Source of the DNA: Planctomycetaceae bacterium
GTDB taxonomy: Bacteria; Planctomycetota; Planctomycetia; Pirellulales; PALSA-1355
DNA length: 42,588 nucleotides
Reading direction: 5' to 3'
Assembly: GCA_003153375.1 (NCBI GenBank)
Contig: PLYM01000172.1
Span: forward strand, 1-42,588
The translations under genes and the position numbers were made by a program. Positions 1 through 42,588 of this stretch are shown piece after piece. Below the pieces are notes generated by a model, which worked only from the letters and a program-made list of their open reading frames with translations, made no database searches and was not told the DNA's origin. Positions within the stretch are counted from its first letter, which is position 1; the number at the start of each line of letters is the position of its first letter.

Positions 1-65
1 ACCCACAGATTCCGCTAGGGACCCTCTTTTTTGTCTACCGCTTTGGATTTCCAGCCGGCCCCCGC

Positions 66-722
66 TTACTTTCGCAGCCAGATATCGAATCCGATTGTGG
101 TCTGCTGGATGTCGACGTTCTTGAATCCGCTGGTGGCGATGAATCGCTGGAAGTCGTCGCGCGTGTAGGCCCGCTTGAGAAGCATGAAGCGAAACGTGTT
201 GCGCGTGAGCAGGGCGTTGATCGTGCCCAGGTGCATTTCGTCGACGGCTTCCTTGATGGCCTCGGGCGGAGTGTCCTTGCGCAGGTCGATCAGCAGCGCC
301 GTGCCGCCGGGGGCCAGCACGCGGTGCATCTCCTGGATCGCCCCAGCGGGCTCGGTGAAGTTCTTGAACGCCGCGCGACAGACCAGAAACTGGAACGTGT
401 CGTCGGCAAAGGGCATGTGGGCCGCATCGCCCTGGCGAAAATCGACCTCGACGCCACGCTGTCGGGCATTGTTCTGGCCGATCTCGACGAAGGTGTGGCT
501 GATGTCCAGACCCGCGACGCGAAAATCGCCGGACTCGGCAATCTCGATCGCCAGGTATCTGGGTCCCGGTGCCACTTCCAGCACTTGCGCTCCAGGAGGC
601 AGTTGCGATACGATGCGAGCGGCCAGGGCCTTGAGGTCGCTCTGGTCCTTGCCCGTAATGTTGGCATACCAGCGGGCCACCCAGCCCTCCATTCCCATTC
701 CGCGATAGGCCTTGGTTGGCAT
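66..722 (-). CDS. class I SAM-dependent methyltransferase
   Basis: A Methyltransf_11-type enzyme that would transfer a methyl group from S-adenosylmethionine; the substrate is unknown. The SAM-binding motif I region reads VLEVAPGPRYLAIE, followed by an acidic motif II (VAGLDIS), the GDAAHMPFADDTF segment and the post-motif HRVLAPGGTALLIDL, all in the usual order. Motif I is slightly unusual because the normal GxGxG is replaced by APGPR. An in-frame extension reaches 827, but I start at the ATG at 722 because AAGGAG lies nine bases upstream and the longer form would run over the divergent regulator's start. It is divergent from a MarR-type gene, which may control it. Alternative: any small-molecule or quinone-type methylase of this fold. 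Confidence 0.85.
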   Translation of the reverse strand: MPTKAYRGMGMEGWVARWYANITGKDQSDLKALAARIVSQLPPGAQVLEVAPGPRYLAIEIAESGDFRVAGLDISHTFVEIGQNNARQRGVEVDFRQGDAAHMPFADDTFQFLVCRAAFKNFTEPAGAIQEMHRVLAPGGTALLIDLRKDTPPEAIKEAVDEMHLGTINALLTRNTFRFMLLKRAYTRDDFQRFIATSGFKNVDIQQTTIGFDIWLRK

Positions 723-775
723 TGGAATCGGCTCCTTTTTCGAGAAATCGCTTGAGTTTTCCGCCCGGCAATATA

Positions 776-790
776 TCTTATTGAATAAGA
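776..790. promoter_or_regulatory. palindromic candidate operator between methyltransferase and MarR genes
   Basis: TCTTATTGAATAAGA is a perfect inverted repeat with seven-base arms around one central base. A second weaker TTGC/GCAA pair follows at 794-808. The A+T-rich site sits in the divergent gap of a G+C-rich region, 30 bases before the MarR start. MarR proteins bind palindromes of this size as dimers, so autoregulation plus control of the methyltransferase is inferred. Confidence 0.5.
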
Positions 791-820
791 GACTTGCATA
801 ATAAGCAAAATGGACCAGGC

Positions 821-1288
821 ATGTCAAACCCGAATCGGGGCCCCTTCATCGAGTCGCTGATTGCCGAAATGCGGCGGTTCATTGCCAACGCCATTTTGAC
901 CAATCAGCAGATCGCCGATCAGATGGGGCTGAACATGACCGATCAGCAGACGTTGAATCTCGTCGACCTGGCGGGCTCCATCACGCCTGGCGAATTGGCC
1001 CGCCGGACCGGGCTGACCAGTGGCGGCGTGACCGTGGTGTTAGACCGGCTGGAAGCGGCCGGCTATGTCAAACGCGAGCGCAACCCCGAAGATCGCCGCA
1101 GCGTGCTGGTGCGGCCGGTGGCGGCGAAGCTGCGCAAGGTGCAGCAGAAATATAAGGTCATCAACGAACAGCTCGATCGATTGTTTGCCGAGTACAAACA
1201 GCACGACCTGGAAATCGTGCACGCGTTCTTCGCCAAGACCAACAGTCTCTCGTTGAACGAATGGACGCAGCGCCGCCGGAACGCGTGA
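821..1288 (+). CDS. MarR-family transcriptional regulator
   Basis: A 155-residue winged-helix regulator. The central segment (LVDLAGSITPGELARRTGLTS, then VVLDRLEAAGYVKRERNPEDRRSVLV) is the MarR recognition helix and wing, including the DRR motif typical of the family. I start at the ATG at 821; an in-frame TTG at 794 is possible but would overlap the palindromic region. It is divergent from the methyltransferase and ends three bases before the convergent phosphodiesterase-like gene. MarR proteins usually repress their own promoter and a neighbouring gene until a small ligand binds. The ligand is unknown. Confidence 0.85.
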   Translation: MSNPNRGPFIESLIAEMRRFIANAILTNQQIADQMGLNMTDQQTLNLVDLAGSITPGELARRTGLTSGGVTVVLDRLEAAGYVKRERNPEDRRSVLVRPVAAKLRKVQQKYKVINEQLDRLFAEYKQHDLEIVHAFFAKTNSLSLNEWTQRRRNA

Positions 1289-1291
1289 CCG

Positions 1292-2617
1292 CTAGATTCC
1301 GAACTGCCGCAACACGAGTTCGCAGGCGTCGGTGTCGGCCATGGCGTTGCCGACCAGCACGCCTTTCTCCGAGGCGATGATGATGCCGCGCTGCGATTCC
1401 TCGCGCGGCGGCGCGCCGTGCGAGCCCTTGACCAGCGTGGCGTCGAGCGAAATGCTCCGGGTGGCCATGTCCAGGTGCATTTCGGCAGGGTCGTAGCCCG
1501 GCTTGCGGTGGATGTCGACCGTGCGGGCGAATTTGGGCGCCAGCGCGTCGTCGAGCCACCAGTAATAGGCCAGCCAACTGTTGGGCGTCGAGATCAGGAT
1601 CACCTCGCCCGAACGCTCGTGGTCGAGATCGTACTTTCGCCGCTGGTCGCCGACGAGCACCTCGGCGATCCCTTCCTGGCCGCGGAAGAGCGCGGCAACG
1701 CGTTCGACGTCCCCTGCATCGCGGACGAACACGTGCGCGAATTGATGATCGACCAAGGCCCAGGCGCGGCTGGCGGCCAGGTCCAGCGTTTCGCCCTCGC
1801 CGGCGTTTTGCACCGCGAGCAATCCGGCCTGGCGCAACTGGCGATTGGGATAGACCACGTGATTGACCGGGCCAATCGTGTATTCGCTGGCCACCAGCCA
1901 TAGCGGCTGTTGCGGGCCGTAGGCAGCATTCAGACCGCTCAACAGCCCGCCGATCACACCGTCCAACTCGCCCAGAGCTGCCGTGGCTTGCGGACTATCG
2001 GGGCCGAACTTCTGGGCGGCGTAGTCGAGATGGGGCAAGTAGATGTAGAAGAAATTGGGCCGCGACTCGCGGGCCGCGTGCACGGCCGAGTCACAGATCC
2101 AGGCCGTCGACTTGATATTCGACAGCGGCCCCCAAAAGTGTTGCAGCGGAAAGTGCCCCAGCGTGTCGCGTAGCACGCCGTACAACGCGGTGGGCTTGGT
2201 ATAGCACCACAGCGACTCGCTGCCGTCGGGATTGTGAATCGGCGCGGGCGTACACACTAGGTCGGCCCCGCAGCCCTTGCTGTGCAGAGCGAACCAGACG
2301 GCCGAAGTGATCGTGGAATCGTGCTGGTGCAGAATGTCCCAAATTTGCGGGCGTTGGATGCACTCGTTCCAGGCGGTCCACATCTCGACTTCACCCTTGT
2401 CGCGCCAGTAGAAGCCGTTGGCGACCACGCCGTGTTCGTTCGACGTTTTGCCGGTCGTCATGTTGGCCTGCACCGGGCAGGTGACACAGGGAAAGCTCGG
2501 CACCAGGCTGATGACGTCGCCGGCGGCTGCCAGTCGCGCCAACGCGGGCATGGCCGCGACGTCCTGTTGCCGCAGGCCGGGAATCGAAAGCAAAATCACG
2601 TGGTCGTTCGACGGCAT
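1292..2617 (-). CDS. alkaline phosphatase superfamily / nucleotide pyrophosphatase-like protein (EboF-like)
   Basis: Predicted type I phosphodiesterase/nucleotide pyrophosphatase of the alkaline phosphatase superfamily. The N-terminus ([15 protein letters not shown]) holds the first metal-site strand, although the usual Asp of DGxR is replaced by Ser-Ile-Pro. [18 protein letters not shown] contains the nucleophile region, with a Thr in the position used by NPP enzymes. [18 protein letters not shown] and GSHGAP near the C-terminus match later metal-binding segments. The frame continues upstream to 2944, but residues there are low-complexity, and the ATG at 2617 gives a normal 441-residue start. 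It is the last gene of a minus-strand set with a UbiA-like enzyme and a TIM barrel, as in ebo clusters. The substrate is unknown. Confidence 0.75.
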
Positions 2618-2652
2618 GTCAATCTCGCAGGCTGGTGGAAAAAACTCGGGGC

Positions 2653-3243
2653 TCACTCGCCGCGGAGCCGGTTCGCCGACTTCGCGCTCGGCGTATTGTC
2701 GGGGCCGGGGGGCTCTTGCCCGACGACCACGATCTCGTAGCCGTCGTCCTTGGTCAACGGGCGAATCTCGAATCGGGTGCGCCGAATGTCGTCGGGGTCG
2801 CCCTGGGCATGGGCCCGCTCCAACTGGCCCAGTCGGGCTTCGATCGGCTCGGGAAAAAAGTGCAGCAGTTGTTTGTCTCGGGTGTTGATGCCAGCCTTGG
2901 ACAGCAGTGATCGGTCGGCCGCGTCCAGCGTGCCCTTGACCCAAGCGATTCGCCAGCGGTCGTCGCGGGTCGCATCGCCGATTCGCTTCTCGGGCTTGCG
3001 GGAACTTACTTTGGAAACGTATTCGGCACGGCCGCCCTTTGCGACCGCCGCGAGCTCGATTTTGAAGTAGTCGAGCTGCCGGGCATATTCCTGCGTGCTG
3101 ATGCCATCGGGAAACACGATCTCCCAGACCGTGCGACGCGTTATTTTAACCCGGGGCGGTGGCGCCGCATCGGGCGCCGGCTGGTCGGGGGGCGTGGCGC
3201 CGAGCGTCCAGGCGATCGTCGACCACAGGAGCAGCGTAGCCAT
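2653..3243 (-). CDS. small exported protein of unknown function
   Basis: Not recognised. From the ATG at 3243 it begins with a hydrophobic stretch ([16 protein letters not shown]) that looks like a signal peptide or anchor, then a proline-rich linker and a compact domain with [18 protein letters not shown] and [19 protein letters not shown]. The tail is acidic and proline-rich. A longer start at 3288 adds 15 residues and is less likely because it delays the hydrophobic segment. It lies between the UbiA-like and phosphodiesterase-like genes with short gaps, so co-transcription is expected. Cysteine is lacking and I see no catalytic motif. It may be a planctomycete-specific envelope protein. 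Confidence 0.65.
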
Positions 3244-3333
3244 CAAACTCGTTCCAGAAGTCAGAGCGTTCCCCGATCCGCCGTTCAATGTACCGGCCGG
3301 CCCGAGGCGCCGAAAGTGTGGAGATGGGTCGCA

Positions 3334-4239
3334 CTAGGTCGAGTAAATCCACCGCCCCAGCGTCATCGTGGGGATCAGCAGTGCGAGAATGACGACGCCC
3401 CACTGAAAGTCTTGCACGGCCAGGCAGGCGCCAGCGTCGAGGATCACAAGCGAGAAAATGCTGTTACGCACCGCGTCTTGCACGAACTGCGGACGCGGGT
3501 CGAGGATTGCTCGCAGGCAGCGCCACGCAATCAGCAGCGACAACAGTCCCCAGAAAATATGCCAGCGTCCCGGCACGTCGATCGGAGGCCACTCGCGGCC
3601 GGTCGCCCAAGCGGGCAACGACGCCAATAGCGCCAGACCCGCGATCATCACGCCCAGCCCCAGCGCGAGTTGCGGCCGCAGACTGCGAGCGGCTTCCTTG
3701 CGGGCGAAGATCGTCACGCCGACGATGTAGAGCCCGATCGCGCCGGCCACGACCCAGTTCACGGCCTGCCAGCCACCGTCGGCCGCGCTCATGCCGAGCA
3801 GCACATTGAGCGTGCGGCAAGCGCCCATCGCCAGCGGCCCCAGGGGCGTGCGTTTGAGCACGCGATCGTAGAGAAACACCATGACGGCTAGCGCCGTGGC
3901 CACGACACCACTGCGCACGTCCCCTGTCAGGCTGCTGGCGACCCAGCCTAAGGCCAGTCCGGCGGCCAACATGCCGAAGCCAAGCCTTCGCGCGGCGGCG
4001 AGGCTGATCCGCGCCGAAGGCAGCGGCCGAGACGGCCGCTCGCGCGTGTCTTGCTCCAGGTCGAACACGTCGTTGAGCGCCATGCCGGCCAGGTACATCA
4101 GGCTCGAGGCGGCGAGCAACAGCGCGAATTCGCCGGCGGGTTCCAATCCGCGGTGCGTGAACAGAAAGCCGAGCAGGATGTCGGCCATGGCCGTGAAGAC
4201 GTTCGGCAGCCGCAGCAGTTGCAAATAGGCACGCATCAT
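3334..4239 (-). CDS. UbiA-family prenyltransferase (EboC-like)
   Basis: An integral membrane protein of 301 residues with about eight or nine hydrophobic helices. The first Asp-rich motif of the UbiA family is intact (NDVFDLEQD, residues 56-64), followed by RPSRPLPSARIS. The second motif region (LYDRVLKRTPLGPLAMGACRTLN, about residues 123-145) keeps one aspartate and a conserved GPLAMGACR segment instead of the usual DxxxD, and GVTIFARKE follows. These features recall the EboC branch rather than UbiA or MenA proper. Family members join a prenyl chain to an acceptor in the membrane; the substrate here is unknown. It is 50 bases downstream of the TIM-barrel gene and upstream of the phosphodiesterase-like gene. 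Confidence 0.82.
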   Translation of the reverse strand: MMRAYLQLLRLPNVFTAMADILLGFLFTHRGLEPAGEFALLLAASSLMYLAGMALNDVFDLEQDTRERPSRPLPSARISLAAARRLGFGMLAAGLALGWVASSLTGDVRSGVVATALAVMVFLYDRVLKRTPLGPLAMGACRTLNVLLGMSAADGGWQAVNWVVAGAIGLYIVGVTIFARKEAARSLRPQLALGLGVMIAGLALLASLPAWATGREWPPIDVPGRWHIFWGLLSLLIAWRCLRAILDPRPQFVQDAVRNSIFSLVILDAGACLAVQDFQWGVVILALLIPTMTLGRWIYST

Positions 4240-4289
4240 TCAATCGCTGCCTTCATTCGTGGCGGCAGTCGCTCGGCACGATGCGAGCG

Positions 4290-5165
4290 TCAGCTAGAGC
4301 GGCCCGCATCGAGTTGGATTCCCACCTTAGCCAGCCGCGAAGTCATATAGGCGTGGGCTTCGCGGGCGGCGTCGTCGGGACTGTCGATGTAGGGATAGAG
4401 CTCGACGGTCAGCCAGCCATCATAGTCCGTGGCGGCGATGGCCCGCAGCGTGGCGTCGAAATCGATCGCGCCGCGGCCGGGAATCAGGTGCCGGTGGACG
4501 CGGGTGTCGGCGATGTCCTCGAAGTGATAGTGCCGCGTGTGCGGCTGCATGCGCGCCACCCAGTGTTGCGGGTCTTCGCCGACGCAGAAGGCGTGGCCGA
4601 TGTCGAAATTCAGGCCCACGCGCGGCGAATCGACGCGGGTCATGAACTCGAGATACTGGTCGAACTTTTCGATCAGCAGATCGGGCTCGGGCTCGATTAG
4701 CAGGTTGACGTGCAGCTTTTCCGCCACCTCGACGCAGGGCATCAACTCGTCGTAGAAGATCTGCATTCCCTGGTGCCGCGATTGCTCACTGGTCAGTCTG
4801 CCACCGGGCTCGGTCGTGATCGAAGGCGCGCCCAGTTCATGGGCAAGCGCCAAGGCTCGCTTGGTGTGTTCGCGGCGAATCGCCCGATAGTTCGGGTCGG
4901 GATCGGTCCAGCCGGGATGCCAATAGGGCTGCCGAGGGTCGGCCACGGCGTTCATCATGAAGGCGTTGACGTTCGAGATCGTCAGACGGTGTTTGGCCAG
5001 GCAGTCGCGGATCGATTGCTTGCGTTCTTCGAGCAATCCGGCCGGCCAGGCGTGGGGCACGTCGGCCAGAATCTCGATGCCGGTGTAGCCGAGACTGGCA
5101 ATCTTTTCGATCGTCTTCTCGATCGAAAAGTGCATGTAGGCATTGGAACTAAAGGCGAGCTTCAT
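4290..5165 (-). CDS. sugar phosphate isomerase/epimerase-like TIM barrel (AP endonuclease 2 family)
   Basis: A 291-residue protein of the xylose-isomerase-like TIM barrel family. The start is typical (KLAFSSNAYMHFSIEKTIEKI, then LGYTGIEILAD), as are the strands that carry metal ligands: NLLIEPEPDLLI, VGLNFDIGHAFC, RHYHFEDIAD and DGWLTVELYPY. The Glu, Asp, His and Glu positions expected for a divalent metal site are present. It is the first gene of the minus-strand ebo-like set. Similar proteins isomerise or epimerise sugars and inositols, but the real substrate cannot be read from the sequence. EboE is a related but, from memory, longer protein. Confidence 0.8.
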   Translation of the reverse strand: MKLAFSSNAYMHFSIEKTIEKIASLGYTGIEILADVPHAWPAGLLEERKQSIRDCLAKHRLTISNVNAFMMNAVADPRQPYWHPGWTDPDPNYRAIRREHTKRALALAHELGAPSITTEPGGRLTSEQSRHQGMQIFYDELMPCVEVAEKLHVNLLIEPEPDLLIEKFDQYLEFMTRVDSPRVGLNFDIGHAFCVGEDPQHWVARMQPHTRHYHFEDIADTRVHRHLIPGRGAIDFDATLRAIAATDYDGWLTVELYPYIDSPDDAAREAHAYMTSRLAKVGIQLDAGRSS

Positions 5166-5314
5166 GACGGGCAGGCGGGCGGTGGGGAGAAGAAGCGGTG
5201 GGGTTGGGTGAGCCTAAGGCGGCCTATTGTACATCCCCGGCACTTCGACCGAAACCGGCTGCCGATGGCACGCGAACCGTGCAGGGTCTTCGAGCGCCAC
5301 TGGTGATCGGAAAC

Positions 5315-6730
5315 TCAGTCGGCCTTGGCCGTGGCGTTGTCGGGCTCGGGCTCGGGCTCGTCGGTCGGTTCGTCCGCTTTGCCCGTGGGCTTGCCGAGTT
5401 TGGGGCCCACGCCAGCAAGCTTCAGTTTGACGGTCATGCCGCCCTTGTTGTCGGCCAGCTCGTGCCACTTATCGGCGCAGCGCAGATAGAGCTTGCCTTC
5501 CGTGGGCGGCGCGAACTTGCCATAGGACGAGAGCGCGAACGGCTGGCTTAGCTTGAAGTCGTTGAGGATCACCCCTTCGAGCCGGCCCGCGCCATCGCTC
5601 TGACCATCGGCCGAAAGGTCGGCTCCGCCCTTGGAGAGTTGCCAGGTGCCGCTGGCGCTGAATTCGTAGGATCGGTCGGGCGAGACGAGGGCGCCGGTGG
5701 CCTGCCAGCCGCGATTGGCGGCCACGCGCGCAACCTTGGGCGTCTCGCCACTGGAGCGATTGAACTTGCGCTTCCAATCCCAACTGCACAGGTCGACGCG
5801 ATAGCCGGCGTCCATGTGCCGCAGAAAGAAGCGGTACTCGAAGGCGATTTCGTCACGCATCGCGCCGAACGCTTCGTCGAAGCCAACGTGACTGCCAATG
5901 AGAAAGCCGGCGCCGAGCAAGCGGAACCGTGGCGCGTAGTTGGGATTGTTTTCCAACAAGTGGCATAGCGCCCAGCGCCAGGCATAGTTCTGCCACGAGT
6001 CACCACTAAACGCCGCTTGCTTGCCGGGTCGCGGCATGCCGTCCTCGGCCAGGATCTCGGCCAGCGGCTTGGGCGGCACCGAGCGGATGTACTTGATCAT
6101 GTAGTCGGGGCAGCGGACGCTGGCGTCGCCGGGGTGCCAATACTGGCCCATCTCGGCCATGCCTTCGGAGTACCACAGCGGCCCCGTTTTGCCAAACGTT
6201 TGACCGCAATAAGCGTGTACGGCTTCGTGCTGCGGGGTGCCGTGATCGGCCGTGGCATAGACGACGGCCTTGGCCGCCACGGTTTGGTTGCCGCGATTGA
6301 GTGTCTCGACCAGCGTGACGCCCGCGCCTTGCTGAATCTTGGCTCGGCCCTGGGCCGGTAACACCCCCTCGGGCCAGCAGCTCAGGTCCTTGACCACATA
6401 GCACTCGATCGTGCCCAGCGGCGGATGGCCCCAATAGTTGGCGATCAGCTTGAGCATCGTCTCGAGCCGGTTGAGCAGGTCGTGCGCTTCCTTCGAGGGC
6501 AGGTCGGTGTGCAATAAAAAATGCGTCGACTTGAAGTCGGCCGGCTGGGGCACCTTGACGGTCTTGACGGGCGCATCGGAGGGGCCCGGTAACGGCACCT
6601 TTTTCGAGGCCGGCTCGCGTGCGGAAACCAGAGTCGACAACGCCGTGAGACAGAGCAACAGAACCGCCACGCGCAGCGGACGACGACCGCACGTGGCGAG
6701 AATTCGTAAGATCACGCGCGGTTGCATCAT
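5315..6730 (-). CDS. secreted DUF1570-like HExxH metallopeptidase with LecA-like C-terminal domain
   Basis: A 471-residue exported protein. Residues 1-38 form a signal peptide with a basic n-region and a leucine-rich core. Residues 65-200 resemble DUF1570: FKSTHFLLHTDLPSKEA leads to QHEAVHAYCG with HEAVH at 168-172 and a downstream YSEGMAE (Glu189), the spacing of a gluzincin zinc site. The C-terminal part (GTWQLSKGGADLSADGQSDG, then GKLYLRCADKW and LADNKGGMTVKLKL) resembles the calcium-dependent LecA/PA-IL lectin fold. The tail is acidic and Pro/Glu-rich. It stands alone on the minus strand. Peptidase activity and sugar binding are inferences from motif patterns; a pure binding role is possible. 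Confidence 0.7.
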   Translation of the reverse strand: MMQPRVILRILATCGRRPLRVAVLLLCLTALSTLVSAREPASKKVPLPGPSDAPVKTVKVPQPADFKSTHFLLHTDLPSKEAHDLLNRLETMLKLIANYWGHPPLGTIECYVVKDLSCWPEGVLPAQGRAKIQQGAGVTLVETLNRGNQTVAAKAVVYATADHGTPQHEAVHAYCGQTFGKTGPLWYSEGMAEMGQYWHPGDASVRCPDYMIKYIRSVPPKPLAEILAEDGMPRPGKQAAFSGDSWQNYAWRWALCHLLENNPNYAPRFRLLGAGFLIGSHVGFDEAFGAMRDEIAFEYRFFLRHMDAGYRVDLCSWDWKRKFNRSSGETPKVARVAANRGWQATGALVSPDRSYEFSASGTWQLSKGGADLSADGQSDGAGRLEGVILNDFKLSQPFALSSYGKFAPPTEGKLYLRCADKWHELADNKGGMTVKLKLAGVGPKLGKPTGKADEPTDEPEPEPDNATAKAD

Positions 6731-6912
6731 TTCGAAGTCGTTGCGCCGCTGGAGTGTGAGTTGCGGCCGTGTGAAACAGCACGCCGTGGCCAGGTGGCCA
6801 CCCGCGCCGAGCGTATGTTCATTCTACTTCCCATCGCAAAACCGGCCAACAATTTGCGCGCCTGCAGGAGAATATCTCGAAAAAAATGGCTGTTCAGGGG
6901 GACTAGGGACAC

Positions 6913-6959
6913 AAAAAAACGGCGACCCTGGCAAGCCAAAGGGCCAGCCAGAGTCGCCG
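6913..6959 (-). terminator. rho-independent terminator of the exported gene at 6997-7635
   Basis: Read on the minus strand, a 13-base stem (6947-6959 with 6920-6932, one mismatch) is followed directly by seven T residues (A-run 6913-6919 on the plus strand). It lies 37 bases after the stop of the minus-strand gene, the right place and direction for an intrinsic terminator. Confidence 0.85.
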
Positions 6960-6996
6960 TGCGTAAGGAAACGACAGCGTTGGTTGTCCGCTGCAA

Positions 6997-7635
6997 TTAC
7001 TTTTGTGCGGGCTCTTTGTAAGCGACTTTGAAATTCGACTGGAAGCGGTCGAAGATCGTCACATAGGCCGTGCCGGCATTGTCGTCAAATTCCTTGACTT
7101 CCAGGGCCAGCGGCTCGGTGCCGGGGCCCGAGCCTTCACCGATGGCCACGTCCAACAGCGGTTTCTCGTCGACACCGTAACCGTAGAGGTGCCACGAGTC
7201 GTCATCCAAGTGACGAGCGGCCAGCGTGAGATAGATCACCTTCATGTCATTGCCATCGGGGCCTTGCACGCTGAACGTGCGCAGCTTCGCGGTGTCGACG
7301 GGTTTGCCATCGAGCACCAACGTGAAACCCTCGGACATGAACATGTGGGCCAGCGGGGCGCCCGGATCGGCATTGACCGCTTCGTTCTCGGGCTTGATGT
7401 CCTTCTGGGGCACCAACAGGATGCCGACGCGATCGCGGTGGACGCCGCAGGATTTTTCGAGATCGCCTTCGACTTTCACTTGCAGCTCTTCGATTTTTTC
7501 GGCGCCTTCCATCAGCACTTGCGCGACTGTCTGCGCGATCTGTGCATCGAGCACTTCCAAGTCTTCGGCGGCGGCCACGGCCGCGCCCCACGAACCTGCC
7601 GCCACGGCGGCAACTGCCAACATCAGCTTCTTCAT
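6997..7635 (-). CDS. exported protein of unknown function
   Basis: Not recognised. From the ATG at 7635, preceded by AGGAG at good spacing, it starts with a clear signal peptide (MKKLMLAVAAVAAGSWGAAVAAAE). The mature part has an amphipathic helix, an EKSCGVHRDRVGILLVPQKD segment, and a beta-rich region with LDGKPVD, MKVIYLTLAARHLDDDSWHLYGYGVDEK and a C-terminal VTIFDRFQSNFKVAYKEP. It has its own strong terminator and a divergent upstream region shared with msrB. The frame continues far upstream through unrelated sequence, which I leave out. It is probably a periplasmic or surface protein confined to planctomycetes. Confidence 0.75.
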   Translation of the reverse strand: MKKLMLAVAAVAAGSWGAAVAAAEDLEVLDAQIAQTVAQVLMEGAEKIEELQVKVEGDLEKSCGVHRDRVGILLVPQKDIKPENEAVNADPGAPLAHMFMSEGFTLVLDGKPVDTAKLRTFSVQGPDGNDMKVIYLTLAARHLDDDSWHLYGYGVDEKPLLDVAIGEGSGPGTEPLALEVKEFDDNAGTAYVTIFDRFQSNFKVAYKEPAQK

Positions 7636-7982
7636 CGAACGACTCCTGGTAGACTGAGAGGGATGGTGCGAACTGGCGCGTGATAACATGGCCTGCGGAA
7701 ACTGCAGGCTGGAGCGGCCAATAGACTTCTCATCAGGATAACCCAGCGGCGTGCCGCTGCAAGCGACTGGGGCCGCCCGAAGGTGGATTTTGCGGGGTTC
7801 GGCGAACCGAAAAGCGAAGTTCGGTGGTTTGACACGGATCTGTCTTGGCCCCCGGCCCGCCAGCACCCTTAAAATGGCCGCCCGCTGGCTTCGCAGGCAT
7901 GCTGGCACGAAACAAAGCCCTGCGGAGTCCGTAGAATCATCGTCGGGACCAGGTTGGCATTCATTCCAAGAATTGTGAGAGT
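7636..7982. other. divergent intergenic region with two inverted repeats
   Basis: This 347-base stretch separates the exported unknown gene (minus) from msrB (plus). It holds two perfect small inverted repeats, CAGCGGC-GT-GCCGCTG at 7744-7759 and GGTTCG-G-CGAACC at 7796-7808. A TTGACA-like hexamer at 7829 lacks a convincing -10 partner. No gene or known riboswitch is visible. The repeats could be leader hairpins of the minus-strand transcript or regulator sites. Confidence 0.4.
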
Positions 7983-8681
7983 ATGAGTAATCACCCGGAT
8001 TCGCCTGCCGTTGAGCCCCCATCTCGAAACCTGCCGCTGGCCGGCTTGGTTGTGGCGGCCGTCATCGTGGGGTCGGCTGTGCTTTGGGCCCAACAGCCGT
8101 GGAGCGATTCGACGGTTGCTGACATCGCGCTGACAGCGGTGGCTGAACCGGCGGCCGCGACCGCCGAGGAACGAACGCGCGATGATGAGGGTTCCGTGAG
8201 CGAAGATGTTTTGGTCAACGAACAGGAGCTGAGGGGCGAGGCGACCGCCAACAACGAGGCGAAGACGCTGAGCAAGGTCGTCAGAACGGATGCCGAGTGG
8301 CGGGCGATGCTGACTCCCGAGCAGTATGCCGTGACCCGCCGGAAGTTCACGGAGCGCGCGTTCAGCGGCGAGTTTTGGGATCACAAGGAAAACGGCACCT
8401 ATAGGTGCGTGTGCTGCGGCGCCGAGTTGTTCAAATCGACGAGCAAGTTCGATTCGGGCTGCGGTTGGCCGAGTTTTTTCGCCAGCGACAAGCCGGAAAA
8501 TCTGCATACCGAGGAAGACCTGTCGCACGGCATGCTGCGGACGGAGGTCACCTGCGAACACTGCGGTGCCCACTTGGGCCATCTCTTTGACGACGGCCCC
8601 TTACCCACCGGCCAGCGCTACTGCATGAACTCCGCTGCGCTCAAGTTCGAAAAGAAGCCAGCAAAGACGCCGGCGGAGTGA
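7983..8681 (+). CDS. msrB: peptide-methionine (R)-S-oxide reductase, membrane-anchored
   Basis: Reduces the R epimer of methionine sulfoxide in proteins. The catalytic domain (about residues 100-225) has all hallmarks: zinc cysteines C142, C145, C191 and C194, SGCGWPSF with a probable recycling Cys160, and RYCMNS with catalytic Cys214. Unlike cytosolic MsrB, it has an N-terminal membrane segment (residues 18-36) and an acidic linker of roughly 60 residues, so the enzyme probably faces the periplasm and protects exported proteins. The start at 7983 gives the transmembrane helix near the N-terminus. It is convergent with the ABC transporter genes, only 22 bases apart. Confidence 0.95.
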   Translation: MSNHPDSPAVEPPSRNLPLAGLVVAAVIVGSAVLWAQQPWSDSTVADIALTAVAEPAAATAEERTRDDEGSVSEDVLVNEQELRGEATANNEAKTLSKVVRTDAEWRAMLTPEQYAVTRRKFTERAFSGEFWDHKENGTYRCVCCGAELFKSTSKFDSGCGWPSFFASDKPENLHTEEDLSHGMLRTEVTCEHCGAHLGHLFDDGPLPTGQRYCMNSAALKFEKKPAKTPAE

Positions 8682-8703
8682 CGACACCAGTGGCTTGATT
8701 CTC

Positions 8704-9585
8704 TCAGCTGCTCGCGCTGCGGTAGCTCAGCATGGCCCGGCGAAAGATTTGCCGAGATGTCCAGAGCGAGGCGGCGGCGGCGAACAGGGCGAAGACGGCC
8801 AGCGGCCAGCTTTGGGCCTCGAGCGGTTTGGCCAGCAACTGGGCGGGCACATTGACAACGACCAGCACGGGAATGATGTAGGTGAAAAAGATGCGCAGCG
8901 GGCTGCCGACCGTGCCGTGATAGATCTCCATCGGGTAGCGCGAAAAATTGGTGATGTAGAACCAGAAGTCGTACAACGTCTGATTGCGGCCCAGCCAGAC
9001 GCTGGTGGCCGAAAGCGTGATCATCAGGCTATACATGATCGCCACGCCGCAGGCGATGTAGAGCGGATAGAGCAGGATTTGCACCGCCGTCGGCCAGGCC
9101 GGCAGGTGGGCCAGCGAAAACGCGAGCAAGCCGATCGCGAACAGCAGATTCGACAGGCTAGCCCAATCGATCTTTTGCAGCGAGATCAGGAACTGCGTGT
9201 CGATGGGCTTGAGCAGCGCGAAGTCGAGTCCGCCGGTGCGAATCAGCTCGCTGAACTCCTCGCAGTTGGGCATGAAGAAGGCCTGCACGATGCTGTTGAC
9301 GACCAGCGTCGTGGCCAGGAAGACGAAGAACTCATATTCGCCCCAGCCCGTGTTGCGGCCGATCGAGCTAGTGAACCGAAAAATCAGCATGTAGTAGCCC
9401 AGGTTCATCGCCATCCACGAAAGCGACGAGACGGTCTCGATGATGAAGTTGGCGCGAAATGTCATGTCGCGCACCAGGCTGTTGCGGGCGAAGGTGAGAA
9501 AGACGCCCAGGTAAGAAGGATGCACGTTGGCGACGGCCTCGCCCCCCTGCCCCGCACGCGCTTCGTTCGCAGTTGTGTCGATCAT
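8704..9585 (-). CDS. ABC-2 type permease, second subunit
   Basis: A membrane protein with about six hydrophobic helices, resembling the ABC-2 family of exporters sometimes called DUF990/PF06182. Recognisable parts are the N-terminal amphipathic helix (YLGVFLTFARNSLVRDMTFRA), the EEFSELIRTGGLDFALLKPID loop typical of this permease group, and a C-terminal VWTSRQIFRRAMLSYRS-like tail. I prefer the ATG at 9585 over a TTG at 9600. It is the third gene of the transporter operon, 36 bases after the first permease, and probably forms a heterodimer with it. The exported substrate is unknown; homologous systems export hydrophobic or cationic compounds. Confidence 0.85.
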   Translation of the reverse strand: MIDTTANEARAGQGGEAVANVHPSYLGVFLTFARNSLVRDMTFRANFIIETVSSLSWMAMNLGYYMLIFRFTSSIGRNTGWGEYEFFVFLATTLVVNSIVQAFFMPNCEEFSELIRTGGLDFALLKPIDTQFLISLQKIDWASLSNLLFAIGLLAFSLAHLPAWPTAVQILLYPLYIACGVAIMYSLMITLSATSVWLGRNQTLYDFWFYITNFSRYPMEIYHGTVGSPLRIFFTYIIPVLVVVNVPAQLLAKPLEAQSWPLAVFALFAAAASLWTSRQIFRRAMLSYRSASS

Positions 9586-9621
9586 CGTCGTGAGCTTCAA
9601 AGATTTCGCGGGAACCGGCCG

Positions 9622-10467
9622 TCAGCCGCCATAGGCGCTGTAGCGTTTGACGCCGAAGTGAAAGGTGACGCGGCTGAGGATGACGAACACGACCACCCAG
9701 GCGAATTCGAGGCCCAGACCCCACGCCAATTGCTCGCCCTGGATCTTGCCCAGGAACACCGCGGCGGGAAAGTAAGCCAGGTATTGCAGCGGCGAGCCCC
9801 GCACGATCGTGCCCCACACGCCTGGCAGCATGTCGATGGGAAACATGTGGCCGGAGAAGAAGAAGTTGAACAGCATGTAGACGAACAGCAGTGAGCTGAC
9901 TTCCAAAAACCAAAAGCCGACCATGCCCAGCGTGGCTTCCAGAAAAAAACCGAGCAGGAAGCTCATCACGAGCGACGCGACGAAGGCGACCATCGTCAAC
10001 AAGTCGGGCCAGCCATTGAAGAAATCGCGGCAGAGGAAGAACACCAAGGCAAACGGTCCGGCGGCGACGACGTAATACACCAACTTGTGCGCCATCCGGC
10101 CCAACAGCAGAAAGCCCAACAGATCGACCGGTTGAATCAGGTATTTTTTGATTTCTCCGTTGCGGATTTGCAAGGCGATGGTCGAGGCCAGCCCCGGCAT
10201 GCTCGAAAACGCTCGGCTGACTTGCGTGAGCAAATAGTAGGCGACCATCTCCTGGTAGGTGTAGCCGGCTATGGTACCCGAACCGTCCGTGCCGACGGCC
10301 TCGAAAATGGCGCCCCACAGAAAGACCTGGGTCACCAGCGGCAAGAACCGCATCAGGGTGCCGAGCGCGAAATCGCCGCGATAGACCAGCCGCTCTTCGA
10401 GCGAAATGCGCAGCACCGTCCACCAGGTGGTCAGTGGAAAACGGCGCGTGAGCTGGTGGGTGGTCAT
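9622..10467 (-). CDS. ABC-2 type permease, first subunit
   Basis: A 281-residue membrane protein with six predicted helices. [20 protein letters not shown] starts the cytoplasmic N-terminus, and [21 protein letters not shown] is the counterpart of the RTGGLDFALLKPID loop in the partner permease, which supports common descent and heterodimer formation. Its start overlaps the stop of the ATPase gene by four bases (ATGA at 10464-10467), so the two are translationally coupled. Together with the ATPase and the second permease it forms a complete exporter. No periplasmic binding protein is nearby, which fits export rather than uptake. Confidence 0.87.
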
Positions 10468-11495
10468 GCGTGCGGCGAAGGAACTTCCTCGAGGCCGGCC
10501 TGCGCACTGCGGGCTTGTTCGTTGGCCAGCGAAAACATCTCGGCGATGACTTCCTCGAGCGGCGGATCCTCGACGCTCACGTCTTGCACCGTGTGCTGCG
10601 CCAGGATGGCAGCGAGTGACTCGGCAATCACATTGCGATCCACGCGCAACTTGACCTTGGGTGCTTGCTCTTCGACCACTTCGCCGAACCGCGACAGGCC
10701 CTGCGGCAGGCTGTCACCGGGAAAGACCAGCGTGATCATCTTGTGGCCGCTAAAACGGTCGATGATGCCGCCCAGCGAGCCGTCGTACATGATCTGCCCC
10801 TGGGCGATGATCACCACGCGGCGGCAGAGCGCGGCCACGTCTTTCATGTAGTGGCTGGTAAACAGCACGGTCATCTTGCTGGTCTGCTGATAATGGCGCA
10901 AGAACGACTGGATATTGTGCTGGGCGACCACGTCCAGGCCGATCGTGGGCTCGTCCAGAAACAGCACCTCGGGCGAGTGCAGCAGCGCCGCGATCAGCTC
11001 CATTTTCATTCGTTCGCCCATCGACAGCTCGCGCACCGGCTGCGACAGCAGATGGCGGACCGTGAGCAGGTCAACCAGTTCGTCACGACGACGGAGAAAC
11101 TGATCGGGCGGAATGGCATAGATCTGCTGATGCAGGCGGAACGATTCCTGGGCCGGCAGGTCCCACCAAAGCTGGTTCTTCTGGCCCATCACGAGGGCGA
11201 AACGCCGCCGGTAGGCGTTCTCGCGACGCCAGGGAACGTGGCCCATGACCCGGGCGGTGCCGTGGGTGGGATTGATGACGCCGGAGAGCAGCTTGAGCGT
11301 GGTGGTTTTGCCGGCGCCGTTGGGACCCAGAAAGGCGACGAACTCGCCCGACTCGACCGCGAGATCGATGCCGCGGACCGCTTGCACGTCACGGTAGGTG
11401 CGATGAAACAGTCCCCGCACCGAGGCCAGCAAGCCTTCCTGTTTCTGATAGATGCGGTAGGACTTTGCCAGCCCTTCGATTTCAATGATCGCCAT
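10464..11495 (-). CDS. ABC transporter ATP-binding protein
   Basis: The ATPase that drives the exporter encoded just downstream. Walker A is GPNGAGKTT (residues 57-65), the Q-loop region is [14 protein letters not shown], the signature is LSMGE (157-161), and Walker B with catalytic Glu is LFLDEP (178-183), followed by the D-loop IGLD and the switch His in FTSHYMKD. The signature's second residue pattern (SMGER) is common in this exporter subfamily. A C-terminal extension of about 90 residues follows the nucleotide-binding domain, as in ABC-2 polysaccharide and drug exporters. It is the first gene of the operon and is divergent from ispF. Confidence 0.93.
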
Positions 11496-11581
11496 AAGTG
11501 CAGGGATTATAGGAAGTGCTCGCGGCGGGGAGAAGGACGCTAGCGCGCCGCAACCCTCGACCGCCAGCGCCCAGCTTCGCG

Positions 11582-11610
11582 TTGTCCGCTTGGGGATGGT
11601 GCGTTATAAT
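11582..11610 (+). promoter_or_regulatory. sigma-70-type promoter upstream of ispF
   Basis: TTGTCC (11582-11587) and a perfect TATAAT (11605-11610) are separated by 17 bases, the optimum. Transcription would start near 11617. The -10 box overlaps the first codons of the most upstream reasonable ATG of ispF, which argues that translation begins further downstream, after the AGGAGG at 11649-11654. Confidence 0.6.
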
Positions 11611-12162
11611 CGCCGCGCTCGCCTAAGGTGTTGTATCCATGGAAGATCAGGAGGTTTTGCCACGCGAGGCGCACGCATCGGAATCGGACATGACACGCAT
11701 CGGCTGGCGCCGGGCGGGCCCTTGCGGCTAGGCGGGGTCGATGTGCCTTGCGACTGGCACGCCGAGGGGCACAGCGACGCCGACGTGCTGTTGCATGCCG
11801 TGACCGACGCCCTGCTCGGTGCGGCTGCCTTGGGAGACATCGGCGAGATGTTTCCCGACACCGATACGGCCAACCGCGGGCGAGACTCGGCCGACATGCT
11901 CACGCGTGCCTGGCAACGGGTCGCCGCGCGAGGCTATCGGATCGCGAATATCGATTGTATCGTGCACGCTCAGCGGCCCAAGTTGTCGTCCCATAAAGAG
12001 GCCATTCGCCGGCGAATCGCCGCGCTGTTGGGTCTGCCGCAAGACAGCGTGGGCGTGAAGGCCAAGACCGGCGAGTCGGTCGGACCGGTCGGTCGCCAGG
12101 AAGCGATCGTGGCCGAGTGCGTGGTGCTGTTGGAGACCATGATTCCGCCCCAGGGCGATTAA
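11596..12162 (+). CDS. ispF: 2-C-methyl-D-erythritol 2,4-cyclodiphosphate synthase
   Basis: Catalyses the cyclisation step of the non-mevalonate isoprenoid pathway. The conserved core is complete: [11 protein letters not shown] carries the Asp and His metal ligands, [18 protein letters not shown] the third His and substrate loop, [11 protein letters not shown] the flexible loop, and KAKTGESVG the C-terminal CDP-binding segment. The start is uncertain. The ATG at 11596 is the nearest ordinary in-frame start, but it adds about 28 non-homologous residues and coincides with a promoter. A strong AGGAGG at 11649-11654 is followed seven bases later by an in-frame ACG (11662), which would give the usual length of about 166 residues. 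It is followed by cysS after 36 bases. Confidence 0.93.
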
Positions 12163-12198
12163 GATCACACCCCTCGAAAACCCGCTCAAAGGATTGAG

Positions 12199-13794
12199 AT
12201 GCTCACTGCCAAGCAAACCGCCCCCGCCGTCAAGAAAAGCGAGCCTCGGATGCCGATTCGAGTTTTCAATACGCTGTCGAAAAACAAGGAACCGCTCGAA
12301 CCGGTGAAGCCGGGGCACGTGGGCATCTATCTTTGTGGGCCGACGGTCTATAAGCCCAGTCACATCGGCCACATGGTCGGGCCCGTGATCTTCGACGCCG
12401 TGAAGCGCTACCTGGCCTACTCGGGCTATCAGGTGACGCTAGTGATCAACATCACGGACGTCGACGACAAGCTGATCAAGGAATCGCACGAGCGAAAGAT
12501 GTCGATGGCGGCGCTGGCCGAGGAGATGACGGCCGACTACATGCGCAACCTGGCCGCGATGGGCGTCGATTCGGTCGACCACTTTCCGCGGGCGACCGAC
12601 AACATGGACGAGATCATCAAGCTCACCAGCTCGCTCATTGCCAAGGGCTTTGCCTATGAGTCGGACGGCGACGTCTACTTCGACGTGGCCCGCGATCCGC
12701 AGTATGGCAAGCTGAGCAATCGCGACGTGGCCAGCATGCTGGGCGAGGGAGGCGAGATGGCCGAGCGCAAACGTTCGCCCGCCGACTTTGCCTTGTGGAA
12801 GAGCGCCAAGCCGGGCGAGCCCTCGTGGGAAAGCCCCTGGGGCAAAGGCCGGCCGGGCTGGCACATCGAATGCTCGGCCATGAGCCGCCGCATCCTGGGC
12901 GAGAGCTTTGACATTCATGGCGGCGGACTCGATCTCGTCTTCCCGCATCACGAGAACGAGATCGCGCAGAGCGAATGCTGCCACGGCAAGCCGATGGCCA
13001 AATACTGGATGCATAACGGCCTGATGCAGGCCTCGAACCAGGTGGGCAAGCTCGGCGGCCGGGCCACGCGCGACGCCGATGCCGGCGATCAGCAGACCCA
13101 GGAAGCCGGCAAGCTGGGCAAATCCAAGGGCGCGTCGGCCTTTGCCGACCTGTTGAGCCGCCACGCGCCCGAGACGATTCGCTTCTTCCTGCTGTCGACG
13201 CACTATCGCCGGCCGATCGATTTCAGTGAAGAGCGTATTGCGGAAGTGAATACGGGGTTGGAGCAATTCTATCGCTTCTTCAAGCGCTACGAACGCATCA
13301 CGGGCAAGAGCTTCTACGCGATCGACCAGGCCCAGACGCGTCCGGCCGGGGATTTCGAGCCGGGCGACGACGCGACCTTGAAGCAGATTGCCGAGCATCG
13401 CCGCAAGTTTCTCGAGGCGATGGACGACGATTTCAACACCGGCGGCGCCGTGGGCGACCTGTTCGAGCTGGTGCGGGCGCTCAACAAATTTGCCGACGAC
13501 GAGAAGCTGGAAAATCGCCAGCCCGAACAGCGCCAGCTCGATGTCCTGCTGCGAGGAGCGCTAACGCTCAGGGAACTGGGAGCGACGTTGGGGCTGTTTC
13601 GCGTGCCGGCGGTCAAGCCAACGTTGGGCAACAACGCGGTGGTCGACCACTTGATGGGGCTGGTGATCGAATTGCGAGCCGGCGCGCGGGCCAAGAAGGA
13701 TTTCGCCACGGCCGACCGGATTCGCCAGGTGCTGGGCGAAGCCGGCATCTCGCTGGAAGATCGGCCCGGCGGCACTGAATGGACGCTGAAATGA
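12199..13794 (+). CDS. cysS: cysteinyl-tRNA synthetase
   Basis: Attaches cysteine to tRNA-Cys. Class I motifs are clear: HIGH at residues 55-58 and zinc ligands Cys46, Cys225, His250 and Glu254 at the same spacing as in E. coli. The KMSKS loop is altered to KLGKS (305-309), and about 23 extra residues, rich in Gly, Asp and Gln, lie between MHNGLMQ and this loop. The anticodon-binding and C-terminal domain (LEAMDDDFNTGGAVGDLF, then AKKDFATADRIRQVL) is normal. AAAGGA precedes the ATG at 12199. It overlaps ruvC by four bases, so it is in the ispF-cysS-ruvC operon. Confidence 0.97.
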   Translation: MLTAKQTAPAVKKSEPRMPIRVFNTLSKNKEPLEPVKPGHVGIYLCGPTVYKPSHIGHMVGPVIFDAVKRYLAYSGYQVTLVINITDVDDKLIKESHERKMSMAALAEEMTADYMRNLAAMGVDSVDHFPRATDNMDEIIKLTSSLIAKGFAYESDGDVYFDVARDPQYGKLSNRDVASMLGEGGEMAERKRSPADFALWKSAKPGEPSWESPWGKGRPGWHIECSAMSRRILGESFDIHGGGLDLVFPHHENEIAQSECCHGKPMAKYWMHNGLMQASNQVGKLGGRATRDADAGDQQTQEAGKLGKSKGASAFADLLSRHAPETIRFFLLSTHYRRPIDFSEERIAEVNTGLEQFYRFFKRYERITGKSFYAIDQAQTRPAGDFEPGDDATLKQIAEHRRKFLEAMDDDFNTGGAVGDLFELVRALNKFADDEKLENRQPEQRQLDVLLRGALTLRELGATLGLFRVPAVKPTLGNNAVVDHLMGLVIELRAGARAKKDFATADRIRQVLGEAGISLEDRPGGTEWTLK

Positions 13795-14309
13795 GCGCGA
13801 CGCCGACGCGCATTCTGGGCATCGATCCGGGGTTGAACATTACGGGCTACGGCGTATTGGAAGTGACCCGCGGCGCCGTTCGATTGTGCGAGGCGGGTGT
13901 GGTGCGCGGCAAAGCCAAGGGGTCGCTGGCGCTGCGGCTGGTCGAAATTCATGACGGCGTGGCCGACGTGATCGCCTCGCTCAAGCCCGACGCCATGGCG
14001 ATCGAGCAACTCTACTCGCACTACAAACATCCGCGCACGGCGATCTTGATGGGGCACGCGCGGGGGGTGATCTGCCTGGCGGCGGCCCAGGCCAAGATTG
14101 GTTTCGTGCACTACTCGGCCACGCAAATCAAAAAGGTGCTCACTGGCAACGGGCGTGCGCCAAAAAGTCAGATGCAGCTGGCGATCCGCCGCGAATTGCA
14201 GCTGGCAACCACGCCCGAGCCGCCCGACGTGGCCGATGCCCTGGCCGTGGCCCTGACCCACTATTACTTGCAAGTTCGACGCGGGCTGGCCGAGCAACCG
14301 CGGGTCTGA
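13791..14309 (+). CDS. ruvC: Holliday junction endonuclease RuvC
   Basis: Resolves Holliday junctions by paired nicks. All four acidic catalytic residues are visible: Asp12 in LGIDPG, Glu72 in AIEQLYSHYKHP, and Asp146 and Asp149 in PPDVADALAVALTH. I use the ATG at 13791, which overlaps the cysS stop (ATGA), rather than the ATG four codons earlier. The length of 172 residues is normal. It is followed by ruvA after 51 bases, giving the common ruvC-ruvA order. Confidence 0.97.
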   Translation: MSATPTRILGIDPGLNITGYGVLEVTRGAVRLCEAGVVRGKAKGSLALRLVEIHDGVADVIASLKPDAMAIEQLYSHYKHPRTAILMGHARGVICLAAAQAKIGFVHYSATQIKKVLTGNGRAPKSQMQLAIRRELQLATTPEPPDVADALAVALTHYYLQVRRGLAEQPRV

Positions 14310-14360
14310 AACGCCGCCGAGCCGTTGGTCTTCCGTTGATCTCCTTATAGGTGCTACCGC

Positions 14361-14984
14361 ATGATTACAAAAGTCACGGGCCAACTGCTCGAGCTGGGCG
14401 AAGACTGGCTGACGCTGGGCGTGGGCGCGTTTGAGTATGAGATCCTGATTCCCGAGTTTTCGCGCCGGCAATTGCAAGCCCGAATGCAGCAGGAGATCCG
14501 ACTGCACACGATCGAGTATTTGGAAGGCAATCCGATGCAGGGCCGGCTGACCCCACGGCTGGTGGGCTTTTTGACCGAGATCGAGCGCGAGTTTTTCGAG
14601 TTGTTTTGTTCGGTCGATGGCGTGGGCGTGAAGAAGGCCCTGCGAGCCATGGTGCGGCCGGTGCGTGAAGTGGCCACGGCCATCGAAGAGCAGGACACCA
14701 AGGCGCTCTCCGGCCTGCCGGGCGTCGGTCCGGCGACAGCCGAGCGGATTGTGGCCAAGCTGCGCCGCAAGGTGCCCAAGTTCGCCCTGATGGCCGCCCG
14801 CGACGAGCCGACCGCGGCCGACGTTCAATTGGACGTGGTCAGCGAAACCTTCGAGGTGTTGCGCAAGCTAGGCCATTCCGAAAGCGACTCCCGCCGACTG
14901 GTCGACGCCGCGCTGTCGCAGAAGAAGAAGTTCAAGGACGTGCAGGAGCTCCTGCAAGCGATCTATCAGCAGAGCCAGGGGTAG
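14361..14984 (+). CDS. ruvA: Holliday junction branch-migration protein RuvA
   Basis: Binds the four-way junction as a tetramer and loads RuvB. The N-terminal OB fold ([20 protein letters not shown]) is followed by two helix-hairpin-helix motifs, [14 protein letters not shown] and [16 protein letters not shown]. The C-terminal domain III that contacts RuvB ([27 protein letters not shown]) is present. At 207 residues it has the expected length. Normally ruvB follows directly, but here a toxin-antitoxin pair lies between them. Confidence 0.95.
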
Positions 14985-15054
14985 GCGGGGCGGCGGAGCG
15001 CGTTCGTTTTGGGCGAAATCGGTGTTATGATGGACGTAGAGCCAGGAACGACAC

Positions 15055-15294
15055 ATGAAATACCAATTCCCCCCCGAGTTGCAGAAGCTGGTTGGCGACC
15101 GAATGGCGTCGGGGCATTACGCCTCTGAAGACGAACTGCTTCGCGTGGCGCTTCAGGCTCTGGTCGATGACGAAGCGGATTCGGCAGCGATTCGCCAGGC
15201 GGTGGCGGGCATGTATGCGGGAGACGAAGGCATTCCGTTAGATCAGGCCATTGCGGACTTTCGCCGAAGGCACGGTCTTGCTGACACGGCATGA
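15055..15294 (+). CDS. ParD-like ribbon-helix-helix antitoxin
   Basis: A 79-residue protein with the pattern of type II antitoxins of the ParD/CC2985 type. The N-terminus YQFPPELQKLVGDRMASGHYASEDELLRVALQAL matches the RHH DNA-binding region, and the C-terminal acidic part (MYAGDEGIPLDQAIADFRRRHGL) resembles the toxin-binding segment. Its stop overlaps the ATG of the following ParE-like frame by four bases (15291-15294), the usual coupling of these pairs. It is intact, whereas the toxin is frameshifted. It probably still represses its own promoter, though no operator is obvious. Confidence 0.82.
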   Translation: MKYQFPPELQKLVGDRMASGHYASEDELLRVALQALVDDEADSAAIRQAVAGMYAGDEGIPLDQAIADFRRRHGLADTA

Positions 15295-15630
15295 CATATC
15301 AGGTCGTCCTGTTGCCGCTGGCTGCTCAAGACTTGGACGACGCCTACCGTTGGGCGGCGGCGCATGCGCCATTGGCGGCCAACCGCTGGCTGACTCGATT
15401 TCATCGAGCCCTTCTCACTCGAAGAAAGTCCCAACCGCTGCCCATTGGCTCGTGAGAATGATCGACTCACGATCGGTCTGCGTGAGCTCCTATTCGGCCG
15501 CAGGCCCAACGTCTTTCGGGTCATCTTCGTCGTGCGAGGCAACCATGTTCGAATCTTGCGCATTAGACGGGCTCAACGCCGGCGGCTTTCCGGGAAGGAT
15601 ATTGAACGAGCCGACGAGCCCGACAAATAG
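15291..15630 (+). pseudogene. ParE/RelE-like toxin, frameshifted
   Basis: Frame one from the ATG at 15291 reads MTYQVVLLPLAAQDLDDAYR, then a WLTRFHRALLT segment typical of plasmid-stabilisation toxins, and hits TGA at 15453 after 54 codons. The plus-one frame from about 15415 continues the protein exactly: SLEESPNRCPLAREND, then RLTIGLRELLFGRRPNVFRVIF and VVRGNHVRILRIRRAQRR, ending with a stop at 15628. Loss of two bases near 15418 (for example one CT from a CTCTC run) explains it. The toxin would be about 113 residues if repaired. Either the locus is degenerating or this is a sequencing error. Confidence 0.85.
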
Positions 15631-15734
15631 TGGCACGCTGACGCGGTCAGGCGATGCGCTGCCACTGCCCAGCCCAGCCCTTCGCCGGTATATTGGTGGT
15701 GTTCAGAATTCCACCTAGAGGGGGGCTCTTGGGC

Positions 15735-16757
15735 GTGCGCGAGCCGGTTTTGCACAGTACGGTCTCGACTCCGGACGAAGATCGGGCCTTGCGCCCGCAG
15801 CACGTGCGGGACATGGTCGGGCAGCTCGATGTCTGCGCGCGGCTGGCCATCGCTGTCGATTCGGCTCGCAAACGCGGCGACACGCTGGGGCATATTTTGT
15901 TCGATGGCCCGCCGGGTTTGGGCAAGACGACGTTTGCCACCTGCATTCCCCGCGACCTGGGCGTGGCGTGCCAGATTGCCAGCGGCGCGGTGTTGCAAGC
16001 GCCCAAGGACCTGCTGCCCTATCTGACCAACGCCGAAAAAGACTCGGTGCTGTTCATCGACGAGATCCACCGGCTGCCCAAGGGGGTCGAGGAGTTTCTC
16101 TATCCGGCCATGGAAGACTTTCGCGTCGACATCCTGCTGGGCGAGGGGGTCAACGCGCGGACGATCAACATGCAGTTGCGGCCCTTCACGCTCATTGGCG
16201 CTACGACGCGGGCGGGACTGCTGTCGGCTCCGCTGCGCGATCGGTTCCACATGCGCGAACATTTGGATTTCTACACGGTGGCGGAACTGACCGAGATCGT
16301 GGTGCGCAACGCGCGCAAGTTGCAAGTGGAAGTCGCGGCCGATGCCGCGGGCGAAATCGCCACCCGCAGCCGCGGCACTCCGCGGTTGGCCAACAATCGG
16401 CTGCGCTGGGTGCGCGACTATGTGACGAGCAAGGCCGACGGCCGCGTGACGCTCGGTTTGACGCACGCGGCGCTCGACATGCAAGGCATCGATTCGATGG
16501 GACTCGACGGCCAGGATCGCAAGTACATGGAGACCATCGTCCGCATCTTTCACGGCGGGCCGGTGGGGGTCGAAGCTGTCGCTCACACGATGAACCTGGC
16601 GGTCGATACCCTGGTCGACGAGGTCGAGCCCTATCTGTTACGTCAGGGACTGGTGATTCGCACCCCACGGGGCCGCAAAGTCACGGCCGCCGGATACACG
16701 CACTTGGGCGTGACGCCGCACGAGCCGCCGGATCCACAACGGCCGCTTTTCAGTTGA
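15735..16757 (+). CDS. ruvB: Holliday junction branch-migration ATPase RuvB
   Basis: The AAA+ motor that drives branch migration with RuvA. Walker A is GPPGLGKTT (residues 58-66), Walker B is FIDEIHR, sensor 1 is GATTRAG (155-161), the arginine-finger region is APLRDRF, and the C-terminal winged helix ends in LEPYLL-like sequence and TPRGRKVT. The sensor 2 region reads RGTPRLANNRLRWVRDY, slightly different from the usual ANRLLRRVRD. I start at the GTG at 15735, preceded by a GAGGGGG stretch, because the aligned family N-terminus begins there; an ATG at 15654 would add 27 residues that do not look conserved. It is separated from ruvA by the toxin-antitoxin pair. Confidence 0.94.
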   Translation: MREPVLHSTVSTPDEDRALRPQHVRDMVGQLDVCARLAIAVDSARKRGDTLGHILFDGPPGLGKTTFATCIPRDLGVACQIASGAVLQAPKDLLPYLTNAEKDSVLFIDEIHRLPKGVEEFLYPAMEDFRVDILLGEGVNARTINMQLRPFTLIGATTRAGLLSAPLRDRFHMREHLDFYTVAELTEIVVRNARKLQVEVAADAAGEIATRSRGTPRLANNRLRWVRDYVTSKADGRVTLGLTHAALDMQGIDSMGLDGQDRKYMETIVRIFHGGPVGVEAVAHTMNLAVDTLVDEVEPYLLRQGLVIRTPRGRKVTAAGYTHLGVTPHEPPDPQRPLFS

Positions 16758-17126
16758 TTTCCCGGTTAATTTCTCGGGAAAAACCGACCTGGCGCGCTTG
16801 CGATTCGCCCGCACGCGAGCGAGGAAAACGAGGCCGCTAAAGTGTCCAACAAGATTGTCGTAAATGATTGTCCGAACGGTTGTTGCTGAGCAAAATCTTT
16901 CGCAAAAATATCCTTGCACAAACGATTGCCGATGGGTTACGATGCAAGAGCGCGAAGGGATTTATATCGCTTGTGACGGTTTTGCGTGCGTTATCAGCCT
17001 ATCTTCGACCAAGTCTGAAGTCAGTCGGTTCTCGACTGCAGTGGAACTCGGGTGGGCGGGGCAAACTCCAGGGAGCCTCGCGGCGGGTCACTTCATCGAA
17101 GAGTTAGGCAGAGGGAGGACCTAAAA
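16758..17126 (+). other. non-coding region upstream of the ECF sigma gene
   Basis: No gene is visible in these 369 bases. Directly after the ruvB stop is an inverted repeat (TTTCCCG at 16758-16764 with CGGGAAA at 16775-16781) without a T-run, so it is not a classic terminator. A promoter candidate at 16914-16943 would give a leader of about 175 bases before the sigma factor. Confidence 0.45.
16914..16943 (+). promoter_or_regulatory. candidate promoter of the ECF sigma gene
   Basis: TTGCAC (16914-16919) and TACGAT (16938-16943) are 18 bases apart, in a locally A+T-richer stretch. Transcription would start near 16950 and leave a long leader before the GTG at 17127. Confidence 0.4.
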
Positions 17127-17636
17127 GTGGCGCTGACCCAAGCTACTTTTGACCGCCTCGTCGCCGATCATGGACCTGCGCTCTATCGCATGGCCTATCG
17201 AATGGTGGGCGACCGGCACGAAGCTGAGGACGTCGTCCAAGAGACCTACCGATCGGCATGGTCCAGTCGAGCCGGCTATCAAACGGGGCGCAGCCAGCGC
17301 GCCTGGTTGGCGTCGATCTTGCGGCGACGCGTCGTCGATCGCTGGCGCCGGCACTCACTGCCCGGCCCAGCCGGCGGGGACTATACGGTGGAAGTCGAAG
17401 TCGACGGCGTCGATCCGCTGGCCAATGACTTTACCGACGAAATGCAACAGGCGCTGAACCGGCTGCCGTTCGAGCTGCGCGAGTCGCTTTTGCTGGTCGT
17501 GGTCGGCGAACTGACCCACCAGGAAGTCTCCGATTTGCTCGGCGTGCCGCTGGGAACCGTGCTGTCGCGAGTCAGTCGGGCCCGCGAGCGATTGCGGGAA
17601 TTTTGGCTGATGATGGCCAAATCGGCGGCCGGCTGA
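17127..17636 (+). CDS. ECF-type RNA polymerase sigma factor
   Basis: A 169-residue sigma factor of the extracytoplasmic-function class. Region 2 is ALYRMAYRMVGDRHEAEDVVQETYRSAW with the core-binding and -10 recognition residues, and region 4 is LPFELRESLLLVVVGELTHQEVSDLLGVPLGTVLSRVSRARERL, a typical helix-turn-helix for the -35 element. I start at the GTG at 17127 because GAGGGAGG lies at 17111-17118; the ATG at 17052 adds a non-homologous stretch. It is upstream of a membrane vWA protein on the same strand, separated by about 400 bases. No classical anti-sigma gene is adjacent, so the vWA protein is a candidate partner. Confidence 0.92.
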   Translation: MALTQATFDRLVADHGPALYRMAYRMVGDRHEAEDVVQETYRSAWSSRAGYQTGRSQRAWLASILRRRVVDRWRRHSLPGPAGGDYTVEVEVDGVDPLANDFTDEMQQALNRLPFELRESLLLVVVGELTHQEVSDLLGVPLGTVLSRVSRARERLREFWLMMAKSAAG

Positions 17637-18054
17637 ATTGCTGGGCAGGGTAGCCTGATCGCTGGACGGGGTGACCGGATCGCTGGACAGGTCGGTTGGC
17701 GGGAATAAATAAAGCAAAAACCCGCGAATTAGTACCGAGCCCCGACCGCAGGGCGAAACCGGTCTGATTTCGCGACCCGGCCATCGAGCCGGTGGCGTCC
17801 AAGCGGTGTCGAGGCAGGCCTGGGAAAGATTCGAGGCCGTTGAAAACGAATGAAGTATAGCGGCTGCGAGGCAGACCGTAGCTGATACGACAAACAAGTG
17901 ACACGGAGAACCGGGCTGTTTAGAGGCAGCAGCTCGGTTCTGGGACCTCACCAAGGATTATTGGTTTTGTAGAAGGCCGGACTGGAAACCGCCGCCTGAC
18001 GTTTTGGGAACGGGACAGAGAACCCCACTGGATCACCACCCCCCGCGTTTCCTC
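17637..18054 (+). other. non-coding gap between sigma factor and vWA gene
   Basis: No convincing gene lies in these 418 bases. Two copies of GATCGCTGGAC (17657-17667 and 17678-17688) are spaced 21 bases apart, close to two helical turns, as expected for a tandem binding site. The region may carry the promoter used by the ECF sigma factor itself, but I cannot assign boxes. Confidence 0.4.
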
Positions 18055-20070
18055 ATGCCCAACTTTGGCTCCGACAATTGGATCGACGCGCAACTGCGCA
18101 ATGTGCCGGTGCCGCCCGATTTGCTATCGCGGTTGGCCGGGACCGGCGCGGCCAGCGAGCCCAACGGCGCGGATGCCCGGCTCGACGCCGTGTTGCGCAA
18201 CGTGAGCGTGCCGCCCTACCTCGAAGCGCGGTTGCTGCGTATCGCACGGCAACGCCCGCGCCCTTTGTGGCGCAGGTTTGGCTTGGCCGCTTCGATCTTT
18301 CTCATACTCGGACTGTCGACTGCCGGCTACGTGGGCTTGATCACCGGCGTGTTGGTGCCGGGCGAGCCGATGTTCGTCACGCAAGCGACGCCCGCGACGC
18401 CGGCCCATGAGCTCAGCAGCGTTCCAGCGGTGACGAGCCAGCAGCGGCGCGTCGTGCCGGTGGCTTCTTCCGCGACGGAATCCGTGGCGGCCCGGCCAGC
18501 CAATGGCGCCGTTGCCGCGGCGGCACCGGCAAGTGAACAGACGACGAATGCCGAAGCCGACCAGGGAGCCGACTTTGGCACGATGCTCAAACAGGCGGTC
18601 GAGACGCATCGTCGCTCGCAGGCTGCGTTGGGCGCCGCGGGCGATTTCAAGCGATTGCCGGCGCTCGATGCTTGGGATGGCCCGCAAGCACGTGGTATCG
18701 CCCCGCCGATCGTGCGAGGTTATGACCTGTTGTTCCAGTTGAAGCACGGCGAGCACCCCTTTGTTTCGCCAGCCGCGCACAAGACGCTGCTCACGAGCGC
18801 CGTGCCCTTGACTTTCCGCACGACTAGCTACGATCTGGCCCTGCGAGCGTTGGCCGGTGGCACGATGCCAAGCGCTGACGAGATTCGCGTTGAAGACTTC
18901 CTGGCGGCCCAAAACCTGGCATTGCCGCTGGCCCCAGTCGATGACGTCACCTTGCACGCCGCGGCCAGCCCTTCGCCCGTGGGTGGGGCGGGTTTGTATC
19001 TGGTGCAACTCACCGTGCAGGCCGGGGCGAAGGCGGTTCACGAACATCACCCGACGCGATTGATCGTGGTGATCGACACCTCGGCGGCCATGCTTTCCGG
19101 CGCTCGCTGGGAGGCTGTGCTGCGCGGACTGGCCAAGACCGCCGCGCACATGGGGGCTGCCGACCGGGTGACGCTGCTCGGCTTCTCCGAACAATCGCGC
19201 GTGCTGGCCGAAAACTGCACGCAGGCCCAACTGCGACAACTGTTGGCGTCGGGCAACCTGGCCGCGCCGGCGGGTTCCGCCGACCTGGCGGCTGCCATTC
19301 GCGCCTCGGCGGAAGCCGTGCAGAGCGTGGCCTCGAGCGAAACGCGACGGGTGGTCTTCATCACGTCGGGCCGTGCCGATCTCGACGACACAGCGCTGCG
19401 GCTGTCGGGCCAGACCCTGGCTCGCATGGCCGGCGCAAAGGTCCCCTGGCAAATCGTGCGGATGGGAGCCAGCCAGGACGATCCGCAGTGGACCGTTCTG
19501 GCCGAGAGCGGTCGCGGCGAGATATCCAAAGCTTCTTCGTCTGCCGAGCTTCATGACGCTCTGGCGCGCAACCTCACGGGCGATTTCGCCACGGTGGCTG
19601 GCGGCGCGACGCTGAAGCTACGATTCGATCCGGAGCTGGTGACGAGTTACCGCTTGTTGGGTCACGAGATGGCAACCGTCACCGGCGCCTCGGATCGCCT
19701 GGAGATCGACATCCCCGCCAGTGAGACCGCGACCGGGCTGTTCGAGATTCGAATCAAGGGCAAGGGAGACCAGTTGGCGGTCGCCGAGTTGTCATGGCGC
19801 GATCCGGCGACCGGTCAGCCGCATGGCACGGTGCAGCCCATTTGGCGCTCGCATTTCGCCCCTTCATTTGCCAAGGCTCCGGCCTGGTTCCAACAGGGGG
19901 TGTTCGCGGCCAAAGTGGCCGAAGCCCTGCGGGGAAGTTTCTATCTAGCGGGCACGCGCCCCTTCACGACGCTTGAAGAGCTGGCGGGCCAGGTCGACGA
20001 CCAGGCCGCGGATCGCCCCGAGTTCCAAGCCCTGATGCGGCTGGTCAAACAGGCCGAGAAGCGTCGCTAG
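18055..20070 (+). CDS. membrane protein with YfbK-like von Willebrand A domain and degenerate MIDAS
   Basis: A 671-residue protein. Residues 8-28 and 42-62 form two copies of a short motif, D-x-x-LRNV-x-VPP-x-L-x-x-RL, in a cytoplasmic N-terminus. One membrane helix follows (about 76-100), then an Ala/Pro-rich linker. Residues 234-290 match the vWF_A N-terminal domain seen in YfbK proteins (HPFVSP, SYDLALRALAGGTMPSADEIRVE). The vWA domain starts at LIVVIDTSAAM (336-346) and the C-terminal region (LRFDPELVTSYRLLGHE) matches the YfbK/DUF3520 tail. The metal site is eroded: DxSxS is DTSAA and the third motif is ITSGRAD. The start at 18055 is chosen over 18004. It follows the ECF sigma gene, so its N-terminus could act as an anti-sigma module; that is inference. 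Confidence 0.82.
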   Translation: MPNFGSDNWIDAQLRNVPVPPDLLSRLAGTGAASEPNGADARLDAVLRNVSVPPYLEARLLRIARQRPRPLWRRFGLAASIFLILGLSTAGYVGLITGVLVPGEPMFVTQATPATPAHELSSVPAVTSQQRRVVPVASSATESVAARPANGAVAAAAPASEQTTNAEADQGADFGTMLKQAVETHRRSQAALGAAGDFKRLPALDAWDGPQARGIAPPIVRGYDLLFQLKHGEHPFVSPAAHKTLLTSAVPLTFRTTSYDLALRALAGGTMPSADEIRVEDFLAAQNLALPLAPVDDVTLHAAASPSPVGGAGLYLVQLTVQAGAKAVHEHHPTRLIVVIDTSAAMLSGARWEAVLRGLAKTAAHMGAADRVTLLGFSEQSRVLAENCTQAQLRQLLASGNLAAPAGSADLAAAIRASAEAVQSVASSETRRVVFITSGRADLDDTALRLSGQTLARMAGAKVPWQIVRMGASQDDPQWTVLAESGRGEISKASSSAELHDALARNLTGDFATVAGGATLKLRFDPELVTSYRLLGHEMATVTGASDRLEIDIPASETATGLFEIRIKGKGDQLAVAELSWRDPATGQPHGTVQPIWRSHFAPSFAKAPAWFQQGVFAAKVAEALRGSFYLAGTRPFTTLEELAGQVDDQAADRPEFQALMRLVKQAEKRR

Positions 20071-20419
20071 AAGCGGGGCTCTCTTCGATGTCTCGCCACC
20101 CAAGCAGGCGCGCCGCCTGACAATTTCCGTGCGGCGTTTGCTCGCGATGTGGCGACGCTTTTCGGCGGGTATGTCAGAGCTGGAAATGTCGATTCTGCGG
20201 GTTAAACCGACCATCGCTGCCGGGGTTGCGATTGTGTTCCGTCGTCGCTGACTATAATTTGCTTATTGGCATTCACTTAGCACGTGCTGCTCGCCATCCG
20301 AGGTTGCTCTTCCTAGACGCACCGATCAACCCGACGCGCAAGCGGGGCCCAGGGCTGGTTCGCCTCATTCGCGCTGCAGGTTCGTGGTGAGAAATGCGGG
20401 TTTCGCTATCGACGGGCGG
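20071..20419 (+). other. non-coding region upstream of the TPR gene
   Basis: No gene is visible in these 349 bases. They contain a perfect TATAAT at 20253-20258 with an imperfect TTGTGT at 20232-20237 (15-base spacing) or TTGCGA at 20226. A start near 20265 would give a leader of about 155 bases for the large TPR protein. Confidence 0.45.
20232..20258 (+). promoter_or_regulatory. candidate promoter of the large TPR gene
   Basis: A perfect TATAAT at 20253-20258 is preceded by TTGTGT at 20232-20237. The 15-base spacer is short, so the -35 assignment is weak; the -10 element is the strong part. Confidence 0.4.
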
Positions 20420-23400
20420 ATGATGCACTGTTTCGCACGGCCCAAACTGCTCGCGATGCTCCTTCTCGCTTGGAGCACGCTAACTCCTTGCGCCAGGGCG
20501 GTCGAACCCGTCGAAGAATTCCTCGAAGCGCTTTGGCAACGGCACTACTACGACGAAGCCCTCGACTATCTGGACGTGCTGCCGAGCATCGAGGCGCTGC
20601 CTGAGAGCGTCAAGCAGCGGGCGTTGTTTGAGCGTGGCCGGACGCTGGCCGCCAGCGCCGCTGGCCAGGCCGAGGCCGACGCCCGCAACATCCTGTTTTC
20701 GCAGGCGGCCGAGGCCTTTGAAAAGTTTCAGCAGACCTTTCCGCAGCATGAGCTGGCGGCGTCGGCCAAAAATCAAATCGCCAACATCCTGGTCGAGCGC
20801 GGTCGCGCCGAGGCTCAATCGGCGAAGAATGGTGACGACAAGCCGGCCCAATTAACCAAGGCACGCGACTATTTCGAACAAGCGAGGCGGCAGTTCGACG
20901 CGGCCGAAAAGCAGCTCGACGGCGAGCGGCAAAAGCTGCCCAAGCTGGTCGAGGAAAAGGCGATACAGGATCAGAAGCGGCAACTGGCCGGCGACCTGGC
21001 CCAGGTGCGCATGCTGCGCGCCAGCGTCGACTACGAACTGGCCAAGACCTTCGAGGCCGGCAGCAAAGAGGCCAACAAACATTTGCAGGCGGCCGCGCGA
21101 AGTTACGCCTCGTTGTACGAAAGCTATCGCACTCGGGCCGCCGGCTTGTTGGCCCGTCTGTGGGAAGGACGCTGCTATCAGGAGATGGGCCAGTTCAAGC
21201 AAGCCGTCGGCTGCTATCGCGAGTTGATGGATCTGCCGACCACGGCCGACACGCGGACGATCAAGGCCAAGAGCACGCGACACGCCCTGGAATGTTGGAC
21301 GCACGACAGCGAGCAAAAATACCCCGAGGCGATCGAGCGCGGGGAGAAATGGGAAAAGGAAGTCGGCCCCGCTGGCGGAGACGCCGATTCGCTGGCGATC
21401 CGCTACCTCACGGCGCTGGCCTACCAGGCGCAATCGAACGCCCTGCCCGATAAGGATCCGAATCGCAAGAAGCTGGCCGGTTTTGCCCGGCAGGTGGTGG
21501 GGCCCGTGGCGACGCAGCCGGGCGAGTTTCAACGTCCGGCCAAGATGTTGCTCGTTGCCTTGGCGGCCCCCAAAGACAAGGACAAGGATAAAGACAAAGG
21601 CAAGAAGGACGCCGGCGGCGATTCGTCGAGCTTCTCCGAACCGTTCGAGCGGGGCAAGCAGGCGCTGGAGAAGATGCAGGAGGCAGCCGCCGCGCTCAAG
21701 GCCGCGCAGGCGTCGGGCGACAAGGCCGCGGTCGCAGCCGCGCAGAAAGCCAAGACCGAGCAGACAACTTTGGCGCGCCGAGAGTTGCTGACGGCCATCA
21801 ACGCCTCGGATGCCAAGACTCCGCTCGAGGACCTGAATTCGGCTCGCTACTACGTTTGTTTTCTGGCTTGGGACGGCGGCCAGCTTTATGACGCCGCCGT
21901 GTTGGGCGAGTTTCTGGCCACGCGCTATCCCGATTCACTGCCGGGTCGACAGGGTGCGCGGATTGCGCTGGCGGCTTTCGTGCGGCTATACGGCGAATCG
22001 AAAGCCACGCACAAGGGCTTCGAGATGGCTCAGATCGAGCGCGTGGCCAATACGATCTTCAAACGCTGGCCCGGCGAGGAAGAAGCCGACGACGCGGCCT
22101 TGACGCTGTTGAATTTCGCCGCCGCCGAACGCAAGCTCGACAAGGCGATGGAATACCTGGGCAAGGTTTCGGCAAACTCGCCGCGCCGCGGACTCGCCGA
22201 GATGCGTGCCGGGCAGACGCTGTGGTCGTCCTACCTGCGCACCTTGCAGTTGCCGGCCGAAGAGCGACCGTCGCAAGAAGAGCTCGACAAAATCAAGAAG
22301 CAGGCGGCCGAAGTACTCGCCGGCGGCATCGCCAAGGCGACCAAGAACGCCGGTGACCAGGTCGATCCGAACTTGCCAGGCGCCGCGTTTGCAATGGCCC
22401 AGATCGAGTGTGATGCCGGCCATCCGGACAAGGCGATCGAATGGCTCGAAGATGCCAAGTTCGGCCCGTTGACGCTCATCAAGGCCGGCAGCCCCGCGGC
22501 GGCCCGCGAGGGATTTGCCACTGAAACCTATAAGGTCGCGCTGCGAGCGTATATTGCGGCCACCCCACAGCAGCTCAAAAAGGCCGAAGCGGTGATGGAT
22601 TCGCTCGACAAGGTGGTTCGCGCCAGCGGCGACGCCAAGGCGGCCGATAGCCTGACGGCGATCTATATCAGCTTGGGCCGAGAACTGCAGCAACAACTCA
22701 GCGAGCTGCGCAAGAACGGAAAGCGCAAGGAAATGGAGAGCGTATCGAAGGCCTTCGAGGCCTTTTTGGACCGCATCACCAAGCGCGACCCTAGCACCAG
22801 CTATGCCTCGCTCAATTGGATTGGCGAAACCTACTACAGCCTGGGAGCCGGCTTCGACGAAGGGGGCACGTCGCAGTCGCCGCTGGCCAAGGAGTATTTC
22901 GAGAAGGCCATGGAGGCCTATCAGAAGATGCTGGAAATCGCGCTGAAGGATCCCAAGTATAAGGATTCGCCCGAGAGCCTGCTGGGCATTCGCCTGCGGC
23001 TGGCCGACTGCTATCGCCGCGTGGGCAAATACGACGAAGCGATTCGCACCATGCTGGTTGTGTTGCGCGAAAAACCGGCGCTGATCACGGCCCAGGTGCA
23101 AGCGGCCGAAATCTATCAATCGCGAGGCGCCACGGACTCGCGGGCCTATGCCTTGGCGATCAACGGCAGCGACGCGGGCAAGGATGGCGCGAACGTGATC
23201 TGGGGTTGGCGCAAGCTCTCGAAGATGACGATGAACAATCCCAAGTTCGCCGAGACCTTTCACCAGGCGCGGCTCAACATGAGCGAAGCCCGGCACCTGT
23301 TTGCCCTGACACAACAAGAGGGGCCGCAGCGGACGAAGATTCTGGAGAATGCCAAGCAGGATCTGTGGCTCACCTATGAGTTACATCCAGACCTGGGAGG

Positions 23401-23521
23401 CGAGGCGACCGCGGCCCGCTACGATCGGCTGCTCAAGCAGATTCAGAAGAGCCTGGGCAATAAGGAAACGGGGTTGAAGGAGTTCAAGGATCGCGAGACG
23501 ACGGCGACGAAAACAGGCTGA
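20420..23521 (+). CDS. large exported TPR-repeat protein
   Basis: About 1033 residues. From the ATG pair at 20420/20423 it starts with a signal peptide (MMHCFARPKLLAMLLLAWST, cleaved near PCARA-VEP). The rest is almost entirely helical, with TPR-like units such as RYYDEAL-type starts, AAEAFEKFQQTFPQHELAASAK, ARLWEGRCYQEMGQFKQAVG and LRLADCYRRVGKYDEAIRTM. A Lys/Asp repeat (DKDKDKDKGKKD) marks a flexible linker near the middle. A GTG at 20384 would add 12 residues. It lies between the vWA gene and a smaller exported TPR protein and probably works with them in the periplasm as a scaffold. The partner proteins are unknown. Confidence 0.82.
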   Translation: MMHCFARPKLLAMLLLAWSTLTPCARAVEPVEEFLEALWQRHYYDEALDYLDVLPSIEALPESVKQRALFERGRTLAASAAGQAEADARNILFSQAAEAFEKFQQTFPQHELAASAKNQIANILVERGRAEAQSAKNGDDKPAQLTKARDYFEQARRQFDAAEKQLDGERQKLPKLVEEKAIQDQKRQLAGDLAQVRMLRASVDYELAKTFEAGSKEANKHLQAAARSYASLYESYRTRAAGLLARLWEGRCYQEMGQFKQAVGCYRELMDLPTTADTRTIKAKSTRHALECWTHDSEQKYPEAIERGEKWEKEVGPAGGDADSLAIRYLTALAYQAQSNALPDKDPNRKKLAGFARQVVGPVATQPGEFQRPAKMLLVALAAPKDKDKDKDKGKKDAGGDSSSFSEPFERGKQALEKMQEAAAALKAAQASGDKAAVAAAQKAKTEQTTLARRELLTAINASDAKTPLEDLNSARYYVCFLAWDGGQLYDAAVLGEFLATRYPDSLPGRQGARIALAAFVRLYGESKATHKGFEMAQIERVANTIFKRWPGEEEADDAALTLLNFAAAERKLDKAMEYLGKVSANSPRRGLAEMRAGQTLWSSYLRTLQLPAEERPSQEELDKIKKQAAEVLAGGIAKATKNAGDQVDPNLPGAAFAMAQIECDAGHPDKAIEWLEDAKFGPLTLIKAGSPAAAREGFATETYKVALRAYIAATPQQLKKAEAVMDSLDKVVRASGDAKAADSLTAIYISLGRELQQQLSELRKNGKRKEMESVSKAFEAFLDRITKRDPSTSYASLNWIGETYYSLGAGFDEGGTSQSPLAKEYFEKAMEAYQKMLEIALKDPKYKDSPESLLGIRLRLADCYRRVGKYDEAIRTMLVVLREKPALITAQVQAAEIYQSRGATDSRAYALAINGSDAGKDGANVIWGWRKLSKMTMNNPKFAETFHQARLNMSEARHLFALTQQEGPQRTKILENAKQDLWLTYELHPDLGGEATAARYDRLLKQIQKSLGNKETGLKEFKDRETTATKTG

Positions 23522-23539
23522 AGGCTGTAGGCTGAAGGC
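23515..23539. repeat. tandem AGGCTGAAGGC repeat overlapping a stop codon
   Basis: AGGCTGAAGGC occurs at 23515-23525 and again at 23529-23539, a 14-base period. The first copy supplies the TGA stop of the large TPR gene. A third copy, inverted, occurs at 28820-28830. Three copies of an 11-mer in 42 kb suggest a dispersed short repeat. Confidence 0.6.
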
Positions 23540-23584
23540 CGAAGGTAGGAAAGAAGAAAAGTACGAGGCGAGGAGGGGAAGAAT

Positions 23585-24616
23585 ATGCGTACGGCGGCTG
23601 TGGTGGCATGCGTGGCGTTATTGGTGATGATGGGGTCGCGCGCGGGGGCGGCCGATAAGGTGCGTTTGCTGCAGGGCGGCCAGTCGAATGGGCGGCTGAC
23701 TTCGATCACGCCCGACAAACTGGTGCTCGAATCGGGCTCAAGCAAGAAAACGATTCCGGTGAACGAAGTTGACCTGGTGCAGTTCGATTCCGAGCCGCGC
23801 GAGTTGACCGAAGCGCGGGTTGCCGCGCACGCCGGCCGCTTCGACGAAGCCCTCAAGCACTTGACCAAGCTGGACGCGGAAGACGCCAAACGGGCGGAAA
23901 TCGCCGCCGACATTGAATATTATCGGGGCCTGACCTCGGCGCGGCTGGCCCTGGCCGGCACGGGCTCGAAGGCCGACGCGGGCCGACAGTTGCTCAATTT
24001 CGAGAGCGCGCACAAGACCAGTCATCACTACTATCAGGCTTGCGAAACCCTGGGCGATTTGCTGGCGGCATTAAACAAGTATGACAAGGCCGAAGCATTC
24101 TATGCCAAGCTGGGTACTGCCCCTTGGCCCGACTACAAACTCCGGTCGGGCGTGCTGGTCGGTCGTTCGGCCGTGGCTCAGAAGGAATATGAGCGGGCCA
24201 TCGGCAAATTCGACGAGGTAATTGCCAGCGACGCCGAAGGCAAAGACGCCGAGCGGCAAAAGCTTGCCGCCGCGTTGGGCAAGGCTTCGGCTCTGGCCGG
24301 TTCGGGAAAAACCGACGAGGCCATCAAATCCGTCGAAGCGATCATCGCCAAGGCCGATCCCGAGAATCAGGAATTGCACGCCCGGGCCTACATCATCCTG
24401 GGCAATTGCTACCGCGCCGCCGGCCGCAAGAAGGAGGCCCTGCTCGCCTTCCTGCACGTTGACCTGCTCTACGCTCGCTTCGCCGAGCAACATGCCGAGG
24501 CCTTGGCGAACCTGGCCACGCTGTTTCCCGAAGTGGAGAACAAGGCCGAGCGCGGCACCGATGCCCGCAACCGGCTGAAGGAAAACTATCCCGACAGCGT
24601 CTGGGCCGCGAAGTGA
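23585..24616 (+). CDS. exported TPR-repeat protein
   Basis: A 343-residue protein with a signal peptide (MRTAAVVACVALLVMMGSRAGAA). The mature N-terminus is a small beta-rich piece (KVRLLQGGQSNGRLTSITPDKLVLE, KKTIPVNEVDLVQFD), followed by TPR units: ARVAAHAGRFDEALKHLTKL, ACETLGDLLAALNKYDKAEAFY, EYERAIGKFDEVIAS and IILGNCYRAAGRKKEALLAF. It follows the large TPR gene after 63 bases and is probably in the same operon. In many planctomycetes such a protein precedes ExbB/ExbD-like genes; here the next gene is xerD on the other strand, convergent by 18 bases. Confidence 0.85.
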   Translation: MRTAAVVACVALLVMMGSRAGAADKVRLLQGGQSNGRLTSITPDKLVLESGSSKKTIPVNEVDLVQFDSEPRELTEARVAAHAGRFDEALKHLTKLDAEDAKRAEIAADIEYYRGLTSARLALAGTGSKADAGRQLLNFESAHKTSHHYYQACETLGDLLAALNKYDKAEAFYAKLGTAPWPDYKLRSGVLVGRSAVAQKEYERAIGKFDEVIASDAEGKDAERQKLAAALGKASALAGSGKTDEAIKSVEAIIAKADPENQELHARAYIILGNCYRAAGRKKEALLAFLHVDLLYARFAEQHAEALANLATLFPEVENKAERGTDARNRLKENYPDSVWAAK

Positions 24617-24634
24617 GCGCTGCGATCGAGGTCG

Positions 24635-25576
24635 CTACGCTCGCGGGTGAAACTGCTTATGGACGGCCTTGAGCCGGGTGGGATCGACGTGGGTGTAGAT
24701 TTGCGTGGTGGCGATGCTGGCGTGGCCGAGCATCTCTTGAACCTGGCGTAGATCGGCGCCGCCAGCCAGCAGGTGCGTGGCAAAGCTGTGCCGCAAGGTA
24801 TGTGGGCTCATGTCGGCGGCGATGCCGACGCGCCCGGCGTAGCGTTTAAACAGCTCCCAGATTCGCTCGCGGCGCAATCGCAAGCCGCGCCGCGACACGA
24901 ACAGCCACTTGGGCGTGACGGTCGCGTGCAGCACGAGCGTGTCGCGCTCCTTGGCCAGGTAGTCGCGCACCGCCAGGATCGCCCGGCGTCCCAGCGGCAC
25001 CAGACGCTCCTTGTCGCCTTTGCCTTTGCAGAGGCAGTAGCTCTCGTCCAAGTGGACGTCGGCCATTTTCAAGAAAGAGATCTCGCTGGCCCGACAGCCC
25101 GTGGCATAGAGCAGTTCGAGCAGGGCCCGATCGCGACGCCAGTGTGGCTCGCCCGGCTGCGGACACTCCAAGAGCTCTTGCACCATGCCTGGCGAGAGCA
25201 CGTGGGGCACGCGCTCCCACAGCTTCTGGCTGCCGAGCAGTTCGGCCAGGTTGTCTTGCAACACGCCTTCGAGTTGCAAGTAACGGAAGAAGATGCGCAG
25301 CGACGCCAGGTGCCGCGCGATGCTGGCCGGAGCCAGTTTGTGGGTGTGCAGCCAGCCGGCGTAATCGGCCAGGTCCTGAATCGTCAGTTGCGGCACCCGT
25401 CGCCCGGCCAGCCAGGAGTAGAACCGCCGGAGATCGCGGTGGTAAGCCAGCACCGTGTTTTCGGCCAGGTTGCACTCACTGCGCAGGTAGTCGACGAACG
25501 ATTCGAGCCAGCGGCCGGCCATGGCACCGCTGGCCGCGGCAGCCGGTTTGAGCAACTTGCGGCGCGGCCCACCCAT
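24635..25576 (-). CDS. xerD: site-specific tyrosine recombinase, XerD type
   Basis: Resolves chromosome dimers at dif with a partner recombinase. All catalytic residues are present: Arg162 (GCRASEIS), Lys186 (KGKGDKER), His259 and Arg262 (HTLRHSFATHLL), His285 (MLGHASIATTQIYTHV) and Tyr294. The N-terminal SAM-like core-binding domain (WLESFVDYLRSECNLAENTVLAYHRDLRRF) is complete. From the ATG at 25576 the length is 313 residues, about 15 more than usual; the ATG at 25522 is an equally good start. No phage or integron genes are nearby, so a housekeeping role is likeliest. XerC and XerD are hard to tell apart by eye. Confidence 0.9.
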   Translation of the reverse strand: MGGPRRKLLKPAAAASGAMAGRWLESFVDYLRSECNLAENTVLAYHRDLRRFYSWLAGRRVPQLTIQDLADYAGWLHTHKLAPASIARHLASLRIFFRYLQLEGVLQDNLAELLGSQKLWERVPHVLSPGMVQELLECPQPGEPHWRRDRALLELLYATGCRASEISFLKMADVHLDESYCLCKGKGDKERLVPLGRRAILAVRDYLAKERDTLVLHATVTPKWLFVSRRGLRLRRERIWELFKRYAGRVGIAADMSPHTLRHSFATHLLAGGADLRQVQEMLGHASIATTQIYTHVDPTRLKAVHKQFHPRA

Positions 25577-25842
25577 GGAAAGTGCCTCTGGGAACGTGAC
25601 GCCGTGGTGCGAGTTATTGTGCCTGTGAGCTGCGCCCACCACCCCAACGCGTGCGGACAACACCGATCGGAGGGTGGCGCCTCTTGTTCAAATTCGACGG
25701 ATTCGCGGGGCATCTTCACTGATTTGAAAACCGCCGAGTTAGCTCCTATGTTAGAGAAGCCTCGCCCGGCGGGCTGCGAACCGGCGGCAAATTGCGCACC
25801 ACCGGCACAACCCGTCTAAAACGCCCGACACGGAGACTGATC

Positions 25843-26826
25843 TTGAGAATCCTGGTTACCGGCGGCGCCGGATACATCGGCAGCCACGCCGTGCGTTGGC
25901 TGGCGCGAGAGGGGCACGAGGTCTGGGTTTATGACAACCTGTGCGCGGGCCATCGCCAGGCCGTGCCCGAGGGCCGCCTGGTGGTGGGTGAGCTGATGGA
26001 CCGGCCGAGGCTGGTCGAGACGCTTTCGGCCCACCAGATCGAGGCCGTAATGCACTTCGCGGCCTTTGCCGCCGTGGGCGAAAGCGTCGCCGATCCGGCC
26101 AAGTATTATCAAAACAACGTCGTGGCCAGTCTCAACCTGCTCGAGGCCATGCGGGCCACGGGCGTCAACAAGATGGTCTTCTCGAGCACGACCGCCACCT
26201 ATGGCGCGCCTAATCGGATTCCGATCACCGAGGATGAGCCCCAGAAGCCGATCAACCCCTATGGGTTTGCCAAGCTCGTGATCGAACAGGCCCTGGACGA
26301 CTACCGCGCGGCTTATGGCCTGGGTTACGCGGCGCTGCGCTACTTCAATGCCGCCGGGGCCAGTCCCGACGGTGATCTCGGCGAGGATCACGACCCCGAA
26401 ACGCACCTGATTCCGATCGTGCTGCAGGTCGCGCTCGGGCAGCGCCAGAATATCACCGTGTTTGGCGAGGATTATGCAACGCCCGATGGCACCTGCATTC
26501 GCGACTATGTCCATGTCGACGACCTGAGCAGCGCCCACGCCTTGGCGCTCAAGCAGCTTCAGCCGGGCACGGCCTTGAAGCTCAACCTGGGCACGGGGCG
26601 AGGACAAAGCGTGCGCGAGGTGATCGACGCCTGCCGCCGGGTAACGGGTCACGCGATTCCCACATTGGTCGGCGCCCGCCGCCCGGGCGATCCTCCGGAG
26701 CTCGTGGCCGACAGCCGCCGGGCCCAGAGCGTGCTCGGCTGGAAGCCGCGTTATATGGAGATCGAAGAGACGATTCGCACCGCTTGGCGTTGGCACTCCT
26801 CGCACCCGCGCGGCTATGCGGGATAA
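25843..26826 (+). CDS. galE: UDP-glucose 4-epimerase
   Basis: Interconverts UDP-glucose and UDP-galactose for envelope sugars. The NAD-binding motif is GGAGYIG (7-13), the catalytic Ser/Thr lies in SSTTATYG (114-121), and the Tyr140/Lys144 pair is in NPYGFAK. GTCIRDYVHVDDL and the C-terminal ARRPGDPPELVADS are diagnostic for GalE rather than other short-chain dehydrogenases. I start at the TTG at 25843 because GGAGA lies six bases upstream and the encoded protein then begins exactly at the family N-terminus; an ATG at 25792 would add 17 residues. It is divergent from xerD. Confidence 0.95.
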   Translation: MRILVTGGAGYIGSHAVRWLAREGHEVWVYDNLCAGHRQAVPEGRLVVGELMDRPRLVETLSAHQIEAVMHFAAFAAVGESVADPAKYYQNNVVASLNLLEAMRATGVNKMVFSSTTATYGAPNRIPITEDEPQKPINPYGFAKLVIEQALDDYRAAYGLGYAALRYFNAAGASPDGDLGEDHDPETHLIPIVLQVALGQRQNITVFGEDYATPDGTCIRDYVHVDDLSSAHALALKQLQPGTALKLNLGTGRGQSVREVIDACRRVTGHAIPTLVGARRPGDPPELVADSRRAQSVLGWKPRYMEIEETIRTAWRWHSSHPRGYAG

Positions 26827-26955
26827 ATCTGCGTGCCACCGTTTGTTCGGCCCCCCGGCTCGGCTAAGATGGGAGGCAAATCAGGACCCGCCGCGTGGCT
26901 GATGCCGGCGGTGCGTTCTGGTCATGCTCCCTGTCCCACCCCAGCGAGCCGCCGC

Positions 26956-27939
26956 ATGATTGTTGCGCTATCGGAGATGATTCACGGCCAAGAGGCCGAC
27001 TTGTTCGTCTTGATGACGGTCAAGGAGGAGTTGACCACGCGCGACGGCAAGCCTTACTACAAGGTCGGCTTTCGCGACCACGCCCGCGAGGTGAGCTTTC
27101 CGATCTGGCACGACTCGCCGTGGGGAGCCGATTGCCGCGAGTTGTGGCAACCCGGCACGTTCTACAAGCTGCGGGCCGTCTATCGCGAGACAAACTATGG
27201 TCCGCAACTCGATCTGCGCAAGATTCGGGCCGTTTGCACGGCCGACCGGGCCGACGGGTTTACGCCAGCCATGTGCCTGGCGCAGACGCGATTCTCGACC
27301 GAGGAAATGTACGCAGAGCTGTTGGCCACGGCCCGCGAGCGGATTACCGATGAGCCGCTAAGAAACCTCGTGGTCGAACTGCTGACGGTCAACCACGAGG
27401 CCCTGATGACGCTGCCGGCGGCCACTCACAACCATCATGCCTTCGTGGGCGGCTGGCTGGAGCACGTGCTGAGCGTGACACGCACTGCGGTCTATCTGGC
27501 CGACAAGTATGATGCCTACTACCCCGAAATGGAGCCGCGGCTGAACAAGAGCCTAGTCGTCGCGGGAGCGATTCTGCACGACATCGGCAAGCTGCGCGAG
27601 ATCGAAGAGCAGCCCCAGGGCGCGGCCTACACGGCGGCCGGCAACCTGATCGGCCACATTCTGCAAGGCCGCGACATCGTGCGCGAAAGCGCCGCGTCGC
27701 GGGCCGTCCACGGCGAACTGTTGTTGCGGCTCGAGCACATCATAGTCGCCCATCAGCGGCTGCCCGAGTGGGGTTCGCCCAAGCCCCCAATGACCCCCGA
27801 GGCGCTGTTGGTGCACTATGCCGACGACATCGACGCCAAGTATCAGATGATGGCCACGATCTTGCGCGAGGATACGAATCCTGGCCCCGTGACTTCGAAA
27901 AAGAACGTGCTCTATCAGAAGGTCTATCGCGGCGGGTAG
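26956..27939 (+). CDS. HD-domain 3'-5' exoribonuclease, YhaM-like
   Basis: Resembles YhaM, a 3'-5' exonuclease of RNA and single-stranded DNA. An OB-fold N-terminus (ADLFVLMTVKEELTTRDGKPYYKV) precedes an HD domain whose ligands are visible: HNHH (158-161), WLEHVLSV with His170, HDIGKL with His208 and Asp209, and LLRLEHIIVAHQ. The C-terminal part (LLVHYADDIDAKYQMM) has the conserved aspartate of the superfamily. The frame runs back to 26833, but the ATG at 26956 gives the typical length of 327 residues. It follows galE by 129 bases. Confidence 0.85.
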   Translation: MIVALSEMIHGQEADLFVLMTVKEELTTRDGKPYYKVGFRDHAREVSFPIWHDSPWGADCRELWQPGTFYKLRAVYRETNYGPQLDLRKIRAVCTADRADGFTPAMCLAQTRFSTEEMYAELLATARERITDEPLRNLVVELLTVNHEALMTLPAATHNHHAFVGGWLEHVLSVTRTAVYLADKYDAYYPEMEPRLNKSLVVAGAILHDIGKLREIEEQPQGAAYTAAGNLIGHILQGRDIVRESAASRAVHGELLLRLEHIIVAHQRLPEWGSPKPPMTPEALLVHYADDIDAKYQMMATILREDTNPGPVTSKKNVLYQKVYRGG

Positions 27940-28096
27940 TAAGTCGAGCACAGCCTGCACCGGTGCGTCGAGCAACCTCGTGCGAGTCGTGTAGTTACCC
28001 ACCGGTGAGCTGTGATGCGTCGCCAGGCGCCCCGGCGGCGCTTCAGAGGGCAATATCGTGGACACCCCGTAGCTTGCGCCGCGATGCCTCGCGCGA

Positions 28097-28549
28097 CTAT
28101 TCGTCGCGCGTTTTGGGCAGGTCGAACTTGCAACAGCCAAGGTCGAGACTCTTGATCTCGTCGGGCTGGGCCGGACCGGGCAAGGCCGGATCGACGCGAT
28201 AGGCGACGAACTTGCCGTTCTCGGTCTGGACCGCGTGGGCGTGATTGAGAATGGCATTGGTGATTTCGGGATCGAGCCGATAGACCACGAATTTTCCGCG
28301 TTTTTCCGTCTGCACGACGTCGGCGTGTCGCAACACGCCCAAATGGTGCGACACCTTGACCAACTGCTCGCCCAGTTCGCTGGCCAATTCCGAAACGTTT
28401 TTCGGCTCGCGAAACAAGCAACTCACGATGCGCAGCCGATCGGGATCGGCCATAGCTTTGAGCCGCGCGGCGAAATCTCGATAATCGATTTCGGGGATCG
28501 CGGGCGCTGCGGCGGGCTGTGGTTTAGAGGTCGTCGGCCGTCGTTTCAT
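28097..28549 (-). CDS. ArsR-family regulator with duplicated wing hairpin
   Basis: A 150-residue winged-helix repressor. The core (FAARLKAMADPDRLRIVSCL, NVSELASELGEQLVKVSHHLGVLRHADVV) is typical of ArsR/SmtB proteins. The wing is present twice: VQTEKRGKFVVYRLDPE and, 15 residues later, VQTENGKFVAYRVDPA. The C-terminus has a Cys-Cys pair (LDLGCCKFDLPK), a possible metal or redox sensor. The frame extends upstream to 28714, but the ATG at 28549 gives a normal N-terminus. It is divergent from a PhyH-type dioxygenase gene. The inducer is unknown. The two DNA copies are clearly diverged, so the duplication is not recent. Confidence 0.85.
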   Translation of the reverse strand: MKRRPTTSKPQPAAAPAIPEIDYRDFAARLKAMADPDRLRIVSCLFREPKNVSELASELGEQLVKVSHHLGVLRHADVVQTEKRGKFVVYRLDPEITNAILNHAHAVQTENGKFVAYRVDPALPGPAQPDEIKSLDLGCCKFDLPKTRDE

Positions 28550-28601
28550 GGGGCCAAATCTTCCCGCGAAGGGCACTAGGGCCGGACGCTGCACGGGTGG
28601 T

Positions 28602-28607
28602 ATTATG
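28602..28607 (-). promoter_or_regulatory. candidate -10 box of the ArsR gene
   Basis: CATAAT on the minus strand (ATTATG on plus) would start transcription near 28594, about 45 bases before the ArsR ATG. The -35 element is poor, as is common for regulated promoters. Confidence 0.3.
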
Positions 28608-28706
28608 ACAACCGCGGTAGGAAAAATAAAGGCAGAGATGCGGCAACGGCCGTGAAATCGTGAATTGAGTTGTGGGCCGTTCGCGCGGCGGGTAATACGA
28701 TGACAT

Positions 28707-28722
28707 TCGCACAATTGTTCGA
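28707..28722. promoter_or_regulatory. near-perfect palindrome, candidate ArsR operator
   Basis: TCGCACAATTGTTCGA is a palindrome with a single mismatched pair and an AATT centre. It lies in the 293-base divergent gap, 120 bases before the dioxygenase start. ArsR dimers bind imperfect palindromes of 12-16 bases, so joint control of both genes is plausible. Confidence 0.45.
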
Positions 28723-28819
28723 GTTTTATGGCGGCGCTGCGCCTGTTTGCCTTGCTCTCCGTAGCGCGGCGTTGCCACGCGGACGCGTTTCGTGGCGCTG
28801 CCCTTCCCGAGGAAGTGTT

Positions 28820-28830
28820 GCCTTCAGCCT
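28820..28830. repeat. inverted third copy of AGGCTGAAGGC
   Basis: GCCTTCAGCCT is the reverse complement of the 11-mer repeated at 23515-23539. It ends just before the ribosome-binding site AGGAG of the dioxygenase gene. Confidence 0.55.
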
Positions 28831-28842
28831 AGGAGTTTGGCC

Positions 28843-29628
28843 ATGAAGACTCGGGCTTCGTCTGCCAGGCTCCCGCCAGAGCAAATCGAGAGCTACCACG
28901 CCAACGGCTACTTGATTCTGCGCGAGGTGTTTGGGCCGATCGAGATCTCGCTGCTCTCGCTCGAAGCACAAACGCTGACGACTCGCTCGGATTTGATCGA
29001 CACGTTGAACCTCCGCTGCCGGTGGCAGGATCACGTGACGACCGGTGTGTGCACGTTTGATTGCTTCGATCCGGTGATCGACATCGGCGCGCTGTGCGAT
29101 GTCTTTGCACGAGATGAACGAATACTTACTCCGCTGCGCGCGCTCTATGACGACGAGGCGCACCTGTTCAAGGACAAGCTGATCTTCAAAATGCCTGGCA
29201 GCAAAGGCTATCCTCTGCACCAGGATTACATCGGCTGGAAGGAATTTCCCGAGAGCTTCATCACGGTCATCTTGCCGATTGATCCGACCGATGCGAGCAA
29301 CGGCGCGACGGAAGTCTTTCCGGGATATCATCAGCGCGGTTACTTGTCGGCCCGCGACGGAGACTATCACGAGCTGCCGCTCGAGACGATCGACGAATCC
29401 GGCGGCGTGATGCTGGATCTGCGGCCTGGCGACCTGGCCTTCTTCAGCGGCTTCACGCCCCACCGCTCGGCGCCCAATCACAGCGGCCGTTGCCGCCGCC
29501 AACTTTATTTGAGCTACAATGCCGGCCGCGATGGCGGCGATCAGCGCGATGCCCACTATCGTCAGTTCCACGCCTGGCTGCACGAGAAATATGCGCAATT
29601 TGGCAAGACGGGGGCGTACTTCAAATGA
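28843..29628 (+). CDS. phytanoyl-CoA dioxygenase (PhyH) family protein
   Basis: A non-haem Fe(II)/2-oxoglutarate-dependent oxygenase of 261 residues. The facial triad is visible as His126 and Asp128 in PLHQDYIGW and His207 in GFTPHRSAPN, with an arginine for 2-oxoglutarate at GRCRR (216-219). LDLRPGDLAFFSG is typical of the double-stranded beta-helix. I start at the ATG at 28843, preceded by AGGAG; an earlier in-frame start lies at 28792. PhyH enzymes hydroxylate lipids, amino acids or small metabolites; the substrate is unknown. It is divergent from the ArsR gene. Confidence 0.88.
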   Translation: MKTRASSARLPPEQIESYHANGYLILREVFGPIEISLLSLEAQTLTTRSDLIDTLNLRCRWQDHVTTGVCTFDCFDPVIDIGALCDVFARDERILTPLRALYDDEAHLFKDKLIFKMPGSKGYPLHQDYIGWKEFPESFITVILPIDPTDASNGATEVFPGYHQRGYLSARDGDYHELPLETIDESGGVMLDLRPGDLAFFSGFTPHRSAPNHSGRCRRQLYLSYNAGRDGGDQRDAHYRQFHAWLHEKYAQFGKTGAYFK

Positions 29629-29693
29629 GCGGCCGGAGAGTCGCTCATGGCGATCGGGTCGGCTTCAACACGCACCTGGCAGGCACGGCGGAT

Positions 29694-31019
29694 TTAGCCG
29701 GGCGGCGGCAGCGCGGGCTCGTGGAGCGCCGCCGCGGGGCGCTGGCTCTCATCGTAGCGCTCAACCTCAGCCCCCAGTTGAGCGAGCTTAGTTTCGAGTC
29801 GCTGGTAGCCGCGATCCAAGTGGTAGATGCGGCGCACGATCGTCTGGCGACCGGCGGCCAGGCCGGCCAGCACCAAGGCGGCGCTGGCACGCAGGTCCGA
29901 GGCCATCACCGTGGCGCCCGACAGGGCCGGCACGCCATGCACGCGGGCGGTTGATGCCGAGTGCTCGATCCGGGCACCCAGACGATTCAATTCGGCCACG
30001 TGCATGAACCGGTCAGGAAAGACAGCGTCGCCGACGATGCTCGTGCCGTTGGCGAGCGCGAGCAGGGCCATGAATTGCGCTTGCAGATCGGTGGGAATTC
30101 CCGGGTAGGGCCGCGCGTCGAGGTTTGTGGGCCTGGGGCGAGTGGCCGCGCGGACCGTGATGTGGCCGGCGCTCGAGGTCACGTCGACGCCGCATCCACA
30201 GAGTGCTTCGAGCACCGCCGTGAGGTGCTCGGGTCGAGCGCCACGCACGGTTGCCGAGCCGCCGGTGATCGCCGCGGACAGCAGCAGCGTGCCGGTCTCG
30301 ATGCGGTCAGGAATGACCTGGTAGGCCCGCGCGCTTGTGGGCGCCAGCTGCTCGACGCCCACGATTTCGATGGTGTCGGTTCCCAAGCCCGCGATACGCG
30401 CGCCCAGGCTGTTCAGGAACTCGCCCAGGTTGACGATCTCGGGTTCGCGCGCCGCGCCGATGATGACGGTGCGTCCGCGGGCGAGGGTGGCGGCGCTGAG
30501 GGCGTTGGCCGTGCCCGTGACGCTGGGGCCGAATGGGCCGCTGAGATGCAGTGCGGCGCCCTTGAGTCGACGGGCTTGGGCGACGACGTAACCGTGTTCG
30601 ATGTGAATGTCGGCACCGAGCTTTTCGATCGCGGCCAGGTGCAAATCAACCGGACGATTGCCGATGTTGCAGCCGCCGGGAAGCGAGACCACTCCCCTGC
30701 CCCGCCGGGCGACCAACGGGCCCAGCACGCAAAAGCTGGCGCGCATGCGGCGCACCAGGTCATACTCGGCGCGCGTGGGGCGGTTGTCGACGCACTCGAT
30801 TCGCAGGTCGTCGTTCGTTTGCCGCTTGACTTCAACGCCCAGGTAACCCAACAGCAGGGCCAGGGTGTTGACGTCGACCAGATCGGGAACTCCGGCCAGT
30901 GCGATCGGGCCGTCAACAAGAATCGACGCGGCCATGATCGGCAAGGCGGCGTTCTTCGATCCGCCCGCCGTGACCGTGCCGGCCAGCGGCACGCCACCAG
31001 TGATGCGCAGACAATCCAT
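29694..31019 (-). CDS. murA: UDP-N-acetylglucosamine 1-carboxyvinyltransferase
   Basis: First committed step of peptidoglycan synthesis: transfers enolpyruvate to UDP-GlcNAc. Lys22 in GGSKNA and the catalytic Cys117 in [14 protein letters not shown] are present; Cys rather than Asp implies sensitivity to fosfomycin. The two inverse alpha/beta barrels follow through to [16 protein letters not shown] and the C-terminal [20 protein letters not shown]. At 441 residues it is slightly longer than usual, with a Pro-rich tail. It matters because planctomycetes were once thought to lack peptidoglycan. It ends the rpmE-prfA-prmC-murA set. Confidence 0.96.
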
Positions 31020-31086
31020 TGTCTCGTCTCGCGGTTTGCGGCAACAGCACGCCGCCGCGACTCATCCCATGACAGGCACGGCACGA

Positions 31087-31962
31087 TTATGTTCGCCGGG
31101 CTTGCACGATGCGGGGCAGGTTCGCCAGGTCCTTAATCGTCGTGCCTAGTATCAAACGTTCCTCGGCACGAATCAGGGACTCGACCCGTTGTTGTAACAT
31201 AGGGCTGATTTCCAACAAGAGCGATCCGCCCGGCCGCAATCGCTCGGCCGCTTGGGGAATCAGGCGTTCGATGACGGCCGTGCCGGTGGGCCCGGCGGCC
31301 AGCGCCAGTTCGGGCTCGTAGGCCTTCACTTCACGCGGCAAGGCGGTCATCTCGGAGGTGCTCACATAGGGTGGGTTGCTGGCAATGATATCGAAAGATC
31401 GATCGGGCGGCACTCCGGCGAATAAGTCGCTCTCGACGAGATCAATCCGCGCGGAGACTTGCAACCGTTCGGCGTTGTCGGTGGCCACGGCCAGCGCTGC
31501 CGGGCTGATGTCGATGGCCGTCACCTGGGCTTTGGGGGACTGGCGAACCACGGCAATCGCCACGATGCCACTGCCGGTGCCGACGTCGGCGACGGCGATC
31601 GATTCGGCGGCGGCCAGGTTGGCTTTGATGTGGTCCAAGACCGCCATCACCAGAAACTCCGTCTCAGGCCGCGGAATCAGCACGTCGGACGTGACGCGGA
31701 AATCGAGCGAGAAGAATTCACGGTGCCCAACCAGATAGGCGACCGGCATGCCTTCACCGCGGCGGCGCACCAGGTCGCGAAAGCGCGTGCGTAACTCCTC
31801 GGAGGCCGGATCCACGAAGCTCGTGTAGAGCTCGATCCGCTTGCATCCGCGGGCGTGGGCCAGCAGCACTTCGGCTTCGAGTCGGGGACTTTCGGAACCG
31901 TGTTGCTTGAGATAGTCGGTCGTCCACTCGAGCAGGCGCCCGATTGTCCATTCGTCGCCCAT
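31087..31962 (-). CDS. prmC: peptide chain release factor N5-glutamine methyltransferase
   Basis: Methylates the GGQ glutamine of release factors. The SAM motif is DVGTGSGIVAIA (126-137) and the substrate-amide motif is NPPY (196-199). The N-terminal helical domain (RLEAEVLLAHARGCKRIELYT) and the linker IPRPETEFLV are typical. It sits between prfA, whose product is its substrate, and murA, an arrangement common in bacteria. The length of 291 residues is normal. Confidence 0.95.
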   Translation of the reverse strand: MGDEWTIGRLLEWTTDYLKQHGSESPRLEAEVLLAHARGCKRIELYTSFVDPASEELRTRFRDLVRRRGEGMPVAYLVGHREFFSLDFRVTSDVLIPRPETEFLVMAVLDHIKANLAAAESIAVADVGTGSGIVAIAVVRQSPKAQVTAIDISPAALAVATDNAERLQVSARIDLVESDLFAGVPPDRSFDIIASNPPYVSTSEMTALPREVKAYEPELALAAGPTGTAVIERLIPQAAERLRPGGSLLLEISPMLQQRVESLIRAEERLILGTTIKDLANLPRIVQARRT

Positions 31963-31987
31963 TTCGACCCACCTCTCCGACAGGCTC

Positions 31988-33067
31988 TTATTCGACGGCG
32001 CCCATGTCCTTGCGCAATTGCGCGCGATCGTAGTCGATCAGCGCGTCGGTCAGCGGTTGCACACCGCCGGCCAGGATGGCATCGAGTTTGTAAAGGCTCA
32101 GGTTGATGCGGTGGTCGGTGACGCGGTTTTCGGAGAAGTTGTAGGTGCGAATCTTTTGGCTGCGATCGCCCGAGCCGACGAGCGTTTTGCGTTCGCTGGC
32201 CCGCTTGTCGTGCTCGGCCTGGCGCTTGGCTTCATAGAGTCGGCTCTTGAGCACGCGGAGAGCCTTGGCAAAATTCTTGTGCTGGCTCTTTTCGTCCTGG
32301 CATTGCACGACGATGTTCGTTTCCAGATGCGTCAGCCGGATGGCCGAGGCCGTTTTGTTGACGTGCTGTCCGCCGGGGCCGCTGGCGCAAAAGATGTCCT
32401 TGCGATAGTCCTCGGGCTGGATGTCGATTTCGACGTCTTCGGGCTCGGGCAGCACGGCCACGGTGGCCGTTGAGGTGTGGATGCGGCCCTTGGCCTCGGT
32501 CTCGGGCACGCGCTGCACGCGGTGTACGCCGCTTTCATACTGCATCTCGCGATAGGCGCCTTCGCCCTCGATGCCCAGGATGATTTCCTTGAAGCCGCCC
32601 AGCTCCGTGGCGTTCAGGTCCAGCACTTCGACCTTCCAGCCCTTGTCTTCGGCGAAGTGCTTGTACATTTCATAGAGATCGCGGGCGAACAGCGCGGCTT
32701 CGCCACCGCCGGTGCCGGCGCGGATTTCGGTGACGATGCGCGTGCGCTGGGCATCTTCGCCGCCGATGGTCATTTCGAGCAGTTCGTCCCACAACGCCTC
32801 GCGTTCGACTCGCAACTTGGGCAGTTCGGCCTCGGCCATCTCGCGCATGTCGGAGTCCTTGCCGTCGACCATCTCCTGGGTTTCGACGATCTCGGCGTTG
32901 ACGGCCTTGAAGCGGCGATATTTCTTGGCCAGCTTGGCCAACGAGCCGTGTTCGCGCGCAGCGGCGGCAACTCTCCCAGGGCTGGCGAGCACGGCCGGAT
33001 CGACCAGCTGCTGCTCAAGCTCCTCGAAGCGAACGAGTTGCTTCTCAAGATCTTCGCGCAACGACAC
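31988..33067 (-). CDS. prfA: peptide chain release factor 1
   Basis: Ends translation at UAA and UAG. The GGQ motif is in [10 protein letters not shown] (232-234) and the codon-recognition tripeptide is PET (188-190) in [14 protein letters not shown], where E. coli RF1 has PAT; the fixed Pro and Thr identify it as RF1 rather than RF2 (SPF). Domain 1 and the C-terminal [12 protein letters not shown] are complete. It is followed by prmC 25 bases downstream, so both are co-expressed. Confidence 0.97.
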
Positions 33068-33165
33068 GATTCAGTTCCTCGGCAGATGGGCAGCGCCCCG
33101 GCTGGTGTAAAAGCTCCGTCCTTGGGCCAGCAGGCAAAAAACCGGGACGCACGCGGAAGCGGCAA

Positions 33166-33216
33166 CAGAAAAGCCGCCGCGGGGCGCATGACGCGCGCCA
33201 GCGGCGGCCCTTGGTT
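33166..33216 (-). terminator. hairpin terminator after rpmE
   Basis: An eight-base perfect stem (33173-33180 with 33201-33208) plus an inner five-base stem forms a strong G+C hairpin. On the minus strand it is followed by TTTT and a T-rich stretch. On the plus strand it is followed by TTTTTT at 33215, so it may stop transcription in both directions. It lies just after the rpmE stop, so rpmE and prfA may be partly uncoupled. Confidence 0.65.
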
Positions 33217-33227
33217 TTTTCAGACAG

Positions 33228-33482
33228 CTACGATTCGGTCTTCGGCTCGGCGGCCTTTTTGCCCCGCTTGAGGCTGGCATAGCCCGCCGCGGCGAACTTG
33301 TTCTTGAATTTTTCGATGCGGCCGGCTGTGTCGACGAACTTCAGCTTGCCCGTGTAGAACGGGTGGCAGACGTTGCAGATATCGACTTTCAGCTCGGGCC
33401 GGGTGCTGCGGGTCGTGAACGCGTTGCCACAACCGCATTTGACCTGGGTCACGAAGTATTGAGGATGGACTTCTTTTTTCAT
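33228..33482 (-). CDS. rpmE: 50S ribosomal protein L31, zinc-binding form
   Basis: A large-subunit ribosomal protein of 84 residues. [10 protein letters not shown] is the standard start. Four cysteines (16, 18, 36 and 39) in VKCGCGNAF and [12 protein letters not shown] make this the zinc-containing C+ form. A Lys-rich C-terminal tail extends past the normal end (about 70 residues). The ATG at 33482 is preferred to a GTG-like start four codons earlier (33494). It is upstream of prfA, the arrangement seen in many bacteria. Confidence 0.95.
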
Positions 33483-33749
33483 AATTCTCACCACGACTCA
33501 TTCTAGGCAGCGAGGCAAGTCCCCCTCTGCCAGTGGCTTGCTATGACCCTGCCAGCGGCTTGCAATGACTTTGCAAACGGACCGCGGAATGGCCCGGGGG
33601 CACTCGCACGAACCCTGGGCCCGGCCCACTTTCACCGCCGTCACCTGCTTTCAATACGAAAGCGGCAACTGACAGAGCGAAAAACCGAACTCGAAATTTA
33701 CCAATTCCATGAGCTTGCCACAAGGGGCAAATCACCGCTAGCGGCGAAC

Positions 33750-35393
33750 TTACGTGCCGGCGGACGCCGAATCCTTGTCCTTCAGCCAGCGGGCCCGCAG
33801 GCGGTTTCCATGGCTCTGTGGCGACTTGATGTCCGATTCGTACGCTTCGATCGCCTTGGCCGTTTCGCCCGTGGCCTCGTAGGTGCGGCCCAGGTTATAG
33901 CGGGCGCCGGCCGTCCAGGGGCCGTCGGGCGAGGCCTCGAGCGTGCGCTTGGCAAAATAGTCGATCGCCGGCGGATAGTCTTCCTGCTGAAACATCACGA
34001 GCCCCAGCCAATAGCTGGCGCTTTGCTTGGCCTGTCGCATGAGCACGATCTGCGCGGCTTCAATCCGCGAGACATCCTCCTTCTTGAACTGCTTGACCGC
34101 CGAGGCTGGCAGCTTGTAATTATTGATAAAGTCCTCGGGCGGGCGCATGTCGAGCAGATGCTTCTTGGCGCCGGTGTCGCCATCGTACAGGCCCTTGAGA
34201 TACAGGGCGCGCGACAAAGCCACCTCGGGCAGGGCATAGAACATCAGCATTTCGCGTCCGGCCGCCTTGCGCCCGTCATTGTCGAGCTTCGACACCCAGA
34301 GCTGCACCTCGAACGGCCATGTCCACAGCCGCGCGTCGGCGATGTGCGGAACTTTTTTCAACTCCTCGACCAGCGTATCGCCGGCCGAGGTCAGCACCAG
34401 CTTGTGCTTGCCGCTCAAACGCGACTCGACCAGCGCCATTCGCCGCGAGAGGTCATCAGGCGAAGCCTCGACATAGGCCACGATGCGTTTCAGGTCGTCG
34501 GCCGCGACCGGATAAGGGTGCTCACTATCGAGGTCCAATCGTCGCAGCAGTTGCTCGTCGGCAAGAACCTGCGAAAGCGTGGCCACGCCCTGCTCTTGCG
34601 GTCCGGGAATCGGCAAGCCCAGGTTGCAATCGAACAGTTGCAGTTCCTCGCCGCTCAACAAAGCGCAGACCCAAGGCCGGGGCGGTTTGGCCTCATCGGG
34701 TTGCAAAGCCAGCAACACGACATTGAGCCCCTGCTGCCGGGCCAGCAACATGAAGAGCCAGGCCCGTTCTATGGCGGTGCCGCGGCCCCGCAGCAACACC
34801 TGCGAGACGCGGTGGCGGGGACTGTCGGGCGAGTCGGAATCGAGTTGGATGTTGCGCACCGTCCAGTCGAACAGTCGCTCGGCGACGCCGAGGTCGTTGA
34901 ACTGATCTTTGCGGGCAGCGCTCGAAACCGCGCGCAGCCAGACCGCCTCTTGCAGGAATTCGGCATCGTTGGGCTGGAAGAGCGTGCTGTCGAGCGCCTT
35001 GACGCTCAGCAAGTTACGCAAAGGCTCGGGCAATGCCGCAACCTGGGGATCGATTTGCCAGGCAACCTTGGGCTTCTCTTGCAGGTTCCATTGATTCAGA
35101 CGGTCGCAAATCTGTTTGCGGATTTCTTCGGAATCGAACTGCTCCAGTTTTTCCAGGTTCTCGGCGACCGATTCGAACAGTCCTCCTTGCGAATCCCCTT
35201 GTGCAGCCGGTCCGCGCCGCGGCCCGGGACTGGTTTGCGAATCGCAACCGGCGAGCAGCAGCATGGCACAAGCGACACACGCGAGCAGCGCCTGGACCGG
35301 CAAGCCAACGGCGGAAAGCGACAAGGCTCGCTGCCACGAGTGGCGGCAGGGCGCGTTGGTCTGCAACGGGGGACTCGCTGGACGACTGCTCAC
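33750..35393 (-). CDS. lipoprotein with transglutaminase-like core and TPR tail
   Basis: A 547-residue predicted outer- or inner-membrane lipoprotein. A signal sequence with a long n-region ends in the lipobox LLAGC with Cys50. The middle ([37 protein letters not shown]) follows the pattern of transglutaminase-like domains, but the catalytic Cys position appears to be replaced. The C-terminal part has TPR-like repeats ([46 protein letters not shown]). It overlaps kdsA by four bases, so it is the last gene of the lipid kinase-kdsA operon. A large frame on the opposite strand is a shadow. Confidence 0.8.
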
Positions 35394-36220
35394 GCCAAGG
35401 ACTCCACGGTTTCGCGAATTCGTAGCAGACGCGCCAATAACTCGCCAAATTCAGCCATCGGAACCATATTCGGCCCATCGCTCGGAGAGGTGTCGGGCGT
35501 CGGGTGGGTTTCGAAAAACAATCCGTCGGCGCCGACGGCCGTGGCCGCGCGGGCCAACGGCTCGACCATCCGGCGATTGCCACCGGTCGAGCTGCCCAAG
35601 CCGCCCGGCTCCTGCACGCTGTGGGTGGCATCGAAAATGACGGGCACCCCCAGGGCCTGCATTTCAGGAATCGAGCGCATGTCGTTCACCAGCCGGCCAT
35701 AACCGAAAAAGGTGCCGCGCTCGCACAATAGGATATTACGGCAGCCGGCGGCCGTCAGTTTGCCAACAACGTGCCGCATGTCGCCGGGGGCCAGGAATTG
35801 GCCCTTTTTCACGTTCACCGCCCGACCGGATTGAGCGGCGGCCACGAGCAGGTCGGTCTGGCGAGCCAAAAAGGCGGGAATCTGCAACAAATCGCAGACC
35901 TGGCCCACGGCCGCGGCCTGCGTCGATTCGTGGATGTCGGTCGTCACCGGCAGGCCCGTGGCTTGCTTCACGTCTTCGAGAATGCGCAGGCCTGTTTCGA
36001 GGCCTGGCCCGCGAAAGGCGTCGAGACTCGTGCGGTTGGCCTTGTCGAACGAGGCTTTGAACACCAGCGAAATCGGCAGTCGCTCGGCAAGCGTGCGCAA
36101 GTGCTCGGCGATGTGCAGCGTCAGGTCACGCGTTTCAATGACGCAAGGGCCGGCGATGACCAGCAAGCGCGAACCACGGCCGCAAGTATAGGGGCCTATC
36201 GTGGCCTGTTTCTCGCTCAT
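35390..36220 (-). CDS. kdsA: 3-deoxy-8-phosphooctulonate synthase
   Basis: Condenses phosphoenolpyruvate with arabinose 5-phosphate to make Kdo 8-phosphate for the LPS inner core. Diagnostic segments are [76 protein letters not shown] and [11 protein letters not shown]. The Cys in the first and the Cys-Glu in the CERG segment suit a metal-dependent type. The ATG at 36220 overlaps the lipid kinase stop (ATGA); a longer frame reaching 36502 is not needed. It is translationally coupled on both sides. Confidence 0.96.
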
Positions 36221-37203
36221 CCGGCTGCCCCCGCGCGCTGCGGCACGGGCGGTGTGAGCCCGAGAGCAGTCAGACGGTCCAGCGGCGCCAGCAGCGTCAC
36301 GCGCGCCGGCAGCACGTCGATCTCCAGCGGCAGGAACGCGCCAGGGTCGCCGTCGAGCTGATAGGGCACTTGTTCGTCCGATGCGATGCGCACGCGCGTG
36401 ACCCGCATGGTCTGGTAGTCGGAGAGCACGCGTTGCTGACGCAGCTTGACCAGCCCGACGTACATCAACCCATGCCACAACGAGCCGCGCTTGAAAACGC
36501 ACAAGTCGAGTTCGCCGTCGGTGGCCACGGCATCGGGCACCAGCTTCAGGCCGCCGCCGTAGTCAGGCAGATTGACCACGAAGGCCCAAGGGGCCCGGTG
36601 GGTCAGCTTGACCACGCTGGCGCCTTGCGTCGTTTCATATTCAATCTGCAACGGCGGATAGCGGTAACTGCGGATGGCCTCGAGGATCGGCCGGGCGTAG
36701 GTCCAATAGCTGATGTGACCGCCGCGGCGCTTACTGTGCAGGCGGTGCACCACGTCGGCATCGAAACCGCAGCTGGCCATGCACAGAAAGACGCGCCCGT
36801 TGGCGCGCCCAGCGTCGAACCGGGCGGTGGCGCCGGCCGCGACGACCGTGGCCAGGGCATGGGGGTCGTTGGTGAGGCCGAAGTAATTGGCCAGCAGGTT
36901 GGCCGTGCCGAGCGGAAAGACCGTCAGCGGCACGACGGCGTCGGTGCGGTTGACGATCTCGGCCACGGTGCCGTCGCCTCCGGCTGCCACGACCGCCCGC
37001 AATTGCCCCGCGGCACCAAGTTGCTGAATCTGCTGTTCGAGGGTTTGGAAGTCACGCACCACGACCGCCGTCAAGCCGTGCTGCTTGAGGCACTCGACCA
37101 GCTCAAAGATGGTTTCGATCCGATTGCGCGCGCCCGCGCCCGGATTGGTCAAGATGATGACGCGGTCGGCCGCGGGATGGACGAAAGAAATCCGTGACGC
37201 CAA
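36217..37203 (-). CDS. diacylglycerol kinase family lipid kinase (YegS-like)
   Basis: Phosphorylates a lipid such as diacylglycerol or an undecaprenyl-linked alcohol. The kinase signature is GGDGT (75-79) in [15 protein letters not shown], with NPGAG (20-24) for nucleotide binding, and [13 protein letters not shown] follows. The C-terminal beta-rich domain ([34 protein letters not shown]) is also conserved. It overlaps kdsA by four bases and is first in the operon, which suggests a link to LPS or membrane lipid supply. Confidence 0.9.
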
Positions 37204-37411
37204 GGATGTACCTCGCGCGACCTATCCGTGTGGGCGCGTCATGGGTCTGACAACAAAGGTTTTGGGCGATCCGCACCACTTCGCCCTTCAACCCGCCATT
37301 AAAGCGTACCCGGCGGCAAGCGAACAGGGGCGGCGATCGCGAGGAAGATTGCGCTGCCGCCGCGTTCGCATTAGAGGTGCGGCGGTGACGGGGTGCGATG
37401 CTGCTGCGGGG

Positions 37412-37446
37412 GCGCCCTGCCCACGCTTGCCGTAGGCATGCAGGGC
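37412..37446. repeat. inverted repeat, possible hairpin
   Basis: CGCCCTGC (37412-37419) pairs perfectly with GCAGGGCG (37439-37446) and encloses a smaller TGCC-GTA-GGCA hairpin. There is no T-run, so it is not a terminator. It could be a REP-like element or part of a transcript leader. Confidence 0.4.
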
Positions 37447-37842
37447 GTGAACAGCTGCCGCCCTGTGTGGGTCGCCGTTGAGAAGGTCGAGTCGGTATGC
37501 CCACGCCAACGAGGGCACGGCACCGATCGGAGCATTCGCCATCTGCCTCGAGCACCTCGGCCTGCGAAGCTTGGCAGTCTGTCCTGTCTGGACGCGAGAA
37601 TAGCACCTTGGACGGGCTCGAATCTCGGACCTTGCCGGGCGTCTCAATTTCAGACCGGCCGACTTTCCGGGCCAAATCCCGTTTTGAACGTAGCGGCGAA
37701 ACGCGGCAACTGCCGTGTAACGATCCAGTGGTGGGCCGCAGTTCAAATAGGTATTTTGGGTGGCAAATAAAAATTCTAAATCATTGCCAAATATAGGTTA
37801 TCCGAGCGCTGCGGCAGTGAAATTCCCCGAGAAAAACGTCCC

Positions 37843-37858
37843 TGGCACTAGGGTTGCT
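37843..37858 (+). promoter_or_regulatory. sigma-54 (RpoN) -24/-12 promoter
   Basis: TGGCAC-TAGGG-TTGCT matches the sigma-54 consensus TGGCACG-N4-TTGCW at every fixed position except the seventh base, with the invariant GG and GC at exactly the canonical spacing; a C precedes the first T as preferred. Transcription would start near 37869. The expected number of TGGCAC-N5-TTGC matches in this window by chance is well below one. Confidence 0.65.
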
Positions 37859-37868
37859 TAAGGTGCTG

Positions 37869-38006
37869 CTCGACGAGCCCTCCTCCGGGAAGGTTCGTTC
37901 AAGACTGCGGCCCGTGGGGCCTCTGATGAATGTAGCGGGATCGTTACCTTGCCCCTAACCGTCCAGCAACGCCAAACGACTTTGGCGCATCAGAGGCCCC
38001 TTTTTT
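37869..38006 (+). ncRNA. putative structured small RNA, sigma-54 driven
   Basis: An inferred transcript of about 140 bases, from the start set by the -24/-12 promoter to a strong intrinsic terminator. The 5' part folds into a hairpin (CGAGCC 37874-37879 with GGTTCG 37892-37897, one G-T pair) whose loop contains CTCCTCC, complementary to Shine-Dalgarno sequences. The 3' part is a 13-base perfect stem (37916-37928 with 37988-38000) that encloses a second perfect six-base hairpin (37971-37986) and ends in TTTTTT. No protein frame of useful size lies inside; the longest ATG frame has about ten codons. It resembles a base-pairing regulatory RNA, but I recognise no named family. Confidence 0.5.
37916..38006 (+). 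terminator. intrinsic terminator with long branched loop
   Basis: GGGGCCTCTGATG (37916-37928) pairs perfectly with CATCAGAGGCCCC (37988-38000) and is followed by six T residues (38001-38006). The 59-base loop contains its own hairpin GCCAAA-CGAC-TTTGGC (37971-37986). The T-run shows it acts on the plus strand, although both flanking protein genes are on the minus strand. Confidence 0.75.
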
Positions 38007-38129
38007 ATTGCGCCTGGCGGTCGTGCTTCTTCATTCGTTCCGCTGCTTGATCTACGGAACGTGACCCCCGCTGGCAAGCATTCCCGCGCCTGGCAATCGG
38101 AGGGCTCAGCGATGCGGTCGATTGCCGCA

Positions 38130-39185
38130 TCACACTTGCACACCGCGGTAGCTGGCCGCTCGGGGGGCGGCGGCGCGGAGGGTGAGCTCGGGAAGGTCTT
38201 GTGAATGGCCCAGGATGATCATCACGTCGCCGGCGGCCAGCTTCAAATCCCGAGACGGGTTGTGCATCAGCGAGCCGTCAGCGCGTCGCAGGGCCACGAC
38301 GACGAAACCGCCGCTGCCGGCCACTTCGACCCGGCTCAGCGGCTGATCGGCCAGCGGTGAGTTGGCCTGTATTTCGAGATCGTTCATTTGCAGGCCGATG
38401 GCGTTCAGTTCCTCGTTGAGATGCGTCTTGCCGGTGCGGGTCAGAAGCAGGTCTTCGGCCGAGGGGCGGATGATGAGCTGCGCGATCTTGTTGGCGCCGA
38501 TCAGGGCCGGCATCACGATGCGGTTGGCGCCCGAACGGAACAGCTTCCGTTCGGTCGAGGGCGACTCGGCGCGGGCGATGATCTCGATCGTCGGATTCAT
38601 GTCGCGGGCCGTGAGCGTGATGAACACGTTGATCGTGTCGTCGGGCAACACGGTGGCCAACACCCGGGCCTGGGCAATTCCGGCGGCGGCCAGCGTGGTC
38701 TCGTCCGAGGCGCTGCCGAGCACGGTCAGATAGCCCGCCTGCTGGGCTTCGAGTATCCGGCTTTCACTGGAATCGATGATGACCAGCGACTGGCCGGCCG
38801 CCGACAGGCCTTGGGCCAGCATTTGGCCGACGCGACCGAAGCCGCAGATCAGGATGTGGTCGCTGAGTTTTTCGATGCCTTTGGACATGCGTCGGGTTCC
38901 TAATACGCGATTGATTTCCCCTTCGGCGATCATCTGCACGAACCCGCCCACGACGTAAATGCCCGAGGAGCAGCCGGCGATGATCACGAACATCGTGAAG
39001 ACCTTGAGCGCCGGCGCGGTGAGCGGCTTGGCCTCGCCATAGCCGACGCCAAACACGGTGATCACGACCATGTAGATGGCATCGAGAAAATTCCAGCCGG
39101 CGATCATGTAGCCGGTGACGGCAATGACGCAGGTGCCGCCGAAGAACATTCCGCCGATCAGAATCCTGCGCCAGGAGCTGTTCAT
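38130..39185 (-). CDS. two-helix potassium channel with TrkA/RCK domains
   Basis: A ligand-gated K+ channel of the MthK-like plan. From the ATG at 39185 it has a first membrane helix (residues 8-29), a pore loop with the filter in VFGVGYGE (44-51), a second helix (about 60-85), then an RCK-N domain (ILICGFGRVG, 111-120) and an RCK-C domain near the C-terminus (LADQPLSRVEVAGSGGFVVVAL). The residue before VGYG is Gly where most channels have Thr, which would alter the innermost ion site. The acidic residue after the filter is Glu. It is alone on the minus strand, upstream of the non-coding region. Confidence 0.9.
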   Translation of the reverse strand: MNSSWRRILIGGMFFGGTCVIAVTGYMIAGWNFLDAIYMVVITVFGVGYGEAKPLTAPALKVFTMFVIIAGCSSGIYVVGGFVQMIAEGEINRVLGTRRMSKGIEKLSDHILICGFGRVGQMLAQGLSAAGQSLVIIDSSESRILEAQQAGYLTVLGSASDETTLAAAGIAQARVLATVLPDDTINVFITLTARDMNPTIEIIARAESPSTERKLFRSGANRIVMPALIGANKIAQLIIRPSAEDLLLTRTGKTHLNEELNAIGLQMNDLEIQANSPLADQPLSRVEVAGSGGFVVVALRRADGSLMHNPSRDLKLAAGDVMIILGHSQDLPELTLRAAAPRAASYRGVQV

Positions 39186-39447
39186 ACGCGAATGGGGTTC
39201 CAGGGCGGCGGCCGGCGACCGCGCACAGACTTTCCCTTCGCCCAGCAATCGCTAGGGTTGGCCGGCGGGCACGGTTGGGCGAATCATCCATAGCAAAAGG
39301 CATTCCAAACACGCTGCGACCCGCGAGTGCGCGGTTTTTGCGGTGGGGACCGTGTGATCCGCCCAAAGTCTGTCCGGCCGGTGCCCGCTATGAAGGCATG
39401 GCCGGCGGTCGCGCCCCTTCTTGCCGCTCGATGTGTTGGGAGTGAAA

Positions 39448-39924
39448 ATGGAGTGCTCGGTTCGAGGCTGCAACCAAGGGAAAAATCAGATGACACTCCA
39501 CGATCCGGTGGCGGTTTACGACGCGGCGACCAACGTCGAAGCCCACCTGGTGCGGACGCTGCTGGTCGAGGAAGGCATCGAGGCGCAGGTCGTCGAGGAT
39601 CTATCGACTGGCGGGCTGTGGATGTTCGGCCTGCTGCCGGGAATCCACAAGCCGCAAGTCTGGGTAGCGCGGGATGCCGTGGAGCGGGCTCAGCCAGTGT
39701 TGGCGGCTTATGAGCGACAAGAAGCCGAGCGCCAGGCCGGCCACCGGCAGGCCGCCCCCACGGGCGAGCCGATCAAGGTGACCTGCGAAGACTGCGGCCG
39801 GGCGGCGATGTTTCCCGCCGAGCACCAGGGCACAGTGCAAGAGTGCCCGCACTGCGGCGCCTACGTCGATGTGGGCGAGATCGAGCCGTTTTGGGGGGAG
39901 GAAGCGGCGTCGGAAGACTCGTGA
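39448..39924 (+). CDS. DUF2007-like protein with C-terminal zinc ribbon
   Basis: A 158-residue soluble protein. Residues 15-80 (DPVAVYDAATNVEAHLVRTLL, EEGIEAQVVEDLSTGGLW, PQVWVARDAVERAQPVL) match DUF2007-like signal-transducing domains. The C-terminal part has two Cys pairs, CEDCG and CPHCG, typical of a zinc ribbon. I start at the ATG at 39448 because GGGAG lies five bases upstream; the ATG at 39490 begins exactly at the conserved domain and is an alternative. The function of the family is unknown. It is followed by an exported protein 17 bases downstream. Confidence 0.75.
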   Translation: MECSVRGCNQGKNQMTLHDPVAVYDAATNVEAHLVRTLLVEEGIEAQVVEDLSTGGLWMFGLLPGIHKPQVWVARDAVERAQPVLAAYERQEAERQAGHRQAAPTGEPIKVTCEDCGRAAMFPAEHQGTVQECPHCGAYVDVGEIEPFWGEEAASEDS

Positions 39925-39941
39925 ACACTGCGTTAGAATGG

Positions 39942-41393
39942 ATGGCAATGAATTCACTCAATCGCCGACGCTTTTTCGAACAGACCGCGACCTCCGCGGT
40001 CGGTGCCTGCTTAATCAACTCTCTGTCCGTTGGAGCGGACGAAGGGTTGCTGTCGTTGGTCGATCCATTATTGCGAGCCCCTGCCACACTCCCGGACGCG
40101 CAAAATGGGCTGCTGACTTTGGATGCCGCATTACGGCTGATTGCCGAAGTGCCAGAGGGCGACTTCGAGACGGATGATTGTTTCAGCACGAAAAGGCCCG
40201 ACGCGCAGCGGGATCGATCCGTCGCGGATTGGTTGGACAATAACGCGGGTATTCTTGAAACGTTGGAGAATGTAATCAAGCGTGGAAAATTGCAGTTCCC
40301 TACCGGGTCTTGGGATGATGAGCGGCTGAATGACCTGTCGAAGTATCGGCGGTTATCGCGGTATTTGCAACTGTGCGCGCAGCGACACTTGGCAAAAGGT
40401 CGCGTGCGGGAAGCCGCCGAATTGTGTTTGAAAGCGAATCAGATATTTCGACTGCTCGAAGGCGCGGGCGGAGTCTACGTTGAGTTTCTTGTCACCTATG
40501 CCTGCCAGGGCGCGTGCTTTTCTCTCATCCGGCGAATTGCGACAAGCAGCGCGACGGACGCTAAAACGATGCGTTGGATGCTCGCATCTCTACCGAATAT
40601 TTCGGAACCCCTGGCTGGGATTCGGGCAGCGATTCGAGCCGAATATAGTTGTTATCTGCTCCCATTGCTGATCAAGGTCGACCGATCCGATACTGCGGGG
40701 AAAGTCCGCAACATACTCGAGTGGAGCGATGGATTGGAGATCTTTGTTCCTCGCGAAAAGTACGAATCGCGGTGCGACAAGATCGTGCGCCTGCTCGACA
40801 ACCATCCAAAGCCGTTCGATCTGGCCGATACCGTGAAACGATCGAACGCGCTCTATGTCGGGTTCCTGCGAGACTTGGATAGGCCGTGGTCGACCTGCAA
40901 AACACAACCAACTCACAAGGTTGCCGATGGTCTCATTGCATGGCCCAAGGAATTGAGCATGATTCTCTTGGATCCGGTTGATCCAGACCAGGTGAGCGAA
41001 TTGGAGTTAGCGGGAGCCCGCGAAAAACTGAAGTGTGTGGCGAACGCTTTGGGCAGAAAGATTCTCGAGGCGATCCAGCTTGACTCGAAGTCAATGCAGC
41101 AGATCGCGTTGACGAATCAAGCAAGCTATGATGGCACCCGCATTACGTTGGCGATTGCCATCTTCGCCCGCGAAAATGGCAGACTGCCTGACAGTCTGGA
41201 TGCGCTGCGACAGGCGAAAATCCTGGACCGATTGCCAGTCGATCCGTACTCGTCCGAAGGATTTCAGTATTCCCCAGATCTCCGGGCGCTTTGGAGCGTA
41301 GGATGGAGCGGTAAAGGCGCGCCGACGCAACCCGTCGTCGGCGAAGAAGACTTCGACCCTCATATATGGCGTCTTGATGGCCTGCCAGGTTAA
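39942..41393 (+). CDS. Tat-exported protein of unknown function with pseudopilin-like tail
   Basis: A protein of about 483 residues. The N-terminus after the ATG at 39942 (MAMNSLNRRRFFEQTATSAV) has a twin-arginine motif and a short hydrophobic core, so Tat export is expected. The middle is helical with no recognised motif. The C-terminal region (LAIAIFARENGRLPDSLDAL, DRLPVDPYSSEGFQYSPD, LWSVGWSG) resembles a common planctomycete module related to the C-terminus of type II secretion pseudopilins. Base composition is visibly lower in G+C than its neighbours, which may mean later acquisition. The ATG at 39948 is an alternative start. Confidence 0.7.
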   Translation: MAMNSLNRRRFFEQTATSAVGACLINSLSVGADEGLLSLVDPLLRAPATLPDAQNGLLTLDAALRLIAEVPEGDFETDDCFSTKRPDAQRDRSVADWLDNNAGILETLENVIKRGKLQFPTGSWDDERLNDLSKYRRLSRYLQLCAQRHLAKGRVREAAELCLKANQIFRLLEGAGGVYVEFLVTYACQGACFSLIRRIATSSATDAKTMRWMLASLPNISEPLAGIRAAIRAEYSCYLLPLLIKVDRSDTAGKVRNILEWSDGLEIFVPREKYESRCDKIVRLLDNHPKPFDLADTVKRSNALYVGFLRDLDRPWSTCKTQPTHKVADGLIAWPKELSMILLDPVDPDQVSELELAGAREKLKCVANALGRKILEAIQLDSKSMQQIALTNQASYDGTRITLAIAIFARENGRLPDSLDALRQAKILDRLPVDPYSSEGFQYSPDLRALWSVGWSGKGAPTQPVVGEEDFDPHIWRLDGLPG

Positions 41394-41429
41394 GTTTGGA
41401 ATTGGCGGTGGTCCAGTTTAGGGATGAAC

Positions 41430-41636
41430 ATGGAAACGATTCGAGAGTGGCTGAATCGACGTCCGTTCGAGGCGTTTGTTTTGCGGCTCTCCAATGGTGA
41501 GGCTTACGAGGTGCGGCACCCCGAAAACGTGGCCTTGGGGAAGAACCGGCTGGCGATTGTCTATCCGGAAGTCGACCGGTTCGTGCACGTTTCTTTGGTA
41601 GACATCAACACGATCGAGGCCTTGCAGACGGCTTAG
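41430..41636 (+). CDS. small conserved protein of unknown function
   Basis: A 68-residue soluble protein (METIREWLNRRPFEAFVLRL, then SNGEAYEVRHPENVALGKNR and LVDINTIEAL). The pattern of PF-x-x-F-x-LxLsnG followed by a VRHPE motif is shared by many short planctomycete and cyanobacterial proteins with no known role. The ATG at 41430 has a better upstream AGGG than the ATG at 41424. It lies 36 bases after the Tat-exported gene and may share its transcript. Confidence 0.65.
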   Translation: METIREWLNRRPFEAFVLRLSNGEAYEVRHPENVALGKNRLAIVYPEVDRFVHVSLVDINTIEALQTA

Positions 41637-41742
41637 GCCTTGATTTCACGGTCGTATGGGCAAATGCTTCGCCCTCCAGGGCTTGGCTCAAATCCGCCCA
41701 GCCGATAAACTATCGCGATTCCGTGCTACAATTGCTCACCTT

Positions 41743-41785
41743 GCCAGCGTAGCTTCAATTGGCAGAGCACCGCATTCGTAATAGA
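41743..41785 (+). pseudogene. truncated tRNA-Thr(CGT)-like fragment
   Basis: From 41743 the sequence reads like the 5' half of a tRNA: acceptor strand GCCAGCG, TA, D-stem GCTT/GAGC with a loop containing TTGG, then the anticodon 5' strand CCGCA and loop TTCGTAA with anticodon CGT. The 3' strand of the anticodon stem should be TGCGG but is TAGAA, and no T-arm or matching acceptor strand (CGCTGGC) follows. The D-loop also has one extra base. It is probably a remnant, though the -10-like box upstream (41727-41732) is intact. Confidence 0.6.
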
Positions 41786-41902
41786 AAATTGCATCCGCTT
41801 CAGGATGACCAGAATCGCGTGTAAATCCTTGTGTTGTTGGTGGTTCCGACGCCTTGGTCGCGCCATCGTAAGCACTCAGTAAACACTGAAAACACCTGGT
41901 TG

Positions 41903-41921
41903 CGGGTGTCAGTGACACCCG
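41903..41921. repeat. perfect 19-base palindrome
   Basis: CGGGTGTCAGTGACACCCG has nine-base arms around one G. It is not followed by a T-run. It lies in an intergenic stretch with a tRNA remnant, so it may be a repeated extragenic element rather than an operator. Confidence 0.6.
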
Positions 41922-42380
41922 GTCATCCTCTGCGAACGCCAACTCCTGATTGCTGAACAAAGCGTTGACTGAAGGCGTATCGTGCCGGTCCAAAACGCCG
42001 TCTACATAGAAGCAGTCAGACGCTGACCATCATCGTCGTATTCGCCATCGACGCGCGATACCGGGCAGTTTGCCACGATCGCTCGTGGTGCGTTCAACCT
42101 GGCTTCGAGCATCTTGAGCCCGTCGTGCATCACCGTGCCCGTAGTGGGCCACTACACGCTGGAGCGAACAAGCGTGCCGGGCCTTAATCGTCAGCCACCT
42201 TGACCTAAAGCCGGCTGTGAATTTGGGCGGTATGCCGTTTTTGAAAACGAGAATGGCCCCTTGGTCGTCGAGTCCGTGGCCTCGGACAGGGACCTGCCTC
42301 GACCTGCTCCCCTCGCATGTGGCTTATGCATATCTAAGCCTTCAGAGCCCCCAACGAACCGGATCGTGTAAAATCCCACG

Positions 42381-42588
42381 ATGATTCTGCACGTCGATAT
42401 GGACGCCTTCTATGCCTCAGTCGAGGAGCGGGATCGCCCCGAGTTGGTCGGCCAGCCTGTCATCGTCGGCGGCACGCCCGAAGGTCGCGGTGTTGTGGCA
42501 GCCGCCAGCTATGTGGCCCGCCAATATGGCATTCACAGTGCCATGCCGGCGGTCATCGCACGACGGCTCTGGCAACACCTGCTTTTCA
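42381..42588 (+). CDS. dinB: DNA polymerase IV, N-terminal part (cut by window end)
   Basis: The first 69 codons of a Y-family translesion polymerase. [20 protein letters not shown] contains the first catalytic Asp and the steric-gate Tyr/Phe region, and [21 protein letters not shown] and YGIHSAMP are standard for DinB. The last residues in the window (RRLWQHLLF) depart from the usual RRLCPQAxF, so either the gene diverges here or there is a base error. The rest of the gene lies outside the window. Confidence 0.93.

Follow-up and report, generated by a model that had tools for sequence, protein, structure and literature searches.

A conserved RNA family of Pirellulales that resembles sigma-54-dependent small RNAs

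Does the gap between two minus-strand genes of a planctomycete, in which a sigma-54-type promoter precedes a long stem and a run of T's, encode a small RNA, and what might such an RNA do? We addressed this question in a 42,588-nucleotide stretch of a Planctomycetaceae bacterium of the order Pirellulales (contig PLYM01000172.1), referred to below as the window. Planctomycetes are abundant, have an unusual cell biology and are Hfq-free in the genomes tested, and their small RNAs are almost uncharted; according to a 2022 survey, the entire PVC group has 8 annotated sRNA families (PMC9029176). A first-pass annotation of the window had proposed a sigma-54-dependent small RNA whose 5′ hairpin would block ribosome-binding sites. 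The analyses described below support the first part of this proposal and argue against the second.

The promoter, TGGCAC-N5-TTGCT (37843–37858, plus strand; TGGCACTAGGGTTGCT), matches the consensus TGGCACN5TTGCW exactly and is the sole exact match across the window. When one mismatch was allowed, the window contained 2 sites against 1.6 expected, the second being TGGCACATCGAATGCT (12859–12874, plus strand; one mismatch). The promoter is not significant from the window sequence alone; it is its conservation, presented below, that makes it significant. The promoter geometry places the predicted start at 37869, about 12 nt past the GC of the −12 box, and with the T-run as the end the predicted transcript spans ~140 nt (37869–38006, plus strand). 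It would open with a 5′ leader hairpin (37872–37899), predicted by folding, and continue into a conserved structured core (37905–38006), which is recognized by the covariance models R1 and R2 described below (98.4 bits, E = 1.1e-19). The core starts with a C-rich segment, GCGGCCCG (37907–37914; order consensus CUGGCCCG), that is conserved and predicted to be mostly unpaired. The adjoining closing stem consists of 13 perfect base pairs between GGGGCCTCTGATG (37916–37928) and CATCAGAGGCCCC (37988–38000), and T6 follows (38001–38006). Stem and tail are as the first-pass annotation had them, apart from the distance between the start and the 5′ arm, which is ~47 nt rather than ~60. The 59 nt between the two arms contain two more hairpins, hairpin 2 (37936–37968, limits approximate), whose apical loop is CUUGCCCC, and hairpin 3 (37970–37987; CGCCAAA/TTTGGCG), all on the plus strand. 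The region 37869–38010 folds at −60.1 kcal/mol (z = −4.2 versus shuffles).

A stem with a T-run would work as a terminator, and the element could in principle be nothing more than the terminator of a neighboring gene. The flanking genes both lie on the opposite strand, however, and the U-run occurs on the plus strand only. Since the stem encloses two hairpins, it is a long-range stem and not a simple terminator hairpin. We consider this explanation and that of a chance structure, both refuted by the conservation and covariation reported next, to be highly improbable.

A DNA search of 39 relatives recovered the core (37902–38014), at 72–95% identity, in many of these genomes, spread over the order, and did not recover the leader. 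Alignment A1, comprising 18 copies and 28 consensus pairs, was the source of model R1, which found the RNA in 177 of the 246 genomes of the order, with one match per genome among those listed; the matches cover 133/184 good genomes and 85/114 genera. Among 294 genomes drawn from across the phylum, R1 matched only in four, all of the same order. Of 20 genomes that had appeared negative, a more permissive search with the second model, R2, recovered the RNA in 2; the remaining negatives, many of which belong to family f15, were still negative, as were the genomes of other orders and classes tested. Weak matches in two genomes (G031 and G040; E ~0.05) resemble chance hits. The RNA is present in Lacipirellula limnantheis, Adhaeretor mobilis, Aeoliella straminimaris, Blastopirellula marina DSM 3645 and metagenome-assembled genomes of Pirellulales and other planctomycetes. 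The window's nearest relative also contains what is left of a second copy (L180; G001:C273:11148–11247), degenerate and with no intact terminator stem.

The predicted fold is supported by covariation. Among 79 homologues (alignment A2), all three helices covary: two-sided changes occur in at least one sequence at 23 of the 28 pairs, and two-sided cells number 281, compared with 65.6 ± 10.1 in shuffles. Paired cells amount to 96.3%, a value inflated by the fitting of A2 to the model structure, versus 27–44% when the partners were slid. In A1, which is a sequence alignment whose structure came from an independent RNAalifold prediction, 17 of 28 pairs show compensatory changes. Within A2, two-sided changes were seen at 9/12 pairs of the closing stem (98.8% of cells paired), 9/11 pairs of hairpin 2 and 5/5 pairs of hairpin 3. 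The T-run, too, is conserved among the homologues.

Is the promoter conserved along with the RNA? A GG-N10-GC site scoring at least 9/11 and lying no more than 120 nt upstream of the core was found in 84 of 91 homologues, against 8/91 in downstream control stretches and ~4.4/91 in shuffles; the other 7 have no good sigma-54 site inside the 120 nt. The site is present in 18 of the 19 families sampled, and both loci of the remaining family score 8; these counts enter related genomes as separate rows, and sequences from relatives are not independent of one another. Upstream of the core, the −24/−12 boxes are the sole block conserved in four close relatives, in which the leader has diverged. No other single observation argues as strongly for sigma-54 control as the persistence of the promoter next to a leader that is unrelated in sequence even in the closest relatives of the window. 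In addition, rpoN was found in the window's own genome and in 30/30 other genomes tested. Three outcomes would speak against a sigma-54-dependent RNA of this kind, namely GG and GC elements not conserved in relatives, stems free of compensatory pairs, and a genome lacking rpoN; in each case, we found the reverse. Judging from these sequence comparisons, the locus almost certainly encodes a real small RNA with a sigma-54 promoter.

Transcription by sigma-54 RNA polymerase depends on an activator, and we looked upstream of the promoter for places where one might bind. Imperfect 17-bp palindromes, of the types TGTCTCA-N3-TGAGACA and TGTWGCA-N3-TGCWACA, occur there in 60 of 84 loci, whereas only 2 of 84 downstream regions have one; the motif was obtained from these very loci, and the window shows no clear example. 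These palindromes may be candidate activator sites, or they could instead serve the promoter of the divergent kdsA gene described below. A perfect palindrome, TGTCTCATCTTGAGACA, is found at L007/L175, and L113/L179 are further example loci. When strict palindromes were used as a probe for other members of a regulon in 77 genomes, almost no sites were found elsewhere.

We then considered what the leader contributes. The first-pass annotation had described a 5′ hairpin exposing CTCCTCC, with a role in blocking ribosome-binding sites. The hairpin itself is predicted and does contain CTCCTCC (37880–37886), but the sequence is not simply exposed: one TCC pairs with GGA and part lies in a 4-nt loop, such that about half of the motif is paired in the window. 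Moreover, CTCCTCC occurs in only 1/85 leaders, as does CCTCC, and the leader has diverged even among the closest relatives. An anti-Shine-Dalgarno function of this loop is thus very unlikely. What is preserved is the folding, with predicted energies of −3 kcal/mol or lower in 77 of 78 leaders of at least 15 nt, whose sequences are unrelated. Conservation of the leader thus concerns its hairpin and not its sequence.

By contrast with the leader, two exposed segments of the core are nearly invariant in the 79 rows of A2: the unpaired 5′ columns, CUGGCCCG, and the loop of hairpin 2, CUUGCCC(C) (CUUGCCCC). In the 5′ segment, G5 and C7–C9 are invariant in 79/79 rows, and the mean unpaired probability is 0.61; in the loop, UUGCCC is invariant, and the mean unpaired probability is 0.94 versus 0.37 for the whole RNA. 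Both segments contain CUKGCCC, and we regard them as candidate seeds 1 and 2, respectively. At the f8 loci L103–L105, L107, L108, L110 and L112, the RNA has lost the 5′ GGCCCG and has a longer closing stem (AAGGUGGGG/CCCCACCUU), while the loop CUUGCCCC is kept. As this clade lacks CUGGCCCG at the usual place, the loop seems more essential than the 5′ segment.

The 5′ segment could have a different role, in a conformational switch. Its GGCCC is able to pair with GGGCC of the terminator stem (GGCCC-GYG-GGGCC), and the order of folding or a ligand would then set the choice between termination and read-through. The bases allow such an alternative hairpin in 98.7% of cells, and one compensatory change is seen (GACCC/GGGTC, L095). 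Its covariation does not go beyond that of shuffles, however, whereas the terminator stem itself covaries strongly; in 4 rows, stem position 14 changed while the 5′ C stayed, which breaks the hairpin. The f8 clade does without the 5′ segment, and no conserved downstream gene is available for read-through. We therefore judge a switch improbable.

The surroundings of the RNA bear on its likely mode of action. As described in the first-pass annotation, it is flanked by a potassium channel gene (TrkA type, convergent, downstream) and a lipid kinase gene (YegS/DAGK, divergent, upstream, 36217–37203; PF00781, PF19279), both on the minus strand. Next to the kinase gene, whose synteny is conserved, lies a kdsA-like gene for KDO-8-P synthase (DAHP_synth_1, PF00793; 35390–36502, minus strand), these coordinates being those of the longest open reading frame, which probably begins ahead of the true start. 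In ~70 of 91 loci, the RNA has kdsA as its conserved divergent upstream neighbor, whether or not the lipid kinase gene is there too, and the downstream side varies. This synteny argues for vertical inheritance and suggests a role connected with the envelope, through Kdo synthesis. No same-strand downstream gene is conserved across loci; thus, the RNA is not the leader of one gene. With a promoter and a terminator of its own, the predicted transcript has the makeup of a stand-alone small RNA.

The kdsA neighborhood recalls E. coli GlmY, which also has a sigma-54 promoter and which acts in envelope functions (PMC7073468); here, an envelope-precursor gene adjoins the RNA. The likeness does not extend further, as RapZ is over threshold in 0/26 genomes and there is no Rfam match. 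The absence of RapZ largely refutes an identity with GlmY/GlmZ, and we hold a GlmY/RapZ-type RNA to be most improbable.

We next asked which RNA-binding proteins the genomes encode. Hfq was found in 0/19 relatives, with control genomes positive, and CsrA is present in 3–14 paralogues per genome in the window's own genome and 18 relatives (L171–L174). An expanded CsrA set without Hfq is an unusual RNA-binding-protein landscape.

Under these circumstances, we propose the following mechanism. Sigma-54 RNA polymerase would transcribe the RNA from the conserved −24/−12 promoter in an activator-dependent manner. The transcript would open with the 5′ hairpin, whose sequence is free to vary and which might protect the 5′ end, and would continue into the core, where the closing stem of 12–13 bp, followed by U's, probably ends transcription and would enclose the two hairpins. 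The promoter, the hairpin, the core and its two conserved C-rich stretches predicted to be exposed (CUGGCCCG and the loop CUUGCCCC) are the sequence-supported parts of this scheme. In the subsequent steps, the pre-organized loop, aided by the 5′ segment, would pair without Hfq with several mRNAs at G-rich sites (GGGGCAAG / CGGGCCAG), in the simplest case near ribosome-binding sites, altering their translation or stability once the activator is on. Taken as a whole, this account of a stand-alone, sigma-54-dependent and Hfq-independent trans-acting small RNA that base-pairs via C-rich segments is the one that we favor, and we consider it reasonably probable.

A search for targets found none. In 8 genomes, AGGGGCAAG matched upstream of ATG 87 times and the reversed pattern 35 times, but the 30 matches examined were mostly intragenic, with no recurrent gene. 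Sites of the GGGGCAAG type near ATG were few and also mostly intragenic. Complements of both segments in the upstream regions of the divergent kdsA and kinase genes were at most slightly above shuffles. The csrA upstream regions of four loci left the main site unmatched, with one GGGGCA near a csrA start.

The main rival to the base-pairing account is a protein decoy, in which the two CUKGCCC segments would sequester an RNA-binding protein under sigma-54 control. Nearly invariant loops also fit protein binding, and the many CsrA paralogues of these genomes, together with the lack of Hfq, count in its favor. For Pirellula sp. strain 1, sigma-54 promoters of csrA have been reported (PMC12316311). 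Sigma-54-driven decoys are known in Pseudomonas, where CrcZ and CrcY are under CbrB and share with the present RNA the promoter type and a repeated exposed motif (PMC8657755). On the other hand, CrcZ sequesters Hfq-Crc, whereas Hfq is absent here, and the motif in Pirellulales is C-rich and has only two copies, or a single one in the f8 clade. CsrA, for its part, binds GGA, and an unpaired GGA is lacking in 50/85 RNAs and occurs twice in only 6/85; a CsrB/CsrC-type sponge for CsrA, with its repeated exposed GGA, is thus not supported. We know of no protein that recognizes GCCC loops here. Overall, a decoy seems rather unlikely, although less so than any other rival considered here. A wider formulation that leaves room for both modes, namely a single-copy, sigma-54-activated RNA of most Pirellulales that acts without Hfq and shows CUKGCCC twice, as a double pairing seed or as protein bait, possibly with an envelope (Kdo) link, is put forward tentatively.

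Returning to base pairing as the preferred reading, we compared the RNA with established small RNAs. Qrr and NrsZ are sigma-54-driven, trans-acting small RNAs of proteobacteria. They resemble the present RNA in the −24/−12 promoter, in an independent transcript of ~100–150 nt (predicted here) and in stem-loops with conserved exposed segments and a terminal U-run; they differ in that neither is matched here in sequence or structure by Rfam, in phylum, and in that Hfq is absent here. RsaE is a C-rich-loop small RNA of Gram-positive bacteria. RNAs of its type share the exposed C-rich loop and pairing without reliance on Hfq, but they are not driven by sigma-54, and the Rfam test revealed no sequence relation.

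With Rfam 15, the window and 20 homologous loci gave no family at the gathering cut-off. BjrC68 (RF02353) was the sole match for the window at a relaxed threshold; the two have a GGGGCC terminator stem in common, and the match, which scores 14.1 bits where the cut-off is 39 (E = 0.34), is at chance level and was dismissed. Our literature search of open-access papers found no description of the RNA, and the main text of a recent study of sigma-54 regulons, Planctomycetia among them, is silent on small RNAs (PMC12316311). These results are in line with the first-pass annotation, which knew of no such RNA in this kind of bacterium, and together with the core and compensatory pairs conserved in relatives, they identify a previously uncatalogued RNA, a new RNA family of Pirellulales that resembles sigma-54 small RNAs and lies outside the named families tested.

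An order-wide, single-copy RNA behind a sigma-54 promoter suggests a shared RNA-based regulator in bacteria without Hfq; if true, this would be the first sigma-54 small-RNA circuit described in Planctomycetota. It raises the question of how small RNAs act where CsrA has multiplied and Hfq is absent. The near-constant promoter of a one-per-genome RNA offers a direct experimental handle, and the cultured carriers Blastopirellula marina and Lacipirellula limnantheis make expression, rpoN dependence and targets testable. Among the homologous loci, the Rfam search at the gathering cut-off returned tRNA matches only, and a tRNA gene lies ~130–570 nt past the RNA in 8 of 20 loci (L009, L047, L054, L078, L089, L105, L108 and L114).
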